From assembly GCA_023664305.1 (NCBI GenBank), contig JAMPFT010000007.1, positions 1 through 64,000 on the forward strand: a DNA stretch of 64,000 nucleotides. Reading direction: 5' to 3'. The position numbers and the translations under genes were made by a program. The notes below the pieces were generated by a model. It was not told where the DNA came from, searched no databases, and saw nothing but the letters and a program-made list of their open reading frames with translations. The DNA comes from a bacterium. GTDB lineage: Bacteria > Bacillota > Clostridia > Lachnospirales > Lachnospiraceae. Numbering within the stretch: the first letter of the stretch is position 1; each line of letters opens with the position of its first letter. This document shows positions 1-64,000 of this stretch, piece after piece.

Positions 1-514
1 CTGCACGACAATAGTATTCATCTGCTTCACCTACTCCGTTAAAGAGGTCAGTGTATCCATACATTTCTTTGATTGCGTTACAAACTTTTTGTTTGCATAA
101 CCAGACTGTGCTTGTAGATAAGCCAGTGTCATCGGCTATAATTGTTGTACTGTGGTTATGTATGATGCCTCTTAAAATATCAAGCCATGTATCTTTGTCA
201 ATGTGGGAATATCTCATAGCTGAACCGTGGTTTTCGGTGAATGTTCTGTTGCAACTCTTACAGATGTATCTTTGGTTTCCGGCTGATGTGATACCATGGG
301 CTTTTAGGTGTGTGCTACCACAATAGACACAGCTATAAACTTTATCGCCAGCCTTTTTGATTTTGGGTGTAGGCTTGTTTGGTGGGTCGTTTCTGTTTGA
401 TGGGTTCTGCTTATCCTGTTCTATCTGTTTGCCTAATTGGGAGAATAGTTGTTCTCTTTCTTCGGGTGTTAGGTTGGAGACTATCTGTTCTAATGTTTCA
501 TCTGACAAAGCCAT
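1..514 (-). CDS. IS1595-family-like transposase, N-terminal part
   Basis: The frame is open from the ATG at 514 to the window edge, about 171 residues. AGAGGT lies a few bases upstream of the ATG. Residues about 60-95 form a zinc ribbon (CVYCGSTH ... CKSCNRTF), typical of the IS1595/ISXO2 group. A helix-turn-helix-like stretch (DDTGLSTSTVWLCKQKV) follows, and the start of the DDE domain is seen as GVGEADEYY, where the Asp would be the first catalytic residue. The rest of the DDE domain is outside the window, so activity cannot be judged. The protein would cut and join the inverted repeat at 740-763, and possibly the matching ends of the GNAT cassette at 22.3 kb. Confidence 0.75.
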   Translation of the reverse strand, partial: MALSDETLEQIVSNLTPEEREQLFSQLGKQIEQDKQNPSNRNDPPNKPTPKIKKAGDKVYSCVYCGSTHLKAHGITSAGNQRYICKSCNRTFTENHGSAMRYSHIDKDTWLDILRGIIHNHSTTIIADDTGLSTSTVWLCKQKVCNAIKEMYGYTDLFNGVGEADEYYCRA

Positions 515-614
515 AATGATACCTCTTTCAAATAAAATCTTTTTATTCAGGGGTTACGGAAGTGCCTGATTTTTGGTATTGACTAAATTTACTGATTGTT
601 CAGCTATAAAAAGA

Positions 615-641
615 AGCCTACCAACACGAAATTGATAGGCT
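615..641 (-). terminator. Hairpin with T-rich tail in the IS end
   Basis: Read on the minus strand, AGCCTATCAA and TTGGTAGGCT pair over ten positions (one G-U) around a seven-base loop, followed by TTCTTTTT. It lies between the IS end and the transposase gene, so it would stop transcripts entering from outside, a common way for an IS to shield its transposase from read-through. Confidence 0.5.
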
Positions 642-739
642 CTCAAAATAATCTTGCAATTTGAAATCTGCTGAATAGGATTTTTGGTGAAGTGAATATT
701 TATTCATTGGAAATGTATATTTATAGGTTCGGATTTAGT

Positions 740-763
740 GGGTACACAATTCCGAAAAGGGAG
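740..763 (+). repeat. IS end, copy A of the 24-bp terminal repeat
   Basis: The core ACACAATTCCGAAAAGGG is shared with 23022-23045 (same orientation) and, with a few changes, with 22325-22350 (opposite orientation). An AT-rich block (TATATTTAT) lies about 25 bp inside the element in copies A and B, and a similar AT block lies further in at C, which argues for shared descent of a whole element end. Only one end of this element is in the window. Confidence 0.7.
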
Positions 764-770
764 TTTCTTT

Positions 771-1250
771 ATGTGCAGGTATTTGTGGCCTGTTGCGCCG
801 GTTATGTATTTGGTACTTGGCCAAATAATATCAAAACTAAAATTAAGGAATATATGGTGTGTTATTATAATGGGCGCGTTTCTGTTTTGTGCCGCGCCAT
901 ATTATCGCAAAGTATATGAATACGGCTCTTCACTAAACAAAGCCACAACGGAATTTCAAAAAAATGTAATGTTAGATGCATCCGACTATATTTTAACGAA
1001 CAGCAGTCATCATGCATGGACAATTTTATCCTATTATTATCCGAAAACGGCAATAAAAAGTGTGCCAAATGAAAATTTTGATGTTGATATCGGCGATAAG
1101 GATGTTTGGATCTTTTGGACAAGCGAACTAAGCGACTATACCGTGAAGTATTATGAGGCCAAACATGAATCTTGTACGCTGAAGTATCAGGGAACACTTG
1201 GAAATGGAACCACTCTTTTTGTCTATAAGGTAGAGAAGGGCGTAGATTGA
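771..1250 (+). pseudogene. 3' fragment of a membrane glycosyltransferase (GT39/ArnT-like)
   Basis: About 160 residues remain, beginning RYLWPVAPV, which resembles the conserved last-helices motif of dolichol-phosphate-mannose/ArnT-type glycosyltransferases. One or two membrane helices follow, then a soluble C-terminal domain with an SSHHAWTILSYYYP stretch. The catalytic N-terminal half with the acidic first loop is missing, and the fragment begins within 10 bases of the IS end at 763, so the IS insertion is the likely cause. The frame can be extended upstream to a GTG at 738, but those residues would be encoded by the IS end. No intact ribosome site is evident. Family assignment is moderate because only the C-terminus is seen. 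Confidence 0.55.
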
Positions 1251-1454
1251 TATCCATAACCGTATGCTCTCTAATTCCACCACATTGGATTGTGACCGGA
1301 AATTTCCCGAACCGCACCGGAGCGGCAGAGCAGTTGCAAAGATCAGCGACTGCCCTGCCGGGAAAACGGGCCGTCGGTTGTGGAAAAACGCAAATCAAAA
1401 CTCTCAACAACGATGAAAATTTTTACAAAAGATTGAAAGACAGACAATTCCCCG

Positions 1455-2774
1455 TCAGTCTCCTCCCGCAGAAACCACCGGAAAAATCAGCGCAATGTCA
1501 TACCATTCCGCATCGCTTTCAACCTCCGTCCTGCCTCCCATCCGCTTCATCATCTCCGTCACATTCTTCAGTCCGATCCCCGTCTTGGAGGTGACGGCAG
1601 GATCCGGGTTTACGGCATTTGAAAGATGCAGGGAAATTTCCCTGTCCCGGTACTCAATCCATATCTTTACAGCCGTCTGCGGATCCGCGTACTTTACAAT
1701 GTTCGAATAAAGATTATTGTTGATCCGGCCAATATATTCCGAATACAGGGACACTTTAACCGGCTCCCAGCGCAAGATTCCGGTATCGACCTTAAAACCG
1801 GCGTTTTCCAAAAGATAAACCAGCTCCGAGAGGTATTCCCCGACGGCGTATCCCGCCTCACAGGGCTCTTCCAGCCTGACCTCTTCCGTCGTGCTGGTAA
1901 GGAAATATTCAAAGAGCTGCTCGGAAAGTTCTTTGATCTCCACGGCCTTCGCGAGGGCCTTCTCCGCATACGTCCTCTCCTCCCCCACAATCCGATCGCT
2001 GTTTCGCAGGATCTCCAAATAAGCGGTCTGGCTTGTCAAGGGCGTCCGCAAATCATGGGCCATGCCAAGGAGCAGGCTTTCCTGAGATGCCTTCAGCGCC
2101 TGCTCCTTTTCCCGGGCTGCCAGAATAGCCGCCCGCATCCTGTTCAACTGCTCCGCCAGTGCGCTGACCTCGTCCCTCCCCTTGACGGTGATGCCGGAAG
2201 CGTAATCGCTCTCCTGCATTCCGGAAATTTCTCCCCGGATCAGGACAATATATCTGACTTCCTTCCTGATTCCCCAGAAAACAAAAAGGATATAAGAAAG
2301 CACTGCCGCAAACATGGCTATGATATCGACCAGGACATAATACTTTTCGGCATATCCGTTATAGATAAATACATCCGCCGGACCGTCCGCAAATTCCACC
2401 TGATAAAAATACATCCATGTGATATTCAAATCCCTCTGCACATTTCCCAATAACGTAAAGCTCCCTGTATTGGAAATCCCCACAATGGGCTGGTTTTCCC
2501 TTGATATTGTAATATAGCCGATATTTTGCGACTCAACCCAATCCATAATGCGTTCCTGATCATCGGCGCGGATATCGTTTGCAAAAATAAATTCCTGCAG
2601 CCTGCCAATTTCCTTTTCCTCCGCATTGTGTATGAAAGCAGACGTTTTAAAATAATAATCCGCATATTCGCTGCTGACATAGTAAACGGCCAGAAAAACA
2701 ACAACCGCTATCACAAAACCGCAGATGACAAGCGCTATCATTTTCCTTGTCAGGCTTTCCCTTATTTTACCCAA
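1455..2774 (-). CDS. Membrane sensor histidine kinase
   Basis: A 439-residue two-component kinase. A membrane helix lies near residues 10-33 and a second near 150-175, bracketing an extracytoplasmic sensor of about 115 residues. A HAMP-like linker (GRDEVSALAEQLNRMR) follows, then HisKA with the phospho-acceptor His near residue 240 in GMAHDLRTPLT, and an HATPase domain with an N box (NNLYSNIVKYA) and a G box (KTGIGLKNV). The G1 region is weak, as in VanS/VncS-like kinases. Its start overlaps the stop of the response regulator by eight bases, so the two are translationally coupled. The signal is unknown; the neighbouring lipoprotein could be a target or co-sensor. Confidence 0.92.
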   Translation of the reverse strand: MGKIRESLTRKMIALVICGFVIAVVVFLAVYYVSSEYADYYFKTSAFIHNAEEKEIGRLQEFIFANDIRADDQERIMDWVESQNIGYITISRENQPIVGISNTGSFTLLGNVQRDLNITWMYFYQVEFADGPADVFIYNGYAEKYYVLVDIIAMFAAVLSYILFVFWGIRKEVRYIVLIRGEISGMQESDYASGITVKGRDEVSALAEQLNRMRAAILAAREKEQALKASQESLLLGMAHDLRTPLTSQTAYLEILRNSDRIVGEERTYAEKALAKAVEIKELSEQLFEYFLTSTTEEVRLEEPCEAGYAVGEYLSELVYLLENAGFKVDTGILRWEPVKVSLYSEYIGRINNNLYSNIVKYADPQTAVKIWIEYRDREISLHLSNAVNPDPAVTSKTGIGLKNVTEMMKRMGGRTEVESDAEWYDIALIFPVVSAGGD

Positions 2775-3459
2775 TCTTGTACCCCTTCCCCCACACGGTT
2801 TTAATGATCTCCGGCTGCTGCGGATTTTCCTCGACCTTGGCGCGGATATGCTTGATATGAACCATCACGGTGTTTGCCGATGTGTACAAAAAGGGCTCCT
2901 GCCATACGCTGGTGTAGATGTTTTCTGTGGAGAAAATCTTGCCCTGATAATCCATCAGCAGTTTTAAAATCAAGTGCTCCTTTTCCGTCAGCTCGATGGG
3001 GATACCGTCCTTCCACACCAGTCTGTCTTCCGCGTTCATCCGGAGATTTCTGTAAGAGACCGTCGTGTCCCCTTTCGGCAGCTGACTGTCATAAACCCTG
3101 CTTCTCCTGATGAGCGCGCCCACTCTTGCCTTTAACTCAATATAGGAAAAGGGCTTGACCAGATAATCGTCTCCGCCCGCCCCAAAACCCTGCAGTTTAT
3201 CCATTTCCGATGATTTGGCGGTCAAAAAGAGGATGGGAACGGTTGATTTTTCCCGAATCAGTTTACAGGTCTCTATGCCGGAGAGACCGGGCATCATAAT
3301 ATCCAGTATGACAAGGGCGATACGCCCGTCCAACAGGCGCAGGCCCGCAGCACCGTCCGCCGCCTCCTCCACGCCGTAGCCCTCGCTCTGCAGCAGGATA
3401 CGGATTCCCTCCCTGATATCCCGATTGTCCTCAATGATTAAAACCGTTCCCTTCTCCAT
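2767..3459 (-). CDS. OmpR/PhoB-family response regulator
   Basis: A receiver domain (residues 1-115) with the acidic pocket IIEDN, phospho-Asp near residue 53 in VILDIMMPG, and the Lys in LVKPFSY is followed by a winged-helix DNA-binding domain (LTEKEHLILKLLM ... GKGYKIG). The start is placed at the ATG in MEKGTVLI, which has GAGG six bases upstream; an ATG four codons earlier sits directly against its purine tract and is less likely. The gene is first in the pair with the histidine kinase and has a promoter candidate 95 bases upstream. The likely role is transcription control after phosphorylation by the partner kinase. Confidence 0.93.
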   Translation of the reverse strand: MEKGTVLIIEDNRDIREGIRILLQSEGYGVEEAADGAAGLRLLDGRIALVILDIMMPGLSGIETCKLIREKSTVPILFLTAKSSEMDKLQGFGAGGDDYLVKPFSYIELKARVGALIRRSRVYDSQLPKGDTTVSYRNLRMNAEDRLVWKDGIPIELTEKEHLILKLLMDYQGKIFSTENIYTSVWQEPFLYTSANTVMVHIKHIRAKVEENPQQPEIIKTVWGKGYKIG

Positions 3460-3553
3460 ACGATACCTCATCCTCTGACCGCCTATGGCAGGGTGGCAAT
3501 GCTGCCTGCTGCCGTTTTCTCTTCAACGGAATTAATGTCTGATTTTCATTACT

Positions 3554-3581
3554 ATTATAGCTTTTGGCAAAATAAGAGCAA
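3554..3581 (-). promoter_or_regulatory. Promoter candidate of the two-component operon
   Basis: On the minus strand TTGCTC (3581-3576) and TATAAT (3559-3554) are separated by 16 bases. Transcription would run into the response regulator at 3459 with a leader of about 90 bases. A 22-bp sequence shared with a repeat at 45.8 kb lies directly upstream of the -35. Confidence 0.55.
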
Positions 3582-3582
3582 C

Positions 3583-3604
3583 TATCATCCAAATTCTATA
3601 ATAG
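3583..3604. repeat. Copy of the 22-bp ATCCAAATTCTATA repeat
   Basis: This 22-base stretch matches 45801-45822 with one change. The other location is a tandem hairpin repeat upstream of a nitroreductase. Here it sits just upstream of the two-component promoter. Confidence 0.5.
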
Positions 3605-3627
3605 GACTCCGCGGACGACTCCCGCTG

Positions 3628-4686
3628 TCAGTCTACCCTCTCATCCAGCAAGCGTAACCCGCCGTCCCCCGCCGAAAGAACCGTTATCATATCGCCCACA
3701 TGATCCGTCATGTCATCTCCGGCAGCGTACTGTCTCAGCCGTATATAGTCCTGCCCTGTCCCCTCCAGGATCTCCAGATAATACCAGCCTGTCACCGTCG
3801 CGATGGCGGATTCATAGACATTCTCTTCCTTCAGGAAAAATTCCTCTCCGCTTTTACCGTTTACAATGCGGTAACCGCTGTTTTCCCCCGTCTGTGCCTC
3901 CATCGTGTAATCGAAACCGGTGAAAAAGCCTTCCGCTATATTTGCATATTCCGTTCCGGCTTTATCCAAAAGCTGCAGGCCGCAGCATCCGTTTGCCCCC
4001 GCATACCTCATATCGAACAGCAGGAGAATTTCCGCCTCCTCATCTCCGTCAAAATCCCCCGCCAGAATGTCTATAAAGTCACAGTCCGCATCCTCAATAA
4101 TATAATCGACAGGACATCCCGAAAGCGTAAGCTTTAGCTTTTGAATGATCTCGGAGCCCTCCCGTTCCCCGGTTTTAACTGTGAGCGTATCCTCCGCGCC
4201 GTCCCCGTCCCAGTCGCCCGTAAAGGTGCCTGATTTGGACTCCGGCGCTCTGGAAGCATTATCCAGGGAATATAGGATTGGCAAGGCATCATAGGAAATG
4301 TCGGTGGCGCCTGCCGTATTTTCGGGCTCGTCTCCCTGTGCCTTGCCGTTTGAAGCCTGCCTGTTTTCTGTCTTATTCCCTTGTGCCTGTGCATCTCCTG
4401 ACCCGTCTTCCTGATCTTGCCCGTCTCCCGACTGAGCCTCCTGCATCTGTCTGACCGAAGCCTGCCCGTTCCCCGACTCGTCCCCCTGCATCTGTCCGAC
4501 CGCCTGCCCGTTTCCCAACTGAGCCTCCTGCTCCTGCCCAGCCGAAGCCTGTACATTTCCCGACTCGCCCGCGTCCCGAACCTCCCCGCCGCAGGCGGAG
4601 ACCGCCAGCGCCATTCCGCAGAACAATACCGTGAGCAACACCTTTTTTAACGCCTTTTTATAAAATGTGTCCATTTTCGTAACCAT
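3628..4686 (-). CDS. Lipoprotein with Gln/Gly-rich linker and FG-GAP-like loops
   Basis: The start is set at the ATG in MVTKMDTFYKK, which follows an AAGG tract; the frame extends further upstream without a ribosome site. A signal peptide with lipobox AVSAC gives a lipidated Cys. Next comes a low-complexity tract of about 100 residues made of GNGQ/EAQSGDG-type repeats, then a domain of about 200 residues with two acidic loops, GDWDGDGAED and GDFDGDEEAE, like the calcium-binding loops of FG-GAP/VCBS repeats. It would sit on the outer face of the membrane. Function is not recognised. It lies downstream of the two-component genes on the same strand, but a gene-free gap separates them. Confidence 0.75.
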   Translation of the reverse strand: MVTKMDTFYKKALKKVLLTVLFCGMALAVSACGGEVRDAGESGNVQASAGQEQEAQLGNGQAVGQMQGDESGNGQASVRQMQEAQSGDGQDQEDGSGDAQAQGNKTENRQASNGKAQGDEPENTAGATDISYDALPILYSLDNASRAPESKSGTFTGDWDGDGAEDTLTVKTGEREGSEIIQKLKLTLSGCPVDYIIEDADCDFIDILAGDFDGDEEAEILLLFDMRYAGANGCCGLQLLDKAGTEYANIAEGFFTGFDYTMEAQTGENSGYRIVNGKSGEEFFLKEENVYESAIATVTGWYYLEILEGTGQDYIRLRQYAAGDDMTDHVGDMITVLSAGDGGLRLLDERVD

Positions 4687-4868
4687 TTCTTTACACGCCT
4701 TTCTTTTACAAATCGTTCCTTTGCATTTTTCCGTTGTACAACTGTAAAAATCGTACACCCTGTTTCTGAAAAAGGCGCTTAAGAATTTATGAAGAAATCT
4801 GAAAAATTTCCCTTGCAGCTGCCCATAAGGACAAAAGCAAGGGAAGAGGATACATCATTGGAGTATGC

Positions 4869-4893
4869 AAAACAGACGGACTTCTGCCGTCCG
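4869..4893 (-). terminator. Rho-independent terminator after the ThuA-like gene
   Basis: On the minus strand CGGACGG and CCGTCTG form a seven-base stem (one G-U) around a seven-base loop, followed by TTTT. It starts four bases past the stop codon and ends the glycan operon. Confidence 0.7.
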
Positions 4894-4896
4894 CCC

Positions 4897-5517
4897 TCAG
4901 ACTCCCAAAAATTTCAGGGCATTTCGAATCTGGCGCAGATATGAGGGATTTCGGAAAGCTTCCCTGTCATGTCCCGGCGCAAGATAAACTACCTTCCCGC
5001 GCCCGCAGGGCAGATGCCATCCCGCCGGGTACCATTCGCCGCCGTGCCGGTATTCCAGGAAAAGTGTCATCTCCTGCGGACGGAGAAGCTCGTACCGATA
5101 AGGCTCCTCAAAAAGTTCAAAGTCCTCCGCGCCTTCTCCCAGCGTCGGATCCGTGCCGCAGTATCTGTAGGTCAGAATCCCTGCCTCCGCATGTCCCGTA
5201 AAGGCTCCGCCGTTTAGAACAAGCAGCGGCCGGGACTTCTTTGTGATGATTCCCGTGTGCAGCGTCAGCATCCGCCCGCCGTCCTCCACATATCCGCAGA
5301 GCGCCTCCTGCGCCTTCCTCGTTCCCCTGTTTTCCCAGTTATCCATATAATTGATACAGACGTCGAAGGTCTCCAGATACTTTCTCTCCAGATCGGGGTA
5401 GTCTTCCGTCTCCACCACCTCGTACCCGGAACGCAGCTCCTCCGTCAGAGGCTCCAGATTGGAGAGCGGATGCCACAGCGGCTGCGTGCTGTCTCCCAAA
5501 ACAAGAATCCTTTTCAT
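4897..5517 (-). CDS. ThuA-like domain protein
   Basis: About 206 residues with the glutamine-amidotransferase-like fold of the ThuA/trehalose-utilisation family: KRILVLGDS at the N-terminus, DVCINYMD, a GGRMLTLHTG loop, and a C-terminal GRGKVVYLAPGHD. The ATG at 5517 is preceded by GGGGG seven bases away and is preferred over an upstream ATG without a ribosome site. It follows the beta-mannosidase by 22 bases and is the last gene of the cluster. ThuA proteins often sit in sugar catabolic operons, possibly acting on keto-sugars, but a reaction has seldom been shown; no substrate is assigned here. Confidence 0.75.
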   Translation of the reverse strand: MKRILVLGDSTQPLWHPLSNLEPLTEELRSGYEVVETEDYPDLERKYLETFDVCINYMDNWENRGTRKAQEALCGYVEDGGRMLTLHTGIITKKSRPLLVLNGGAFTGHAEAGILTYRYCGTDPTLGEGAEDFELFEEPYRYELLRPQEMTLFLEYRHGGEWYPAGWHLPCGRGKVVYLAPGHDREAFRNPSYLRQIRNALKFLGV

Positions 5518-5539
5518 AGCCATACCCCCATTTTGCTTT

Positions 5540-7990
5540 TCAGCGAATATCATAAACGCTCCGGATTTTCAGCCCCTCCGCCTTTCCCTTCAGGATGCGG
5601 ATCCGCCTTGTCCCGGCGTTCATATCAAAATAGTTGTCCTCCAGAAGCAGATCGTCCGCTTCGTTGATGATCTCCACGGATTTCGCGTAGGCTTTTGCCG
5701 TGACAAGCAGCTCGTCTCCCTCCGCCGTGACGGTCAGCTGCGGATCCTCAAACCGAAAGTGCTTCGGCGGGCAGAACAATACCGTCCCGCAGGACAGAGG
5801 TTCCGTGCTCTCTCCGCCGTCCCGGCAGGCAAAGCTTACATAGTCCTCATACAGCCTTGCGTCCCCGCAGTCCTCCTTCTCCAGCCAGACGGAGGAAAGC
5901 GCGGGAACGGTCACCGTCTCTTCTCCGCCCCGCAGAATCTCTCCACGGCTGTTCCGAAGGCTCCACTCCACCCGGACTCTTCTGTCCTCTCTAAATTCGT
6001 TAGCCACATTCAGGCGGATCGATTTTTTCACCGGGTAAGGCTCCGCGTTGGGGTTCGTGTTCTGCGTCAGGATTCCCTCCTCCTCGCAGGAGAGCATCAG
6101 GGGCGCGAAAAAGCGTTTTGCGTAATAGTGCAGCGCTTTCCATCTCCCGCAATAGTCGATGGAAGACCAGCTTGCCACCGGCCAGCAGTCGTTCAGCTGC
6201 CAGATGATAGCGCCCATGCAGCGTCCCCTGTGCCGTCTGAAATGCTCCACGCCGTATCGGATCGCCTCCGCCTGTAACAGCTGGGAGGCGTACAGCACCG
6301 TATCAAAGTCCCCCGGATACAGGAACGTCTGCTCCATATAATTCATAATCTTGCCGTTGGCCGATCTGTTCCGCTGATGCTTCTCCATCACATAAGAGAA
6401 AATATTCCGATCCTCCGGCAGGGTAAAGGTCTCGCAGGTCTTAAGCGACGGGAAGGACTGGAAGCCAAATTCCGACACATAGCGGAAGAAAAATTTCCGA
6501 TACTCCGTGATCGGCTTATCCCCGTGCCAGACGTCCCAATAATGGACATCTCCCCTGTTTTCGTCATTGGGCGCATCAAAAGCCCCGCCGGAGGAGGGAC
6601 TTGCGGGCCAGTAAAAGGTATTGGGGTCGTACTGCTTCACGATCTTCGGCAGGATATATTCATACATCTTCACATAATCGCTGGTGTGCTTCGGCTGCTG
6701 ATTCCAGCGCATACTTTTTATGAACATCTCCATCTCGTTATTGCCGCACCAGAGCCCCAGACAGGCGTGGTGACGGATACGCTTCACATTGTCGATGGCC
6801 TCCGCCGTGATGTTCTCCTCAAATTCCTCCGACAGATCGTAAACCGCGCAGGCAAACATGAAGTCCTGCCAGACGATCAGTCCGAGCTCGTCACAGATAT
6901 CAAAGAACGCGTCATAGGGATAATTTCCCCCGCCCCACACGCGGATACAGTTGAAATGCGCGTCCCGCGCGTGCTGCAGCAACGTTCTGGTCCGCTCCGG
7001 CGTCACCCGCGAAAGGATATTGTCCTCCGGGATGTAGTCCCCGCCCATGGCGAAAATCCTTACCCCGTTGACTTCATGGCAGAACTGCTCCCCGTAGGCG
7101 TCTTTTTCGATATGTACCGTCAGAGTCCGCAGACCGATCCGCCGCTTCCAGCTATCCAGCAGCCTTTCGCCGCAGTAAAGCCTGACCTCCACCAGATACA
7201 GGGGCTGCTCTCCGTAGCCGTTGGGCCACCAAAGCTGCGGATCCTCCACGGTAATCCCTGTTTCAAACGCCTCCGGGCCGTACTCCTGGCTTCTTCCCGC
7301 CGGATCCGTAACCGTCACTTTACAGTACCCGGGCGCGGCTTCTTTGCCGCTCTGCTCCACCTCCGCCTGCAGCTTCAGACGCACCTTGCCTCCTTCGTGC
7401 TCCTGAGTGATGTATACGCTCTCAAGCCTTGCCGTGGAATAGCCGAGCAGCTCCACGTCCCTCCAGATCCCTGCGTCCGGGAGCCTGGGACCCCAGTCCC
7501 AGCCGAACATACAGTGAGCCTTCCGCAGCATGGGGAAGCCCTTCATCGCGTCGTCACTTCCGTGTACCGGCATCTTCCCGTAAGCCTCCCGGATAAAGCG
7601 CGTAGGCGAATGCAGCAGAAGCTCCAGCCGGTTTCCTTCCCCTTTCAGCCGGTCTTTCACGTCATAAACCCAGGTTCTGTGCATGTTTTCCACATATCCC
7701 AGATGCTCCCCGTTCAGCGTAATATCGGCTGCCGTGTCGATGCCGTGGAAAATCAGCAGGATCCGCTCCTCGGCAAGCACCCCCGCAGGCACGTCAAACT
7801 CCGTGACATACTCGTAATCCTTTTCCAGCAGGGCCAGCGCCTTCAGCTCGTTGTCCCTGTAGTAGGGATCCTCCATCCTGCCGTTACACAGCAGATCATG
7901 ATAGACGCTTCCGGGGACGCGCGCCGGGATCCAATCTCCTTCGCCCGCCGCCCGCATCCTCCAGTTTTCATGCACCTTCAACCGATTCAT
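5540..7990 (-). CDS. GH2 beta-mannosidase
   Basis: An 816-residue enzyme with the domain order of GH2 beta-mannosidases: an N-terminal galactose-binding-like domain (ARVPGSVYHDLL, residues 23-34, and MFGWDWGPRLPDAG), an immunoglobulin-like domain, then the TIM barrel with WGGGNYPYD, the acid/base Glu near residue 419 in WCGNNEM, and the nucleophile Glu near residue 507 in SEFGFQS. No signal peptide is present, so it works in the cytoplasm on imported manno-oligosaccharides, releasing mannose from non-reducing ends. AAAGGA precedes the ATG by seven bases. It lies 15 bases after an ABC permease gene. Beta-glucuronidase and beta-galactosidase are less likely given the motif set and length. Confidence 0.9.
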   Translation of the reverse strand: MNRLKVHENWRMRAAGEGDWIPARVPGSVYHDLLCNGRMEDPYYRDNELKALALLEKDYEYVTEFDVPAGVLAEERILLIFHGIDTAADITLNGEHLGYVENMHRTWVYDVKDRLKGEGNRLELLLHSPTRFIREAYGKMPVHGSDDAMKGFPMLRKAHCMFGWDWGPRLPDAGIWRDVELLGYSTARLESVYITQEHEGGKVRLKLQAEVEQSGKEAAPGYCKVTVTDPAGRSQEYGPEAFETGITVEDPQLWWPNGYGEQPLYLVEVRLYCGERLLDSWKRRIGLRTLTVHIEKDAYGEQFCHEVNGVRIFAMGGDYIPEDNILSRVTPERTRTLLQHARDAHFNCIRVWGGGNYPYDAFFDICDELGLIVWQDFMFACAVYDLSEEFEENITAEAIDNVKRIRHHACLGLWCGNNEMEMFIKSMRWNQQPKHTSDYVKMYEYILPKIVKQYDPNTFYWPASPSSGGAFDAPNDENRGDVHYWDVWHGDKPITEYRKFFFRYVSEFGFQSFPSLKTCETFTLPEDRNIFSYVMEKHQRNRSANGKIMNYMEQTFLYPGDFDTVLYASQLLQAEAIRYGVEHFRRHRGRCMGAIIWQLNDCWPVASWSSIDYCGRWKALHYYAKRFFAPLMLSCEEEGILTQNTNPNAEPYPVKKSIRLNVANEFREDRRVRVEWSLRNSRGEILRGGEETVTVPALSSVWLEKEDCGDARLYEDYVSFACRDGGESTEPLSCGTVLFCPPKHFRFEDPQLTVTAEGDELLVTAKAYAKSVEIINEADDLLLEDNYFDMNAGTRRIRILKGKAEGLKIRSVYDIR

Positions 7991-8005
7991 AGCAATCCTT
8001 TCCGA

Positions 8006-8875
8006 TCAGCCCTTGACAGACCCGATCATAACGCCTTTGATAAAATATTTCTGCACAAACGGATAAACCATTAAAATAGGCACTGTGGCCACCATAACCG
8101 TCGCCGCCTTCACCGTCTCGCTGGAGATCGCCTCCTCCGCCCTCACGGAAATCCCGCTGGACGACATGGCGGACTGGGCGTTCGACAGAATCTCCCGCAG
8201 CACCGCCTGCAGCGACCAGTGATCCTTGGAAACGATATAAAGGATCGTGGAGAAATAATCATTCCAATAGCCAACCGCACTGAAGAGGGCAATGGTCGCC
8301 AGAACCGCTTTCGACAGCGGCAGCACGATCCGGAAAAAGACCGTCAGATCGTTGGCCCCGTCGATCCTTGCGGATTCCTCCAGGCTCGCCGGGATGCCGG
8401 AAAAGGAGTTCTTCAGGATAAAGATATTCCAGGCGGACAAAAGCCCCGGCAGGATCAGCGCGCCGTAGCTGTCGATCAGCCTCAGCTCCTTGATCAGCAG
8501 ATAGTTGGGAATCATCCCGCCTCCGAAAAGCATGGTGAAAAAGATCATGCTGATCATAATATTCCGCCCCGGCATCTGTTTCTTGCTCAGCGCGTAAGCC
8601 AGCATTGCCGACAGAAACAGCCCCGCCGCGGTTCCCGTGAGCGTCACAATGATCGAAACCTTAAATCCTGTCCACACGGATTTGTTCCGCAGCACCGACC
8701 AATAGGATTTCAGGTTAAAGCCCCTGGGCCACAGGAACATACCGCCCGTGGCGGCCTCCACCGGATCGGAGAAGGAATACATCAGCTCATGCCAGAAGGG
8801 GTACAGCATGATCAGCGACAGCAGCAGCAAAACCAATAAAATGATATAATCGAACACGTTATATTTTTTTCTCAT
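8006..8875 (-). CDS. Sugar ABC transporter permease, LplC/MsmG type
   Basis: About 289 residues and six predicted helices, beginning MRKKYNVFDYI, with the EAA loop ESARIDGANDLTVFFRIVLP that contacts the ATPase. The start at 8875 has AGGG nine bases upstream; the frame is open further upstream but overlaps the previous gene. The C-terminus, QKYFIKGVMIGSVKG, is typical of the family. It pairs with the LplB-like permease to form the membrane channel. No ATPase gene is in the cluster, so a shared MsmK-type ATPase encoded elsewhere is inferred, as is common for this transporter class in Firmicutes. Confidence 0.92.
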   Translation of the reverse strand: MRKKYNVFDYIILLVLLLLSLIMLYPFWHELMYSFSDPVEAATGGMFLWPRGFNLKSYWSVLRNKSVWTGFKVSIIVTLTGTAAGLFLSAMLAYALSKKQMPGRNIMISMIFFTMLFGGGMIPNYLLIKELRLIDSYGALILPGLLSAWNIFILKNSFSGIPASLEESARIDGANDLTVFFRIVLPLSKAVLATIALFSAVGYWNDYFSTILYIVSKDHWSLQAVLREILSNAQSAMSSSGISVRAEEAISSETVKAATVMVATVPILMVYPFVQKYFIKGVMIGSVKG

Positions 8876-8936
8876 GTTTATTTTCCCTTTTATTCTCACG
8901 CTTTCAGCCATGTCGGCGCAGACAACCGTTACAGAT

Positions 8937-9914
8937 TTACCAGAGCCCGTCCTCCTCCAGCATGTGGGCAATCTTGTTGGTGATGATGATCAGCCCCATG
9001 GAGATTACTGATTTGAACAGACCGGCGGCCGTTGACAGGGAGTAATTGCTGCTCATAATTCCGTTCCGATATACATAGGTATCGATGATATCCGCCACCT
9101 CGTACACTCTTGCGTTATACAAAAGCAGGATCTGCTCGAACCCCGCGTTCAGAATGCCGCCCATATTCAGGATGAACATGACGACAATCGTGGACTTTAA
9201 CTCCGGCAGCGTGATATACCACATCTGTTTCAGCCGGTTCGCCCCGTCCACCATCGCGGCCTCGTACACCGTGGCGTCGATGGCGGATATCGCCGCGATG
9301 TATACGATGCTTCCCCATCCGATCCCCTTGTAGATATCGGTGATAACCAGTATACTTCTAAAATACTTCTTGCTGACCAAAAAGTCAATTCCTCTCCCGT
9401 CGTTAAAAAGCTTTACCACCTCATTGATAATACCGCTGTCCGGATGCAGGAACATTGCGATCAATCCCGCCAGGATTACCCATGAGATAAAATGGGGAAG
9501 GTACACGATCGTCTGCGTCACCTTCTTAAAATGCCGGTTCTTCACCTCGTTCAGCAACAGCGCCAGAATAATCGGCGCCGGGAATCCGAGCACCAGCTTA
9601 TACAGGGAAATAATCACCGTATTTTTAAACACGCCGGGGAAGGACAGGCCCCGAAAGAGCCTGACAAACTGATCCAGCCCTACCCACTTGCTCCCCCAGA
9701 TCCCTTTGTTGATACTGAAGTCCTGAAACGCGATCAATACTCCGTACATCGGCACATAGCGGAAGATGATAAAATACAGCATACCCGGAGCAGCCAGCAG
9801 ATACAGGTAGCGGTATTTCCAAAGCGTCGCCGCCCATCCTTTACGGCGTGCGGGCTGCACTGCCGTCCAAGCGGCCGCCTTCCCCGTAAGCGTCCCTTTC
9901 CCACGATTCCCCAT
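8937..9914 (-). CDS. Sugar ABC transporter permease, LplB type
   Basis: About 325 residues with six helices and the EAA loop EAAMVDGANRLKQMWYITLP near residue 220. FIIFRYVPMYGVLIAFQDF at the first helix is typical of LplB proteins. The ATG at 9914 follows AAAGG by ten bases; another ATG three codons upstream is too close to the same tract. The gene lies 61 bases before the second permease and 153 bases after the binding-protein gene, a gap that holds a strong hairpin. Together these make the importer of the glycan cluster. Confidence 0.92.
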   Translation of the reverse strand: MGNRGKGTLTGKAAAWTAVQPARRKGWAATLWKYRYLYLLAAPGMLYFIIFRYVPMYGVLIAFQDFSINKGIWGSKWVGLDQFVRLFRGLSFPGVFKNTVIISLYKLVLGFPAPIILALLLNEVKNRHFKKVTQTIVYLPHFISWVILAGLIAMFLHPDSGIINEVVKLFNDGRGIDFLVSKKYFRSILVITDIYKGIGWGSIVYIAAISAIDATVYEAAMVDGANRLKQMWYITLPELKSTIVVMFILNMGGILNAGFEQILLLYNARVYEVADIIDTYVYRNGIMSSNYSLSTAAGLFKSVISMGLIIITNKIAHMLEEDGLW

Positions 9915-10006
9915 AATAACCATACCTTTCCGCGGCCTGCGGCCTCCTCACGGCAAAAAGCACCTTCCGCCGCAGGCTGCCGCAGCCGCAAGCTTCCTTA
10001 AGTTTA

Positions 10007-10043
10007 GCGGCGGAAGACGCCGGCATCCGACATCCTCCGCCGC
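10007..10043 (-). promoter_or_regulatory. Intercistronic hairpin between binding protein and permeases
   Basis: GCGGCGGA and TCCGCCGC pair over eight bases around a GC-rich loop, in the 153-base gap after the solute-binding protein gene. A second GC-rich hairpin region (CCGCCGCAGGCTGCCGCAG) follows at about 9967-9985. No T-run follows, so partial termination or 3' mRNA protection is more likely than full termination, which would keep binding-protein levels above permease levels. Confidence 0.45.
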
Positions 10044-10067
10044 AAATCTCTCAGGGTTCCTTCGTCC

Positions 10068-11681
10068 TTACCGGAACCACTCCTGATATTTCTTTACAAA
10101 TTCCTGATAGCTTTCATCCTGCTCCGCGTACATCCGGTTTGCCTCTTCTTCCACCTCTTTGCCGCCGTGCGCGTAGAACAGCTCCACATATTTGTCGAAA
10201 TCGTCCACCGGGCGGTCTCCCATGATAATGCCGTAGAAATATTCGTCCCTCAGCTTATCCAGCTCCGCTCCGTACTCCTTCCAGCTTTCGCCCGTGTTCC
10301 CCAGCACGACACGGTAGTCAAACAGCGGCAGGGAGGTCTCCTCCGCCCGCGCAAACAGCTCGTTTACTTCCTTGCTGTTCTGGATGTTATAGGTATCCTT
10401 GCGGTTTACAAAGCCGGTGAAGGTGCTCAGCCCCATCTCGTTGCGCTTCGTCTCGTCCACGATAAAGCTCACCGCGCCGTCCTCCGTCAGCTCATAGGTC
10501 TCGCCCTCCACGCCCCACTTATCCAAAATAAACATCTCGCCGGACGCGATCTCGTCCATGATCTCCATCACCCTCTGGGGATTCGCACAGTTTTTCGTGA
10601 TGGCGTAGCTGCACCATCCCGTACCGTTTTCCCGCTCGTCGGAGGAAAAGCCGGAAGGCCCCTGGATGGGCTCGATCACCTTGTACTGTCCGCCCGGGTT
10701 GTTCTGGTAAAAGCTCTGCAGATACTGCTGGGAGGGATTTAAGGAGCTTAAATACCGGTAGAAGGATCCTACCTTGCCCTCCGCGAACAGTCTCTCTCCC
10801 TCCGAGGCGGAGAAGATCGACGGCTCAAACACGCCCTTTTGATACAGATCCGCCATAAGCGCCAGCGCCTCCTTCACCTGAGGCTGGGTAGAACCGTGTA
10901 CCACGGTTCCGTCCTCTCCCTTTACAAAATGGTTCACATCCGCCTGATAAGCGTACAGGAAAGGCGCAAGGTACTTCCAGTCCCCGCTGTCCCCGCCAAA
11001 GCCGTAGGTATCCGCTACTCCGTTCCCGTCCGGATCGTCATTGACGCAGGCCAGCAGATAAGCCACATACTCGTCCATCGTCTTCGGCACATCCATGTTC
11101 AGCTTTTCCAGCCAGTCCTGTCTGACAAAGGTTCCCATACAGCTGACCTCCGCCACATCCCCGGGAATACTGTAGATGCTTCCCTGGGTATAGGTGGGGA
11201 ACATGGCCCACTCGTCGTAATAGTCGAGAATGTTGCTGTTTTCGATATTCTGGAGCAGCGGCACCAGATCCACCAAAAGACCGGATTCCACCCACTCGTG
11301 ATACTCGTCCGTCATGCCGCTCCACCAGATTACGTCCGGCCGCTGGTCGTCGTCGTTCATCAGCAGATTTACCTTCGTATTCAGGTCTTCCCAGCCGGGC
11401 AGGAAAATCAGCTCCACATCACAGTTAAAGATCTCCTCGATCTTCGCCTCGCTCCAGGTATCCTCCATCTTGGGGCCATTCATGATCGCGATGGAAAAGG
11501 AAATCCTGCCGTCCCCCTGCGTTTCCCCGCTCCCCGACGCCTGAGACTGCTGCCCTTGCTGGGACTGCTGAGACTGCTGATCCTGCTGCGCGCCGTCTCC
11601 GCAGGCCGTCATCCCGGCCGCCAATCCCGCACACAACGCCGCCGCGGTTACTTTCTTCCAAAACCTTCTCTTCATTTTCAA
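10068..11681 (-). CDS. Extracellular solute-binding lipoprotein, LplA type
   Basis: A 537-residue substrate-binding protein. A basic start and hydrophobic core lead to lipobox AAGMTAC, then a Gln/Ser-rich linker, then the binding domain (WWSGMTDEY, GFGGDSGDWKYLAPFLYAYQ, FTGFVNRKD). AAAGG lies seven bases before a TTG at 11681; an ATG two codons later is 13 bases away, so TTG is preferred. Lipid anchoring would place it on the outer face of the membrane, delivering oligosaccharide to the LplB/LplC-like permeases downstream. The substrate is not shown by sequence; the beta-mannosidase suggests manno-oligosaccharides. Confidence 0.93.
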   Translation of the reverse strand: MKMKRRFWKKVTAAALCAGLAAGMTACGDGAQQDQQSQQSQQGQQSQASGSGETQGDGRISFSIAIMNGPKMEDTWSEAKIEEIFNCDVELIFLPGWEDLNTKVNLLMNDDDQRPDVIWWSGMTDEYHEWVESGLLVDLVPLLQNIENSNILDYYDEWAMFPTYTQGSIYSIPGDVAEVSCMGTFVRQDWLEKLNMDVPKTMDEYVAYLLACVNDDPDGNGVADTYGFGGDSGDWKYLAPFLYAYQADVNHFVKGEDGTVVHGSTQPQVKEALALMADLYQKGVFEPSIFSASEGERLFAEGKVGSFYRYLSSLNPSQQYLQSFYQNNPGGQYKVIEPIQGPSGFSSDERENGTGWCSYAITKNCANPQRVMEIMDEIASGEMFILDKWGVEGETYELTEDGAVSFIVDETKRNEMGLSTFTGFVNRKDTYNIQNSKEVNELFARAEETSLPLFDYRVVLGNTGESWKEYGAELDKLRDEYFYGIIMGDRPVDDFDKYVELFYAHGGKEVEEEANRMYAEQDESYQEFVKKYQEWFR

Positions 11682-11738
11682 TACCGTACCTTTCTGCGCC
11701 CGTCCCGTTCACGCCTTTGCGCTTTCAGGGCGGCGCGG

Positions 11739-12449
11739 TCAAAATTTAAATTTTTCACCGTCATATCCGTACATTGCCAGCTCCGTCTCATCCACAGACT
11801 CGTCCAGAAAGTAGTTTACTGCATATTCCGCCGCTTCCTCTATGGAAAGATTTCCCTTTTCCGAGAGCCTTCCTCCCATATAAGAGCGGATCCAGCCCGG
11901 ATGATACAGACGGAAGCTGTAGCCCTCCGGCTTCAGACGGTTGCCGATCAGTTTCACATACATGTTCAAAGCCGCCTTTGACATGCAATAGCTGAAATTA
12001 TCCGTTCTCTGCGCCTGCGCGATGCTCCCCGCCTCCGAGGAGACAAAGCACATTCTCCTGATATCACTCCCCCTCATCATTTGATAAAATATCTCAACCA
12101 AACGGACGGCGCCCAGCGAATTAACATTATATGTGCGCATCATATAACCGTAATCCGACTCCATGACGACCTCTCCGTCAAGTTTCCCGTTAATCCCGGC
12201 GTTGCTGATCAGCATATCCAGACAGTCCGTCCGTTCCCGGACGGACTCCCACGCTTTCCTGACGCTGTCGTCGCTTGACACGTCCAGTTCGATGATCTGC
12301 AGCCGGTCCCCATATTGGGCCTTCAGCCCCTCCAATTCTTTCCAATCCTTCAGATAACGCCCTGCGAACACGGTATGTCCCCGCTCAAGCAGCAGCTTTG
12401 TCATACCGAACCCCAGCCCTCTGTCGGCTCCCGATATCAGAATATTCAT
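11739..12449 (-). CDS. Short-chain dehydrogenase/reductase
   Basis: A classical SDR of about 236 residues: nucleotide-binding ISGADRGLGFGM (residues 5-16), NAG in LISNAGING, catalytic Ser in CFVSSEAGS, and the YCMSKAALN stretch with catalytic Tyr and Lys. The ATG at 12449 shares its A with the stop codon of the AbrB-type gene (TGATG), so the two are translationally coupled, and GGAGG lies just upstream. It sits 57 bases before the binding-protein gene. The substrate is unknown; the context suggests a sugar or sugar-derived compound. Confidence 0.88.
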   Translation of the reverse strand: MNILISGADRGLGFGMTKLLLERGHTVFAGRYLKDWKELEGLKAQYGDRLQIIELDVSSDDSVRKAWESVRERTDCLDMLISNAGINGKLDGEVVMESDYGYMMRTYNVNSLGAVRLVEIFYQMMRGSDIRRMCFVSSEAGSIAQAQRTDNFSYCMSKAALNMYVKLIGNRLKPEGYSFRLYHPGWIRSYMGGRLSEKGNLSIEEAAEYAVNYFLDESVDETELAMYGYDGEKFKF

Positions 12450-13507
12450 CACGCCTCCCAACTCCCCGCCGCCACCGTCAGCAGCATAGGGAAAAAGCAT
12501 ATTACCACCACAAGCCGGACCGTGTGCAGCACCACAACCGAGGAAACGTCACACCCCATATCTGAGGCCAGCAGGGATGTCTCCTGGATTCCGCCGGGCG
12601 TCAGACAGAGCAGACTGGTCTGAAAATCCAGCGCGGATACCTTCGACATGATCCACCCGAACAAAAAGGTAAACAACAGCATGCCGCATATCATACAAAC
12701 CACCGGCAGCGCCAGCCGTTTTAACAGGAAAAGACCTTCCCTGGTCATCTGGCACCCGATCACCGCCCCCGTGACGGATTGGATATAAAAGCGCCACTTT
12801 TCCGGAATATACCCGCATCCCTTTCGGATATTAAGCGCCGCGCAGGCCGCCACGCTTCCCACCATAAACCCGGCAGGCATCCCTGCCAGATTCATCAGAT
12901 ACCCGCCGCCGAACGCCGCCAGAAGCGTAATCAGACAGGAAGCTCCCCTTTTGCCCTCCGCCGCGCCGCCGCTGTCCCGTTCCTCCGGAACAGGAGCCTT
13001 CACGGCCTTCTGCCTCTTTTGCACCAGCCGCAGAATCGGCGGGAAAATCAGATAGATACCGAACATCCGAAAGAGCTGCAGAATCGATACCACCTGCATA
13101 TCGGCTCCCAGATCCTCCGCAATCAGCGCCATGTCGGACACGCCGCCCGGCGCTGTGGCCAGAAAGGCCGTCGCCGGATTCAGCTCCGTCAGCCGCAGCA
13201 CACTCAGTCCCGTAGTCACGTTCAACAGAAGCATCCCAAGAATCAGCACAAGCGCCGCTTTCACGATACTCCGCATTTTCTGCAGATCCCCGCGGCCGAT
13301 CCGATGCCCCAGCAGCGCGCCGCCCATGATCTGCATACAGGGCTTCGTCAACGCCGGAACCGCCGCCCGGCCGGTAAAACAGTTGAGGACTGCCGCCGCC
13401 AGAATCGCCCCGGTCATAGCGGCGGCGGGAACCTTAAGCCTCTTCGCCAGCCCGCTTCCGGCCAATGCCGCCAAAAAAGTAATCCCATAAGCCGTTAATC
13501 CGGTCAA
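12449..13507 (-). CDS. AbrB-family membrane protein (AbrB duplication type)
   Basis: A 352-residue protein with about ten hydrophobic helices and two homologous halves, each carrying the family signature: TAPGGVSDMALIAEDLGAD in the first and LTPGGIQETSLLASDMGCD in the second. The family is often misnamed ammonia monooxygenase and its transport role is unproven. The start is a TTG at 13507 with GGAGGAGG five bases upstream; no closer ATG fits. It begins 15 bases after the carboxylesterase stop and overlaps the SDR start by one base, so all three should be one transcript. Confidence 0.85.
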   Translation of the reverse strand: MTGLTAYGITFLAALAGSGLAKRLKVPAAAMTGAILAAAVLNCFTGRAAVPALTKPCMQIMGGALLGHRIGRGDLQKMRSIVKAALVLILGMLLLNVTTGLSVLRLTELNPATAFLATAPGGVSDMALIAEDLGADMQVVSILQLFRMFGIYLIFPPILRLVQKRQKAVKAPVPEERDSGGAAEGKRGASCLITLLAAFGGGYLMNLAGMPAGFMVGSVAACAALNIRKGCGYIPEKWRFYIQSVTGAVIGCQMTREGLFLLKRLALPVVCMICGMLLFTFLFGWIMSKVSALDFQTSLLCLTPGGIQETSLLASDMGCDVSSVVVLHTVRLVVVICFFPMLLTVAAGSWEA

Positions 13508-13522
13508 ATAATCCTCCTCCCT

Positions 13523-14980
13523 CTACAGCCTGATCACCTGCATAGGCTGCTTCAGGTAATAGGAGCGAAGATTGAACTGTTCCAGATGGGGTCTTTCATC
13601 AAAATACATACGCCATCCCATCTCGCTGGTGGTACAGGGCAGCCATCTGGGAAGCAGTACGTTCTCAGGATTTCCGGTCCGGACAAAGGACATCCAGGTC
13701 TCATTCATCAAAACCGCGTATGCCGCATCCTTTTTGTCATATCCCTTCTCCGGCGATTCCTCCGCCGTATACTGAAAAATATAAGCCATCTCCGTAAAAT
13801 GGTAAGGCGTTTTGTTCCCCGTAAAATTCCAGAGGTAGGACCAGGTCTTTACGCCGTTCTCCGCCAAAAGCTGCGTCAGGCGAAGCGTGGCGTTGCCATA
13901 CACAAATTCCGTCTGCACATGATCAAAGGCCTCCGCCGCAGGCTCCGTCCCGCAAAACTGCCGATACCTCTCCATAGCCGTCTTCCAGTTTTTCCCATAT
14001 GCGGCGTGGAAGGCCGCCGCTGCCTCCTCTTCCGTCTTCCCTTTTGCCGGATCGCTGTAATACAGCTCCTGCCGGTTATAGCCGATCAAAACCTCCAGCT
14101 CGCCCGCTTTCCCGCTCCGAAGATACTCCTCCGGCGTCTCTGAAACCGTCCTGCCGTCCAGCACCGGCCCAAAGAGATGACCGATATTGATCTGCCGGTA
14201 AGCCCGCTTCTGAGCCTCGATGATCTGCTCACCGTCCACCGTCAGAATCTCTGCCGCGTTGGATTTTTTTAAGCCCAGCTCCTTTAACATGATTTCCGCC
14301 AGCTTCGTCGCCGTATGCGTATCGCGGATACACTGCGTTGCGCCGCTCTGCAGGATTGCCCTGCGAAACAGCCCTCTTGCCGCCGGAGTAACCATCAGGT
14401 TCGCCGCCGATTTCGCTCCCGCCGACTGCCCCATCAGGACTACCGTATCCTTATCGCCTCCAAAGGCTTCTATATTCTCCTGCACCCATTTCAGGGCAAG
14501 GATCTGGTCCAGCAGACCGCAGTTGCCGGAGTCCGCATATTCCTCCCCCAGATATTCCTTCAGGTACAGATAACCCAGCGCTCCCAGCCGGTAGTTCGGC
14601 GCGACCATCACCGCCTCCCTGTCCCCTATTAGGTGAGGACCGTCGAAGAAGGTGTCGGAGTTTGCTCCCGAAAAATGACCTCCGCCGTGGATGTAGAAAA
14701 TCACCGGCCTCTTTTCCTCCGCGCTGTCCGGAATCCAGATATTGAGATTCAGGCAATCCTCCGAAAAACCGATATCGTCACAGTATCCCTGCTCCCCGGT
14801 CTGAAGACTCCTCTTTCCGAAGCTGCAGGCGTCAAACACGCCGTCCCACGGCTCGACAGGCACAGGCGGCTTAAACCGAAGCTCCCCCACCGGCGGCTTT
14901 GCGAAGGGAATCCCCTTAAACGCGATCATCCCATGATCCGGATACCCCTTTACCTTTCCGCTCTTTGTTTCAATAATCAA
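13523..14980 (-). CDS. Type B carboxylesterase/lipase family protein
   Basis: About 485 residues of alpha/beta-hydrolase fold: FKGIPFAKPPVGELRF near the N-terminus, SEDCLNLNIW, oxyanion loop IHGGGHFSG, nucleophile Ser near residue 183 in GQSAGAKS, and a C-terminal His in TPYHFTEMAYIF. No signal peptide. The longest frame begins at 15010, but that ATG lies inside the predicted -10 box, so the TTG at 14980, five bases after GGAAGGGGGAG, is preferred and matches usual family starts (LIIETKSGKVKG). As first gene of the glycan cluster, it could remove acyl groups from imported oligosaccharides; that role is inferred from context only. Confidence 0.88.
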   Translation of the reverse strand: MIIETKSGKVKGYPDHGMIAFKGIPFAKPPVGELRFKPPVPVEPWDGVFDACSFGKRSLQTGEQGYCDDIGFSEDCLNLNIWIPDSAEEKRPVIFYIHGGGHFSGANSDTFFDGPHLIGDREAVMVAPNYRLGALGYLYLKEYLGEEYADSGNCGLLDQILALKWVQENIEAFGGDKDTVVLMGQSAGAKSAANLMVTPAARGLFRRAILQSGATQCIRDTHTATKLAEIMLKELGLKKSNAAEILTVDGEQIIEAQKRAYRQINIGHLFGPVLDGRTVSETPEEYLRSGKAGELEVLIGYNRQELYYSDPAKGKTEEEAAAAFHAAYGKNWKTAMERYRQFCGTEPAAEAFDHVQTEFVYGNATLRLTQLLAENGVKTWSYLWNFTGNKTPYHFTEMAYIFQYTAEESPEKGYDKKDAAYAVLMNETWMSFVRTGNPENVLLPRWLPCTTSEMGWRMYFDERPHLEQFNLRSYYLKQPMQVIRL

Positions 14981-15008
14981 GCTCGCTCCCCCTTCCTTCA
15001 TTTTCTTC

Positions 15009-15038
15009 ATTATATCCTTGACTGCTTATGTCGTCCAA
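15009..15038 (-). promoter_or_regulatory. Promoter of the esterase/glycan operon
   Basis: On the minus strand TTGGAC (15038-15033) and TATAAT (15014-15009) lie 18 bases apart. The expected start of transcription, near 15002, places the long-frame ATG at 15010 upstream of the RNA. The element overlaps the divergent LysR-gene promoter, so the two cannot be occupied together. Confidence 0.6.
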
Positions 15039-15046
15039 TATATAAT
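15018..15046 (+). promoter_or_regulatory. Promoter of the LysR gene
   Basis: TTGACT (15018-15023) and TATAAT (15041-15046) are separated by 17 bases, giving a transcript that starts near 15053 with a leader of about 107 bases. The -35 to -10 span interleaves with the esterase promoter on the other strand. Confidence 0.6.
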
Positions 15047-15051
15047 AAATC

Positions 15052-15079
15052 ATATGTTATATAACTTGTATGTTATAAG
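15052..15079. promoter_or_regulatory. Candidate LysR-type operator
   Basis: TATGTTATA occurs twice, at 15053-15061 and 15069-15077, spaced 16 bases (about 1.5 helical turns), beside the palindrome TTATATAA. It lies just downstream of the LysR-gene start and upstream of the esterase promoter, where an autorepressing and co-activating LysR protein would be expected to bind. Confidence 0.4.
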
Positions 15080-15159
15080 TGTGCGCCAATTGTTTGTGCC
15101 GCCGCTGGCGGCATGTTTGGAAGTATGGGAAGTATACAAAGAGAGGTGACGTCAGATTT

Positions 15160-16050
15160 ATGGAATTATTACAGCTTCGATACTTTTGTGAAATTGCCAA
15201 ACAGGAAAATATCTCCAAGGCCAGCAGACTGCTCCATGTCTCACAGCCCTCCCTGAGCCGTACCCTGGCCTCCTTAGAGGAGGAGCTGGGGACAAAGCTT
15301 TTTGACAGGGAAGGCCGAAATATCCGCTTAAACCGCAACGGCGAAATCTACTACCGCCATATCCGGGACGCCCTGAACCTCATCGACAATGCCCAGGGAG
15401 AGCTGCTGGATTTTACCGCTACCCCCTACGGCCATATCACCCTGATTATCCTGGCGGGCTCCAGCATCATGCCCGATATGCTGATCAATTTCCATAAGCT
15501 TTATCCGCATATTTCCTTAAACCTCAAGCAGCAGGTCACCCACAACCTCCAACAGGCCAACGATTTCGACTTTGTCATCTCCGCCACCCCCGGAAATTAC
15601 AAGGGCCTCGTCAACATCACCCTCATGGAGGAAGACATCGTGATCGCGGCCCACCATGACCATCCCATATCCCGCAGGGACAGCATCCGGCTCTCCGAGG
15701 CCGCGCCCTATCAGTTCGTCACCTATTCCTCCGGCCCCAGTATCAGGGAGCTGACGGACAGTCTGTGCCTTCAGGCAGGCTTCAAGCCGGATATTATCCT
15801 CGAAAGCGACAGTCCCAGCACCTTCAAAAGCTTTATCCAGTCTCAAATGGGAATCGCGCTTCTGCCCTATCAGACCCAGATGTCCTTCTTTAACTCCCTG
15901 ATCACTCCGGTACACATTACCTCTCCGGAATGCAAGCGGACTCTTTTTCTATCCTATCCGGAGGGACATTACCTGAATCACGCCGCCAGAATCTTCATGG
16001 ATTTCTGCGTCGAGTTTTTCTCTGAGATCCGGAATCCCCAGCGGCTGTGA
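15160..16050 (+). CDS. LysR-family transcriptional regulator
   Basis: About 296 residues. The N-terminal winged helix-turn-helix is clear (LQLRYFCEIAKQENISKASR, then VSQPSLSRTLASLEEELG, residues 3-50), followed by the co-inducer-binding domain with GHITLIIL and QSQMGIALLP. The start is the ATG at 15160 with GAGGTG upstream; the frame extends further but without a ribosome site. The gene is divergent from the carboxylesterase with overlapping promoters, the standard arrangement for a LysR protein controlling its neighbour. The likely regulon is the esterase-to-ThuA cluster and the effector a sugar or acid derived from it. Confidence 0.92.
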   Translation: MELLQLRYFCEIAKQENISKASRLLHVSQPSLSRTLASLEEELGTKLFDREGRNIRLNRNGEIYYRHIRDALNLIDNAQGELLDFTATPYGHITLIILAGSSIMPDMLINFHKLYPHISLNLKQQVTHNLQQANDFDFVISATPGNYKGLVNITLMEEDIVIAAHHDHPISRRDSIRLSEAAPYQFVTYSSGPSIRELTDSLCLQAGFKPDIILESDSPSTFKSFIQSQMGIALLPYQTQMSFFNSLITPVHITSPECKRTLFLSYPEGHYLNHAARIFMDFCVEFFSEIRNPQRL

Positions 16051-16077
16051 CACGGCGGCTGCACACTTTTTTGCATT

Positions 16078-16149
16078 TAAGACTGAAGTAGTATTGACAA
16101 AGTCATAAGACTGTGGTAGTATTGGCCTGTAGCTACTACTTCAGTCTTA
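16078..16149 (+). promoter_or_regulatory. BlaI-type promoter and operator
   Basis: TTGACA (16094-16099), 17 bases, TAGTAT (16117-16122). A perfect 16-base inverted repeat flanks it: TAAGACTGAAGTAGTA at 16078-16093 and its complement at 16134-16149. A third half-site (AAGACTGTGGTAGTAT) overlaps the -10. The ACTAC/GTAGT cores recall BlaI/MecI operators, so this is probably autorepressed by the BlaI protein encoded downstream. Confidence 0.75.
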
Positions 16150-16168
16150 AAAACGAGGAGGTGATTAA

Positions 16169-16528
16169 ATGGACATTAAACTTTTCGATTCTGAGTTGAA
16201 AGTGATGTCTGTTCTTTGGCGCGATGGCGATGTTCCCGCAAAATATATCGCCAAACTGCTGACCGAGGAGCTGGGCTGGAATGTCAATACGACCTATACC
16301 CTAATTAAGCGTTGTATTAAAAAGGGCGCGATTGAACGCTCCGATCCCGGTTTCATGTGTCACGCGCTTGTGCCAAAAGAAGATGTGCAGGAGGCGGAAA
16401 CAAACGAGTTGATTAACAAGATTTATGACGGCTCCGCCGACAAGCTGTTTGCCGCCCTGCTGGGGCGAAAAAAACTAAGTGCCGCACAGATCGAAAAGCT
16501 AAAACAGATTGTCGGTGACTTGGAGTGA
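16169..16528 (+). CDS. BlaI/MecI/CopY-family repressor
   Basis: A 119-residue winged-helix repressor: LFDSELKVMSVLWRDGDVPAK, NVNTTYTLIKRCIKKGAIER for the DNA-recognition part, and a C-terminal dimerisation tail ending KLKQIVGDLE. GAGGAGGTG lies seven bases before the ATG. It is followed ten bases later by a BlaR1-like gene that is truncated, so the cleavage signal that normally inactivates the repressor may be lost here. The intact paralogue at 46.8 kb is very similar throughout and could cross-talk. Confidence 0.93.
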   Translation: MDIKLFDSELKVMSVLWRDGDVPAKYIAKLLTEELGWNVNTTYTLIKRCIKKGAIERSDPGFMCHALVPKEDVQEAETNELINKIYDGSADKLFAALLGRKKLSAAQIEKLKQIVGDLE

Positions 16529-16538
16529 GGTGGTGTAT

Positions 16539-17234
16539 ATGAGCCTGTTGCAAATGAGCTTTGCGGGGACTGTGATGATTTTGGCAATCATTGTAATACG
16601 CGCCTTGGCAATCAACCTATTGCCTAAAAAGACTTTTTTGGCGCTTTGGGGAATAGCGGTTGCGCGGCTTTTGCTCCCGTTCTGCATCCCCTCTGCGTTC
16701 AGTGTGTATTCACTGATAGGCAATCCCTCACCTGCGGTAAATTCCGTAAAAGGGCCGCAGACTGCTGTAACGCTGCCAAGCGATATATACGGGCAGACGG
16801 TGATACCCGATAATATTTCAAACACTGTGCCCCCCGTTTCTGCCTGGACAGTCGTGTGGGGCGCCGGTGTGCTGGTTTGCGCTTTAGTCTTTGCCATAGC
16901 ATACCGGAAGTGCCGACAAGAATTTCAAACCTCTTTGCCGGTGGACAATGGCTTTATTCAGAGCTGGTTAAATGAACATCGGCTGAAACGTCCGATTTCT
17001 ATTCGACAGTCCAATCGGTTTTCAGCACCGCTCACCTATGGGATATTCCGTCCGGTGATTTTGATGCCCATTTCTACCGATTGGGAAAATACAAAGTCCC
17101 TGCTGAAAGTAAGTTCCATTATATTCCCGGGTATCGAAGTCCACTTGAGCATAGCGGAAACTAAAAGTTCTTTCGTTTTGACATTTATTCATCTTTCAGC
17201 ATTTTCTTTACTTCCCGGTCAAAGTCGGAGGTAA
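16539..17234 (+). pseudogene. Truncated BlaR1-like M56 membrane protease
   Basis: It begins at the ATG after GAGGTGGTGTAT, with three hydrophobic helices and the conserved segment ISIRQSNRFSAPLTYGIFRPVILMP. Similarity to the intact paralogue at 47.2 kb stops near residue 189 (position about 17100), just before the HEXXH zinc site, and the frame continues with unrelated residues into the convergent rhuM-like gene. The protease active site and the outer sensor domain are therefore missing. The cut coincides with arrival of the rhuM/yhcG block, so replacement of the 3' end by that block is the simplest reading. The remaining protein cannot cleave a repressor. Confidence 0.8.
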
Positions 17235-18195
17235 TAGCCTGCGTTTTGTTAAACACATCGTATTCCGCTTCCGCCTTCTTTTTTGCCTCCAAATGAGAAA
17301 TCTTACCTTTATCCGGCAGTATTTCATATCTGCGAAAAGTAAGAAATTCATTAATGCTGGCGGCAAACTGCTCCATCGTAAAAGTGTTTTCCCGTTCAAT
17401 CAAATCCTCAATATAATCAAAATACCCTGATACCGTGCGCTCCAACTGGCGAATCTGCTTATCATCAAGATAATTTTTTGCAATACTGACATCCGACTTC
17501 AGTATTCTGCCATCCGGAGCATTTTTCCATGTGGTAAGCCCCATATGCTCTTTGGTGTGGTCGGCTTTTTTATACACAATTTCCGCGCCGGTCTGCCCGG
17601 TAATCGCATAGTGAAATTTGTTTTGAACCATCGCGTAAAAATCCCGTGTTGTCGGAGCTTCCTTGTCATAATCAACGCTGCATTCCGCATAAATGTCTGT
17701 AACCTGCTGCCAGATACGGCGTTCACTGGCACGAATCGAGCGGACGCGCTCCAAAAGTTCTCGAAAATAATCCTTGCCGAAAGCAGTCTTTCCCTGCTTC
17801 AGCCTTTCATCATCAAGCGCGAAGCCTTTTGTCATATATTCCTTAAGGACGCCGGTTGCCCAAATCCGGAAATGTGTAGCCCTGCGGGAATTGACACGAT
17901 AGCCTACAGAAATAATTGCGTCCAAATTGTAAAACTGTGTTTCTTTTGCTTGCGTTTTCCCTTTTATTGCACCGTGCGGAGTGGTTATTTCCATTTTGGA
18001 AACAACCACTTTTTCATCCAGTTCGCCATCCTCAAAAATGTTTTTGAGATGCTTGCTGATTGCCGGAACCTTAACATCAAACAACTCTGCCATTGCCTTT
18101 TGCGTCAGCCAAATGGTTTCATCCCGTATCAGAGCATCGACGGTAACATCCTCGTTTTCTGCCCGATACATCAAAAATTGAAATTCTTTATCCAT
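17185..18195 (-). CDS. RhuM family protein
   Basis: A 336-residue protein of the virulence RhuM family: IWLTQKAMAELFDVKVPAIS (winged-helix-like, residues 29-48), ETQFYNLDAIISVGYRVNS, TDIYAECSVDYD and a Fic/DOC-like C-terminal KADHTKEHMGL. GAGGGGATGAGGGC precedes the ATG. In many genomes rhuM genes lie inside type I restriction-modification operons between hsdM and hsdS, and their role is unclear. Here an hsdM 3' remnant lies directly upstream (18212-18378), consistent with that origin, but no hsdS or hsdR is in the window. Confidence 0.88.
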   Translation of the reverse strand: MDKEFQFLMYRAENEDVTVDALIRDETIWLTQKAMAELFDVKVPAISKHLKNIFEDGELDEKVVVSKMEITTPHGAIKGKTQAKETQFYNLDAIISVGYRVNSRRATHFRIWATGVLKEYMTKGFALDDERLKQGKTAFGKDYFRELLERVRSIRASERRIWQQVTDIYAECSVDYDKEAPTTRDFYAMVQNKFHYAITGQTGAEIVYKKADHTKEHMGLTTWKNAPDGRILKSDVSIAKNYLDDKQIRQLERTVSGYFDYIEDLIERENTFTMEQFAASINEFLTFRRYEILPDKGKISHLEAKKKAEAEYDVFNKTQAITSDFDREVKKMLKDE

Positions 18196-18211
18196 GCCCT
18201 CATCCCCTCAA

Positions 18212-18378
18212 AATCGACAGTCACGGTTATCCGATTTATGTTGCAATCTCCGCAATTATCTTCGCAATCTCATCTCGCAGCACCCTCTCCCGCGCAACGA
18301 TTTCTTCAATCTCCGCATTGATCTTATCAAAATTGTACCAGTGTATTTGCTATAGGTGTATTATACTGTGCATTTTAT
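18212..18378 (-). repeat. Duplicated hsdM 3'-end remnant, copy 1
   Basis: A 167-bp segment that matches 19490-19656 except at five positions. On the minus strand it encodes NAEIEEIVARER, VLRDEIAKIIAEIAT and then a stop, the C-terminal coiled tail typical of type I DNA methylases (HsdM). The stop codon is followed by the ribosome site of the rhuM-like gene, so the repeat behaves as a shared 5' leader. No methylase catalytic domain is present. Confidence 0.75.
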
Positions 18379-19475
18379 ACTGAAAAATCTTTATATTCAT
18401 CCTCGTTCAACTCTCTCAACTCATTTTCGATTTCCTCAATCGTAGGAAGTGAACTTTTGAATTTTTCAGGCATAAACTGTTTGATATCATACTCGGAAAT
18501 ACCCATTGGCTGGCTACTTGCTTCAAGTGCATACCGTGCTTTTATATTATCCTTAAATTTACAGATAAGCAGCCCCAGTGTCGGCGTATCTGTTTCTCCT
18601 TTTAACTGGTGATTTACCGCTACCATATAAGTGCCAAGCTGCCCCATATCCCTTGAATCAAATTCTGTTACTTTCACTTCAACAACCACATAACAATGCA
18701 GTTTGATATTATAAAATAACATATCAACAAAATTTTCCGTTTCCCCAATTTCCAACCTTACTTCCCGCCCCACAAATGCAAAGCCATTCCCCAGTTCCAG
18801 GAGAAATTTCGTGATGTTATCCATCAAAGCATCTTTCAGCTCTTTTTCACCATATTTTTCTGTTAATGTCAGAAAATCAAAATTATAGGGGTCTTTTGTA
18901 ATCGCCTGTGCTAATTCGCTTTCCGCGGCAGGAAGTGTCTGTGAAAAATTGCTGATTGCTTTCCCTTGTCTTTCATATAAGTCCGTATCCAAGAAGTTGA
19001 GCAGGACTGCTCTTGACCAACTATTTTCTATTGTTTTCTGCACATAGAAAATTGCCTTACTATAAACGCCTTTACATTTATCTATAATCAGCTTATGATG
19101 TCCCCACGGGATTTTAAAAATGATCCCTTCAAAGTCCCCAAGTTGAGGACTTAACTCATAATTTGACGTCAAGTCCCCAGCTTGAGGACTTCTATACAAT
19201 TCATAGAAATACTGCATATATTTTAAATTAGTTGGAGAAAATGACTTTACATCCGGAAGTATTTCCTGTAAATCTTTGCTTACTTCACTATAAAAAATGT
19301 TCCCTATATTTACTTTTTTCTTCAAAAAATAAATTTTTCCGCCAAGCCAAAAGTAAAAATAGAGCATTTCTTCATTGATTTTTGTTGCTGCCTTAATCTG
19401 ACTTTGCCTAAACTTATTACTGACATCGCTTAACCAGGCTTTATAATTTTCATCAATTTTAATGATATCTGTCAT
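18375..19475 (-). CDS. YhcG-type PDDEXK nuclease-domain protein (DUF1016)
   Basis: About 366 residues. The N-terminal DUF1016 part has SNKFRQSQIKAATKINEEML and WGHHKLIIDKC. The C-terminal nuclease-like domain carries FVDMLFYN near residue 250 and VVVEVKV near residue 265, giving the D ... ExK pattern, then GQLGTYM. The ATG at 19475 follows GGGGAGGG; the frame is open further upstream into the leader. YhcG genes are often carried in type I restriction-modification loci and other defence islands. Here the gene sits behind an hsdM remnant (19490-19656), like the rhuM-like gene after it, and both are read in the same direction. Confidence 0.9.
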   Translation of the reverse strand: MTDIIKIDENYKAWLSDVSNKFRQSQIKAATKINEEMLYFYFWLGGKIYFLKKKVNIGNIFYSEVSKDLQEILPDVKSFSPTNLKYMQYFYELYRSPQAGDLTSNYELSPQLGDFEGIIFKIPWGHHKLIIDKCKGVYSKAIFYVQKTIENSWSRAVLLNFLDTDLYERQGKAISNFSQTLPAAESELAQAITKDPYNFDFLTLTEKYGEKELKDALMDNITKFLLELGNGFAFVGREVRLEIGETENFVDMLFYNIKLHCYVVVEVKVTEFDSRDMGQLGTYMVAVNHQLKGETDTPTLGLLICKFKDNIKARYALEASSQPMGISEYDIKQFMPEKFKSSLPTIEEIENELRELNEDEYKDFSV

Positions 19476-19489
19476 TATAATCCCTCCCC

Positions 19490-19656
19490 AATCGACAGTC
19501 ACGGTTATCCGATTTATGTTGCAACCTCCGCAATTATCTTCGCAATCTCATCTCGCAGCACCTTCTCCCGCGCAACGATTTCTTCAATCTACGCATTGAT
19601 CTCATCAAAATTGTACCAGTGTATTTGCCATAGGTGTATTATACTGTGCATTTTAT
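19490..19656 (-). repeat. Duplicated hsdM 3'-end remnant, copy 2
   Basis: The partner of 18212-18378. One of the five differences turns a Glu codon (GAG) into TAG inside the methylase tail, so this copy is broken. Upstream of it TTGTAT, 17 bases, TATAAT could be a promoter on the minus strand for the yhcG-like gene. The repeat ends just before the ribosome site of that gene. Confidence 0.75.
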
Positions 19657-19684
19657 CAAAATACAACACAAAGCAATAGAGCTG

Positions 19685-19716
19685 ACTCCCCCGCGATCGC
19701 GGTGCAAAAAGGGAGT
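19685..19716. other. Nested palindrome
   Basis: ACTCCC (19685-19690) and GGGAGT (19711-19716) enclose the perfect 12-bp palindrome CCGCGATCGCGG (19691-19702) and an A-run. It lies at the outer edge of the rhuM/yhcG block. It could be an element boundary or a recombinase site; no transposase or integrase is adjacent. Confidence 0.35.
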
Positions 19717-19801
19717 GCGCCGCCTCTATTTTGATGTACGAGATCACGAGACAGCGCCGCAGTTATGACACATAAAATTACCACACGAAAGCTTCCGCCA
19801 T

Positions 19802-20848
19802 TTACCTTTCCTTTGCGATGGTATGTACGATCTCTGAAAATTCTTCCGATTTCGACTCAAGCAGACCGTGCGTAGTATTTTCCATGATAAACAATTTTTT
19901 ATAAGGGGCGTTTATGCTGTCAAAATACTCCTCCGCCAATTTATAATTGGTCTGATAATCCATGTTTCCGTTGATGTTATAATAGGGAACTTTATAATCC
20001 AGTCTTCCCTTTAACGAAAAAGCCCGGAACTCTTCCGATTGGAAAAATGTCAGATATACGCCCATGTCTCTTGAAAAATAGTTTACCCAGTCGGCAAGGG
20101 AATAGTTTGGATTGAAGATAATTGTCGTTATAAGATTATAATCCGAGCCGTCCTTCATTAAACCGTAACCATATTTTTCCATCAGAGCGTTTTTTGCCAG
20201 AATATGATCCATCGTCATGCTCTCCGGCGTTAATTGCGCGACGAGAGCCAGACCTTCGTCGTCGCCCTCAACCCATGAGCGCGCCACTTCCTGAAATGCC
20301 GTCTCATTATCAATGGAATCCACAAGCTGTCCCGTACCGATAAAGCATTCATAATATTCCGGATATTCCAGTACAAGATTCGCTCCGTAGATCGATCCCC
20401 AGGAATGACCGAGTATGGTGATCTGATCCGCCGATAAGTAATCAAGTATGAACTCCGTCATTTCTTTTCCGTCTTCCAAAAGCAGATCCCTTGTCAATTC
20501 GATCTCATTCTGCCCGGCATCATAGCTCTTTCCGCAGTTTCTCTGATCCCATGTCACCACAGTATACACATCAGCCCATTTCCGTGTGATCACATAGTCA
20601 AATTCGCTCGTCGGAGAGCCCGGGCCTCCGTGCAGGTACAGCAAAACCGGATTACTGAGACTGTCGCCATATATACTGATCCATTGCTTTGTCCCGTTTA
20701 TCTCCACATACAGGGACTCATTGATCCCGCCCTTTGGCGTTCTTCTGTTAATGCCGACTCCAACTGCCCTCACAGCAAAAAGCAGGATTATGACAGCAGC
20801 AATGCCTAATCCGATAGCTTTAACGATTTTGAATCCTTTCTTTTTCAA
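19802..20848 (-). CDS. Membrane-anchored alpha/beta hydrolase, prolyl-aminopeptidase-like
   Basis: About 348 residues with an N-terminal helix (AIGLGIAAVIILLFAVRAVG) that anchors it, then an S33-type fold: oxyanion LYLHGGPGSPTS, WDQRNCGKS, nucleophile Ser near residue 147 in GHSWGS, acid in NGNMDYQT and His in TTHGLL. The HGGPG and DQRNCG motifs are those of proline iminopeptidases and relatives. The frame opens at an ATG at 20893, but that codon coincides with the predicted transcription start; the TTG at 20848, eight bases after GGGGG, is preferred. Substrate unknown. The gene stands alone. Confidence 0.85.
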   Translation of the reverse strand: MKKKGFKIVKAIGLGIAAVIILLFAVRAVGVGINRRTPKGGINESLYVEINGTKQWISIYGDSLSNPVLLYLHGGPGSPTSEFDYVITRKWADVYTVVTWDQRNCGKSYDAGQNEIELTRDLLLEDGKEMTEFILDYLSADQITILGHSWGSIYGANLVLEYPEYYECFIGTGQLVDSIDNETAFQEVARSWVEGDDEGLALVAQLTPESMTMDHILAKNALMEKYGYGLMKDGSDYNLITTIIFNPNYSLADWVNYFSRDMGVYLTFFQSEEFRAFSLKGRLDYKVPYYNINGNMDYQTNYKLAEEYFDSINAPYKKLFIMENTTHGLLESKSEEFSEIVHTIAKER

Positions 20849-20897
20849 TATTATTTCCCCCGTACTTTTACCGATTGCAAACTCCACAAGCATAAAA

Positions 20898-20927
20898 ATT
20901 CTATCACATTTGTTACCATGTGTCCAA
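20898..20927 (-). promoter_or_regulatory. Promoter of the hydrolase gene (shared module)
   Basis: On the minus strand TTGGAC (20927-20922), 18 bases, TAGAAT (20903-20898). The surrounding 44 bases (20931-20888) match those before the VOC gene at 23639-23596 with about six changes, including GGAATTGGACACATGGTAA exactly. Confidence 0.6.
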
Positions 20928-20951
20928 TTCCATAATTATTATTTTATACTA

Positions 20952-20992
20952 TTGACTTATAATAAATAGTTTGATACAATACCTGTATCAAA
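20952..20992 (+). promoter_or_regulatory. Promoter and PadR-type operator of the HAAS/PadR operon
   Basis: TTGACT (20952-20957), 17 bases, TACAAT (20975-20980). The inverted repeat TTTGATAC/GTATCAAA at 20970-20992, spaced by seven bases, covers the -10. The ATAC ... GTAT symmetry is typical of PadR sites, so the PadR encoded by the second gene probably represses its own operon. Confidence 0.65.
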
Positions 20993-21016
20993 ATAAAATC
21001 TTTGGGAGGAAAGACT

Positions 21017-21820
21017 ATGAAAATTTGTTCTAAAGAGGACTATTTGGCAGAAACAAAGAACCGAATGCTGTTTCGCTGTAACCGCCGGGAAATCTGTACG
21101 ACGCTGGAAGACCTGAATTTATACTTTGAATCCGGAGCGGCGGAAGGAAAAACGGATGAAACGCTCTGTCAGAAACTGGAATCACCGGAAAAGATGGTTC
21201 AGGAGATTTTGCGGGAGAGGCTCGCCAGGAAAGAGAGCCGTCCTTTTCCTGCCGCTTATCTTGTCTGCTGCGGTGTCCTCTGTATCTTATTTCTCCTTGT
21301 CCTCCGCTATTTCAGCCGGGAGTATTCCTGTCTTGCGATTCTTCTGGTTCCCGCTTTCCTCTGGTATTCCTTCGGAGGATTCAGCTTATTACAGATCAGA
21401 GAGGACACCGTGAGAAATCATCGGGGAGAGCTTTTGTTTTTGGGAATCTCCGCCCTGTTTCTCCTGTTGCATCAGGGTGTGTCCGTCTGCGTCTATCAGG
21501 GCGTCAATCTGCCGGTTCTTCTGGTCAGAGCCGTTTACTGCCTGTGCTATGTGCTGATGGCAGTTACCGTTTTCGTCCTGTTGGCGGTGATTTATCGATT
21601 TTGCCAGGGATACTATTTATCCTGCGGCATTATGATATCAGCGACGGGGACGATTTGCTCGTGTCTTTTAGGAAATGACACGCTCGTCAATTTTACGGGA
21701 TCCCCTTCCCGCTCTTTGCTGATCGGCTTCCTTCCTTTCGCCGTCGCAGCTTTTCTGGGCGTTCTGTGCGATTTTGGTATTGTCAGAATGAGGGAGGAAA
21801 AAACATGGATTCGCAAATGA
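21017..21820 (+). CDS. HAAS-domain membrane protein (DUF1700-like)
   Basis: About 267 residues. The N-terminal cytoplasmic part (EDYLAETKNRMLFRCNRREI, then EDLNLYFESG) resembles the HAAS helical domain linked with PadR regulators. Six hydrophobic segments follow, beginning PAAYLVCCGVLCILFLLVL. The ATG at 21017 follows GGGAGGAAAG; the frame also opens at a TTG just upstream. It overlaps the PadR gene by 16 bases, so the two are co-translated. HAAS proteins are thought to sense the membrane or partner with PadR-controlled systems; no enzymatic motif is seen. Confidence 0.7.
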   Translation: MKICSKEDYLAETKNRMLFRCNRREICTTLEDLNLYFESGAAEGKTDETLCQKLESPEKMVQEILRERLARKESRPFPAAYLVCCGVLCILFLLVLRYFSREYSCLAILLVPAFLWYSFGGFSLLQIREDTVRNHRGELLFLGISALFLLLHQGVSVCVYQGVNLPVLLVRAVYCLCYVLMAVTVFVLLAVIYRFCQGYYLSCGIMISATGTICSCLLGNDTLVNFTGSPSRSLLIGFLPFAVAAFLGVLCDFGIVRMREEKTWIRK

Positions 21821-22116
21821 AACGCGGGATTTTGGAAATGTGTATCCTGTATCAGTTTTTATCGGGGGATTATTACGGCTATGATATTATGGTAAAAATG
21901 AAAACTTATTTCCCGGATGTAAAAGACAGCAGCTTTTATGTGATCCTGCGAAGACTGAATGCGGAAGGTTACACGGATATTTACTATGGGAGCGAGTCCA
22001 ATGGCCCCCAGCGGAAATATTACAAAATAACGGAAAGCGGAAAGAAATACCTGGAGCAGGCTCTCGGAAACTGGCGGCAGCTGAAGAAAGTTGTGGGCGA
22101 ACTGGGAATCCAGTAA
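21805..22116 (+). CDS. PadR-family transcriptional regulator
   Basis: A 103-residue winged-helix regulator: MKRGILEMCILYQFL, GYDIMVKMK, SSFYVILRRLNAEGY for recognition and the wing, and SNGPQRKYYKITESGKKYLE, the classic PadR signature. GGAGG lies seven bases before the ATG at 21805. It overlaps the HAAS gene, and its probable operator is the palindrome over the promoter of this operon. Confidence 0.93.
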   Translation: MDSQMKRGILEMCILYQFLSGDYYGYDIMVKMKTYFPDVKDSSFYVILRRLNAEGYTDIYYGSESNGPQRKYYKITESGKKYLEQALGNWRQLKKVVGELGIQ

Positions 22117-22154
22117 GCAGGAGCTTTGCGACACAAATCGGCATCCATAAAATT

Positions 22155-22203
22155 TCTGCACTCTCTTGGAACATCCGTTTTAAACATTCTGGGAGAGTGC
22201 AGA
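22155..22203 (+). terminator. Long stem-loop after the PadR gene
   Basis: TCTGCACTCTC and GAGAGTGCAGA pair perfectly over 11 bases with a 27-base loop, 40 bases past the PadR stop. There is no clear T-run, so transcript 3'-end protection is as likely as termination. The remaining bases up to the GNAT cassette at 22325 show no gene. Confidence 0.4.
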
Positions 22204-22453
22204 TTCACAAGAAAGGACAGCGTAAACAAAAATATGCAATGTTAAGGGACATCCGCCCACAGGGATCATAAGCCCTCCATCCGCCGCCTTAATTCGCCCC
22301 AATCCGCCACCGTCAGAATTTTTTCTCCCTTTTCGGAAAAGTGTTCCCATTTTTATTTTCTCAAAATTCCATATATATTTATACATTCCTTGATGTTCCA
22401 TACAACTTTACAAACCGGAATTTCTCAGCTTAATGGATTTTTTGATATCCGAA

Positions 22454-22921
22454 TCACAGTTTCTTTTCAAACACATAGCGTTGAGGCGTCATTCCCATCG
22501 CTTGATACATAGCAATGGCTCCCTTGTTGAAGTCCCAAGTGTGCAAATCCAGACGAACAGCTCCTTGCTCTTTCGCCCAGGTCTCCACCTCAGTAAAGAG
22601 CTTTGTAGCAATTCCTCTTCGTCGATAAGTGGGCGAAACATATATGTCGTCCAAACAAACCGTCTTTACATCCTTAACCATACCACTTTCTTTCCAAAGT
22701 GTTGCACGAACAAAGCCCACAATCTGCTCAGCATCAAAGGCTCCCAGTTCTATATTGCCAGGCAAGGCCAAATTATGAATAAAAGCATCTTTTGGATAAA
22801 TTTTATCTTTATCTCGACATACAAAATAGTCTGGTCGTGCTTGTACATAAATTTCATCCAATTCCTTATATAGCTCAATTACTTTATCATAATCAGATTC
22901 CATCAATTTTCTAATTTCCAT
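22454..22921 (-). CDS. GNAT-family N-acetyltransferase (cassette passenger)
   Basis: About 155 residues: MEIRKLMESDYDKVIELYKEL at the start, CLDDIYVSPTYRRRGIATKL, the acetyl-CoA-binding loop, near residues 95-113, and a C-terminal DFNKGAIAMYQAMGM. The ATG at 22921 is nine bases after AGGA. It is the only gene between the inverted ends at 22325 and 23045, with its own promoter inside the right end. The substrate is unknown; acetyltransferases of this type modify small amines, antibiotics or proteins. Base composition is lower in GC than the flanking genes, consistent with transfer. Confidence 0.85.
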   Translation of the reverse strand: MEIRKLMESDYDKVIELYKELDEIYVQARPDYFVCRDKDKIYPKDAFIHNLALPGNIELGAFDAEQIVGFVRATLWKESGMVKDVKTVCLDDIYVSPTYRRRGIATKLFTEVETWAKEQGAVRLDLHTWDFNKGAIAMYQAMGMTPQRYVFEKKL

Positions 22922-22966
22922 ATATTCCAATTCCTGTCAAATTCCTGTTTACTGTTTACATACTTG

Positions 22967-22995
22967 ATTATAATATGTCTGCCTGTCACTTACAA
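22967..22995 (-). promoter_or_regulatory. Promoter candidate of the cassette GNAT gene
   Basis: On the minus strand TTGTAA (22995-22990), 17 bases, TATAAT (22972-22967), inside the right cassette end, so the promoter moves with the cassette. Confidence 0.5.
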
Positions 22996-23133
22996 TATAT
23001 ATTTATGAGCCCGTTTTAAATGAGTACACAATTCCGAAAAGGGGGAATATTTTTATCTCCGGAAGTCCCTCCTTCCACAGAAGTCTCTCCTTCCATGGAA
23101 ATCTCTCCTTCCATGAGATACCCTGTTTCCCCG

Positions 23134-23565
23134 CTACTGCTTCGCCGGATTCGGACATGTAATAATCCATGTATAACCAAAACGATCCTTCGTGACGGAA
23201 CCGCATCCGCCGTCATCTGGCTCCGGATGCGGACGCAACGGCGAAAGGACAGTTCCCCCTTCTGCCAACAGCGACACCGCATGCAACGCCTCCTCTTCCG
23301 AATCCATGTGAATCATCAGTTTTACATCCGTATTTACTTCTGCCCGGTCAAAGGTATCTCCCGCCGCCATGCGCGTATTGCCAATTGCAAACTCAACATG
23401 CATTATCTTTCCGATTTGCTCCGGCGTCATATCATATGTGTTTTCAGACCAACGGGACAGGAAATAAATCTCCCCGCCAAAGGCCTTTATATACATATTA
23501 ATCGCCTCTTCACAATTCCCCTTGAACGACAAATACGGAATTACTTCTATTTTTTGTCTTCCCAT
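23134..23565 (-). CDS. VOC-family (PhnB/YjdN-like) protein
   Basis: About 143 residues: IEVIPYLSFKGNCEEAINMY, GKIMHVEFAIGNTRMAAGD, and a C-terminal VTKDRFGYTWII with the conserved DxFG-W pattern. This is the glyoxalase/bleomycin-resistance fold, of the group once called 3-demethylubiquinone methyltransferase-like. GGGAGGAGAAAGAGAA precedes the ATG at 23565; the frame is open further upstream without support. The metal ligands cannot be set with certainty. Stand-alone gene, with a promoter module shared with the hydrolase at 20.9 kb. Confidence 0.85.
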   Translation of the reverse strand: MGRQKIEVIPYLSFKGNCEEAINMYIKAFGGEIYFLSRWSENTYDMTPEQIGKIMHVEFAIGNTRMAAGDTFDRAEVNTDVKLMIHMDSEEEALHAVSLLAEGGTVLSPLRPHPEPDDGGCGSVTKDRFGYTWIITCPNPAKQ

Positions 23566-23605
23566 TTCTCTTTCTCCTCCCTTTCCCGTTTTCTGAAACA
23601 CAAAA

Positions 23606-23635
23606 ATTATATAACACTTATTACCATGTGTCCAA
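23606..23635 (-). promoter_or_regulatory. Promoter of the VOC gene (shared module)
   Basis: On the minus strand TTGGAC (23635-23630), 18 bases, TATAAT (23611-23606). It lies in the 44-base module also found before the alpha/beta hydrolase at 20.9 kb. Confidence 0.6.
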
Positions 23636-23732
23636 TTCCTCTGATTCTTTTCGGCATCCCAACGGATTCGACGCATAGCAGGCTTCCTTCCGGATACTTC
23701 GATTCATGCAGAACGATCCAAAGACAAAATTC

Positions 23733-23771
23733 CTCCCCTCCTTGACAAGGCGAGGGGAGATTTTCTATAAT
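23733..23771 (+). promoter_or_regulatory. luxS promoter with overlapping inverted repeat
   Basis: TTGACA (23742-23747), 18 bases, TATAAT (23766-23771). The inverted repeat CTCCCCTC/GAGGGGAG (23733-23740 and 23752-23759) encloses the -35, so a protein bound there, or a hairpin, would block the promoter. The transcript would begin near 23778 with a short leader. Confidence 0.6.
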
Positions 23772-23829
23772 GAATAAGAAAATCCGGAAATTCATTTCCG
23801 CATATCAATTGGCACAAGGGGGTATTGTC

Positions 23830-24309
23830 ATGAAAAAAATCGCAAGCTTTACCGTAGACCATATCAGGCTGCAGCCCGGCATATATGTATCCCGCAAGGA
23901 TCATGTGGGTGCAGAGGTTATCACTACTTTCGATCTGCGCATGACCAGTCCCAACGAGGAACCGGTCATGAACACTGCGGAGGTTCACACCATCGAGCAC
24001 CTGGGCGCGACCTTCCTGCGGAACCATCCGATTTTCGGGGAGAAAACTGTTTATTTCGGCCCTATGGGCTGCCGGACCGGGTTTTATCTGCTCCTGGCAG
24101 GAGATTACGACTCTTCCGATATCGTTCCGCTGATGATTGAAATGTATGAATTTATCAGAGACTTTAAGGATGAGGTTCCCGGCGCATCTCCCAGAGACTG
24201 CGGCAATTATCTCGATATGAATCTGGGCATGGCAAATTTTCTGGCAAAGCGATATCTGGAAAATGTCCTTTATTCCATCGACGGCAGCAGGCTGCATTAC
24301 CCGGACTGA
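23830..24309 (+). CDS. luxS: S-ribosylhomocysteine lyase
   Basis: A 159-residue LuxS. The zinc-binding HTIEHL lies near residues 53-58, the catalytic Cys is in MGCRTGFY near residue 81, and the third zinc ligand Cys is in PRDCGNY near residue 124. It converts S-ribosylhomocysteine to homocysteine and the AI-2 precursor DPD in the cytoplasm. The ATG at 23830 follows GGGGGT; the frame is open further upstream. The next gene, mtnN, makes its substrate, so the activated methyl cycle is encoded here in two steps, although the two genes are separated by 314 bases with hairpin repeats. Confidence 0.97.
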   Translation: MKKIASFTVDHIRLQPGIYVSRKDHVGAEVITTFDLRMTSPNEEPVMNTAEVHTIEHLGATFLRNHPIFGEKTVYFGPMGCRTGFYLLLAGDYDSSDIVPLMIEMYEFIRDFKDEVPGASPRDCGNYLDMNLGMANFLAKRYLENVLYSIDGSRLHYPD

Positions 24310-24313
24310 CGAG

Positions 24314-24381
24314 AAAAAAGCGTCCCTTCGTGACGCTTGGAAGAATGCTCCGCATTCTTCCCTGACTACGACGCAATTTCT
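24314..24381 (+). repeat. Double-hairpin 3'-end element, copy 1 (after luxS)
   Basis: An A-run, then AAGCGTC/GACGCTT (24318-24338), then GAAGAATGC-tcc-GCATTCTTC (24340-24360), a near-perfect nine-base stem. The same two-hairpin design follows murG (42858), the DUF11 gene (51975) and the MntP-like gene (54460). It probably terminates luxS transcription. Confidence 0.7.
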
Positions 24382-24386
24382 TATAA

Positions 24387-24473
24387 GAAAAAAAGTGCCG
24401 CTATACGGCACAAAGCCAGTAAACCGGCTTAGAAAAATGCTCTGCGTTCTTCACCGGCAGTGATGTAATTTCT
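24387..24473 (+). repeat. Double-hairpin 3'-end element, copy 2 (degenerate)
   Basis: An A-run, GTGCCG/CGGCAC (24395-24411), an inserted hairpin AAGCC/GGCTT (24413-24430), and a worn second hairpin (GAAAAATGC ... GCGTTCTTC type). It is the GTGCCG subtype, also seen after murG. The rest of the 314-base gap before mtnN holds no gene. Confidence 0.6.
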
Positions 24474-24623
24474 CAGAGGACAAGAAGATTAGAAGAGCAG
24501 ACTCTTGCAGACCTTCGGATTTTGCAGGAACCACGAACAGAAACAGCAGCGGGCAGCACGCTTTGCGAACTGCCCTTATACTAAGAAAAGCGGCGGTAAA
24601 ATCTGCCGCGGAACGGAGGAAAC

Positions 24624-25322
24624 ATGAGTAAGATCGGAATCATAGGAGCCATGGAGCTGGAGGTGGAGACGCTGAAGGCCAGGATGGCGGTATCCAAAGT
24701 GGAAAAGAAGGCAGGCATGGAATTTTTTGAGGGTGTCTTAAACGGCGCAGACGTCGTTATCGTGCGGAGCGGCGTAGGTAAGGTCAACGCGGCTCTCTGC
24801 ACACAGATCCTGGCGGATATGTTCTCGGTGACCCATATCATAAACACAGGCGTCGCCGGTTCTCTGAACGCAAAGCTTGATATCGGCGATATCCTGATCT
24901 CAACGGATGCCCTGCATCATGATGTAGACGCCACGATCTTCGGCTATCAGCCGGGGGAGGTGCCGCAGCTGGGTCTGAGGGAATTTCCCGCGGATCCGCG
25001 TCTGGCGGAGCTGGCAAAGGCTGCCTGTGAGAAGGTCAATTCCGATATTCGGGCCGTTTCGGGCCGTGTCGTCAGCGGGGATCAGTTCATATCCGACAGC
25101 GAAACCAAGGCAAGGCTGATCCGGGAGTATCACGGCGACTGTGCGGAGATGGAGGGCGCGGCTATCGCCCACGGCGCATATCTGAACGGCATTCCTTTTG
25201 TGATCATCCGCGCCATTTCAGATAAGGCGGACAACAGCGCCGAGATGGATTATCCTGTCTTTGAAGCCGCCGCCGCAAAGCATTCCGCCGCCCTGGTAGA
25301 AGAATTGGTTAAAAATATCTGA
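24624..25322 (+). CDS. mtnN: 5'-methylthioadenosine/S-adenosylhomocysteine nucleosidase
   Basis: A 232-residue MTA/SAH nucleosidase: IGIIGAMELEVETLK at the start with the catalytic Glu region, VIVRSGVGKVNAAL, INTGVAGSL, the substrate-binding stretch EMEGAAIAH, and catalytic Asp in AISDKAD near residue 197. It splits SAH to adenine and S-ribosylhomocysteine, the LuxS substrate, and also splits MTA and 5'-deoxyadenosine. GGAGG lies five bases before the ATG. Convergent with the GtrA gene, whose stop is four bases away. Confidence 0.96.
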   Translation: MSKIGIIGAMELEVETLKARMAVSKVEKKAGMEFFEGVLNGADVVIVRSGVGKVNAALCTQILADMFSVTHIINTGVAGSLNAKLDIGDILISTDALHHDVDATIFGYQPGEVPQLGLREFPADPRLAELAKAACEKVNSDIRAVSGRVVSGDQFISDSETKARLIREYHGDCAEMEGAAIAHGAYLNGIPFVIIRAISDKADNSAEMDYPVFEAAAAKHSAALVEELVKNI

Positions 25323-25326
25323 CAGG

Positions 25327-25752
25327 TCACTTCTTTTTGAAAACAAACAGCTTGCTGAAGATATAGTTTGCAATGACCACCAGCACCGCCACAACCACGG
25401 TGGTGACGTAGACGTTTACCTTCATCAGCCCTAAAACCTGTCTCATGACCAGATCCAGTACAAACGTGGAGATCCTCGACATGACAAATTTGGGGATCTC
25501 CTGCCGCATGGGCTCATGACTCTTAAACACAAATCTGCGGTTGGTAAAATAGGCAAAGATAACGCCCGCCGTCCAGTTGACCGCGGTCAGCACGATATTC
25601 TGCCAGAACGTCGGGTACAGCGGATTGCCAAAGACGAGCCAGCTCACCAGAAACATGGCCATCCAGGAAACCACCGTGGTAAGTCCTCCCACGATCAGGT
25701 AGGAAATAATCTCCTCGTATTTTTTCCATAGTTCTTTTATCTTATCTGTCAT
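25327..25752 (-). CDS. GtrA-like membrane protein
   Basis: A 141-residue protein with four predicted helices in the GtrA/DPMS pattern: SYLIVGGLTTVVSWMAMFL, VNWTAGVIFAYFTNRRFVFK with the typical NRxFVF motif, and a last helix ending ANYIFSKLFVFKK, a second such motif. Members help move lipid-linked sugars across the membrane or take part in wall decoration. It is the last of three genes (cls, dehydrogenase, gtrA) on the minus strand with gaps of 25-34 bases, so wall or lipid metabolism is a likely shared theme. Confidence 0.85.
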   Translation of the reverse strand: MTDKIKELWKKYEEIISYLIVGGLTTVVSWMAMFLVSWLVFGNPLYPTFWQNIVLTAVNWTAGVIFAYFTNRRFVFKSHEPMRQEIPKFVMSRISTFVLDLVMRQVLGLMKVNVYVTTVVVAVLVVIANYIFSKLFVFKKK

Positions 25753-25786
25753 CAGAATTTTCTCCCTTTGTCTTTGCCGTCTCTCC

Positions 25787-26749
25787 TCACGGATTCACCA
25801 CGTTTCTGGCTTCTCCCCGCAGAAAAGCGGCGATATTCTCATAAGCCTCCTGCACGCAGCGCGTCCTGGCCTCCACGCTGGCCCAGGCCAGATGAGGCGT
25901 GATAATCAGGCGGTTACTGTCCTTCAGCAGACTTAACGGGTTTTCCGGCTCCAAAGGCTCCTTCTCCACCACGTCCAGCCCTGCCGCGGCAATCTCTCCC
26001 TCTTCAAGCGCCCGGTACAGCGCCGCGTTATCCACAACCCTTCCCCTCGCAACATTCAGCAGTATCGCAGTCTTTTTCATCTTTTTCAGCGCCGCCTCAT
26101 CGATCAGCTTCTCCGTCAGCTCGCTGAGCGGGCAGTGCAGCGACAAAAAATCGCTCTCCGAAAGCAGCTTATCCCAATCTACCCGCTGATATTCTTTGCA
26201 GACGCTTTTCCCCGTCACGGAATAAAAGATTACCCTGCATCCAAAGGCGGCCGCAATCCACGCCACCCGCCTTCCGATATTCCCCATTCCTACGATCCCC
26301 CAGGTTTTCCCTTCCAGCTCATAAAAGGGAAGGTCAAAATTGGAGAACCGATCCTGGGCGCTGTACGCGCCGCTTTTCACATAATTGTCGTAATGCGCAA
26401 GCTTTTCGCTTAAGGCCAGCGCCATACAGAAGGTATGCTGGGCCACCATGGACGTGCAGTAATCCGTTACATTCGCCACTCGGATCCCTCTTGCGCTGCA
26501 ATAGCTTAAGTCACAGTTGTCGAATCCCGTGGCAAACTCGCAGATCAGCTTCACGCCCGCCGCGTCTCTCAGCGTCTCTTCGTTCAGGGGCGATTTATTT
26601 GCAATCACGATATCCGCGTCCTTTACCCGCTCCCTCACCTGGGCTGCCGACACGGTATTTTCATACACTGTCACCTCGCCGAAATCGCGGATACAGTCCA
26701 CCGACACGTCCGTCCCCACGCTGTTTCTCTCTAAAATAACGATCTTCAT
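25787..26749 (-). CDS. D-2-hydroxyacid dehydrogenase family protein
   Basis: A 320-residue NAD-dependent dehydrogenase. The NAD fold is at WGIVGMGNIGRRVAWIAAAFG (GxGxxGxx), substrate Arg in NVARGRVVD, catalytic Glu in LDVVEKEPLEPENPL and His in TPHLAWAS. Glycerate/hydroxypyruvate reductase and D-lactate dehydrogenase are both possible; the family members cannot be told apart by eye. GGACGGAG precedes the ATG at 26749. It lies between cls and gtrA in one transcription unit. Confidence 0.9.
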   Translation of the reverse strand: MKIVILERNSVGTDVSVDCIRDFGEVTVYENTVSAAQVRERVKDADIVIANKSPLNEETLRDAAGVKLICEFATGFDNCDLSYCSARGIRVANVTDYCTSMVAQHTFCMALALSEKLAHYDNYVKSGAYSAQDRFSNFDLPFYELEGKTWGIVGMGNIGRRVAWIAAAFGCRVIFYSVTGKSVCKEYQRVDWDKLLSESDFLSLHCPLSELTEKLIDEAALKKMKKTAILLNVARGRVVDNAALYRALEEGEIAAAGLDVVEKEPLEPENPLSLLKDSNRLIITPHLAWASVEARTRCVQEAYENIAAFLRGEARNVVNP

Positions 26750-26774
26750 CTCCGTCCGTTCCTTTCCCGCCGCG

Positions 26775-28358
26775 TTACATTAACGGCGCTACCGCCTTCA
26801 TCAGGCACCCTAAAAGCTTTCTGCCCCGGCGCTCTGCCTTAAGGGTCTCATAGGTCACGGTCCGGCACTTTTTCAGCGTGTCCTGATAATCCTCCTCCAT
26901 CGCCGCCAGACAGGGGACGCCGTAAAGATAAGCGGCGCACTCAAAATGATGATACAGACTGCGATAGTCCAGATTGATCGTCCCTACCACGCCTTCCCGG
27001 TCATCGCTGACAAACAGCTTCGCATGTACGAAGCCGGGACTATATTCATAAATTTTAACACCGGAATCCAGCAGAGAACGGTAATGCGTTTTCGCCAGGG
27101 CGTAAGCCGCCTCCTTGTCCGGGATGCCGGGGAGGATCAGCTTCACATCCACGCCTCTCTCTGCCGCGAATTTCAGCGCCGTCTCCATCTCTCCGTCCAA
27201 AATCAGATACGGCGTCATAATATGCACATATTTTCGGGCACGGTTCAAAATATCCATATACACCCGCTCTCCCACCTTGTCGTCGTCTAAGGGACAGTCG
27301 CCGTAAGGCATCACATAGCCGGGCGCATTCTCTGCAGGCAGAGCCGGGACAGACAGATACTTTTTGTAATCCGTCTCGCTTTTTCCGTCAATATTCCACA
27401 TTTCCAAAAACATCATCGCAAAGCTTCCCGCCGCCGGTCCTTTCAGCATGACGGCAGTATCCTTCCAGTGGCCGTGCTTTACCTTACGGTTGATATACTC
27501 GTCCGCCAGATTCACGCCGCCCGTAAACGCGGTATGCCCGTCGATCACAAGGATCTTGCGGTGGTCACGGTAATTGTAATAAGTGGATACAAAGGGAGTC
27601 AGCGGAGCAAACATTTTACACTGGATCCCCAGCTTCCTCAGCCGTTCCGGATAATTGTGCGAAAGCGTCGTAAACTCACAGGTGCCGTCGTACATCACCC
27701 GCACATCCACTCCCTCCGCCGCCTTTTTCGCCAGAATCTCCAGAACCTTTCCCCACATCAGGCCCTCGTCCACGATGAAATATTCCAGGAAAATATACTG
27801 TCTGGCCTGCTCCAGCTGACGCAGCATTTCCTCCCACTTTTTCTCCCCGATCGGGAAATAGGTCACAGCCGTCCGGTCAAACACCGGGAAACAGCCGCTT
27901 CTGCTGACATAACGGGCCAGCGCCGCCACATCCGGCGCTTCCCGTTCCAGCGCCCCGGCCACTTGGGGATCCTGCCCCATACAGTCCTTCGCCTGATCCG
28001 AAATCTGATTCACCCTCTTTTTGATCAGCCGGTGGCCGACCTCGCTCTTGGTGTACCAGAGCAGAAAAGCTCCAAACACGGGCATCAGCATGATGATGAC
28101 CAGCCAGGTAATCTTTGCCGTCGGGTCCAGGCGGCTGTTTAACAGATACAGCACCATCACGACGGTAAAAAGCACCGTTATGCCGGATATATAAATCTGA
28201 AGATCCCGAAACCACATAAACATGCTGAAAAGCACCGCGACCTGTAAAAGGAACAGCAGCAGAATCAGTCCGAACCGACTGAACAGCGCATGTACCAGTC
28301 CCTTTTGTCCTTTTTTCAGCAGACGCATTCCTCTGCTGTCCGTTTCCTCATTTGCCAT
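26775..28358 (-). CDS. cls: Cardiolipin synthase
   Basis: A 527-residue phospholipase-D-type enzyme with two N-terminal helices (residues about 25-80), then two HKD motifs: YRDHRKILVIDG near residue 260 and FVHAKLFVSDDREG near residue 445, each followed by a GG/GTxN segment (FTGGVNLADEY; GTINLDYRS). It joins two phosphatidylglycerols to make cardiolipin and glycerol at the membrane. AGGAGGCGG lies upstream of the ATG. It begins the cls-dehydrogenase-gtrA unit. Length and topology match bacterial ClsA types. Confidence 0.93.
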   Translation of the reverse strand: MANEETDSRGMRLLKKGQKGLVHALFSRFGLILLLFLLQVAVLFSMFMWFRDLQIYISGITVLFTVVMVLYLLNSRLDPTAKITWLVIIMLMPVFGAFLLWYTKSEVGHRLIKKRVNQISDQAKDCMGQDPQVAGALEREAPDVAALARYVSRSGCFPVFDRTAVTYFPIGEKKWEEMLRQLEQARQYIFLEYFIVDEGLMWGKVLEILAKKAAEGVDVRVMYDGTCEFTTLSHNYPERLRKLGIQCKMFAPLTPFVSTYYNYRDHRKILVIDGHTAFTGGVNLADEYINRKVKHGHWKDTAVMLKGPAAGSFAMMFLEMWNIDGKSETDYKKYLSVPALPAENAPGYVMPYGDCPLDDDKVGERVYMDILNRARKYVHIMTPYLILDGEMETALKFAAERGVDVKLILPGIPDKEAAYALAKTHYRSLLDSGVKIYEYSPGFVHAKLFVSDDREGVVGTINLDYRSLYHHFECAAYLYGVPCLAAMEEDYQDTLKKCRTVTYETLKAERRGRKLLGCLMKAVAPLM

Positions 28359-28512
28359 GATAAATCCGCCTCCTGCCTGAATCCGTCGGATACGGCGCTT
28401 TTGCCGTTCCCTTTCCCATCATAGCACGATTCCCCGGCAGCGTCAAATTACTCTCGCGCGCGGCAGAGGGGCGTTTGTTTTGGATGTTTGTTTTGGGCTA
28501 ATGGGAAGTGAC

Positions 28513-28940
28513 GCGCCAGCCGGGGGCAGGTTCACTGCGGACACGTTTGCACTCGGATCGGCACATAGCGGACGCTAAGCTCGAAAGGACCTCGCTAAGC
28601 GCCGATGTGCCTTTACGGTCCGCTGTGAACCTGCCCCCGACAGGCGCTGATACCTTTTCACTCGAGGCACACATAGCGGACGCTAAGCTCGAAAGGACCT
28701 CGCTAAGCGCCGATGTGCCTTTACGGTCCGCTGTGAACCTGCCCCCGACAGGCGCTGATACCTTTTCACTCGAGGCACACATAGCGGACGCTAAGCTCGA
28801 AAAGACCTCGCTAAGCGCCGATGTGACTTTACGGTCCGCTGTGAACCTGCCCCCGGCTGGCGCTGATTCTTTTTCACTCGGGTCGGCACATAGCGGACGC
28901 TAAGCTCGAAAAGACCTCGCTAAGCGCCGATGTGCCTTTA
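28513..28940. repeat. 108-bp tandem hairpin array between cls and the serpin gene
   Basis: Four units with starts near 28562, 28670, 28778 and 28887, so a period of 108-109 bases. The middle units are nearly identical. On the minus strand each carries an imperfect long hairpin bounded by GGCACAT and ATGTGCC with a CGCTTAGCG motif. A 30-base segment at 28513-28542 is the inverted complement of 28834-28863 with one change, so the array is flanked by an inverted copy of part of its own unit. The serpin stop codon lies in the last unit. Open frames through it exist because 108 is divisible by three; no ribosome site supports translation. Confidence 0.85.
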
Positions 28941-30626
28941 CGGTGCTTCCTCCCCGGCGGGATAGTTGACAATCCCCACGAACAGCGGCAGTCCGTTGCC
29001 TCCTGTGACGCAAAAGAGAAAGGGCCGATCCAGGATAAAGTTCACCTCGTCGGCGGGAGGCATCCCACCATAGTCAGCCATAACAGTAAACGCTGCGGCG
29101 GTACAGCCTTCCTCGTCAATCGTCACTCTCGCGGCGTGATTTACCTGTGAAAGAAACATGGGAAGCTCCGGGTCGGCAGTCACAGGAGAAAAATCAGACT
29201 GCCTCGGATCAAAGAGATCCGTAATCCCCAGCTTCTGCAGGCCTTCGCTCAGATCCAGCTGAGAGGAGACATCAAACTTGGGAACAGCCTTATTCACAAT
29301 AAGGTATTTTTGCTTTTCCCACTTGTCCCGGTCAGCGGTAAAGAGAAAATCCATGGCTTCTCCGTCAGAAAGCAGCTCTTCCGGAGTTACCCCTTCGTCC
29401 GGCAGAAGAAAGCACATGACGCCGCCCTCCTCGAAGGATTGGATGACAGCGGCAAATTTATCCCCCCAGTAATAGCTTTGCCCGTCTCCCTGATGCATGA
29501 AGTCCGTTTCCACATCCCCGGCGGGGGTGTGGAAGGTCTGGGGCACGGTCCTTCCCTCGAAGAACTTGCTCCTCCACTTTGCCCTGAAATAAACGGTAGT
29601 CGCCAAAGCCAGAACGGTTTCCTGATCCAGTTCCACATTCCCGGCCTGCTCCTCCAAAAGTCCTCCCGTCTGTTCACTGAGCCAGCTTTGCAAAGCCCCG
29701 TTAAGCTGATCCGATCCCATTCTGCCCTGATAAGAGGAGGCATAGAAATCTCGGGCCAGAATATCCATGGTATCCCGATTGAACTCCACAGCTTCGCTCA
29801 GCCACAGAGAAGCTGCCAGAATAGAGGTCTGCGCTCCGTCGTCCCGATAGCTGCAGTTCCACACGTCGCCGGCCTGCTGCCGCAAAGCGTCCATGCTTTC
29901 ACTGCCAAGGACGGTCAGAATCTGCTCCCGACTCTCCCCGTCCGTGAGCTGGGCAAGCATGGATAAGGCCATGTAAACATTTAAGGGGGAATAAATCCTG
30001 TTTTCTCCGCTTTGCTCCTCTCCGGTCAAAATGATCCGGGCACTCTGCGCAAAGAAGGACTGCAGGGCGGAAATATCTCCCAAATCCCGCTGGCGGGCTC
30101 TCAAATCCGCACGCCATGCGTCATATGCCTTTTCGCTGAATCCGGCCGAGCCGCTGGGATAAGGTGCCATCTCAGGGTACTGCGCCTCGGCGATGGCATA
30201 CGCCCTCAGACTGCCGTCAGGACGCAGGAAGACGCCCGCGAGCAGGGCAATCACCAACACTGCCGCAACGGCTCCCAGCCAATGCCTTCTTCTCCCGCGC
30301 TTCTGTCCTCCATGTCCCTGCTTACCTCGCCCCTGTTCCCTGCGTTCCTGTTCTCCGCGTTCCTGTTCTCCGCGTTCCTGTTCTCCATGTTCCTGTTCTC
30401 CGCGTTCCTGTTCCCTGCGTTCCTGCTTCCTGCGTTCCTGTTCTCCACGTTCCTGTTCTCCGCGTTCCTGCTTCCTGCGTTCCTGTTCTCCGCGTTCCTG
30501 TTCTCCATGTTTCTGTTCTCCGCGTTCCTGCTCCTCACATTCCCGCTCTCCCGCATCATTCTCCGCCCATTCCACCAGATCGTCCCGGATGTCGGTAATA
30601 CCGTCAAAGATATCCTGTGCATTCAT
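28938..30626 (-). CDS. Membrane-anchored serpin with anti-sigma-like N-terminus
   Basis: A 562-residue protein. Residues 1-22 (MNAQDIFDGITDIRDDLVEW) resemble the short heads of anti-sigma proteins of clostridial ECF pairs. Residues about 28-105 are a charged linker of EQERG/EQERR pentapeptides from a 15-bp DNA repeat. A single helix follows near 113-134 (WLGAVAAVLVIALLAGVFL), then a full serpin domain: NRIYSPLNVYMALSMLA, AKWRSKFFEG, the hinge DEEGCTAAAFTV, and the C-terminal DRPFLFCVTG. The reactive bond is placed about 17 residues after the first hinge Glu, near GG-M. The serpin would face outside and trap proteases. It follows the ECF sigma gene by 39 bases. GGGGGT precedes the ATG. Confidence 0.85.
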   Translation of the reverse strand: MNAQDIFDGITDIRDDLVEWAENDAGERECEEQERGEQKHGEQERGEQERRKQERGEQERGEQERRKQERREQERGEQEHGEQERGEQERGEQERREQGRGKQGHGGQKRGRRRHWLGAVAAVLVIALLAGVFLRPDGSLRAYAIAEAQYPEMAPYPSGSAGFSEKAYDAWRADLRARQRDLGDISALQSFFAQSARIILTGEEQSGENRIYSPLNVYMALSMLAQLTDGESREQILTVLGSESMDALRQQAGDVWNCSYRDDGAQTSILAASLWLSEAVEFNRDTMDILARDFYASSYQGRMGSDQLNGALQSWLSEQTGGLLEEQAGNVELDQETVLALATTVYFRAKWRSKFFEGRTVPQTFHTPAGDVETDFMHQGDGQSYYWGDKFAAVIQSFEEGGVMCFLLPDEGVTPEELLSDGEAMDFLFTADRDKWEKQKYLIVNKAVPKFDVSSQLDLSEGLQKLGITDLFDPRQSDFSPVTADPELPMFLSQVNHAARVTIDEEGCTAAAFTVMADYGGMPPADEVNFILDRPFLFCVTGGNGLPLFVGIVNYPAGEEAP

Positions 30627-30665
30627 CGTTATACCCCCGTTGCGCTATACGCGCATTTTAGTCCG

Positions 30666-31223
30666 TCAAACTTCCATTCCTTTCGCTTCCAGAAAAGCCC
30701 GAAGCTCCTTTCGCAGGCGCAGCAGACGCTGGGAGATCGCGTTGGCTTTCTCTTCCCGCTCCGCCGCCAGCCGCTTTACCGGGTCTCCGTACCAGTACCG
30801 TCGGATAAAGAGCCGCCGGTTTTCGTCCTCCAGACCGTCAAGCCACTCGCTGATCGCCTGCGCAAGCTGCTCCCGCTCCAGCTTTTCCTCCACCGTGCCG
30901 GGGGTTGGAACACAGTCCTCCAGCTCGGAAAGCAAAACCTCCACACCGCCGTACCGCTTTTGAGCGTGATCCCGCCGCCACCGGCTGACAGACAGATTTC
31001 GGGTAATACGCCCCAGAAAAGCGCTCAGACATTGCGGCCTGTCGGGAGGCATTTTGTTCCAGGCCATGTGCCAGGTATCATTGACGCACTCCTCCGCGTC
31101 CTCCCGCAGACCCAGCAGCCGCAGCGCAATAGACCGGCACAAAGCGCCGTATTTTTTGTCTGTTTCGACAATCGCCCGCTCATCCCGCCGATGATAGAGC
31201 TCCACAATTGTAAGGTCGTCCAC
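30666..31223 (-). CDS. ECF-type RNA polymerase sigma factor
   Basis: A 185-residue sigma-70 family protein: region 2 with EECVNDTWHMAWNKMPP and the LSAFLGRITRNLSVSRWRRD stretch, and region 4 with RRLFIRRYWYGDPVKRLA then KANAISQRLLRLRKEL as the recognition helix. The start is a GTG at 31223 after GGGGGGCGG. It precedes the serpin gene by 39 bases in the same direction, the usual layout of an ECF factor with its membrane anti-sigma partner. The pair is therefore proposed to sense an extracellular protease, but no binding data exist. Confidence 0.9.
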   Translation of the reverse strand: MDDLTIVELYHRRDERAIVETDKKYGALCRSIALRLLGLREDAEECVNDTWHMAWNKMPPDRPQCLSAFLGRITRNLSVSRWRRDHAQKRYGGVEVLLSELEDCVPTPGTVEEKLEREQLAQAISEWLDGLEDENRRLFIRRYWYGDPVKRLAAEREEKANAISQRLLRLRKELRAFLEAKGMEV

Positions 31224-31308
31224 GAACCGCCCCCCTTTCGGTAGAAAATACGCTGTCAGAAGTCCTTCTGTTTATATAGTCGCAAAAAATGGGGAAATAT
31301 GACAGAAA

Positions 31309-31348
31309 ACAATGCCAGCCGCCGAAAGTCTCCTTCCGATGGCTGGCA
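31309..31348 (-). terminator. Rho-independent terminator after pgi
   Basis: On the minus strand TGCCAGCC and GGCTGGCA pair perfectly over eight bases, followed by TTGTTTTC. It lies about 60 bases past the pgi stop and just upstream of the sigma factor gene, so the sigma-serpin unit should need its own promoter. Confidence 0.7.
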
Positions 31349-31408
31349 TGTGTCATAATGTCCTTATTCAAGACAGGAAACGGCCGACTGGCCATCCATA
31401 TACAATCC

Positions 31409-32761
31409 TTACTGCAGTCTTGCCAGCAGCTCTTCCCGCTGCGCCTCGTAGCCGGGCTTGCCCAGCAGAGCAAACATGTTCTTCTTATAGCTTTCCACGC
31501 CGGGCTGGTTGAAGGGATTGACTCCCAGCAGATATCCGCTCACGCCGCAGGCAAATTCAAAGAAGTAGAACAGCTCGCCCAGATAGAACTCGTTTACCTC
31601 GGGAACATTTACCGTGAAATTAGGCACCTGTCCGTCGGTGTGCGCCAGAATCGTTCCGTTCATGGCGCTCTTATTCACAAAATCAACGGTCTTTCCGGCG
31701 AGATAATTCAGACCGTCCAGATCCACGGGCTCCTCACCGATGAACAGCTCCTCTCTGGAGGTCTCCACATTGATCACCGTCTCAAACATAATCCGCGCGC
31801 CGTCCTGGATAAACTGGCCCATGGAATGCAGATCCGTTGTCAGATCCACGCTTGCGGGGAACAGACCCTTATGATCCTTGCCCTCGCTCTCCCCGTAAAG
31901 CTGCTTCCACCACTCGCTGACATAATGTACGGCGGGCTCATAATTTGCCAGAATCTCCACGCTCTTACCCTTGCGCAGCAGGATATTCCTCAAGGCCGCA
32001 TACTGCAGGGCGTCGTTTGTCTCAAAATCATTCTCCAACGCGCGCTTTCTGCCGCTTGCCGCGCCTTCCATCAGCTTGTCGATATCCGCGCCGCTCACCG
32101 CGATGGGAAGCAGACCTACCGCCGTCAGCACGGAAAAACGGCCGCCTACGTCGTCGGGAACCACAAAGGTCTCATACCCTTCCTCGTCAGCAAGGTGCTT
32201 CAGGCTTCCTCTCGCCTTATCGGTGGTAGCATAAATCCTCTTTGCAGCGCCCTCCTTGCCGTACTTTTTCTCAAGGATACCCTTAAATACCCGGAATGCG
32301 ATGGCGGGCTCCGTCGTCGTGCCGGATTTGGAAATCATGTTCACGGAGAAATCCCTGTCCCCGATCACGTCCATCAGATGCTTCAGATAAGTAGAGCTGA
32401 TGGAATTTCCGCAGAAGTAGATTTCCGGCGTTTTTCTCTTTTCCTTCCCCAGCATATTGTAGAAGCTGTGCCCCAGAAACTCGATCGCAGCTCTTGCTCC
32501 CAGATAAGACCCTCCGATGCCGATGACTAAAAGTACCTCGGAATCGCTCTGAATCTTTTTCGCCGCCTCCTTGATCCTGCCAAACTCCTCCTTGTCATAG
32601 TCCACGGGAAGGTCGATCCAGCCCAGAAAATCGTTTCCGGCCCCCGATCTGGAAACCAGCACCTCCTTTGCGTCCAGCGCCAGCTTTTTCATGTAACCGA
32701 TCTCTTCTCCCGAAATAAAGGAACCGGCCTTGGAATAGTCAAATGTAACCTGTTTGCTCAT
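31409..32761 (-). CDS. pgi: Glucose-6-phosphate isomerase
   Basis: A 450-residue phosphoglucose isomerase of the shorter Firmicutes type. The phosphate-binding [13 protein letters not shown] lies near residue 80, the SIS-type [15 protein letters not shown] loop near 145, catalytic Glu in [14 protein letters not shown] context, and Lys in [13 protein letters not shown]. It interconverts glucose-6-phosphate and fructose-6-phosphate in the cytoplasm. Its product pool is where mannose from the beta-mannosidase would enter after isomerisation. A ribosome site (GGAGG) precedes the ATG. It is a single-gene unit with its own promoter and terminator. Confidence 0.97.
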
Positions 32762-32823
32762 ATTTTTCCTCCTTGCTCCCGCACCGTTCCGGGCATTTTG
32801 CCGCCTGTCCGATGTCTGCTTTC

Positions 32824-32852
32824 AGTGTAGCAAAATTATATGGCAAATTCAA
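32824..32852 (-). promoter_or_regulatory. Promoter candidate of pgi
   Basis: On the minus strand TTGAAT (32852-32847), 17 bases, TACACT (32829-32824). The leader would be about 55 bases. Confidence 0.5.
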
Positions 32853-33002
32853 GAAAAAAGGTAAAATTCTGACAATACATGTAAATTTCGAGGTTTGGGA
32901 CGCCGGATTCTAAAGATAACAGTTCGGCCCGGCATCGGTTCCTCCGCGGATATATCTGTATTCGGGCGGCGCATACCGAATGCCGCGCTCGAAAGCCCTC
33001 CC

Positions 33003-33851
33003 TCAACCCGTGAGAAATTCCTTCAGCAGCGCCTCCAGTTCCTCCTCCGTTACCGCCGCCGAATTATCCGGCGCTCCTGCCGGAATTTCCCTGTCGGAAA
33101 TCCTCTCCTGTACCTGCTTTTCGCCGCTCTCCCCGTCTGCTCCCTCCGGCTCGAGCCCGACCGTGCCGACGCCGCTCCCCGGCCTCTGCAGCCGGTTCCC
33201 GAAAGGCATCAGCTCCACCGTTCTTCTGTCTCTCCTGCCGCTTTCCCGGCTTCCCTGAACCCTGCTCCGCTCCGCTCCCTGCCGCGTTCTGCCCGTTGAG
33301 TTTTCATCGCTGTAAAGCCGCTCCATATCCTGCCTGGTGACATGGATCCTCGGGGAAAGATGATTTTCCAGATAATCCACCAGATTGACGCGCAAAATAC
33401 TCTTTTTCCGCTTGATATCCACCACCGTTGACACGGAAAAATAAAGATACAGCCCCATAAAGCTGACAATATAAAAGGGAAGAATTTCTCCCAGCGTGCT
33501 GCCCGCCATGATGCTGCGGCAAATGCCGACCCCGGAAAACACCACGGACAGCAGCATCATCTGCCCCGACAGATGATACAGCATCTCAAAGGACAAAAAG
33601 CCCAGCGACAGACGGTTGATAAACTTGTCCACAAAAACAGGAACGTTGGAGATCCCGTTGTTGAGTTCATAGCAATTGGAAAACTTGACCTTGCACTGCT
33701 TTAGCAGTTTGTTTTCCGTGGTAGCCATATTGTCCGTTTCCTTTATCATGTGTCCGTAAAGCATCCCCAGAAACACCTTCAAAAAGATGCTCAGAGCAAG
33801 GCTCGCAAACATACATACCGTCACCGCTTTGTGTTCCATAAAAATATCCAT
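33003..33851 (-). CDS. Conserved membrane protein of unknown function
   Basis: A 282-residue protein. A first helix spans residues about 8-32 (AVTVCMFASLALSIFLKVFL), then a conserved cytoplasmic loop ETDNMATTENKLLKQCKVKF with a Cys-rich NCYELNN, then two or three helices (residues 85-145), then a long charged tail rich in Arg, Glu and Gly that ends AAVTEEELEALLKEFLTG. I recognise the N-terminal part as a conserved unnamed family common in Lachnospiraceae. The tail looks disordered. AGAGGT precedes the ATG. No functional motif is evident; it may interact with division or wall machinery, but that is a guess. Confidence 0.7.
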   Translation of the reverse strand: MDIFMEHKAVTVCMFASLALSIFLKVFLGMLYGHMIKETDNMATTENKLLKQCKVKFSNCYELNNGISNVPVFVDKFINRLSLGFLSFEMLYHLSGQMMLLSVVFSGVGICRSIMAGSTLGEILPFYIVSFMGLYLYFSVSTVVDIKRKKSILRVNLVDYLENHLSPRIHVTRQDMERLYSDENSTGRTRQGAERSRVQGSRESGRRDRRTVELMPFGNRLQRPGSGVGTVGLEPEGADGESGEKQVQERISDREIPAGAPDNSAAVTEEELEALLKEFLTG

Positions 33852-33915
33852 ACTGCTACCTCTCGTCCGGCACGGCTTTCTCCGCGTCGTGATTCGTCCT
33901 CTGCTGATTCGCGTA

Positions 33916-33951
33916 AAAAGCCGAAACCGCGGTTCGGCGGATTCGGCTTTT
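33916..33951. terminator. Bidirectional terminator-like hairpin
   Basis: AAAAGCCGAA and TTCGGCTTTT pair perfectly over ten bases, with a CCGCGG core in the loop. T-runs follow on both strands. It separates the conserved membrane protein gene from the CD3324-type regulator region. Apart from the leader elements at 34.17-34.30 kb, the 480-base gap holds no other gene. Confidence 0.6.
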
Positions 33952-34170
33952 GTATATTACCATTATAAAATAAAAATTCACGTTTTGACAGGAGTTTTCA
34001 TCGCCTTTTTCTTTCATCCTGCGACGGAAAGCGACCGGAATCTCCTCCTTCCGCGCAAGCTTCTGCTTTCTCATTCCCTTTTACCTTGTGTGTTTGAATG
34101 ATTGAAGAATCCGGCAAAAAGAACAACAGACTACCTGCAAAAAAGTGGCAAAAAAGAACGGTTAAAAGAG

Positions 34171-34199
34171 TTGATTTTAAATAAGAATACTGGTATTCT
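34171..34199 (+). promoter_or_regulatory. Promoter with palindromic operator before the CD3324-type gene
   Basis: TTGATT (34171-34176), 17 bases, TATTCT (34194-34199). The palindrome AGAATAC-TG-GTATTCT (34184-34199) covers the -10, so a dimeric repressor, perhaps the gene product itself, could block transcription. Confidence 0.5.
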
Positions 34200-34232
34200 A
34201 TTAAAAAATTCAGAAAGAAGGGAGATTTATAT

Positions 34233-34259
34233 ATGAGGAAATATGTTATGTCTGCATAG
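34233..34259 (+). CDS. Leader peptide candidate (eight residues)
   Basis: ATG AGG AAA TAT GTT ATG TCT GCA TAG encodes MRKYVMSA. AAGGGAG lies ten bases upstream, a good ribosome site. The stop codon overlaps the 5' arm of a hairpin at 34259-34300. The layout is that of a translated leader before a regulated gene, but such short frames can arise by chance. Confidence 0.35.
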   Translation: MRKYVMSA

Positions 34260-34300
34260 CATTGGCTATTGCAATAAAAGACAATTGTTATAGCCGATGC
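34259..34300 (+). promoter_or_regulatory. Leader hairpin overlapping the leader-peptide stop
   Basis: GCATTGGCTAT and ATAGCCGATGC pair over 11 bases (one G-U) around a 20-base loop that can form a further CAAT/ATTG stem. A ribosome stalled on the leader peptide would open the 5' arm. The regulator's ribosome site (34323-34328) lies outside the stem, so control would need an alternative fold. Confidence 0.35.
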
Positions 34301-34333
34301 TATTCCCGAAAAATATTTGTTTGGGAGGCAGAC

Positions 34334-34648
34334 ATGGGCTATATAAGAGCAGAAGAAATTCTGCCCGTTGAAGTAATCGAATTGATACAGCAGTATGTTG
34401 ACGGGGGAAATATTTACATTCCACGCAAGGCGGCAAACAGACAGGCATGGGGCACAGGCACACAGATCAGGCAGGAGCTTCAGATGCGCAACCGGCAAAT
34501 TTACTTGGAACATCTTGCCGGAAGCAAAATCTCAGAATTAGCCTCTAAGTATTATTTGTCAGAGAAAAGCATACAGCGTATCATAAGGAATTGCCCGAAA
34601 AACTTGGACAATTCCCGGGAAAAACGAGCAGATAATAACAGGAGCTGA
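34334..34648 (+). CDS. CD3324-family regulator (Mor-like helix-turn-helix)
   Basis: A 104-residue protein beginning MGYIRAEEILPVEVIELIQQ, the signature start of the CD3324 family, then YVDGGNIYIPRKA, and a C-terminal helix-turn-helix (SKISELASKYYLSEKSIQRI). It resembles the Mor/C activator fold of phage Mu. GGGAGG precedes the ATG at 34334; the frame is open upstream but without support. It is followed by a strong terminator and then by two methyltransferase genes. The likely role is transcription control of unknown targets. Confidence 0.8.
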   Translation: MGYIRAEEILPVEVIELIQQYVDGGNIYIPRKAANRQAWGTGTQIRQELQMRNRQIYLEHLAGSKISELASKYYLSEKSIQRIIRNCPKNLDNSREKRADNNRS

Positions 34649-34679
34649 TACCAGATTGGTGTCGGCTCCCGCTTTTTTA
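34641..34679 (+). terminator. Rho-independent terminator of the CD3324-type gene
   Basis: GGAGCTGATACC and GGTGTCGGCTCC pair over 12 bases with two G-U pairs and a five-base loop, followed by a run of six T. The 5' arm includes the stop codon of the gene. Confidence 0.85.
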
Positions 34680-34785
34680 TAAAAAAGTGTGAGGTAGTAT
34701 ATGGCATTTGAATATGTTATCCTGATCTATAGAAAGAATTATATATAAAATACGGAAACTCAAGTATGCAGAAGGAGCAATAAGC

Positions 34786-35490
34786 ATGAAATCACAGGAA
34801 AAATATTTACAGGATTTAAAACAATGGCTTCATGACACGTCGGATTCCCCGTTGGAGGAGATGTCTGACTTTTTTTCAAAACGGCTGGAGGATTACGAAG
34901 AACGTATGTCTGTTTGGGCAAATTCATATAGGCTGTTTGCCGAATCAATGCCTTCTGAGTGCCGGAAAATTTTAGATTTGGGATGCGGAACCGGTTTGGA
35001 GCTGGATTATATTTGGAAAAAAGATCCTGCGATAGAAGTGACAGGAGTGGACTTGTGTCAAAGTATGCTGGACAAACTTTCGGAAAAACATTCTGACAAG
35101 CATCTCATCACAGTATGCCAGGATTATTTCCGGTATGATATTGGCTGCGAAAAATGGGATGCAGTCATTTCTTTTGAAAGCCTGCACCATTTCCTGCCCG
35201 GGCGAAAAGGAGAATTATATCGGAAAATCTACAATGGATTGAAAAAAGGCGGCGTGTTCCTTCTGGGGGATTATATTGCCTGCTGTGATGAGGAAGAAGA
35301 GCTTTTGCGCGACGTATATCTGGAAAAGCGGAAACAATCTCAGATACCCGACAACTGTTTTGTTCATTTTGACATTCCCCTGACTCTGGAGCATGAGAGC
35401 AGATTATTACAGGATGCCGGATTTATCCTTGAAAAAGTATTGGACGACCCCGACGGAGCGATAATTATTATGGCCAAAAAAGGAGAATAA
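34786..35490 (+). CDS. Class I SAM-dependent methyltransferase
   Basis: A 234-residue Rossmann-type methyltransferase: motif I ILDLGCGTGLELDYIW near residue 64, the acidic GVDLCQSML, motif post I/IV WDAVISFESLHHF, and KGGVFLLGDY. An N-terminal helical part of about 55 residues precedes it. AGGAG lies nine bases before the ATG. It is followed after four bases by a second methyltransferase, so the two form one unit. Substrate unknown; the group includes small-molecule and antibiotic-related methyltransferases. Confidence 0.88.
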   Translation: MKSQEKYLQDLKQWLHDTSDSPLEEMSDFFSKRLEDYEERMSVWANSYRLFAESMPSECRKILDLGCGTGLELDYIWKKDPAIEVTGVDLCQSMLDKLSEKHSDKHLITVCQDYFRYDIGCEKWDAVISFESLHHFLPGRKGELYRKIYNGLKKGGVFLLGDYIACCDEEEELLRDVYLEKRKQSQIPDNCFVHFDIPLTLEHESRLLQDAGFILEKVLDDPDGAIIIMAKKGE

Positions 35491-35494
35491 GGGA

Positions 35495-36424
35495 ATGGAT
35501 TATAGTCAAAAAATAGCGGAACGCTTGTGGAATATGCCGGATAAAGGAGAACTGGAAAGCCATCGTGAGGAAACCTTTATCGATGACATTATTCAAAAAA
35601 GCCATATTGAAAAAGAATTGCTCTCCCATTTGGATGGGATAAAAACTGTGTTTGACGGTGGTGCAGGCTGCGGCAGATTTTCCATTCTTCTTGCAGGCAA
35701 AGGCTGTGAAGTCACACATTTTGATCTATCGCAGCCTATGATAGATAAGGCGCGGGAATTGGCGGAAAAAGCGGGTGTCCTTGACAGAATAACCTTTGTG
35801 AAGGGGGCTCTGGAAAATTTGAGCGCATTCAAGGATAAATCATTTGATATGGTTATTTCCTTTGACGCTCCCGTTTCCTATACCTACCCCAATCAGGAGC
35901 GTGTTATCGGAGAACTCATACGCATTTGCCGCAAACGTATTATGATCAGTGTGTCAAGCCGCTTGGGATATCTTCCCTATTTGGCAAATCCGATACAGAA
36001 AAACCAGTTTATATTAGATGCAGATTGTAATGATCCGTTTGTCAAATGGTGCATCAGTAATAAAACAAATGCAGTGGAAGCTTTTCGTTTCAGCAGGGAA
36101 GCCGTCATGAAGCTGTGGAACGAGGGACTTATGGGCGGCGATGATGAAATTGCCGAATATGAAAAGGGAGGCGTACCATGGTGCATCACATACACTTTTA
36201 TGCCGGACGAATTAAAAGGTATATTGGAACGTCACGGAGTAAAGAACATTGAATTGGCCGGTCCCGGCGCATACGCAAGAACTCTTCCGAATGAGCTGCT
36301 TGTCAAAATCATGAAGGATCCGGAGCAGCGTTCCGACTTTTTGGATTTTTGCCACTGTTATGATTCTAATCCGTTTGTATGCGGCATGGGAAAAGATAAC
36401 CTGTTAGCGCAAGGTGAGCTTTAA
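35495..36424 (+). CDS. Class I SAM-dependent methyltransferase
   Basis: A 309-residue enzyme: motif I VFDGGAGCGRFSILLAGKG near residue 52, THFDLSQPMIDKAR, and FDMVISFDAPVSYTYP, then a C-terminal cap of about 120 residues (MKLWNEGLMGGDDEIAEYEK). AAGGAGAATAAGGG lies upstream of the ATG. It is co-transcribed with the methyltransferase just upstream and ends in a perfect hairpin. The sequence differs clearly from the first enzyme, so this is not a recent duplication. Substrate unknown. Confidence 0.87.
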   Translation: MDYSQKIAERLWNMPDKGELESHREETFIDDIIQKSHIEKELLSHLDGIKTVFDGGAGCGRFSILLAGKGCEVTHFDLSQPMIDKARELAEKAGVLDRITFVKGALENLSAFKDKSFDMVISFDAPVSYTYPNQERVIGELIRICRKRIMISVSSRLGYLPYLANPIQKNQFILDADCNDPFVKWCISNKTNAVEAFRFSREAVMKLWNEGLMGGDDEIAEYEKGGVPWCITYTFMPDELKGILERHGVKNIELAGPGAYARTLPNELLVKIMKDPEQRSDFLDFCHCYDSNPFVCGMGKDNLLAQGEL

Positions 36425-36443
36425 TCGCCCTAAAATCAAGCAA

Positions 36444-36470
36444 GGCCGTTATCTGCAATGGATAACGGCC
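36444..36470 (+). terminator. Terminator after the methyltransferase pair
   Basis: GGCCGTTATC and GATAACGGCC form a perfect ten-base stem with a seven-base loop. The T-rich tail is weak, so termination may be partial or also serve the convergent GH4 gene. Confidence 0.6.
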
Positions 36471-36528
36471 CCTTGGCTATTTTGGACAATCCAAAAAATA
36501 AAAGAAAACTTTCTCACAGCGGACAACG

Positions 36529-37911
36529 TCAGGAAAGCGTCGCCGCCATCATATCCTTTACCAGCGCAAGAACCTCTTCCTCCGACGCCCTTCCCTTTAC
36601 CAGCGGATCGTTCCGGAACGCTTCCGCCACAAGCTCCACATCACTGTTGCCGCCCTTTACAACCCGCAGAATCCTCTCATGATTCTCCACATGAGGCAGG
36701 ATCAGCTGCCGCACCGGCTCAGGTATACTTCCCGCCAGCACAGGACGGATCGCGTCCCTTTCAAAGACAGCGTTCGTCTCAACTACGGCATTCTCCGGAA
36801 GATTCGCAATCTGCCTTCCCGTGTTGGGGATGTTGACGTTGCTGATCACGCGATCCAGTCCGCACAGCGCCTTAATCAACAGGATTCCCTCTTCACCCGT
36901 AGGCTTCAGCTCGATCTTTTCCTCGCCGCTCACCAGTCTCCGGGAGCGCTCCAGACGCCTTTTCAGATCCTCCTTGCGCCAGGACACCGGAGTCAGACCG
37001 AACTTCCAGCTTTTCACCGTCTCCGGATCCTTCAGATATTCGTCCCCGGGCATGAACTCCACAAGGTGCCTGTCTCCCGCCGCGGCGATCAGTCCATAGC
37101 GCCGGAACAGATCCATCTTCACCCTATGGGCACAGGAAAAGGTAGAGTTCATCCAGTTGTTATCCTTCTCCTCGAATCCCTGTTCAAAATGCGCGTCGAT
37201 ATAATTCCGGTACACGGGGAACAGATCGATTCCCTTGTAAGACGCGTAGTCAAACCAAGTAAAGTGATTGATTCCCAGCACGTTCACGCGGATTTCCTGC
37301 CGGTCAATATGCTCGATTCCCAGTTCCTTTTCCGCGATAGCCGCCAGCACCTTCTGGGTTCCAAAGACCTCATGACAGCAGCCGAAGGCCTTGATCCCGG
37401 GAAAAGTCTCATACAATGTCTTGACACACAGCGACATGGGATTCGTATAGTTGATCACCCACGCGTCAGGACAGAATCTTTTGATTGCCTCCGCAAACTC
37501 CACAAACATAGGCAGCGTCCGCAGCGCGCGCATCATCCCTCCCGGGCCCGCCGTATCTCCCACGGACTGATAAATCCCCAGCCGCTCCGGCATATGTACG
37601 TCCACTTCCATCTCGTCGAAGGTCTTCGGCAGAATCGAAATCACCACAAAGTCGGCTCCCGTCAGCGCCTCCTCCAGGCTGTTCTTTACACAGTAATCCC
37701 ACTTTCCCCGAGCCTCTTCCCGCTCCTTGAACCGGTTGCCGATCGTCTCGTTCGCCCTCGCCGCCTCGCTGTCGATATCGTACAGCCGAATTGTACCGGA
37801 GACGGCTTCCTCCATGGCAAGATCCGTCATAAACGTCCAGGCCCATCCCCTGGAACCGCCGCCGATATAGGCTATTTGTATGTCCTCCGCGTGATCGTTA
37901 CAATATCTCAT
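36529..37911 (-). CDS. GH4 glycosidase, alpha-galacturonidase type (CHEV motif)
   Basis: A 460-residue NAD- and metal-dependent GH4 enzyme. The dinucleotide fold is at IAYIGGGSRGW (residues 12-22); the metal and substrate segment INYTNPMSL, the metal Cys in FGCCHEVFG near residue 178, and the metal His in VLGINHFTW follow. In GH4 the residues after the metal Cys track specificity: CHEV marks alpha-galacturonidases, CHS alpha-galactosidases and CDMP phospho-alpha-glucosidases. Thus release of galacturonic acid from pectic oligosaccharides is likely. AAGGAGG precedes the ATG. No other pectin gene adjoins it. Confidence 0.9.
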   Translation of the reverse strand: MRYCNDHAEDIQIAYIGGGSRGWAWTFMTDLAMEEAVSGTIRLYDIDSEAARANETIGNRFKEREEARGKWDYCVKNSLEEALTGADFVVISILPKTFDEMEVDVHMPERLGIYQSVGDTAGPGGMMRALRTLPMFVEFAEAIKRFCPDAWVINYTNPMSLCVKTLYETFPGIKAFGCCHEVFGTQKVLAAIAEKELGIEHIDRQEIRVNVLGINHFTWFDYASYKGIDLFPVYRNYIDAHFEQGFEEKDNNWMNSTFSCAHRVKMDLFRRYGLIAAAGDRHLVEFMPGDEYLKDPETVKSWKFGLTPVSWRKEDLKRRLERSRRLVSGEEKIELKPTGEEGILLIKALCGLDRVISNVNIPNTGRQIANLPENAVVETNAVFERDAIRPVLAGSIPEPVRQLILPHVENHERILRVVKGGNSDVELVAEAFRNDPLVKGRASEEEVLALVKDMMAATLS

Positions 37912-37932
37912 CCTCGTACCTCCTTGTGTGCT

Positions 37933-38100
37933 TTAGCGCGCGCCAAATTTTGCATTGATTTCTTCTAATGTCATTTCCGAAAGATTACTTGCCTGCGCCC
38001 GCAGATCCTCAAAAGCTCTCATTGCCTCAACTCTTGTAACCGTATTCTCCGGAAGTTTTACATCAAACGGAACTCCCCTGACTATTTTACTTTTATTCAT
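37933..38100 (-). pseudogene. RelB/DinJ-type antitoxin remnant
   Basis: The frame encodes IVRGVPFDVKLPENTV, the conserved core of RelB/DinJ antitoxins, and ends MTLEEINAKFGAR, a typical toxin-binding tail. The N-terminal ribbon-helix-helix part is not recognisable; the upstream frame is unrelated and no ribosome site precedes the ATG at 38100. No toxin gene (RelE/YafQ type) adjoins. I take it as a decayed antitoxin. It lies 21 bases upstream of the GH4 gene. Confidence 0.5.
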
Positions 38101-38172
38101 AAAATTTATCAAGACAAATCCGAAAATAGTTTCAAGGGTTCCCCACGGCAGAATACGGGTGGGAAATGCAGA

Positions 38173-38201
38173 TTGCTTTTCTTTATTGACTGTAATATAA
38201 T
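38173..38201 (+). promoter_or_regulatory. Promoter of the structured leader and methyltransferase
   Basis: TTGCTT (38173-38178), 17 bases, TATAAT (38196-38201). Transcription would start near 38208, exactly at the base of the first long hairpin. Confidence 0.55.
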
Positions 38202-38206
38202 AGGCG

Positions 38207-38441
38207 CGCAGGAAAATCAAGCGGCTGCGAAGCAGACATTTGATTTTCCTGCGCCGTTAACAAGCAAACGTCCTGCGAAGCAGGACAAAGAGCGCGAAGC
38301 GCGGGTTTGCGAGTGAATTTCTCCAGTACATACCAACAAATCTGAACTGAGCCGCTGCATCTCAAGCGGCGATACGAGCAAAAAGCGAAGCGTTTGCGAG
38401 TCTGCACTCTTCAGCAATCTGAAATTTAGAGGGTAACCAAC
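38207..38441 (+). promoter_or_regulatory. Highly structured 5' leader with GCGAAGC mini-hairpins
   Basis: The 235 bases before the methyltransferase are packed with stems. CGCAGGAAAATCAA (38207-38220) pairs perfectly with 38240-38253 and holds CTGC-GAA-GCAG in its loop. GCAAAC/GTTTGC (38264-38269, 38305-38310) encloses GTCCTGC-GAA-GCAGGAC and GCGC-GAA-GCGC, a three-way junction. Downstream are GCCGCT/AGCGGC (38351-38370) and a GCAAA/TTTGC stem holding another GCGAAGC (38378-38397). GCGAAGC occurs four times and is known for very stable mini-hairpins. It could be a regulatory RNA or a mobile-element remnant; it matches no riboswitch class I know. Confidence 0.55.
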
Positions 38442-39212
38442 ATGGAAAATTTTGAAAAAACCTTTGATACTGCTGCGACGGATTACGATAAAATCCGCCC
38501 AACGTATGTAAAAGAGATCTATGAGGATATCTTTCACTGCAAACAAATAAATCAAGACAGCCATGTGCTCGAAATCGGCATGGGAACGGGAAAAGCGACT
38601 CAGCCAATTCTTGATACTCACTGCCATTTTGTTGGAATTGAACCGGGAGAGAACCTTGCAGCCCTGGCAAAAGAGAAGTTGCGGAAATATGCAAATTTCT
38701 CATGCTATAATCTGACTTTGCAGGATTATATATGTGCAGATAATTCTTTTGATTTAATATATGCGGCCACTGCATTTCACTGGATTCCGGAAGAATACGG
38801 TTACAGGAGAGTTTATAATCTGCTAAAAAACGGCGGTGTGTTTGCCCGTTTCGCCTATCATGCCGGCGCCGATAAAGGACGCAGAGAGTTGACTGATGAA
38901 ATACAGGGGCTCTACCGCAAATATATGGATCAGGAGAACCCTCCCGCCCCGTTCAGCGATGCGGATGCAAAAAGGCTGGCTGATAAAGCGCTTGCCTACG
39001 GTTTTGTCGATGTAAAACATATGCTGTATCATACAACAAAAGATTTCACGGCCGCTGAATATATATCGCTGCTGAAAACATACCCGGATCACATGAAGCT
39101 AAAATCCGCCGTCCGCAAAAAGCTGTTTGAGGGGATTTTTCATGCCATAGCGGATAATGGCGGAATCATGACAGTGTATTACACAATGGATTTGGAGCTT
39201 GCGATAAAATAA
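38442..39212 (+). CDS. Class I SAM-dependent methyltransferase
   Basis: A 256-residue methyltransferase: FDTAATDYDKIRPTY at the start, motif I VLEIGMGTGKATQPIL near residue 43, GIEPGENLAALA, and FDLIYAATAFHWIPEE, a pattern shared with trans-aconitate methyltransferase/Tam-like and UbiE-like enzymes. AGAGGG precedes the ATG. The gene lies behind the long structured leader and is convergent with a GNAT gene eight bases away. Substrate unknown. Confidence 0.88.
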   Translation: MENFEKTFDTAATDYDKIRPTYVKEIYEDIFHCKQINQDSHVLEIGMGTGKATQPILDTHCHFVGIEPGENLAALAKEKLRKYANFSCYNLTLQDYICADNSFDLIYAATAFHWIPEEYGYRRVYNLLKNGGVFARFAYHAGADKGRRELTDEIQGLYRKYMDQENPPAPFSDADAKRLADKALAYGFVDVKHMLYHTTKDFTAAEYISLLKTYPDHMKLKSAVRKKLFEGIFHAIADNGGIMTVYYTMDLELAIK

Positions 39213-39219
39213 GCTGCCG

Positions 39220-39621
39220 TTAATCCAAACTCTTTGACAAAATGATTTCCAGCGGCTCGCCGGGCAGCAGCAGAGCGCCGCAGTCAGTATATCCGATTTT
39301 CCGATAAAAGAATTGCGCCTGCTCGTCTGACTGCGTTGAAGTCATTACCGTTTTGTATTGTTTGCTTTGCATTTCCCTTTCCCAGAAACCGACTAATTGT
39401 TTACCGTATCCCTTTCCCCTGAAATCTTCGAGGAAATACAGCATATTCATAAACGGTATATTATCCCAAAACAAATTGTACCGCAGCCACCCGTTAAACG
39501 CATCATGAAACATGATTAATACCTTTTGGGCAGCTATGCTCTTTAGCAATTCCTCCCCCGTAATATGCTTATCGTATTTTTTCAACAATTCGAAATCCCG
39601 CTCCTCTGCATACCGAATCAT
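39220..39621 (-). CDS. GNAT-family N-acetyltransferase
   Basis: A 133-residue GNAT: MIRYAEERDFELLKKYDKHI at the start, NMLYFLEDFRGKGYGKQLV as the acetyl-CoA-binding motif near residue 75, and QAQFFYRKIGYTDCG near the end. GGGAGGAGCATAAAT precedes the ATG. Substrate unknown. The roughly 230 bases upstream show no gene. Confidence 0.85.
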   Translation of the reverse strand: MIRYAEERDFELLKKYDKHITGEELLKSIAAQKVLIMFHDAFNGWLRYNLFWDNIPFMNMLYFLEDFRGKGYGKQLVGFWEREMQSKQYKTVMTSTQSDEQAQFFYRKIGYTDCGALLLPGEPLEIILSKSLD

Positions 39622-39851
39622 ATTTATGCTCCTCCCTTTAGGCCCGCGCTGCCCTTCCGCCTGTTATAGTAAACGTCATAACTATTCTTACTTTGCCCAG
39701 AGGCTGCAATAGCAATGATAACCGGCGTAGTGCGTCTTAAGTCGTTCGCTATAATTTCAACATCGATTTCCGCGCGCCCCACCCGGCGAAAACCAGCCGC
39801 CTGTCAGCTGCCGCACTGTGTACTGTCACCAAAATATGCCTGCATACCGCT

Positions 39852-41246
39852 TCAAAGCATTTTCACATCCACAATCTGACCCTCCAAATCCGTGACCACC
39901 TTCCGTCCCGCTTCCACCGCAAACTTTTTCTTCCCGTTGATATATGCGACGACTCTGCTCCCGGTATTTTCCAGCCGGTAGCATTGTTCTCCCCACCGCT
40001 GCTCATAAACGCACTCGCTGCCAGACACGCCGCCCCAGTACAGCCTTTCCCCCTCTATATGCACACCGTACATCCGGGAAATATATTCCAGCACGCCAAG
40101 CAGCGCCGGGCCGTAATAATCCTGCTTCTCCTTCCCCGCCACAAGGGACGGCTCCCCCGTAAAGGGATCGTATTGCTGTACAAAACGACACCCTTCCCCC
40201 ACGGCGGCAAAAAGCTTCCGCCCCAAAAGCGGTATCAGATTGTCGTATCCGTAATTTTCCAGCGCCCGGATCGCACGCTGATACGTCAGCGCCTCCGCCT
40301 GCCCGCTCCAGTTATTTGTGCTGACATTGCGAAACAGCGGATCGTTTACCGCCACGGAGGGCAGGGGCATCCTGGTCCAAAATTCCCGGGGATTCAGCAG
40401 ATGCTCCCGCACAAATCGCTCCGCCATATAAGGCGTGACGCTGTTCCAATACATAGCGCGCAGCGTATTGTGCGTCATCACCTTCATGACGCGGTGCTGC
40501 CTGTCCCGATCCAGGCAGGCTCCCGCCTCCTCACTCCAAAGCAAAGAGGCAATTTTCTCCTGCACCTGCAGAGCCTTGCTACGCCAGCCCTTGGCCCAAT
40601 CCTCTTTTTTCATGATTCGGCTGATTTTTTCCAGCGTTTCCCGGCAGGAATAGGAATAGCTCATCACATCGATGGACGCCATAGGAACGACCTCGCAGCC
40701 CTCCGGAGGCGTCTCCGCCTCCCATGCGTTGGGCGCGTCGCCGTACCGCTCAGCGTGATCCTCCCCCGTGTCATATCTGCACCAGCTCTCCAGACAGCCG
40801 TCCCCGTCGGAATCCCTGGTTCGCCAGAGATACGCGTCAAATCGTTCCAGCGTGCTGTAAAGCAGCTGCAGGTAGTCCTGATCCTTTCCCAAAAGATAGT
40901 ACAGATTCAGGGCCGGAGCCGGAAAACAGAAGCCCTGAAACTTATCGAACTGCGGCGTCACCACCCCGTCGATCAGGGCAATGCTTCCGGGAAGTCTCCC
41001 GTCCTCGCGTATGCTTTCCATGAAGAAAAGCTGATTGTTCCGCCCTGTTTCCAGATCCCGTTTGGCGTACATTTCTCCCCCCATGGGCTGCGTCTCCAGC
41101 CATATCTTTTCATAGCCGCCGCCCTCGATCAATACCATTCTTCCGCCGAAATCCTTTTTGTTTTCCAGACATCTTTTTTCCGCCGTATCCACCAGCTTCT
41201 GCAGCAGCGGCTGATTTGTTGTAAAGTGAACCTCTGTGTTTATCAT
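39852..41246 (-). CDS. (alpha/alpha)6-barrel glycoside hydrolase, MGH1/GH63-like
   Basis: A 464-residue protein of the six-hairpin glycosidase class. It contains DFGGRMVLIEGGGYEKIWLE, GSIALIDGVVTPQFDKFQGF, an acidic loop TRDSDGDGCLESWC, and STNNWSGQAEALTYQRAI with the NxWxG-type motif seen in trehalase, GH63 and mannosylglycerate hydrolase-like enzymes. No signal peptide, so a cytoplasmic role. A C-terminal beta domain spans about the last 60 residues. GGAGGG precedes the ATG. Substrate cannot be assigned; an alpha-linked oligosaccharide is likely from the class. Confidence 0.75.
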   Translation of the reverse strand: MINTEVHFTTNQPLLQKLVDTAEKRCLENKKDFGGRMVLIEGGGYEKIWLETQPMGGEMYAKRDLETGRNNQLFFMESIREDGRLPGSIALIDGVVTPQFDKFQGFCFPAPALNLYYLLGKDQDYLQLLYSTLERFDAYLWRTRDSDGDGCLESWCRYDTGEDHAERYGDAPNAWEAETPPEGCEVVPMASIDVMSYSYSCRETLEKISRIMKKEDWAKGWRSKALQVQEKIASLLWSEEAGACLDRDRQHRVMKVMTHNTLRAMYWNSVTPYMAERFVREHLLNPREFWTRMPLPSVAVNDPLFRNVSTNNWSGQAEALTYQRAIRALENYGYDNLIPLLGRKLFAAVGEGCRFVQQYDPFTGEPSLVAGKEKQDYYGPALLGVLEYISRMYGVHIEGERLYWGGVSGSECVYEQRWGEQCYRLENTGSRVVAYINGKKKFAVEAGRKVVTDLEGQIVDVKML

Positions 41247-41324
41247 TGTTTTCCCTCCGCGGAAGTATTATACCATGATTGCTCAGCAACTAAACAAAAT
41301 TTGTCGTTTCACCGCACAGAAATC

Positions 41325-41353
41325 TTGCGGAATAATATAAAATCTGCTAAAAT
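41325..41353 (+). promoter_or_regulatory. Promoter candidate of the TSCPD gene and murG
   Basis: TTGCGG (41325-41330), 17 bases, TAAAAT (41348-41353), 38 bases before the ATG at 41391. Confidence 0.5.
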
Positions 41354-41390
41354 ATACCCTATCTGCATATACTGAAAAGGAGATGATTTT

Positions 41391-41630
41391 ATGAAATACA
41401 AAACACAGGGAACCTGTTCTCAGGAAATCGACATCGAATTAAAAGACGGACTTATTGATTCCGTCCAGTTTACCGGCGGCTGCAACGGTAATTTAAAGGG
41501 AATCTGCGCGCTGGTTAAGGGCATGAAGCCCGAGGACGCCATCTCAAGGCTCAAGGGAATCAAGTGCGGTCTAAAGCCGACCTCCTGCCCCGACCAGCTG
41601 GCACGGGCGCTGGAAACCATGGTGGGCTGA
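41391..41630 (+). CDS. TSCPD-domain protein (TIGR03905 family)
   Basis: A 79-residue protein: CSQEIDIELKDGLIDSVQFT, GGCNGNLKGICALVKGM, and CGLKPTSCPDQLARAL, which holds the TSCPD motif and pairs of conserved Cys. The same module occurs at the C-terminus of class II ribonucleotide reductases, where it may bind metal; stand-alone forms are common in Clostridia with no known function. AAGGAGATG precedes the ATG. murG lies 120 bases downstream. Confidence 0.88.
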   Translation: MKYKTQGTCSQEIDIELKDGLIDSVQFTGGCNGNLKGICALVKGMKPEDAISRLKGIKCGLKPTSCPDQLARALETMVG

Positions 41631-41749
41631 GCCGGATTGTCTGTCGGCAAGCGCCTTGCTCGCTTCTGTTGCGGCAAATTTCCTATGTAAGATAAAAATA
41701 CTGCATTGCGTCAGACGCAAAGCGCCCATTGCAGTGCCTGGGAGTTGAC

Positions 41750-42829
41750 ATGAAAAAAATTGTATTGACAGGCGGGGGAACCGCGGGACACGTTACCCCC
41801 AATATTGCGTTGCTTCCCTCTCTGAAAGAGGCCGGCTACGAGATCACCTATATGGGCTCCTATGACGGAATCGAAAAAAAGCTGATTGGAGATTTTGATA
41901 TCCCCTACGTCGGAATCTCCACCGGTAAGTTCCGCCGCTATTTTGATCTCAAAAATTTTACGGATCCTTTCCGGGTCGTCAAGGGATTTACGGAAGCCAA
42001 AAAGTTCTTAAAACAATACAAGCCGGATGTGATCTTCTCCAAGGGAGGATTTGTTAGCGTTCCGGTAGTTCGCGCCGCCGCGTCCTTAAATATTCCCTGC
42101 GTCATCCACGAATCGGATATGACGCCGGGACTGGCGAACAAGCTCTGCCTTTCTGCCGCGCGGAAAATATGCTGTAACTTCCCCGAGACCCTGAAGCTGC
42201 TGCCCGGCGATAAGGCAGTGCTCACAGGCTCTCCCATCCGGGCCGAGCTCTCCCAGGGAAATAAACTGGCGGGGCTTAATATGTGCGGCTTTTCCGCCAA
42301 CAAGCCGGTCATCATGGTGATCGGCGGCAGCCTCGGTGCCGCCAGCGTCAACAAAGCCGTGCGGGAAGCGCTTCCCCGGCTTCTGGAAGACTTTCAGATT
42401 GTCCATATCTGCGGGAAAGATAAGATAGACAATTTGCTTCTGAACACGCCCGGCTACAGACAGTTCGAATACATCAAGGCCGAGCTCAAGGATCTTTTTG
42501 CCATGGCGGATATCGTAATCTCACGCGCGGGCGCAAACGCAATCTGCGAACTGCTGGCGCTGAAAAAGCCCAATATCCTGATTCCTCTTCCGGCGGGAAG
42601 CAGCCGCGGAGACCAGCTTTTAAACGCTCAGTCCTTTGAATCCCAAGGATTCTCGATTGTGATTAACGAGGATGATCTGACCACCGATCTTCTGACGGAC
42701 CGGGTGCATGAACTATACTTTAACCGTCAAAATTACCGCGACGCCATGAACAGCAGCGGTCAGCCGGACTCCATCAGGACGATTTTAAATCTGCTGGAGG
42801 AAATTCAAAGCGCGCCATCCGCAGAGTAG
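41750..42829 (+). CDS. murG: UDP-GlcNAc:lipid I N-acetylglucosaminyltransferase
   Basis: A 359-residue MurG. The N-terminal glycine loop TGGGTAGHVTPN is at residues 6-17, KPDVIFSKGGFVSVPVVRAA near 90, the second G loop VIGGSLGAASVNK near 190, and the UDP-GlcNAc site SRAGANAICELLALKKPNIL then SSRGDQLLNA near 260-290. It adds GlcNAc to lipid I on the inner face of the membrane to make lipid II. GGGAG precedes the ATG at 41750; the frame opens seven codons earlier. It stands apart from any division and cell-wall cluster, so it may be a second copy; the main cluster is outside the window. Confidence 0.93.
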   Translation: MKKIVLTGGGTAGHVTPNIALLPSLKEAGYEITYMGSYDGIEKKLIGDFDIPYVGISTGKFRRYFDLKNFTDPFRVVKGFTEAKKFLKQYKPDVIFSKGGFVSVPVVRAAASLNIPCVIHESDMTPGLANKLCLSAARKICCNFPETLKLLPGDKAVLTGSPIRAELSQGNKLAGLNMCGFSANKPVIMVIGGSLGAASVNKAVREALPRLLEDFQIVHICGKDKIDNLLLNTPGYRQFEYIKAELKDLFAMADIVISRAGANAICELLALKKPNILIPLPAGSSRGDQLLNAQSFESQGFSIVINEDDLTTDLLTDRVHELYFNRQNYRDAMNSSGQPDSIRTILNLLEEIQSAPSAE

Positions 42830-42857
42830 ACGGGAAAATTTTTCGTTGTTCTCTTTG

Positions 42858-42928
42858 TAAAAAAGTGCCGCACAGCGGCACTTAGAAGAATGCTTCGCAT
42901 TCTTCCCTTGTTGCGACGAAGTTTCCTG
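42858..42928 (+). repeat. Double-hairpin 3'-end element, copy 3 (after murG)
   Basis: AAGTGCCG/CGGCACTT (42863-42883) after an A-run, then the perfect GAAGAATGC-TTC-GCATTCTTC (42885-42905). The second stem, read on the other strand, contains GCGAAGC. Probably the murG terminator. Confidence 0.75.
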
Positions 42929-42944
42929 CAAAACAGATACATTA

Positions 42945-42974
42945 CGGCGCATTCGAAGTTGTTCGACTGCGCCG
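42945..42974. terminator. Hairpin between convergent murG and DUF436 genes
   Basis: CGGCGCA and TGCGCCG enclose TCGAA/TTCGA with a short loop, a nested stem of about 12 pairs. It lies midway between the two convergent genes. No clear T-run; function as a shared terminator is inferred. Confidence 0.5.
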
Positions 42975-43030
42975 CAATCATTGTAATACATAATTTTGTT
43001 CCTGACTGCCGTAGGTTTACTTCCGCTTTC

Positions 43031-43591
43031 TCACATTTGCTCTCTGTCGTAAACCGCCCTCTCGCCGCCGATATATTTCGGCCTCGTCCGCGCGCAGACT
43101 ACATGCGCGTCGCCGATCTGCCTGACCCGCAGCCTCACCGGCACGGCCACCTCTTTCAGATGCATTCCGATCAAGGTATCTCCGATATCCATTCCCGCAT
43201 GCGCTCTGATATGCTCCACCGCCGCCGGATGCTCGAAAGCTTTATAGGCAGCCGTTGCAAAGGAGCCGCCCGCCTTTGGCTGAGGAATCACATTCACCGG
43301 CTCATAGCCGTACCGCTCCGCCGCCTCGCTCTCTAAAATGACCGCCCGGTTCAGGTGCTCGCAGCACTGTGCTGCAAGGTAGACTCCCGCCTCCTGGGTC
43401 GCCTGATAGATCCCGCCGAAAACCACCTCCCCCAGTTCCGGACTGGAAAAGGTTCCGATCCCCGCGCCGCCTACTTCGCTGGTGGAACACCCTACGATCA
43501 GGATCTGATTCCTTTGCGTTCCGGCTGCCTCCAAAAGCTCTTTTGCCGCACGGTACGCTTCTTCTCCGATAATTGTCAAATCTTCCGTCAT
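43031..43591 (-). CDS. DUF436 (TIGR01440/YwlG-type) protein
   Basis: A 186-residue protein: LIVGCSTSEVGGAGIGTFSS near residue 30, LAAQCCEHLNRAVILE, and VNVIPQPKAGGSFATAAY near residue 100, then AGMDIGDTLIGMHLK. These mark the conserved YwlG family, distantly related to thiolase-like or ADP-ribose-type folds, with no known reaction. AAGGAG precedes the ATG. It follows the polysaccharide deacetylase by 51 bases on the same strand. Confidence 0.88.
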   Translation of the reverse strand: MTEDLTIIGEEAYRAAKELLEAAGTQRNQILIVGCSTSEVGGAGIGTFSSPELGEVVFGGIYQATQEAGVYLAAQCCEHLNRAVILESEAAERYGYEPVNVIPQPKAGGSFATAAYKAFEHPAAVEHIRAHAGMDIGDTLIGMHLKEVAVPVRLRVRQIGDAHVVCARTRPKYIGGERAVYDREQM

Positions 43592-43642
43592 TTCTGCATA
43601 TGCTCCTTCCCGCAGTTTCCGCCTCTCAGAGCCGCCCTGCGC

Positions 43643-44452
43643 CTAACTGGCTTCAACCGTCTCCCCCGGCTTTACCTCCCGAAGTCCCTGTTTTGTCTTC
43701 ATCCAGACGCTGACGGCAGTCGGATTGTACATGATCCGCCCGTCCGCCGAAAATTCCTGCTGCCTGGTGGCATTGACATAAGTGTAGATTTCCATATTGG
43801 TGGCGTACCACACCTCTTCCCTGCCGGCCATCTTCTCCGCAAACTCCTCGATAACGTTCCAGTTTCCGGCGCGGCCAAACTCAAAGCTGTGCCCCCAGAC
43901 ATACAGCAGCGGCAGCTCGTTGAATCCGTCTGTATTCAGGAACTGCTCCCCCAGTTCGAAAAGCCGTTCGTCATTATGATGGCAGGTCGGGTGCCACTGC
44001 ATGAAATCCGCTGGCGGAAAGAAGCCCCGGGTACTGTTGACCGTTCTGGAATATTTTATTCCCACCGACTTCGCAATCTCGATTACTCTCTTATCATATC
44101 CGCCAAAGGCGTAGGACATTCCCTGCACCAGCCCGCCGGTCAGCCGCTCCAGCGCCCTCCTGTCCTCCAAAATCTCCAGCACCAGCTGCGTATCCGTAAG
44201 GGAAGGAGGATTCCTGTGCTCCACGCCGTGACAGGCAATCTCATGCCCCGCATAGGTCTCCTTCAGCTCCTCCGCTCCCACATAAACCTCGTTGCCGCCG
44301 TGAGGATCCAATATCCCCGAGTTCAGATGAAAGGTTCCCTTCATCCCGTGACTTCTCAACAGCTCCGCCAGCCTTCTGTCAAAAATCTGCCCGTCGTCAT
44401 AACTGAATGTCAACGCCTTTTTCTTTCCTTCCGGATACACAAATCTCATCAT
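43643..44452 (-). CDS. Polysaccharide deacetylase family protein
   Basis: A 269-residue NodB-homology protein. The catalytic base and metal Asp are in TFSYDDGQIFDRR (residues 15-27), the metal histidines in HEIACHGVEHRNPPSL near 70-80 (H-x3-H pattern), and a substrate segment SYAFGGYDKR near 110. No signal peptide, so a cytoplasmic substrate is suggested, unlike peptidoglycan deacetylases. GAGGAGG precedes the ATG. The C-terminal 30 residues form a small added domain. The exact substrate is not shown. Confidence 0.88.
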   Translation of the reverse strand: MMRFVYPEGKKKALTFSYDDGQIFDRRLAELLRSHGMKGTFHLNSGILDPHGGNEVYVGAEELKETYAGHEIACHGVEHRNPPSLTDTQLVLEILEDRRALERLTGGLVQGMSYAFGGYDKRVIEIAKSVGIKYSRTVNSTRGFFPPADFMQWHPTCHHNDERLFELGEQFLNTDGFNELPLLYVWGHSFEFGRAGNWNVIEEFAEKMAGREEVWYATNMEIYTYVNATRQQEFSADGRIMYNPTAVSVWMKTKQGLREVKPGETVEAS

Positions 44453-44572
44453 GGTTTCCTCCTCGCTTTCCTACGTTTCCTGTATTGCTTTCTTGTATTA
44501 TTTTTTACACTGCTTTCCTGTATTTTCTTCCTGTCTCCGCCTGGCCGTTTTGTAAATGAAAATCCGTGCTTT

Positions 44573-45013
44573 TTACTGCACTGTAAATTCAGTCCACTCG
44601 ATACGGTTATATTGCATTACATCGTCTGCTTTTTTCATCCCAAGTTTTTCATAAAACGGAACGGCATTTTCGTTTGCGATCAAATATACCGCAATATCCT
44701 TTTCACCGCCCGCTTTTTCATGCGCCGCTTTCATAAGCTGTCTTCCAATCCCACGCCTCTCATAATTCCGATCAACCCCTAAATCTGTTATATAGAGCCA
44801 ATACGCATAATCCGTCAATCCAAACAAAACACCGACGATTAAGCCATCCTCATTTCTTGCAATAAGGCTGATCGTAACCGTATTTACAAGCTTTGATATC
44901 CTTTGCGCAAACCGCTCTTTGGGATATTGGGAGCCTAAGCCTGTTCGTTTCAAGAAGCTAATGTATTCCTTTGCGGTGATACGTTCTTCTTTGACTGTGA
45001 TTTGTTCGCCCAT
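44573..45013 (-). CDS. GNAT-family N-acetyltransferase
   Basis: About 146 residues: WLYITDLGVDRNYERRGIGR is the acetyl-CoA-binding segment near residues 72-91, and IANENAVPFYEKLGMKKAD the C-terminal part. The ATG at 45013 follows AGAGG by 11 bases; a TTG three codons earlier is too close to the same tract. It lies downstream of a nitroreductase gene in the same direction. Substrate unknown. Confidence 0.85.
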   Translation of the reverse strand: MGEQITVKEERITAKEYISFLKRTGLGSQYPKERFAQRISKLVNTVTISLIARNEDGLIVGVLFGLTDYAYWLYITDLGVDRNYERRGIGRQLMKAAHEKAGGEKDIAVYLIANENAVPFYEKLGMKKADDVMQYNRIEWTEFTVQ

Positions 45014-45127
45014 AATACTCAAAACCTCTTTTCTGCAATCACTTTTTTCTGCTTCTGCTGCAAAATGAAGTCTGTAACCGCCTTAAAAAAATCCGCCTCT
45101 TCTTCTGATTCAGCACCGGATAAAATA

Positions 45128-45727
45128 TTATCTTCTCCACTCAACTACATCTTCAATCCTCTTGCGCGGTCTTTCCTCAGGAAATTCGTCAGGACAACCA
45201 AATGCAATGGCCGCAATAAGCTGTCCGTCGCTATTCAGCCATTTACACAGCTCCGGATACCCAAAATAAATATCACATATCCAAAGGCTGCCGATTCCTT
45301 TTTCCGTAGCAGCAAGAAGCATGTTTTGTATGGAAGCGCCTATTGATTGAATATTACAAATCTCATAAACACGTTCTTCTACGGTTAATTCTTCCGCAAT
45401 ACTTTTTCCCAGCGAATTAACAACACAGACGATAAGCGGCGCTTCTGCCATTATATCAATCGTATGTTTCGCAGTTATTATATGTTGTCTGCTTTGCGGC
45501 AGCAATGCGTTATTGTTTTCTTCCCTCTTGATTCCCCGGCGGAAAGCATCTAACATTTCCTCCTTCGCCTCTCCCTGTACTACAATGTATTTCCACGGCT
45601 GTCTGTTTTTGGAAGAAGGCGCTTTTATTCCACTTTGAATAATGTCTGTAATGTCCTTGTCTGCTATTGGTTTATCCGTAAATTTCCTTATACTCCGCCT
45701 GTCATAAATCGCAGAAATCATCCTCAC
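45128..45727 (-). CDS. Nitroreductase family protein
   Basis: A 199-residue FMN-dependent oxidoreductase: ISAIYDRRSIRKFTDKPI at the N-terminus, IKAPSSKNRQPWKYIVV (FMN-binding), SIGASIQNMLLAATEKGIGS and a C-terminal FGCPDEFPEERPRK. It would reduce nitro- or quinone-type compounds with NAD(P)H in the cytoplasm. The start is GTG at 45727, six bases after AAAGGA; an ATG two codons later is possible. Two hairpin repeats lie just upstream. Confidence 0.9.
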   Translation of the reverse strand: MRMISAIYDRRSIRKFTDKPIADKDITDIIQSGIKAPSSKNRQPWKYIVVQGEAKEEMLDAFRRGIKREENNNALLPQSRQHIITAKHTIDIMAEAPLIVCVVNSLGKSIAEELTVEERVYEICNIQSIGASIQNMLLAATEKGIGSLWICDIYFGYPELCKWLNSDGQLIAAIAFGCPDEFPEERPRKRIEDVVEWRR

Positions 45728-45779
45728 ATATATCCTTTCCCCGTCATCGAACGCTCATAAGGGCAAAAACAAACCTATC

Positions 45780-45858
45780 ATAGAAATACTTCGTAATTTC
45801 TATGATCCAAATTCTATAATAGAAATCACTTCGTAATTTCTATGATCCAAATTCTATA
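45780..45858. repeat. Two tandem 39/40-bp hairpin repeats
   Basis: ATAGAAAT-(A or CA)-CTTCGTA-ATTTCTAT followed by GATCCAAATTCTATA, twice in a row (45780-45818 and 45819-45858), differing by one inserted base. Each unit contains an ATAGAAAT/ATTTCTAT stem. Part of the unit recurs at 3583-3604. It lies in the leader or promoter region of the nitroreductase gene. Confidence 0.75.
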
Positions 45859-45900
45859 ACAAAGTATAACACAAAATAAATCGGGCGAGAAGAACTGATT

Positions 45901-46392
45901 TCATGTGTATTTTTCCAGCCGATAATGCTGTTCATCGTCCAACTCCCGGATGCCGTTTTTGTAGTCATATCCTTTTTTGCGATAGAACTCCACGGCAGTA
46001 ATGGAAGCAGGAATTTCTACTCTCTCAGCTCTTAAAAACAGAGGATCCGATTCGAGCGTATCCATGATATAGCTTCCAATTCCCTGCCTGTGAAATTCCG
46101 GCAGCACAAAAACAGTCAGCAAAATGCTTTCCGTAGGACTTCCCCAAAAACTTGATATGGAGCCGACGCCCACAATTTGTTCTTCCTTCCAAAATACATA
46201 CACATTTGCGTGCTCCGCTACATTTTTAAACCATTTCACGTCATGCGTAGCGACCATTTCCTCTATCGTTTTTTCTCCATAATCCTTTACATTGATTTCC
46301 CTGAAATTTCTGATAATCAGATTAACAATTCCCTCTGCATCCTCATCCTGATAAGGCTTTGCAATGACTGTAGCTCCGTTTGCTAATTTCAT
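45901..46392 (-). CDS. GNAT-family N-acetyltransferase
   Basis: About 163 residues: MKLANGATVIAKPYQDEDAE at the start, LLTVFVLPEFHRQGIGSYIM as the acetyl-CoA motif near residues 98-117, and AVEFYRKKGYDYKNG. GGAAAGGAGACAGTT precedes the ATG at 46392, favouring it over an upstream in-frame start. The ribosome site is preceded by a strong hairpin. Substrate unknown. Confidence 0.86.
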   Translation of the reverse strand: MKLANGATVIAKPYQDEDAEGIVNLIIRNFREINVKDYGEKTIEEMVATHDVKWFKNVAEHANVYVFWKEEQIVGVGSISSFWGSPTESILLTVFVLPEFHRQGIGSYIMDTLESDPLFLRAERVEIPASITAVEFYRKKGYDYKNGIRELDDEQHYRLEKYT

Positions 46393-46410
46393 AACTGTCT
46401 CCTTTCCAAA

Positions 46411-46443
46411 CAATAGAATTTACGCTCCGCGAAAATTCTATTG
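46411..46443 (-). promoter_or_regulatory. Hairpin in the GNAT 5' leader
   Basis: CAATAGAATTT and AAATTCTATTG pair perfectly over 11 bases, with a CGC-TCC-GCG top. It sits seven bases upstream of the ribosome site. It may be a leader stem or the terminator of something upstream. Confidence 0.4.
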
Positions 46444-46737
46444 TCATGAACAAAAAATGCACCAAACATAATATGTCCGGTACATTTCTAAAATCATCGG
46501 TGATTACAAACATTTTATCATAATTACAGCTTACACCTGCCGATTTATATGCACAGACATATCAGACCCACCTGCGTAACTGTGCATCCAATCGAAACAC
46601 AATTACTTCTAAGTACGTCTGCAATACATGTACCTATAATTCATTGTATGATGTAAATTCTGCATTTCCATGTTCTCCTAAGTTTTTAATAGCCTATCAC
46701 GGTTCAATTTATATGTCAAGGAATTTTTTCTGTAGTA
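46444..46737. other. AT-rich non-coding stretch before the second BlaI gene
   Basis: About 294 bases with no credible open frame on either strand. It is much richer in A and T than the flanking genes and holds several short inverted repeats (TACATGTA-type). The BlaI promoter and operator begin at its right edge. A transcription start for the GNAT gene would lie on its left side. Confidence 0.5.
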
Positions 46738-46797
46738 TTGACATCTTGAAACTACTGTGGTAGTATACAGCTTATAAACTATTGCAGTAGTTTCAAG
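46738..46797 (+). promoter_or_regulatory. BlaI-type promoter and operator of the intact module
   Basis: TTGACA (46738-46743), 17 bases, TAGTAT (46761-46766), the same hexamers and spacing as at 16.1 kb. The inverted repeat CTTGAAACTACTG (46745-46757) and CAGTAGTTTCAAG (46785-46797) brackets the -10. The outer halves differ from those at 16.1 kb while ACTAC/GTAGT is kept, which points to partly distinct operator specificity. Confidence 0.75.
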
Positions 46798-46812
46798 AAA
46801 GGATGTGATAAT

Positions 46813-47187
46813 ATGGCAATTAAGCTCTTTGACTCCGAATTAAAGGTGATGGGCGTCTTGTGGAAGGAAGGTGATACGACCGCAAAACAGATTTCCGATA
46901 TTCTGAAAGCAGAGATCGGCTGGAACATGAATACAACCTACACGGTTATCAAGAAGTGTATCGCAAAGGGCGCAATCGAGCGCCGCGAGCCTAACTTTCT
47001 GTGCCACGCCCTGATTTCCAGAGAGGCGGCGCAGCAGGCGGAGACGGACGAACTGATCGGCAAGCTGTTCGACGGCTCTGCGGACAAGCTGTTTGCCTCC
47101 CTGCTGGGCAGAAAGAAGCTGACCGCCGAGCAGATTGCGCGGCTTAAGCAAATTGTCGGGAATTTCGACAGGGAGGGGGATTCATGA
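46813..47187 (+). CDS. BlaI/MecI/CopY-family repressor
   Basis: A 124-residue repressor highly similar to the one at 16.2 kb: LFDSELKVMGVLWKEGDTTAK, NMNTTYTVIKKCIAKGAIER and KLFASLLGRKKLTAEQI. AAGGATG precedes the ATG. Its last codons overlap the start of the M56 protease gene (ATGA), so the two are translationally coupled. In such systems the membrane protease senses a cell-wall signal and cleaves the repressor. No beta-lactamase or other classic target is adjacent, so the regulon is unknown. Confidence 0.94.
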   Translation: MAIKLFDSELKVMGVLWKEGDTTAKQISDILKAEIGWNMNTTYTVIKKCIAKGAIERREPNFLCHALISREAAQQAETDELIGKLFDGSADKLFASLLGRKKLTAEQIARLKQIVGNFDREGDS

Positions 47188-49505
47188 GCCTGTTGGAAAG
47201 AAGCGTTTCCGGGGCCGCGATGATTTTGATCATCATAATAATCCGTGCGTTGGCAATCAACCGGCTTCCAAAGAGGACATTTTCCGCCCTGTGGGGCGTT
47301 GCGCTGGCACGGCTGTTGATTCCTTATTCTCTGCCGTCTGCCTTCAGCATTTATTCCTTATTGGGGAAATTGCTTCGCAAAGGGCCGATTTTTGCTGACA
47401 GCGGTTTGGCCCTCAGTATTTACTCTTTCTGGGAGAGATTGCTCTGTAAAGGACAGAGTCATGCCGACAGCGGTTTGGCTTTCAGCGTTTCCTCTTTCTG
47501 GGAGAAATTGAGCCGACCGATCTCACCGGCAACGCCAAATCCGCCCGGCCCTGACACTTCTGTCATTTCTCCCGGTTTTACAGCCCTCCCGGATTTTGAC
47601 GCCATATCCGGGGCCGCTGCAGTGCCGTCCGGTGACGGGGCTGCATCCGGCGTACCTGCCGGTATTTTCCGCGATATTGCATCCCGGATCGCCGACTCTG
47701 ATCGGCTCGCGCTAATCTGGCTCATCGGCGTATTGGCCTGTGCCGCGTTCTTCTCGGCTGCCTATCTGAAATGCCGCCGGGAATTTCGGGAATCTCTGCC
47801 GATTGACAGCGGTTTTGTGCCGGACTGGCTCAAAGCGCATCCGCTCCGCCGCAGGCTTCAAATCCGGCAATCGGACAGGATTTCTGCGCCGCTGACCTAC
47901 GGCGTATTCCGCCCGGTGATTCTTTTGCCGGGGCGCACGGATTGGAGTGACAGGGAAGCACTGGACTATGTGCTGACCCATGAGTACATCCATATCCGCC
48001 GTTTTGACGCCGTTGCAAAGCTAACGCTGACCGCCGCCCTCTGCATTCACTGGTTCAATCCGACGGTCTGGGCCATGTATGTCCTCGCCAACCGGGATAT
48101 CGAGTTGAGCTGCGACGAAGCGGTAATCCGTCGGTTCGGAGAGCGCGTAAAATCCGCATACGCCATGACGCTCATCCGTCTGGAGGAAACCAAGAGCGGC
48201 CTCAGGCCCCTCTGTAACAATTTCAGCAAAAACGCAACAGAAGAAAGGATACTTGCAATTATGAAAACAAAGAAAACGACACGAATGTCGGCACTTATCG
48301 CCCTCGCGCTGATCCTCAGCGTAACGACCGCCTTTGCGACCTCGGCACAGACACAGGACAGCGGGCAGGATTCGCAGAATCCTGATCAGAAGCAATCTGA
48401 CCGATTCTCCGGCGCCTATAGCGAGACGGTCCATGACGACGTCAATGTAACGACCTATACCAACCCAAAGGACGGTAAAACCTATTACAGCCGGGACAAC
48501 GGAAAAACCTGGACAGCGTTGACCGATGAAGAGGTAGAGACGATGTACCGGGCTGCGGAGGGACACAGCGCCTGGAGCGATGTAGAATGGTGGACGGCGG
48601 AGGAGTATGCCGCCTGGCTGGAGCAGGAAAAGGCTGCTCTGCAATCCGTCATCGGCGACCGGGGCTGGAACCCTACCGACGGGTGGTACACCTGGACGCA
48701 GGAGATGGCAGATGAAGCGATCGCCCGATATGAGCAGACTCTGAAGGATATTCAAGCCGGGATGAAGGTTTCCAAACCCACGGCTGACGGCGATACCATG
48801 ATACAGTTTGGCTATGATCCCGCTTTGCAGGCAACTGCCACCGATATAACAGCGGTTCTCGGCATGGCTGTCGCCATGGACAGCATCCCGGGGGATATGA
48901 CAGAATCCGTCAGCGCCCAGACGCTTACTCCCGAGCTTCTGGCGGATTATAAGGCTTACGGCCTGACCTGGGACGACAAAGCGAAGGCCTTTTCCTTTAA
49001 CGGGAAAACAGTGCGGTACTTTTTTGACGGTTATACCCTGGAGAATGGCACGGCGACCATTTACGATTATGTAAACGAGGACGGCGTTGTAGACGTTCAC
49101 ACCGTCCGGCAGGCGACGCGAAACGCCGACGGCAGCATCGATCCCGGCGGCAGACTGACGGGCATCGAGGAATACAGCCGGGAGGAGTTTGACAACCGTT
49201 TCCTGATGAACCCAACTATGACACAGGAGGCGACTGCTCTCGGTTTTGTAGGCGACACCGGCGGCACAACCTTTGAGGAGCGCTTTGCCCGATACAGGGA
49301 ATATGGTATCACTTATGAGGAGGCGGATGGCGTCAGCGGGCGCGGAACTGTGTATCTGAACGGACAGTTAGTCAGCCGCTTTGCGGACGTATCTCCCGAC
49401 GGCAGTGCGTTTTCGTTTACTTCCGCCGAACAGGGCGGTATCAGCGTTCAGACCGTCTATGACCAAAACGGGAATCTGACCGGGGTGAAAGCGGTTGTGA
49501 ATTAA
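47184..49505 (+). CDS. BlaR1-like M56 membrane metallopeptidase with large outer domain
   Basis: A 773-residue protein. Helices lie near residues 8-25, 33-55 and 175-195, then the M56 domain with the zinc site HEYIHIRRFD near residue 265 and SCDEAVIRRFGE downstream. A further helix near 370 (MSALIALALILSVTTAFATS) leads to about 380 outside residues with repeated YT/W-rich segments (TYTNPKDGKTYYSRDNGKTW). This C-terminal part is not a penicillin-binding domain, so the signal is probably not a beta-lactam bound covalently. Between the second and third helices a 23-residue unit is repeated 2.5 times. It overlaps the repressor gene by four bases. Confidence 0.9.
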   Translation: MSLLERSVSGAAMILIIIIIRALAINRLPKRTFSALWGVALARLLIPYSLPSAFSIYSLLGKLLRKGPIFADSGLALSIYSFWERLLCKGQSHADSGLAFSVSSFWEKLSRPISPATPNPPGPDTSVISPGFTALPDFDAISGAAAVPSGDGAASGVPAGIFRDIASRIADSDRLALIWLIGVLACAAFFSAAYLKCRREFRESLPIDSGFVPDWLKAHPLRRRLQIRQSDRISAPLTYGVFRPVILLPGRTDWSDREALDYVLTHEYIHIRRFDAVAKLTLTAALCIHWFNPTVWAMYVLANRDIELSCDEAVIRRFGERVKSAYAMTLIRLEETKSGLRPLCNNFSKNATEERILAIMKTKKTTRMSALIALALILSVTTAFATSAQTQDSGQDSQNPDQKQSDRFSGAYSETVHDDVNVTTYTNPKDGKTYYSRDNGKTWTALTDEEVETMYRAAEGHSAWSDVEWWTAEEYAAWLEQEKAALQSVIGDRGWNPTDGWYTWTQEMADEAIARYEQTLKDIQAGMKVSKPTADGDTMIQFGYDPALQATATDITAVLGMAVAMDSIPGDMTESVSAQTLTPELLADYKAYGLTWDDKAKAFSFNGKTVRYFFDGYTLENGTATIYDYVNEDGVVDVHTVRQATRNADGSIDPGGRLTGIEEYSREEFDNRFLMNPTMTQEATALGFVGDTGGTTFEERFARYREYGITYEEADGVSGRGTVYLNGQLVSRFADVSPDGSAFSFTSAEQGGISVQTVYDQNGNLTGVKAVVN
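47346..47515 (+). repeat. 69-bp in-frame tandem repeat in the M56 gene
   Basis: Units at 47346-47414, 47415-47483 and a partial third from 47484. Each encodes SxYSfxxxLxxKGxxxADSGLA. The truncated paralogue at 16.5 kb has only one such segment (SVYSLIGNPSP), so this is an expansion in the loop between helices 2 and 3. Confidence 0.8.
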
Positions 49506-49571
49506 TCGGCGGTAAAAGGAAGCTGAATATCAGAGGCTCCGATACCCCGGCGGGGGATAGGGTGCTCTACC

Positions 49572-49660
49572 CTCTCCCCCGCATGCTCAGAGCTAATCCC
49601 TGCTCTGGCTTGTGTTCAATGTCTTCATGCGGCTCTCCCCCGCATGCTCAGAGCCAATCC
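49572..49660. repeat. 28-bp direct repeat at the DUF2812 3' end
   Basis: CTCTCCCCCGCATGCTCAGA and the following eight bases occur at 49572-49599 and 49633-49660 with one change. The second copy is the end of the DUF2812 coding sequence (SMRGRAA and stop); the first is a duplicate just downstream of the stop. It lies between convergent genes. Confidence 0.7.
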
Positions 49661-50488
49661 AACCAAAATCAACAGCATACAGACCCCTGTGGCGGTACAC
49701 TGCCAGATCAGGTTGGGGAGCAGCAGCGCCGCAGCCAGAACAAATAATCCGGCCAAAAGCACCCTTGACGGCAGCCGATTGCCAAGTCTGCTGCCGCCTC
49801 CGGGTTCGCCCTGTCGGCTTTTCAGCTCCCGTATCATCTCGCTCAGCCGTTCAATCTCCCTCTCCATGACAATACCGAGCACCAGGGCCAGCGCCGCAAA
49901 ACCCCAGAAGAAGGAAAGTCCGCTCTGACCGCCAATACCCCATGGGAAAGAAAATTCCCCCTGACTGCCAACGCTCCATGGGAAAGAAAATCCTCCCGGA
50001 TCGCCGAAGCTCCAGAAGGACGAAAGTCCTCCCTGACCGTTCGGATTCCACTGTGTAAAGAGATTCTCCGGCGCACTCTGTCGGTAAATCATCCTCAGCC
50101 CGCAGAAAAGCTCGACGAGCGTGCAAATCAACTCGATACATATGGCAATCCGGAACATTTTGCGTATTTTGCCGTAATGCTCTACCCGGGATTCCACATC
50201 CGAATAAAGCTCAAAGGGCCCTTCCTCCGCCTTCTTCCGGAGATACACCCAAAATCCGTAGATTTTGATAATTTCCACCCCGGTCTCCGCCAAAAACTCC
50301 CGGTAGGCGGAATGCACACGCCCAAACTCCTCGGAAAAATCGATCTGATAGTGGTACTTTCCCGGCATGCATTCCTCAAAAAAGTAAAAGCCCAGAAAAA
50401 AGCCCTCCATGGCATACCCTTTCTCTGCCATTTCATTCAGCCATTTCGTCTCCCTGTCCGTGTCGTAATACCAACGAAATTTAGTCAT
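49625..50488 (-). CDS. DUF2812 membrane protein
   Basis: A 287-residue protein. The N-terminal DUF2812 domain (residues 1-100) begins TKFRWYYDTDRETKWLNEMA and includes GKYHYQIDF, then a helix near 115-133, a low-complexity stretch of 10-residue repeats (FSFPWSVGSQGE-type) near 150-190, and three more helices. Such genes are nearly always paired with a PadR regulator, as here, where the start overlaps the PadR stop by eight bases. Function unknown; a membrane stress role is often supposed without proof. Confidence 0.85.
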   Translation of the reverse strand: MTKFRWYYDTDRETKWLNEMAEKGYAMEGFFLGFYFFEECMPGKYHYQIDFSEEFGRVHSAYREFLAETGVEIIKIYGFWVYLRKKAEEGPFELYSDVESRVEHYGKIRKMFRIAICIELICTLVELFCGLRMIYRQSAPENLFTQWNPNGQGGLSSFWSFGDPGGFSFPWSVGSQGEFSFPWGIGGQSGLSFFWGFAALALVLGIVMEREIERLSEMIRELKSRQGEPGGGSRLGNRLPSRVLLAGLFVLAAALLLPNLIWQCTATGVCMLLILVGLALSMRGRAA

Positions 50489-50804
50489 TTCCCGTCACCT
50501 CCATAAGCGCGGCGTTCGCCAGAAGCTCTTCCAGCCGCTTTTTTTCCTCCGCAAAGATTCTCCTTCCCGACTCTGTAATCACATATTCCTTCTTTTTCCG
50601 GGAGTCCGTTTCCGCGCTGTAAATCCGGATCCAGCCTCTGGCCGTCATTGTCTGGATCGCCCCGTATAAAGTTCCCGGCCCGAGGATTACTCTTCCCTCT
50701 GTCAGCTTTTCCACCTCCTGGATGATACCGTATCCGTGGTTCGGTTTTCTCACTGACAACAGAATATAAAAAATAGCTTCCGTCAACGGTACATTTTTAT
50801 CCAT
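50481..50804 (-). CDS. PadR-family transcriptional regulator
   Basis: A 107-residue winged-helix protein: TEAIFYILLSVRKPNHGYGI, VILGPGTLYGAIQTMTARGW for recognition, and SRKKKEYVITESGRRIFAEE. AGAGGAGGACG precedes the ATG. The gene leads the PadR-DUF2812 pair. Two palindromic ATATATC boxes overlay the upstream promoter, as expected for autorepression. Confidence 0.93.
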   Translation of the reverse strand: MDKNVPLTEAIFYILLSVRKPNHGYGIIQEVEKLTEGRVILGPGTLYGAIQTMTARGWIRIYSAETDSRKKKEYVITESGRRIFAEEKKRLEELLANAALMEVTGND

Positions 50805-50953
50805 TTCGTCCTCCTCTCAAGCATATTTTCACGCTTTCCGTCATACCGCCTGCGGCGGCACAAACAATCCGTGCGAAGAATTGCTTCGCAGTTGAAACGT
50901 TCTTTCTGCCGATATCGCATGTTCGAAATCCATTTGCATAACCCTCTGTGTTT

Positions 50954-51015
50954 CAAATATATCGTCATCCGATATATCGTACCTCAAATATATCATCTCC
51001 CGATATATTTGTCAA
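50954..51015 (-). promoter_or_regulatory. Promoter and double PadR operator
   Basis: On the minus strand TTGACA (51015-51010), 17 bases, TATATT (50992-50987). CAAATATATC and GATATATTTG form an inverted repeat at 50985-51011 covering the -10 and spacer. A second box with CGATATATCG lies at 50954-50979, just downstream of the start. The layout strongly suggests PadR control by two dimers. Confidence 0.75.
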
Positions 51016-51100
51016 CATACGTCTCAAAATTTTCTCGACACCTTTTTTCAAAAATTGTCATAAAATAGAGTACCACAACATAAAGAAAGGAAGTTTCAAT

Positions 51101-51976
51101 ATGGCTACTTTTACAAACCAGGCTGTTTTATCTTATAACGGTATTACGACCAATTCCAACATTGCGACAGGGGAAATCGTGGAAGTTCTGTCCGCGACAA
51201 AGGAAGCCCTGTCAACAGAGTATGAATCGGACGATACGGTAACCTATGTGGTCAGCCTTGTCAATTCCGGCAGCACGCCCTTTACGGCTCTGACCCTGAC
51301 CGACAATCTCGGGGCGTATACGCTGTCCGGCGGTACGGGAACGGTTCCCGGGCCCCGGATTGTTCCCCTGACCTATGTGCCGGGATCTATCCGTTACTAC
51401 CAGAACGGCGTGCAGCAGCCCGCTCCCACCGTGACGTCCGGAACCGAGCTCACCGTAAGCAATATCGGCGTACCCGCAGGCGGCAACACGATCCTCGTCT
51501 ATCAGGCGAAGCTCAATCAGTTTGCAAATCCCGGGACCACCGGCACGATCACGAACACGGCGACGATCGACGGCTCCGAGATTTCCACGCCCCTCACGGC
51601 GACAGCCGCAATAACGTCCAGGGAAGCGCCTTATCTGACGATCTTAAAGAGCGTGTCCCCGAGACAGGTAGCGGAGAACGGGAATATCACTTACACCTTT
51701 GACATCCAGAATCTGGGAAACACCGCCGCCACTGCCGCGGATAATGTACAGATTACGGATACCTTCAACCCCGCCCTCTCCAATATCAGTGTAACCTATA
51801 ACGGCGCTGTGCTGCCCGCGTCCAGCTACACCTACGACGCTGCAACCGGCGAATTTTCCACGTCCGCAGGCGCGATCACAGTGCCCGCCGCGACCTACAG
51901 CCAGAATCCCGTCACCGGAGCCTGGACTGCCGTTCCGGGCAGCGCTGTCCTTACCGTAACCGGATCGATTCGCTAA
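51101..51976 (+). CDS. DUF11-domain protein without signal peptide
   Basis: A 291-residue protein beginning MATFTNQAVLSYNGITTNSN, with two tandem beta-sandwich modules: the first near residues 25-165 (TYVVSLVNSGSTPFTALTLT), the second near 180-290 (ITYTFDIQNLGNTAATAADN). Both are DUF11/CARDB-like and rich in Thr, Ala and Asn, with no Cys and few charged residues. No signal peptide, membrane helix or sortase motif is seen, which is odd for a surface-type fold. I recognise it as a widespread clostridial family of unknown role. AAAGGAAG precedes the ATG. A monocistronic unit with its own terminators. Confidence 0.8.
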   Translation: MATFTNQAVLSYNGITTNSNIATGEIVEVLSATKEALSTEYESDDTVTYVVSLVNSGSTPFTALTLTDNLGAYTLSGGTGTVPGPRIVPLTYVPGSIRYYQNGVQQPAPTVTSGTELTVSNIGVPAGGNTILVYQAKLNQFANPGTTGTITNTATIDGSEISTPLTATAAITSREAPYLTILKSVSPRQVAENGNITYTFDIQNLGNTAATAADNVQITDTFNPALSNISVTYNGAVLPASSYTYDAATGEFSTSAGAITVPAATYSQNPVTGAWTAVPGSAVLTVTGSIR

Positions 51977-52018
51977 AAAAGCGTCCCTCTGTGACGCTTA
52001 AAAGAATGCTTCGCGAAC
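51975..52018 (+). repeat. Double-hairpin 3'-end element, copy 4 (truncated)
   Basis: AAGCGTC/GACGCTT (51979-51999) after an A-run, then AAAGAATGCTTCGCG, the first arm of the second hairpin only. It begins at the stop of the DUF11 gene. Confidence 0.7.
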
Positions 52019-52041
52019 CGCCCATTGTTAAAAACAGAGGC

Positions 52042-52069
52042 GCCGGGAATCCGTCATCGGATTCCCGGC
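52042..52069 (+). terminator. Strong hairpin after the DUF11 gene
   Basis: GCCGGGAATCCG and CGGATTCCCGGC form a perfect 12-base stem with loop TCAT, followed by TTGTTC. A second stop signal behind copy 4 of the double-hairpin element. Confidence 0.65.
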
Positions 52070-52177
52070 TTGTTCGCACATTATGCCCGCATATCATGCG
52101 GATTTCCTCCTTTTCACGCTCTTCCCCGTCTGTTATAATCAATTTATAGGAAAAAGAATCTGAAAACGGAGGGTGAC

Positions 52178-52840
52178 ATGGACGAGGACAGGAAAAGAAA
52201 AATACTGAAAATCGGCGCGGTTTTGATCGCAGTGATTTCTCTGCTGACAGGCGGCTATTTTACCCTGCGCAAGGGAATCTACCTGAACAATGATTTTTTC
52301 CGCCGGGTAAGCCAGACCAGATATGAACATAATCGGTCAAACTATATAGAGCTTACCTCTGACGGCGATTTTCGGATCGTTTCGGACGCCGGTGAGAGAA
52401 CGGGAAACCTTTCGTCTGACGACAGCTCTCTGCACATTACTTTTTCGGACGGAACGACCCTGACAGGTATCTGGGACGGAGAGCACCTCACCTCTCCAAA
52501 CGGACTGCCCTGGGAGTGGGGGATCGTTACCATTTCCGTAAACAACGAACCGACGGAGATCAGCGACGCCGCTTACAGTCAGGCTTTGGCTAAAATCCGG
52601 TTCGGCGCTTACGAAAGCATCTCGGCATGGCCTGTCCCTGTCCTGGGACTTTTGATCTATTTTTTCGGCGTTATGGGATTTCTCTACCCGAACAAAATGC
52701 ATTTTCTTTTCCGCCGTTGGATGTATGACAACGCGGAATTATCGGAGAGCGGTATATTTCTGGAAAAGACGGGAGCCGCTCTCGCGGCATTCCTCGGCGT
52801 CCTGATGATGACCGGCGCCATCTTCTTTCTTCTAACGTAA
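52178..52840 (+). CDS. Membrane protein of unknown function
   Basis: A 220-residue protein. A helix lies at residues 11-30 (IGAVLIAVISLLTGGYF), an outside or inside beta-rich part at 45-125 (NYIELTSDGDFRIVSD, LHITFSDGTTLTGIWDG), then two helices near 150-170 and 198-219. The beta part reads like a small lipocalin- or DUF-type sensing domain, with no catalytic motif. GGAGGGTG precedes the ATG. I do not recognise the family. It is flanked by hairpins on both sides and stands alone. Confidence 0.65.
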   Translation: MDEDRKRKILKIGAVLIAVISLLTGGYFTLRKGIYLNNDFFRRVSQTRYEHNRSNYIELTSDGDFRIVSDAGERTGNLSSDDSSLHITFSDGTTLTGIWDGEHLTSPNGLPWEWGIVTISVNNEPTEISDAAYSQALAKIRFGAYESISAWPVPVLGLLIYFFGVMGFLYPNKMHFLFRRWMYDNAELSESGIFLEKTGAALAAFLGVLMMTGAIFFLLT

Positions 52841-52846
52841 AAAAGT

Positions 52847-52891
52847 GCCGCAAGGGAGAGGCTACATAAGGAAGTAGCTTCTCCCCTCGGC
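52847..52891 (+). terminator. Terminator after the 52.2 kb membrane protein gene
   Basis: GGGAGAGGCTAC (52854-52865) and GTAGCTTCTCCC (52874-52885) pair over 12 positions with one G-U, enclosed by GCCG/CGGC. It begins with the AAAAAAGTGCCG start of the GTGCCG-type repeat, so it may be a diverged member. A reversed partial copy lies at 53787-53812. Confidence 0.65.
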
Positions 52892-53013
52892 TTTGTAATC
52901 AATCGGGATGATTAAATTGCAGAATTATTCATAAACCTATGATATAATTACTCTATAATTGAAAGTCAACACAGAATTTTTAATGATAACATAGATTTTA
53001 TGGAGATTTGGAA

Positions 53014-53601
53014 ATGAAAGATTTTATTTTTATTACAGGAGCAAGCGGTATAGGAAAAACCACTTTATGTGATGGATTGCTTAGACATTATAAAACTACC
53101 TGTATAGAACAGCATATGATTCCCGAATTTATATCACGGGATGGTTCTGAACAAATGACTGGAGAACTTGAAGAACTTACCTGTTGGGAAAATCAGGTGG
53201 CAATGTTGTTTTGCTTTCATAAGTTGGGTTACAAAAACATTATTGCTTCTGATATTGATGATTTGAGAACGGCAGATATCCCTGTTGTATTTAAAGGAAC
53301 AAATTTTGTAACAATAAAACTTATATGTAGCAATTTGCATCAAATTCAAGAGCAAATGAGAAATAGACCCAATAATGGCCTTATAGATTTTGAACTGCAA
53401 AAGAAAATGAACGAAAAGAATATTAAGCGAAGTCCTCTTATTAACGAAGTGGAAATTGATGTTGCAGATAAATCAATTAGTGAAGTATTAGAAGAAGCTA
53501 TAAATATTGTGGAGACTGCACCGATCCAACGAGATTATGAATACATAAAGCCACCAAAAAATTTGTTTTATTCATGGGTTTTTGCAAATAATTTAAGGTA
53601 A
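53014..53601 (+). CDS. P-loop NTP-binding protein (kinase-like)
   Basis: About 195 residues with a Walker A motif at FITGASGIGKTTLCD (residues 6-20). A possible Walker B/acidic segment is IIASDIDDL near 85, and the C-terminal NEKNIKRSPLINEVEIDVAD resembles the lid of nucleotide or small-molecule kinases, with an IDV-type ending. The ATG at 53014 follows GGAG by eight bases; the frame opens two codons earlier. The gene is much richer in A and T than its neighbours, which suggests recent acquisition. Substrate unknown. Confidence 0.75.
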   Translation: MKDFIFITGASGIGKTTLCDGLLRHYKTTCIEQHMIPEFISRDGSEQMTGELEELTCWENQVAMLFCFHKLGYKNIIASDIDDLRTADIPVVFKGTNFVTIKLICSNLHQIQEQMRNRPNNGLIDFELQKKMNEKNIKRSPLINEVEIDVADKSISEVLEEAINIVETAPIQRDYEYIKPPKNLFYSWVFANNLR

Positions 53602-53888
53602 TATTTTGCCGCAATAAAGTGAAATTATTATTTGCCGAGCGTACCAAATCTCATCAAAACTCAGGGGGCATAACCGAAAGCAGGCTCAAAAAGGAGTATA
53701 ATCGATATAGCTATACCGTTCATCGAAATCAATTTTCAATTTTGCTTTAAAAATCACCTTGGAGCACCTTCCTTACGGAGGGACCCCAAAGCGGCACTTT
53801 TTTACGCTTAAAATTCCGGAATATTGGCACCGCACGGCGAAAACAGGAATATAGTAAAAGGAAACCGAATATATATAGGAGCCGCGAT

Positions 53889-54461
53889 ATGCAGCTATTT
53901 TCCTGTCTTCTGTTCGGGGTTTCCGCCAGTCTGGACAGTCTGCTGGTAGGCGTCAGCTTTGGGCTCCGCCGGGTCAGGATTCTGCTCTGGCAGAATCTTT
54001 TCATCAGCTTCGTCACGTTCCTCGGAACCTGTCTGTCCGCCCTGCTGGGAGCCTGCCTTTTACCGCTTCTTCCTCCCCTTCTCGGACGCTGCGCCGGCAG
54101 CCTGATTTTGATGCTCCTCGGCGTTTACTATATTATGAAATGGAGCTTAAGACTCCTTCCGTCCCGCCGCCGCAGGCGCGATGACCTGACCGAAACTTCC
54201 GTTCCGAAGGGCCTGACTCTGCCGGAGATCGCTTTTTTAAGCGTGACTCTGTCCGCAAACAACATCGGCATCGGCTTAAGCGCCAGTATGGCCGGGATAA
54301 GTCTTCTCCCCGCCGCCGTCTCCACTATGCTCTGCTCGATCCTGTTTCTGTTCACGGGAAACCGTCTGGGACGCAGCCGGTTCCTTCGGGCCGTGGGCAG
54401 CGCCGCCGACCCGATTTCCGGCCTCCTGCTAATCGGGCTGGGCATCCTGCAGCTTGCGTAA
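53889..54461 (+). CDS. MntP/YtaF-type membrane protein
   Basis: A 190-residue protein with six short helices in two related halves. The halves carry SASLDSLLVGVSFGLRRVRI and LSANNIGIGLSASMAG, the Asp- and Asn-bearing motifs of MntP manganese exporters and of the sporulation protein YtaF. The second motif has Asn rather than Asp, which fits YtaF better than MntP. A basic loop (SRRRRRDD) joins the halves. AGGAG precedes the ATG. The neighbour SpoVAF gene also points to sporulation, but the two are separated by a terminator element. Confidence 0.75.
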   Translation: MQLFSCLLFGVSASLDSLLVGVSFGLRRVRILLWQNLFISFVTFLGTCLSALLGACLLPLLPPLLGRCAGSLILMLLGVYYIMKWSLRLLPSRRRRRDDLTETSVPKGLTLPEIAFLSVTLSANNIGIGLSASMAGISLLPAAVSTMLCSILFLFTGNRLGRSRFLRAVGSAADPISGLLLIGLGILQLA

Positions 54462-54527
54462 AAAAGCGTCCCTTCGTGACGCTTAGAAGAATGCTTCGCA
54501 TTCTTCCCCGGCTGTAGCGCAATTTCA
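54460..54527 (+). repeat. Double-hairpin 3'-end element, copy 5
   Basis: AAGCGTC/GACGCTT (54464-54484) and the perfect GAAGAATGC-TTC-GCATTCTTC (54486-54506), followed by CCCGGCTGTAGCGCAATTTC as in the copy after luxS. The best-preserved member; it directly follows the stop of the MntP/YtaF-like gene. Confidence 0.8.
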
Positions 54528-54601
54528 GATAGCATAAAAAATAATCTTTCTGGAAACATTAATCAGAGGCATATTAATACAAACCGAAAGGAGCCACAGC
54601 C

Positions 54602-56050
54602 ATGCCTCTGTCTGTAACACTAAAAGAAAATATACAATATCTGAAGTCGTCTCTTCCCATCGGCCGCAGCTTTGACCTGATGACCAGAGATCTTCTTTTG
54701 GGAGACACCAGGGCCTATTTTCTGGGAATCAACGGCTTCTGCAAAACGGAAGTCCTGCAGCAGATCTTTTCCGATCTGCAGAATCCTCTATATACAGCGG
54801 ACAGCCGCATAGAAGACATAGAGCGCTATGTGCGGGCCAAAATCGGCTATGCCCAAGTCTCTTTCTCCGATTCCTGGGACGATATTCTCCGGAATGTACT
54901 GAGCGGCCCCGCCGTCCTGCTGATCGACGGCTTTGACCGGGCCGTACTCATCGATGTGCGCACCTACCCTGCCCGGAGCGTCGCAGAGCCGGATCTGGAA
55001 AAGGTCACCCGGGGAGCCCGGGACGGCTTTGTGGAAACGCTTCTCTTCAATGCCAATCTGATCCGCCGCCGGGTACGCTCCCAAAAGCTTTGCTTTGCCA
55101 TGCACAGCGTGGGAACGGAGAGCAAAACGGATGTGGCGGTGGCGTATCTGGAGGACAAGGCTGACCCGCAGCTTTTGGAACGGCTCTCTCGCGCCATCGA
55201 CGCCCTGCAGGTCTCCTCCCTGACGATGGGCGCAAAGAGTCTGGAGGAGCTGCTGCTGCCCAAACGCTGGTGGACGCCTCTTCCCTCCGTCCAGATCACG
55301 GAACGGCCTGATGTGGCGTGCAGCTATCTTTTGGAGGGACATATCCTGCTTTTGGTGGATAACTCTCCCGTCGTACTCCTCCTGCCCTGCACGGTATTTC
55401 AGTTTACCCAGAGCCCGGAGGACTATTACAACAGTCCCTCCGTCGGCAGCTATTTCCGTCTGATCCGCTTCCTCTGCATCCCTGTGAGCCTTTTGCTCAT
55501 GCCTCTTTTTCTGCTGCTGACCTCCCGTTTCCCGGAATTTTCCGCAAAATGGGGGCTGCTCTCCTCCGGGGAGCTTACGCCGGAACGGATCTTTTTTTAT
55601 GTTCTTGCGGTGGAATTTATTTTAGATTTGTTTAAATATTCTTCCTCTTTAAGCTCCGGCAAGTTTTCCGGCTCCCTGTCCGTGGTAGGAGGGTTAATTA
55701 TCGGAGACATTGCCGTCAGCTTAAACTGGCTCTCTGTGGAGACTCTGTTTTACGGAGCCGTCACACTCTTAGCCTCCCTCTCCGTTTCGAGCAAGGAATT
55801 TGGCGACGCTCTCCGCCTTTACCGTCTCCTGCTGATCCTGGCTACCGGTTTCTTCGGGCTGCCCGGTTTCCTTGTCTCTCTGGGGCTCGTCCTGCTTTCC
55901 GCCGCCGCCACTCCCACCTTCGGAGGCTTCAGCTACTTCTGGCCCCTCTTCCCGTTCAACAAAAAAGCCCTGGGCAGGCTGCTGTTCCGCAGTCCTACGC
56001 CCAAGGCCCAGCCTTCCCGTGTCTGGGACAGAAGCGGCAAAGCAAAATAG
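54602..56050 (+). CDS. Spore germination protein, SpoVAF/GerA type
   Basis: A 482-residue member of the GerA family. The N-terminal soluble part carries SWDDILRNVLSGPAVLLIDG-like segments, TRGARDGFVETLLFN and RRRVRSQKLCF. Then EGHILLLVDNSPVVLLLP and SPEDYYNSPSVGSYFRLIRF lead to five or six helices (residues about 290-445). The DYY-x-N-P and short C-terminus favour SpoVAF over GerAA receptors. It would lie in the inner membrane of the spore and act in dipicolinate release or germination. AAGGAG precedes the ATG. No other spoVA gene adjoins it. Confidence 0.88.
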   Translation: MPLSVTLKENIQYLKSSLPIGRSFDLMTRDLLLGDTRAYFLGINGFCKTEVLQQIFSDLQNPLYTADSRIEDIERYVRAKIGYAQVSFSDSWDDILRNVLSGPAVLLIDGFDRAVLIDVRTYPARSVAEPDLEKVTRGARDGFVETLLFNANLIRRRVRSQKLCFAMHSVGTESKTDVAVAYLEDKADPQLLERLSRAIDALQVSSLTMGAKSLEELLLPKRWWTPLPSVQITERPDVACSYLLEGHILLLVDNSPVVLLLPCTVFQFTQSPEDYYNSPSVGSYFRLIRFLCIPVSLLLMPLFLLLTSRFPEFSAKWGLLSSGELTPERIFFYVLAVEFILDLFKYSSSLSSGKFSGSLSVVGGLIIGDIAVSLNWLSVETLFYGAVTLLASLSVSSKEFGDALRLYRLLLILATGFFGLPGFLVSLGLVLLSAAATPTFGGFSYFWPLFPFNKKALGRLLFRSPTPKAQPSRVWDRSGKAK

Positions 56051-56055
56051 TCTCC

Positions 56056-57387
56056 TCAGCGGTATTGCTTCCTGCGATATTTTGTAAAAAGAAACGGCAG
56101 TTCGTACAGCATCATCGCCGCCCACCCGATCAGATAAGCCCACGGCAGCGCGGTAATTCCCATCCCCCGTCCGAAAACCAGCAGGGCGCAAGCGGCTATC
56201 CGCACCCCCATGTTGATCAGGCTGCTCCACAGAGTGATCTGTAAATCTCCCATTCCGCGAAAATATCCCTGTACCCCGTTTGTGACGGCCGGTACAATAT
56301 ACATAAACGCAATTAAATGCAGATACTGCCTGCCGAGAAGAACCGTCGGCATATCGCGGGTAAACAGCCTCATGCACGGATCGGCAAACAGGAAAAGGAC
56401 GACTCCCAGAATAGCGCCATAGGCCAGCTCCACATACATTCCGACACGGAACGCCTTGCCGACGCGCTTCATCTCACCGGCTCCGCGGTTCTGCGCCATG
56501 ACGCTTGTCATGGCGTGGCCGATATTCTGCTCGGGGATATAGGCAAAATCGTCGATTCGGTTGATCGCCGCAAAGGCCGCCGTCGCGGTCACACCCATCG
56601 TATTCACGATCCCCTGGATACTCAGCTTCCCCAGCTGCACCGTAGACTGCTGCAGGGCGCTGACAAAGCCGTACTGTACGGTTTGCTTTAACAGCTTTTT
56701 GTCAAAGACAAACCATTGCTTTCCCAGATTTAAAACCGGAATTTTCCTTTGAATATAGAGCCAGCACAGCAGACAGCTGACGGCTTCGCTGATCACCGTG
56801 CTGACGGCGCAGCCAACCGTTTCCATGGAAAAGCATACGACAAACAGCAGATCTCCCACGATATTCAGGACAGCGCTGATTCCCAGGAAAAGAAGCGGGG
56901 ATCTGCTGTCCCCCATAGCCCTCAATGTGCTTGCAAAAAAATTATAGATAAAATTAAACACCAGACCGCACAGAACAATGCGAAGATACAAAGCCGCCTC
57001 CCCGCGGATCGCGGCGTCTACACGGATAATCCGCAAGAGCAGAGGAGCCGCCGCAACCCCCGCCGCGGTGAGAAGCAGGGAAAACACCGTCCCGGAAATC
57101 ACGGTTGTGCTCACCTGACGCTTAAGCGCCTCATAATTTTTGCCGCCGTATAGCGTGCCGATCAGGATCCCCGCGCCGAGGCAGATCCCCTGTTCAAACA
57201 GGATAATCAGCGTCATCAGCGGATTGCCTGTTCCGACCGCCGCCAAGGCGTCATTGCCGACATACCGTCCCACAATGATACCGTCAACGGCATTGTAGGT
57301 AAGCTGGAGCAGATTGCCCAGCACCAGCGGAACCGTAAATCGGAGGATGAGCGGAAAAATCGCTCCTTTGGTCATATCCTTTGTCAT
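56056..57387 (-). CDS. MATE-family efflux transporter
   Basis: A 443-residue exporter with 12 helices in two homologous halves: LGNLLQLTYNAVDGIIVGRY in helix 1, GNPLMTLIILFEQGICLGAG, and in the second half FGFVSALQQSTVQLG-type and NRIDDFAYIPEQNIGHA. The pattern is that of the DinF/NorM-like clostridial branch. It would expel cationic drugs or metabolites using a sodium or proton gradient. The ATG at 57387 is seven bases after GAGG; the TTG two codons earlier is too close. The stop lies six bases from the convergent SpoVAF stop. Confidence 0.92.
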   Translation of the reverse strand: MTKDMTKGAIFPLILRFTVPLVLGNLLQLTYNAVDGIIVGRYVGNDALAAVGTGNPLMTLIILFEQGICLGAGILIGTLYGGKNYEALKRQVSTTVISGTVFSLLLTAAGVAAAPLLLRIIRVDAAIRGEAALYLRIVLCGLVFNFIYNFFASTLRAMGDSRSPLLFLGISAVLNIVGDLLFVVCFSMETVGCAVSTVISEAVSCLLCWLYIQRKIPVLNLGKQWFVFDKKLLKQTVQYGFVSALQQSTVQLGKLSIQGIVNTMGVTATAAFAAINRIDDFAYIPEQNIGHAMTSVMAQNRGAGEMKRVGKAFRVGMYVELAYGAILGVVLFLFADPCMRLFTRDMPTVLLGRQYLHLIAFMYIVPAVTNGVQGYFRGMGDLQITLWSSLINMGVRIAACALLVFGRGMGITALPWAYLIGWAAMMLYELPFLFTKYRRKQYR

Positions 57388-57437
57388 AGTCAAGCCTCAT
57401 TCCCTGTTTGGCCGCAAGCTGAAGTTTATTCATGAAT

Positions 57438-57479
57438 AAAAGGTAATCAACTCACCTGCAAAGTGTTTGATTACCTTTT
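57438..57479 (-). terminator. Terminator of the tRNA operon
   Basis: AAAAGGTAATCAA and TTGATTACCTTTT form a perfect 13-base stem with a 16-base loop; on the minus strand the stem itself ends in TTTT. It lies 38 bases past the last tRNA and upstream of the MATE gene. Confidence 0.8.
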
Positions 57480-57516
57480 GATTACCGGAAATTCAATATT
57501 CATAAGGGTTTTTAAG

Positions 57517-57589
57517 AGCGATAGACGGGACTCGAACCCGCGGTTTCCACCTTGGCAAGGTGGCGCTCTACCAACTGAGCCACTATCGC
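57517..57589 (-). tRNA. tRNA-Gly (GCC)
   Basis: A 73-base cloverleaf on the minus strand: acceptor GCGATAG/CTATCGC, D arm GCTC/GAGC, anticodon loop TTGCCAA with anticodon GCC between CCACC and GGTGG, and T arm with TTCGAGT. Discriminator base T. CCA is not encoded. Third gene of the cluster. Confidence 0.97.
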
Positions 57590-57625
57590 GTACAATAAGC
57601 GCTTCCGTTCCGGCAGGAAAACGCA

Positions 57626-57696
57626 AGCAGGTGATGGGAATCGAACCCACATATCTAGCTTGGAAGGCTAGTGTTCTACCACTGAACTACACCTGC
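57626..57696 (-). tRNA. tRNA-Gly (TCC)
   Basis: A 71-base cloverleaf: acceptor GCAGGTG/CACCTGC, D arm GTTC/GAAC, anticodon loop CTTCCAA with anticodon TCC between CTAGC and GCTAG, T arm GTGGG-TTCGATT-CCCAT. Discriminator T, no encoded CCA. Second gene of the cluster; with the GCC species it covers most glycine codons. Confidence 0.97.
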
Positions 57697-57737
57697 ACAA
57701 ATCCGGCACATTCCGATACCTGTATCTCCCGTGCGAG

Positions 57738-57810
<73 letters not shown>

Positions 57811-57844
57811 CTGTAATGTAAATCCATGCGCCGCAACATTGGTA

Positions 57845-57873
57845 ATTATATATGGAAAACGCCGCCCTGTCAA
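57845..57873 (-). promoter_or_regulatory. Consensus promoter of the tRNA cluster
   Basis: On the minus strand TTGACA (57873-57868), 17 bases, TATAAT (57850-57845): both hexamers are perfect. It starts about 35 bases upstream of tRNA-Phe, as expected for a strong stable-RNA promoter. Confidence 0.85.
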
Positions 57874-57893
57874 CCCCTCTCCGCAAAAAAATC

Positions 57894-57921
57894 TTGCATT
57901 TTTTATTCAATCAATTATACT
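57894..57921 (+). promoter_or_regulatory. Promoter candidate of the hybrid kinase gene
   Basis: TTGCAT (57894-57899), 16 bases, TATACT (57916-57921), 81 bases before the ATG at 58003. Back to back with the tRNA promoter. Confidence 0.45.
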
Positions 57922-58002
57922 GATAATTATCTGTTACACATAAAACTGCGCAGTCGGTTTATGTGTAAAGGATCCATGTGCCAATCACGGAGGCGGCTGA
58001 AA

Positions 58003-61000
58003 ATGATTGAGAAAATCAAGAAATACCAGCGGGCGCTGCTGATCAGTCTGATTGTCGTCTGTATCGGAATCATCCTGATCGGCGGAATACGCTATATCGA
58101 AATGCTGCGGGGAAATCTGCAGGATAATGCGATCCAGAATATCATGACCGTGACCACGCAGCACCGGCAGGCTTTCGACAACTTCATTTCCGCGGATCAG
58201 GAACGGCTCCACAGCTATGCGGAGTATTTTTCCGCCAACGACATCGCCCCGGAGGATATCCTGCTGCAGCTTGCAATGTTCCACGAGGTGGACGCGATCT
58301 ACTCGGTGATATGTCTCGACGAAGGTCTGTTTTGCAGCAGTGTGTCCGATGAAGTGCGCCGGATAGACGCGGAAAATCTGGAATACTATCACAGTCTTTC
58401 CGGCAGCGGCGTCCGGGATTCCTTTCTCGGTCTGTTTTCCGGCCTGCCGAAATTCGGCTATTACGAAACCTTCACCTTCCGGGACGGTCATCAGGGACTG
58501 ATTCAGAAAACCTATGAGCGCAACAAGGTCTCCGAAACCTTTTCCCTCTCGCTTTACAACGGTCAGGGATACGGCTATGTTTTGAACCGGGACGGAGATA
58601 TTCTGCTGCGATCCGTTGACATGACCGGCGACCGGGTTTACGACAACGTGTTTGATGCCCTTTCCTCCACCCACAACCCGCAGGAAAACATCGACGCCTT
58701 GGTGACGGCGATGGAACGGCAGGAAACGGGCAGCATTATTTTCCGCGGGGATAACGGCGATTTCGTCTATACTTACACGCCGGTGGAAAGCGTAGACAAC
58801 TGGTATCTGCTTTCCATCGTCCCGGTGAATGTAATTCGGGCGGAGACGGACCGTATTTTGCAGAATACCCGGATGACGTTCGGTCTTTTGGCCCTGATTT
58901 TAATTATCTGCGCGGTATTTGTGCAGCTGATCTGGCATACGCAAAGAGAAATCAAGAACAAGGAGCAGTCCTTTGACTATCAGTCCCAGCTGTTCAATAT
59001 CTTCACCACCTACCTCTCAAACAATACGGACGACCTGTACATGATGTTTGACCACGCGACGGAAGCGCTGGAGTATGTCAGTCCCAATCTGGAGCGGGTG
59101 CTGGGCATTGCGCAGGAAGAGGTAACCGATTATTTCCTAAATTCCGACAGGAGCGCGGACCCCGAGGCCGCGAATGCCTACTACGCCGAAGTACGGGCTT
59201 TGACTCCCGGGGAGGCGGCAGATTCCAGAACCACGGAACGGATCAACCCCAAAACCGGCGAGCGCAAATTCTTTCTGGAAAACACCTACTGCGTCGATAT
59301 TCAGGGACACAGCAAGCGGGTAGTCTATTTCTCCGACCGCACCCGGGAACGGGAATCGCAAAACAGTCTGGCCGAGGCTCTGCGGATGGCTCAGGCCGCC
59401 AACAAGGCCAAAAGCACTTTTTTAAGCAGCATCAGCCACGACATCCGCACTCCCATGAACGCCATCATCGGCTTCCTTGCCCTGATGCGCGACGAGGCGG
59501 ACGACCCCCGGATGGTGCTGGAATATACCCAGCGCATCGACGCCGCGAGCCAGCATCTGCTGGGGCTCATCAACGATGTGCTTGACATGAATAAAATTGA
59601 CAGCGGAACCACCACGCTGAATATCTCGGAAATGAATCTGGCCGAGGTCATCGACGAGCTTAACACGATCATCCGTCCTCAGGCCAGGGCAAAAAAGCAG
59701 ACCTTTGATATTTTTGTTTCTCCCTTAAAATACGAATATCTGCTGGGCGACAAAATGCGGATCAGTCAAATCCTGATCAATCTGCTTTCCAACGCCGTAA
59801 AATACACCCCGGAGCACGGGACGATCGAGGTACGGGTAGCGGAAATGCCCCAGGTAGTCAGCAGTTACAGCCGCATCCGCTTTACCATCAAAGACAACGG
59901 TCTGGGCATGAGTGAAGAATATCAAAAGGTCATCTTCGACCCCTTCACCCGGGAAGAGACTACGGTCACCCATGAAATCCAGGGAACCGGGCTTGGCATG
60001 GCCATCACCAAAAGCCTGATAGATCTGATGGGCGGCACTATCCGTCTGGAGAGCGAGCTTGGCAGGGGAAGCACTTTTACCGTAGAGCTGGAGCTGCGCA
60101 TTCAGGAACAGGATGCGCAGGAGAACGATCTTAAATTCTGGACCGACTATAGCGTAACAAAAATGATTGTGGCAGACGATGACGAGGATACCTGCCGCAA
60201 CATTGTCAATGCCATGGCAAAAACAGGAGTGATCACGGACTATGCCACCGACGGCCAAACGGCCCTGCAGATGATGCGCTCCGCCCGGGAGGCGGGCTGC
60301 CCTTACGGCCTGATTCTGCTGGACTGGCAGATGCCCGATCTGGACGGATTGGAGACTGCCCGGCTTATCCGCAGAAATTACTCCGACAAAATCCCGATTC
60401 TTCTTCTCACCGCCTACGATTGGAGCGATATCAAAAAGGAGGCCATGGAGATCGGCGTGAATCACTTTATGGCGAAGCCCTTCTTTATGAGCACCTTTAA
60501 GGAAGCCATCCGGCGGGTTATGGATAACGCAAAACAGACAGAGGATCCTCTGTCCGACGTCGTTCGGGACCGGCATATTCTGGTGGTAGACGATATCGAG
60601 GTCAACCGGATTATCCTGGTCAAGATCCTCGGCACGCTGGGCGCTGTCTGCGACACAGCCGTCAACGGTCAGGACGCCGTGGAAAAATTTGAAGCCTCCG
60701 GGGCCGGCGGATACGACCTGATCCTGATGGATGTGCAGATGCCGGTGATGAACGGCTACGAGGCCACCGTGGCGATTCGAGGCTGCAGTCATCCCATGGC
60801 AAAGACGATACCGATCATCGCGATGACGGCCAACGCCTTTGCGGACGACGTGCGCAGCGCCATAGAGTCCGGTATGGACGCCCATATTGCAAAGCCCGTC
60901 CAAATCGACAATCTGAAATCCACCATCCGCCAGGTCTTCGACGCCCGGGAGGCGCAGGCAAAGGAACCGGAAAGTACGTCAAATATCCCGCCGCAAAGCA

Positions 61001-61014
61001 AAGTGCATCTGTGA
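58003..61014 (+). CDS. Hybrid sensor histidine kinase with two receiver domains
   Basis: A 1003-residue protein. A helix at residues 10-32 and another near 290-310 bracket a Cache-like outside sensor of about 250 residues (NGQGYGYVLNRDGDILLRS). A PAS-like segment follows, then HisKA with His near residue 478 in FLSSISHDIRTPMN, an HATPase domain (NLLSNAVKYTPEHG, GTGLGMAITKS), receiver 1 with Asp near 774 in LLDWQMPDLDG, and receiver 2 with Asp near 909 in LMDVQMPVMNG. GGAGG lies nine bases before the ATG at 58003. No Hpt or output domain is attached, so the phosphate probably passes to partners elsewhere. Confidence 0.93.
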   Translation: MIEKIKKYQRALLISLIVVCIGIILIGGIRYIEMLRGNLQDNAIQNIMTVTTQHRQAFDNFISADQERLHSYAEYFSANDIAPEDILLQLAMFHEVDAIYSVICLDEGLFCSSVSDEVRRIDAENLEYYHSLSGSGVRDSFLGLFSGLPKFGYYETFTFRDGHQGLIQKTYERNKVSETFSLSLYNGQGYGYVLNRDGDILLRSVDMTGDRVYDNVFDALSSTHNPQENIDALVTAMERQETGSIIFRGDNGDFVYTYTPVESVDNWYLLSIVPVNVIRAETDRILQNTRMTFGLLALILIICAVFVQLIWHTQREIKNKEQSFDYQSQLFNIFTTYLSNNTDDLYMMFDHATEALEYVSPNLERVLGIAQEEVTDYFLNSDRSADPEAANAYYAEVRALTPGEAADSRTTERINPKTGERKFFLENTYCVDIQGHSKRVVYFSDRTRERESQNSLAEALRMAQAANKAKSTFLSSISHDIRTPMNAIIGFLALMRDEADDPRMVLEYTQRIDAASQHLLGLINDVLDMNKIDSGTTTLNISEMNLAEVIDELNTIIRPQARAKKQTFDIFVSPLKYEYLLGDKMRISQILINLLSNAVKYTPEHGTIEVRVAEMPQVVSSYSRIRFTIKDNGLGMSEEYQKVIFDPFTREETTVTHEIQGTGLGMAITKSLIDLMGGTIRLESELGRGSTFTVELELRIQEQDAQENDLKFWTDYSVTKMIVADDDEDTCRNIVNAMAKTGVITDYATDGQTALQMMRSAREAGCPYGLILLDWQMPDLDGLETARLIRRNYSDKIPILLLTAYDWSDIKKEAMEIGVNHFMAKPFFMSTFKEAIRRVMDNAKQTEDPLSDVVRDRHILVVDDIEVNRIILVKILGTLGAVCDTAVNGQDAVEKFEASGAGGYDLILMDVQMPVMNGYEATVAIRGCSHPMAKTIPIIAMTANAFADDVRSAIESGMDAHIAKPVQIDNLKSTIRQVFDAREAQAKEPESTSNIPPQSKVHL

Positions 61015-61041
61015 TGCACGGGCATCAAGCTTGAAGCGTCC

Positions 61042-61076
61042 CAAGGGAAATGTGTCCTTCAGACACATTTTGCTTG
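61042..61076 (+). terminator. Terminator after the hybrid kinase gene
   Basis: AAATGTGTC and GACACATTT form a perfect nine-base stem with loop CTTCA, extended by CAAG/CTTG around a two-base mismatch. A second small hairpin (GTGCATC-TGT-GATGCAC) overlaps the stop codon region upstream. Followed by a short T-poor tail, so strength is moderate. Confidence 0.55.
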
Positions 61077-61140
61077 CGGGAATAAACAGCTTTGCGGCGG
61101 CAATGCCGGCATGTGAACGACAACCGTAAGTCAACGGTTC

Positions 61141-62445
61141 TCAATCCACATCCCGGCATTGTCTGTTGTACTGCATTAAAAGTCTCACCACCCGGTTATA
61201 GCTGAACTTGCCGTCCGCCACGCCGTTGACCTTAAGATTCGTGTCAATAAACACATCTGCCGCCGCGTCCACGATCTCCGTGTCGATCAGGGCCTTGCCG
61301 TTAATGCGGTCCCACTCCTCGTCAGCCACAAAGATATTATCCTTCCAGACCCGGTCCGACACCGCTATGGGAGTTACGACGGCCGCCGCCTCGCCGTAGG
61401 CTTCGGGATTCGTCTGCCAAAGCTTATACACGTCATTGTAGAGATAATTCAGCACACTGAGGTATCCCGCATACCGGAAAAAGGGATCCTGTGACTCCAC
61501 GCAGGCCAGATATCCGATAAAATTCGCCTCATCCTCGTAAATATAGCCTCTCAGGTGAGCCAGCTCATGACACATGGTAGAAGGAATATTTAAAAGATGC
61601 ATGACATCGTTGTAATTTGCCTCCATGGAGAAGGGAAAATAATAGCCCTGCATATACTGCTGGCACATGAAATCCGAAAAGAACATTGCCTTGGGTCTGG
61701 GATACCAGCCGTCCAGCTGCGGATAATCCTCCCCCAGCTTTCGCATCAGTCCTCTCGCCTCGTCGGCCATTTCCGCAAGTCCCTTTTTCCATCCCGCCGC
61801 GTCCCGCACAGAGATTTCCGCGCCGGAGGCGCCCACATAGACTACCTCTCCCGCGTCATTCCTCGTCATCTCCTCCGCCAGCCGGTTACATTCTCCCGCA
61901 ACCTTGTTATAAAGTGAAATCAACTCGACAGAGGTATACTCGCCGTCATCCTCTCCAAAGTAATGCTCGGAAAAGGTAGACGCATGATATAAGATCAGGC
62001 AGTTCAGCGTCATAATCAGACACACTGCCAGAAGCGTCCATCCGAAGAAACGGTAAAATTTCCCGGCAAACCGCCAGAAACCGCCCCGTCGGCCCATATC
62101 TTCCCGCGCCGTCTCCTTCCGTCCCTCTTTCCCGTCTTCCGTGCCCCCGCGGCACTTCCCGATCAGCTCCGCAACGCCGAAGCCGCAGCAGAAAACTCCC
62201 GTCACGGCTGCTGCCGCCAGCAGCAAAAGACCCGCGACAATCATCCACTCACCCACGGAAAAGGGAAATATCCCGGTGATCCGCCCGTATGTCCCCACCC
62301 AGATCGGAAAAATGTGCGCGATGTACCAGTCGCAGAAGGCCGCGCTGTTCCACGCAGCCACGTTCAGCAGCACAATGCCCGCCGCCGTCCCAAGGAACAG
62401 GACCGTACCTTTTTTCAGCTTTCGTTTCTTTTCTATGATCCTCAA
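61141..62445 (-). CDS. DUF3810 family membrane protein, metallopeptidase-like
   Basis: A 434-residue protein. Helices lie near residues 14-34, 62-88 and 130-152; a large outer domain of about 270 residues follows. It holds TMCHELAHLRGYIYEDEANF near residue 290, with the HExxH zinc motif and a downstream Glu suggesting a gluzincin-like metallopeptidase, and ends LLMQYNRQCRD. This matches the DUF3810 family. The start is a TTG at 62445 very close to AGGAG, so the exact start is uncertain; no better ATG is near. It lies 26 bases after the MATE gene in the same direction. Confidence 0.8.
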   Translation of the reverse strand: MRIIEKKRKLKKGTVLFLGTAAGIVLLNVAAWNSAAFCDWYIAHIFPIWVGTYGRITGIFPFSVGEWMIVAGLLLLAAAAVTGVFCCGFGVAELIGKCRGGTEDGKEGRKETAREDMGRRGGFWRFAGKFYRFFGWTLLAVCLIMTLNCLILYHASTFSEHYFGEDDGEYTSVELISLYNKVAGECNRLAEEMTRNDAGEVVYVGASGAEISVRDAAGWKKGLAEMADEARGLMRKLGEDYPQLDGWYPRPKAMFFSDFMCQQYMQGYYFPFSMEANYNDVMHLLNIPSTMCHELAHLRGYIYEDEANFIGYLACVESQDPFFRYAGYLSVLNYLYNDVYKLWQTNPEAYGEAAAVVTPIAVSDRVWKDNIFVADEEWDRINGKALIDTEIVDAAADVFIDTNLKVNGVADGKFSYNRVVRLLMQYNRQCRDVD

Positions 62446-62471
62446 CTCCTGTTTTTACATTTCCGGAATCC

Positions 62472-63845
62472 TCATTCGCCGCGCAGATTGATTCTCGGCT
62501 TCTTCCAGATTCCCGCCAGATAAAACGCAAGTAATATCACGCTGCAGATACCGTTGCTTATGACCACGGAATACCACACGCTGCGCACCCCCATATGGAG
62601 GACGCTCTCACAGAACCACAGGGTCAGGAAACGGAAAACCCAAAGCCTTGAAGCGTTTACCGCCGTGGAGATCTCCGTGTGGCCCGTTCCGTTAAACAGT
62701 CCGATCGTTGAATTATATACGCCGTTTGCAAAACACCAGAACGCCATGATACTCAGAAAGTCCGACGCCATGTCGATCACCTCCCGATCCTCGGAAAAAA
62801 TACTGACAACCGCCCGGGAAATGAACCCCCGGGACAGGATCATTCCGCCCACAAACAAAAAGATCACGGAAATTTTCATGGCAATGCGGTAGCCCTTCTC
62901 CGCTCTTTTCGGCTGTTCCGCGCCCATATTCTGACCTACGATAGTCGCCACCGCGGAGCCGATCCCGTTGGAGGGCAGCGTGATCAGGCCGTTGATCTTG
63001 TTGCCGATGCCGTAGGCCGCCATGGCCTGGGTCCCGTAAGCAAACACGTTTCTGCTCATCAGAAGAAATCCCAGCTGCATGGTGCTCCCGCCCAGCGCGG
63101 TGGGCAGGCCAATCTTTAAAATCAGCTCCAGGTTCTCCTTCTCGACCCGCATATAATTTTTATGCAGACAGAGCTCGCATCCTTTACAGGTCAAAATCAA
63201 AAACGCTGTCACCGCAGGGGCCATCTTTGCCAAAAGCGTAGCCAGCGCGGCTCCCGCCACTCCCATATTAAAATAGACGATGAGTACGGGATCCAACGCC
63301 AGATTTAACAGGATTCCTCCCATATTTAAAATCATCGGCGCAACGGTATCTCCCTGAGACTGGTAGATGGCGGAAAAAATACTGACCATGTACAAAAAGG
63401 GCATGTCCCAGATCACCACCCGCAGATAGGTAACCGCATGCCTGTAGGTCTCCCCGTCAGCCTTCAGCCAGCTCACAATCGCGGGAGTAAACAAAAAGCA
63501 CAGAACGACGCATACCGCGGCAAAGCACATGGCGCATACAAAAATCTGATTCGCCATACATCTGGCCTTTCTGTTATCCTCCGCGCCCACATACTGCGCG
63601 ATCAGGACAGAGCCCGCCATAGTGATGCCGGAGCCGAAATTGATGACGATATTCTGTACCGGCGTCACAAGGTTAATCGCGGCCAGCTGCTCCGTTCCCA
63701 GCTTCCCCAGCCAGTAGGTGTCCGTCAGATTATACAGCGTCTGCAAAAAACTGTTGATGACGACCGGTATCGCCAGCGCCAGGACCGCCTTCCACAGGCT
63801 GCCCCGCAGTATTTCTTGCCGGTTTTTTAAAGCGGATCCATTCAT
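62472..63845 (-). CDS. MATE-family efflux transporter
   Basis: A 457-residue exporter with 12 helices: LAIPVVINSFLQTLYNLTDT in helix 1, NFGSGITMAGSVLIAQYVGA, and in the second half GLPTALGGSTMQLGFLLMSR and GIGSAVATIVGQNMGAEQ. It differs from the MATE gene at 56 kb throughout. The ATG at 63845 follows GGGGAG by ten bases; a GTG three codons upstream is too near. It seems to form a unit with the DUF3810 gene. Confidence 0.92.
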   Translation of the reverse strand: MNGSALKNRQEILRGSLWKAVLALAIPVVINSFLQTLYNLTDTYWLGKLGTEQLAAINLVTPVQNIVINFGSGITMAGSVLIAQYVGAEDNRKARCMANQIFVCAMCFAAVCVVLCFLFTPAIVSWLKADGETYRHAVTYLRVVIWDMPFLYMVSIFSAIYQSQGDTVAPMILNMGGILLNLALDPVLIVYFNMGVAGAALATLLAKMAPAVTAFLILTCKGCELCLHKNYMRVEKENLELILKIGLPTALGGSTMQLGFLLMSRNVFAYGTQAMAAYGIGNKINGLITLPSNGIGSAVATIVGQNMGAEQPKRAEKGYRIAMKISVIFLFVGGMILSRGFISRAVVSIFSEDREVIDMASDFLSIMAFWCFANGVYNSTIGLFNGTGHTEISTAVNASRLWVFRFLTLWFCESVLHMGVRSVWYSVVISNGICSVILLAFYLAGIWKKPRINLRGE

Positions 63846-64000
63846 CTTGAGCACTCTCCCCGTTCATGGCATATTTCCCTGAACAGAATCATTGTACATC
63901 AAAATTACCGTGGTATCCGCTTTAAAATTTACTTATCTTTTGTAAAATACGGTTTTGCCTGTTAAAATCCGTTCCTTACTTCAGAACAAGATCAGACCAT

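Follow-up and report, generated by a model that had tools for sequence, protein, structure and literature searches.

A predicted membrane serpin anti-sigma factor paired with an ECF sigma factor gene in Clostridia

Gene pair and protein architecture

The window, by which we mean the whole analysed stretch of 64,000 nucleotides, carries an ECF sigma factor gene that is followed after 39 bases by the gene of a serpin with a membrane segment, both on the minus strand. This arrangement had been reported in the original prediction and is borne out by the open reading frames 30666-31223 and 28938-30626. The two genes and the main parts of the serpin protein are as follows:

30666 to 31223, minus strand: ECF sigma factor gene, 185 aa, GTG start (open reading frame list, Pfam, TIGR02937, AlphaFold2 models)
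28938 to 30626, minus strand: gene of the membrane serpin and predicted anti-sigma factor, 562 aa (open reading frame, Pfam, conserpin match)
28959 to 30020, minus strand: serpin domain, residues 203-556 (Pfam, 192.6 bits)
30207 to 30287, minus strand: single membrane segment, residues 114-140, predicted N-in (hydropathy and charge)
30293 to 30551, minus strand: cytoplasmic linker, a 15-bp tandem repeat with GEQER units (repeat scan)

The product of 30666-31223 is assigned to the ECF factors, which have sigma regions 2 and 4 and no region 3. Its match to TIGR02937 scored 60.2 bits against a cut-off of 42.9 and that to Pfam sigma region 2 scored 35.8 (cut-off 24), the match to Pfam sigma region 4 staying below its cut-off of 25.7 with only 14.5; in AlphaFold2 models the protein forms two confidently folded helical domains. 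The genome of the window contains 13 matches to this sigma factor, counting itself. Among the 41 loci listed for sigma matches in this and related genomes, a 4-base overlap with the next gene is present in 29, and many of the next genes at sigma-match loci encode one-pass proteins with a common head.

The 562-aa protein is laid out as a short inner head, a charged repeat linker, one membrane segment and an outer serpin. It is assigned to the serpins by fold and C-terminal signature: beside the Pfam match, conserpin was its best solved relative (E 8e-31), and hinge and C-terminal signature were both found, in agreement with the full serpin proposed earlier. The single membrane helix proposed at the same time corresponds to residues 114-140, the inner flank of which is basic; hydropathy and charge thus predict, for the product of an ECF-adjacent gene, one pass with the N-terminus inside, as expected of a membrane anti-sigma factor. 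The long charged linker of that proposal is also real and consists of 13.3 copies of a 15-bp unit (30332-30530). Alignment A1 contains 18 relatives, mostly with short linkers and a few with other long ones; a repeat linker of this form is absent from all of them, and the repeat itself is therefore probably not involved in the mechanism.

Two further observations concern the surroundings of the serpin gene and the rest of the genome. Directly behind the gene, and covering its last 7 bases, lies a 108-bp tandem repeat (28562-28944, 3.5 copies, 96% match). A second serpin gene is present in the same genome (L001 734-2212, minus strand, contig C8); its product has a lipoprotein-like signal at the N-terminus, and the 3.3 kb examined there gave no ECF match.

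A cytoplasmic head shared with other ECF partners

The N-terminal part of the protein contains one further feature, which the original prediction had likened to the heads of anti-sigma factors:

30558 to 30617, minus strand: predicted sigma-binding head, residues 4-23, QDIFDGITDIRDDLVEWAEN (profile of 28 non-serpin heads; co-variation)

The profile was made from 28 heads of one-pass partners of sister ECF factors, at loci without a serpin match, which form a gap-free alignment of 20 columns. The window head fits this alignment without gaps and scored 19.2 on the profile, against -8.8 +/- 4.6 for shuffled sequences, 0 of 5000 of which scored as high, so that the proposed likeness held and the cytoplasmic segment appears to be of the kind found in other ECF partners. 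No Pfam or NCBIfam anti-sigma domain was found in residues 1-113. Class I anti-sigma domains are described in PMC7406223 as recognisable and over 50 residues long; the head, of about 20 residues, is not of that class. Behind the head of one sister protein from the same genome, among 9 scanned (7 of them own-genome), the Pfam anti-sigma domain RsgI_M was found. This sister protein (L065 1672-3417, plus strand, contig C7) has the same kind of head and also carries four PepSY stretches.

The head also varies together with the sigma factor. Over 52 pairs, the distance correlation with sigma was 0.81 for the head, 0.56 for the serpin, 0.47 for the membrane segment and 0.40 for the stalk, and the head exceeded all 300 of 300 twenty-column serpin windows, the best of which reached 0.57. 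In the 33 rows outside the subclade of the window, the head reached 0.64, against 0.28 for the membrane segment and 0.29 for the serpin. Close linkage on the DNA is not a sufficient explanation of this co-variation, as the membrane segment is encoded near the head. When single columns were compared, in the 53 non-redundant of the 55 pairs that passed the filters, the 14 variable head columns shared more information with sigma columns than did 80 sampled serpin columns (p 0.004). In AlphaFold2 models with the sigma factor tethered to the head (alignments A4 and A5), the sigma factor folds and the head blocks have pLDDT 32-55; with the head represented by only two alignment rows, no docking of the head on sigma was confident.

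Head and ECF gene across relatives

Of 138 genomes searched across the genus, 94 gave serpin matches. Within the closest group of serpins, almost every protein with a head has an ECF gene directly upstream, and the members without an ECF gene mostly start with a lipoprotein signal. Exceptions were L100, with the order head-serpin and then ECF; L130, which has a head and no ECF gene, its contig ending 0.2 kb away; L088, with an eroded head; and L108 and L109, the latter a short frame, in which neither signal nor head was seen. Upstream of the more distant serpin loci (<150 bits) an ECF match was found in 0 of 42, and free serpins therefore prevail in the wider family. The original prediction had counted a serpin that is free in most relatives as an argument against the pairing; this is the case for the distant loci and not for the closest serpins, which are mostly ECF-linked.

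A separate named set was formed by the best 80 of 572 confirmed relatives, 51 of which have an upstream ECF gene by rule, and the gene pair thus occurs outside the genome of the window; its absence there would, by the original prediction, have spoken against the reading. In this set of the best 80, the two genes overlap by 4 bases at 42 of the 51 loci, and a head was scored in 47 of the 51 serpins with an ECF gene against 1 of the 29 without (Fisher 3e-16, the rows not being independent). Most of the ECF-less serpins in the set start with lipoprotein or secretion signals. Automatic scoring, through its 45-residue limit and its choice of start codon, missed L140 and L165, in which a head is present on hand reading; in L156 an ECF-like stretch opens a 1060-residue frame. 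L160, the sole head without an adjacent ECF gene among the 29, belongs to a locus (1857-5370) with one ECF gene and then two head-serpins, of which the second was the one scored. In L154, L156, L157 and L158, which are close serpin relatives, a signal-like N-terminus was observed together with a repeat, presumably dockerin-like, where the head would be.

Two loci depart in another way. In L201 and L207 (around 3440-5509), the serpin follows an ECF gene of a different group with a 4-base overlap and has a different cytoplasmic head; by the rule used, L207 was counted among the 51 and L201 among the 29. Given the different ECF group and the different head, the serpin has been joined to a second kind of system, and, from these sequences, serpins appear to have been added to two different ECF/anti-sigma systems in Clostridia.

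In a quick tree built from 115 serpin domains, the combined ECF and head label changes 14 times, at least 6 of these changes being forced by starred branches. Head and ECF gene agree in 109 of 111 rows, with some labels set by hand and with L196, L201, L207 and L208 left out. Five independent pairs on starred branches were on average 4.8 concordant and 0.0 opposite (median p 0.06). Two sister serpins within the ECF-linked group have no adjoining ECF gene: L139, which is identical with the gene L088, has lost most of its head, and L130 has kept the head in changed form. Seventeen further family loci contain serpin frames in which no head was noticed. Among them, L231 has an ECF gene of the window's group at 212-848, 711 bases before a headless serpin frame (1559-3002), and L226 has a weak ECF-like frame between two serpins. 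The carriers comprise many Clostridia, with record titles that often point to animal guts; L161, L179 and L192 are titled as strains and not as metagenome-assembled genomes, and the carrier strain records include Flavonifractor, Pseudoflavonifractor phocaeensis and Cuneatibacter.

Taken from the sequence evidence, namely the likeness of the head, its co-occurrence with the ECF gene, its co-variation with the sigma factor and the 4-base overlap in 42 of 51 loci, the adjoining ECF factor very probably has the serpin protein as its anti-sigma factor, as had originally been proposed.

A promoter-like motif specific to the operon

Upstream of the ECF-serpin operons a common motif was recognised:

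31279 to 31304, minus strand: predicted autoregulatory promoter, TGTCA-N14-TTGCGAC (upstream of ECF-serpin operons)

The exact motif occurs once in the assembly of the window, upstream of the window operon. With one mismatch allowed, the same genome gave 3 matches and the reversed control 4, so there is no excess. Among 46 ECF-serpin operons, the motif (at most one mismatch, spacing 13 to 15) was present in 22, against 0.2 for shuffled sequences, and 24 of the 46 had no match within one mismatch; it should be read with these counts that the motif was derived from the same sequences in which it was later counted. This set contained the window and left out the near copies L150, L168 and L193 as well as L156, L207 and L140. 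Within one mismatch, the motif was found at 0 of 25 ECF-less serpins (L160, L196, L201 and L208 left out) and at 0 of 28 other ECF genes. Extended by a trailing T, it had 11 exact matches in the 138 genomes of the genus, against 9 in all for the reversed control; 7 of the 11 lie at ECF-serpin operons, each the sole match in its genome, and the remaining 4 are within the range of the reversed control. In each of six related genomes this longer motif occurs once, always at the operon. The exact motif is absent from several other ECF-serpin genomes of the genus.

From this predicted promoter we infer that the sigma factor mainly drives its own operon, in which case the serpin would also be its product. 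The motif also speaks for a different reading, in which the serpin is a mere operon neighbour and sigma output, the true anti-sigma factor is encoded elsewhere and the head has some other use. In L208 (serpin, ECF, head-serpin) and in L196 (serpin, ECF, and a head-bearing frame truncated at the contig end), the serpin that precedes the ECF gene has no clear head; in both of these loci, however, the head-serpin or the cut head-bearing frame comes after the ECF gene. Given also that the head resembles the partners of sister ECF genes and co-varies with the sigma factor, we consider this reading very unlikely.

Reactive loop and stalk

The outer part of the protein contains two features that bear on how it might act:

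29061 to 29114, minus strand: serpin hinge and reactive loop, P17 E505 to P1' M522 (hinge alignment)
30195 to 30203, minus strand: AYA motif, residues 142-144, candidate signal-peptidase site 1 just outside the membrane (A/V-x-A counts)

The hinge of inhibitory serpins has Gly at P15, Thr or Ser at P14 and small residues at P12-P9. In the window protein, Gly at P15 and Ala at P12-P10 agree with this pattern, and Cys at P14 and Phe at P9 differ from it; P1, which we take from the 17-residue rule, is Gly. Loops of the clade are alike in ECF-linked (63 rows) and unlinked (33 rows) serpins, with Gly at P15, mostly Ala at P12-P10, mostly Thr at P8, and mostly Ala, Ser or Gly at P1 and P1'; most rows, however, have Cys or Val at P14, and the P9 residue is Phe or Tyr. 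Four far ECF-linked rows (L080, L112, L114 and L116) depart more, with Gly at P12. Among the outgroup serpins, P14 is Thr in 9 of 11 (3 of the 14 rows were lost for want of a hinge match) and P9 is mostly Ala or Val, and efficient trapping is not assured in the clade because its P14 Cys or Val and P9 Phe or Tyr are unlike these residues. Small P1 residues suit elastase-like or subtilisin-like enzymes, and the small P1 and P1' residues suggest that the target protease is of one of these kinds.

Two hinge positions speak for a serpin fold that works as a binding or stability sensor without inhibiting proteases, the sigma factor answering another envelope signal: in the 63 ECF-linked rows, Ser occurs at P14 only once and Thr not at all, and all 63 have an aromatic residue at P9. 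The same rows, however, keep Gly at P15 (63/63), small residues at P12 and P10 (63/63) and Thr at P8 (55/63), with mostly small P1 and P1', and the likeness of loops with and without an ECF gene means that constraint on the loop was not lost when the new role arose. A non-inhibitory sensor thus seems quite unlikely.

Past the membrane segment, 42 of 57 ECF-linked serpins have an A/V-x-A motif, compared with 4 of 28 unlinked ones, the remaining rows of the 63 and 33 lacking the anchor motif; the difference is not significant on independent pairs, in which relatedness is allowed for, and the test is suggestive only. In RsiV homologues, an AXA motif lies just past the membrane segment, and in B. 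subtilis RsiV signal peptidase cuts there once lysozyme has bound, according to PMC4183432 and PMC5014341. AYA at residues 142-144 places the window protein, by its sequence, with the RsiV type in this respect. The outer domain of RsiV is absent, the serpin domain being the only one above the Pfam cut-off in the window protein.

Discussion

Several known systems share features with the pair reported here. SigV/RsiV of Bacillus subtilis is likewise an ECF factor with an anti-sigma factor that crosses the membrane once. The attacking enzyme is bound and inhibited by the outer domain of RsiV (RsiV also inhibits lysozyme; PMC4183432, PMC5014341), and the AXA motif of RsiV just after the membrane segment is matched by AYA. 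Unlike RsiV, the window protein has a serpin and not a lysozyme-binding domain outside, the expected enzyme is a protease, and serpins trap irreversibly. The SigI/RsgI carbohydrate sensors of Clostridium thermocellum are similar in that their anti-sigma factors have exchangeable outer sensor domains, and RsgI_M occurs in one sister protein in the genome of the window; their sensors, however, bind sugars, and the window protein has no Pfam match to RsgI_M. The CnrY system serves metal sensing. By description, the head resembles CnrY, a class II anti-sigma factor with a short cytoplasmic part of which two helices wrap the sigma factor (PMC7406223). In Bifidobacterium breve, a two-component system is linked to protease-induced expression of a serpin (PMC8012564), but there sensor and serpin are separate proteins, whereas here one protein would be both. 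Siropins and the cellulosomal serpins of Clostridia are clostridial serpins reported to act against human or subtilisin-like proteases; the passages on them mention neither a sigma link nor a sigma-binding head. No serpin anti-sigma factor was found in the open-licence titles, abstract openings and passages searched, a scope outside which the ECF reclassification paper lies; the original prediction had likewise known of none. RsiV, as described in those sources, is the precedent for ECF/anti-sigma sensors with an enzyme-inhibiting outer domain, and a serpin in that place would be what is new.

We consider it probable, with some reserve, that the two genes form a unit in which an RsiV-like serpin anti-sigma factor senses proteases and renews itself through its own operon. 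The pairing, the homology of the head, the topology, the co-variation and the operon-specific promoter motif are the parts that sequence supports; binding of sigma by the head, trapping of a protease, the release route and the function of the promoter are proposed on top of these. In the proposed mechanism, the cytoplasmic head would hold the sigma factor and one membrane helix would tie it to the outward-facing serpin. A target protease would attack the reactive loop and become trapped, the serpin would refold or be damaged, and the stalk may thereby become cleavable; it would be cut at the candidate site AYA, as signal peptidase cuts RsiV, and site-2 proteolysis would then free the sigma factor. 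Sigma would transcribe its own operon, and the used-up, single-use serpin would be replaced. The original prediction had let the change of the serpin itself alter the inner head; on the present analysis this seems less likely than an RsiV-type proteolytic release.

The main rival is a depletion sensor: the serpin would normally inhibit the site-1 protease of its own stalk, and outside proteases would exhaust the serpins until this enzyme is set free, the stalk is cut and sigma freed, making the serpin a lock and fuse and not a direct receptor. A single-use inhibitor fits such a sensor, and so do the extra serpins in or beside some ECF-serpin operons, which speak for the RsiV-like reading as well. 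Against it, when neighbours were compared at 55 loci (top 14 clusters), no family beyond the pair recurred in more than 6 of the 55, and no dedicated protease gene is therefore seen beside the pair; a general site-1 protease could still serve. The recurring families include transporters, and a further serpin-like frame was present in 4 loci. Overall, we regard depletion as unlikely.

A search for mobile elements gave matches in 14 plasmid records and 2 phage records, all of them at <60% identity; the phage records (MT835777.1 and MT835510.1, human faeces) contain serpin-like stretches with 25-28% identity.

Returning to direct sensing through an RsiV-like serpin, we offer more tentatively, as a possibility we would not yet lean on, that the unit acts as a one-shot protease counter, in which each trapped protease would destroy one sensor, each loss would free one sigma factor and a dedicated promoter would remake the sensor. 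If this is true, sensor, weapon and product would be the same protein. The RsiV-like unit in general would give bacterial serpins a part in signalling, with a bacterium that senses proteases by using up its own inhibitor. Since the record titles of its carriers often point to animal guts, it could couple gene regulation in the gut to proteases of the host or of rivals.
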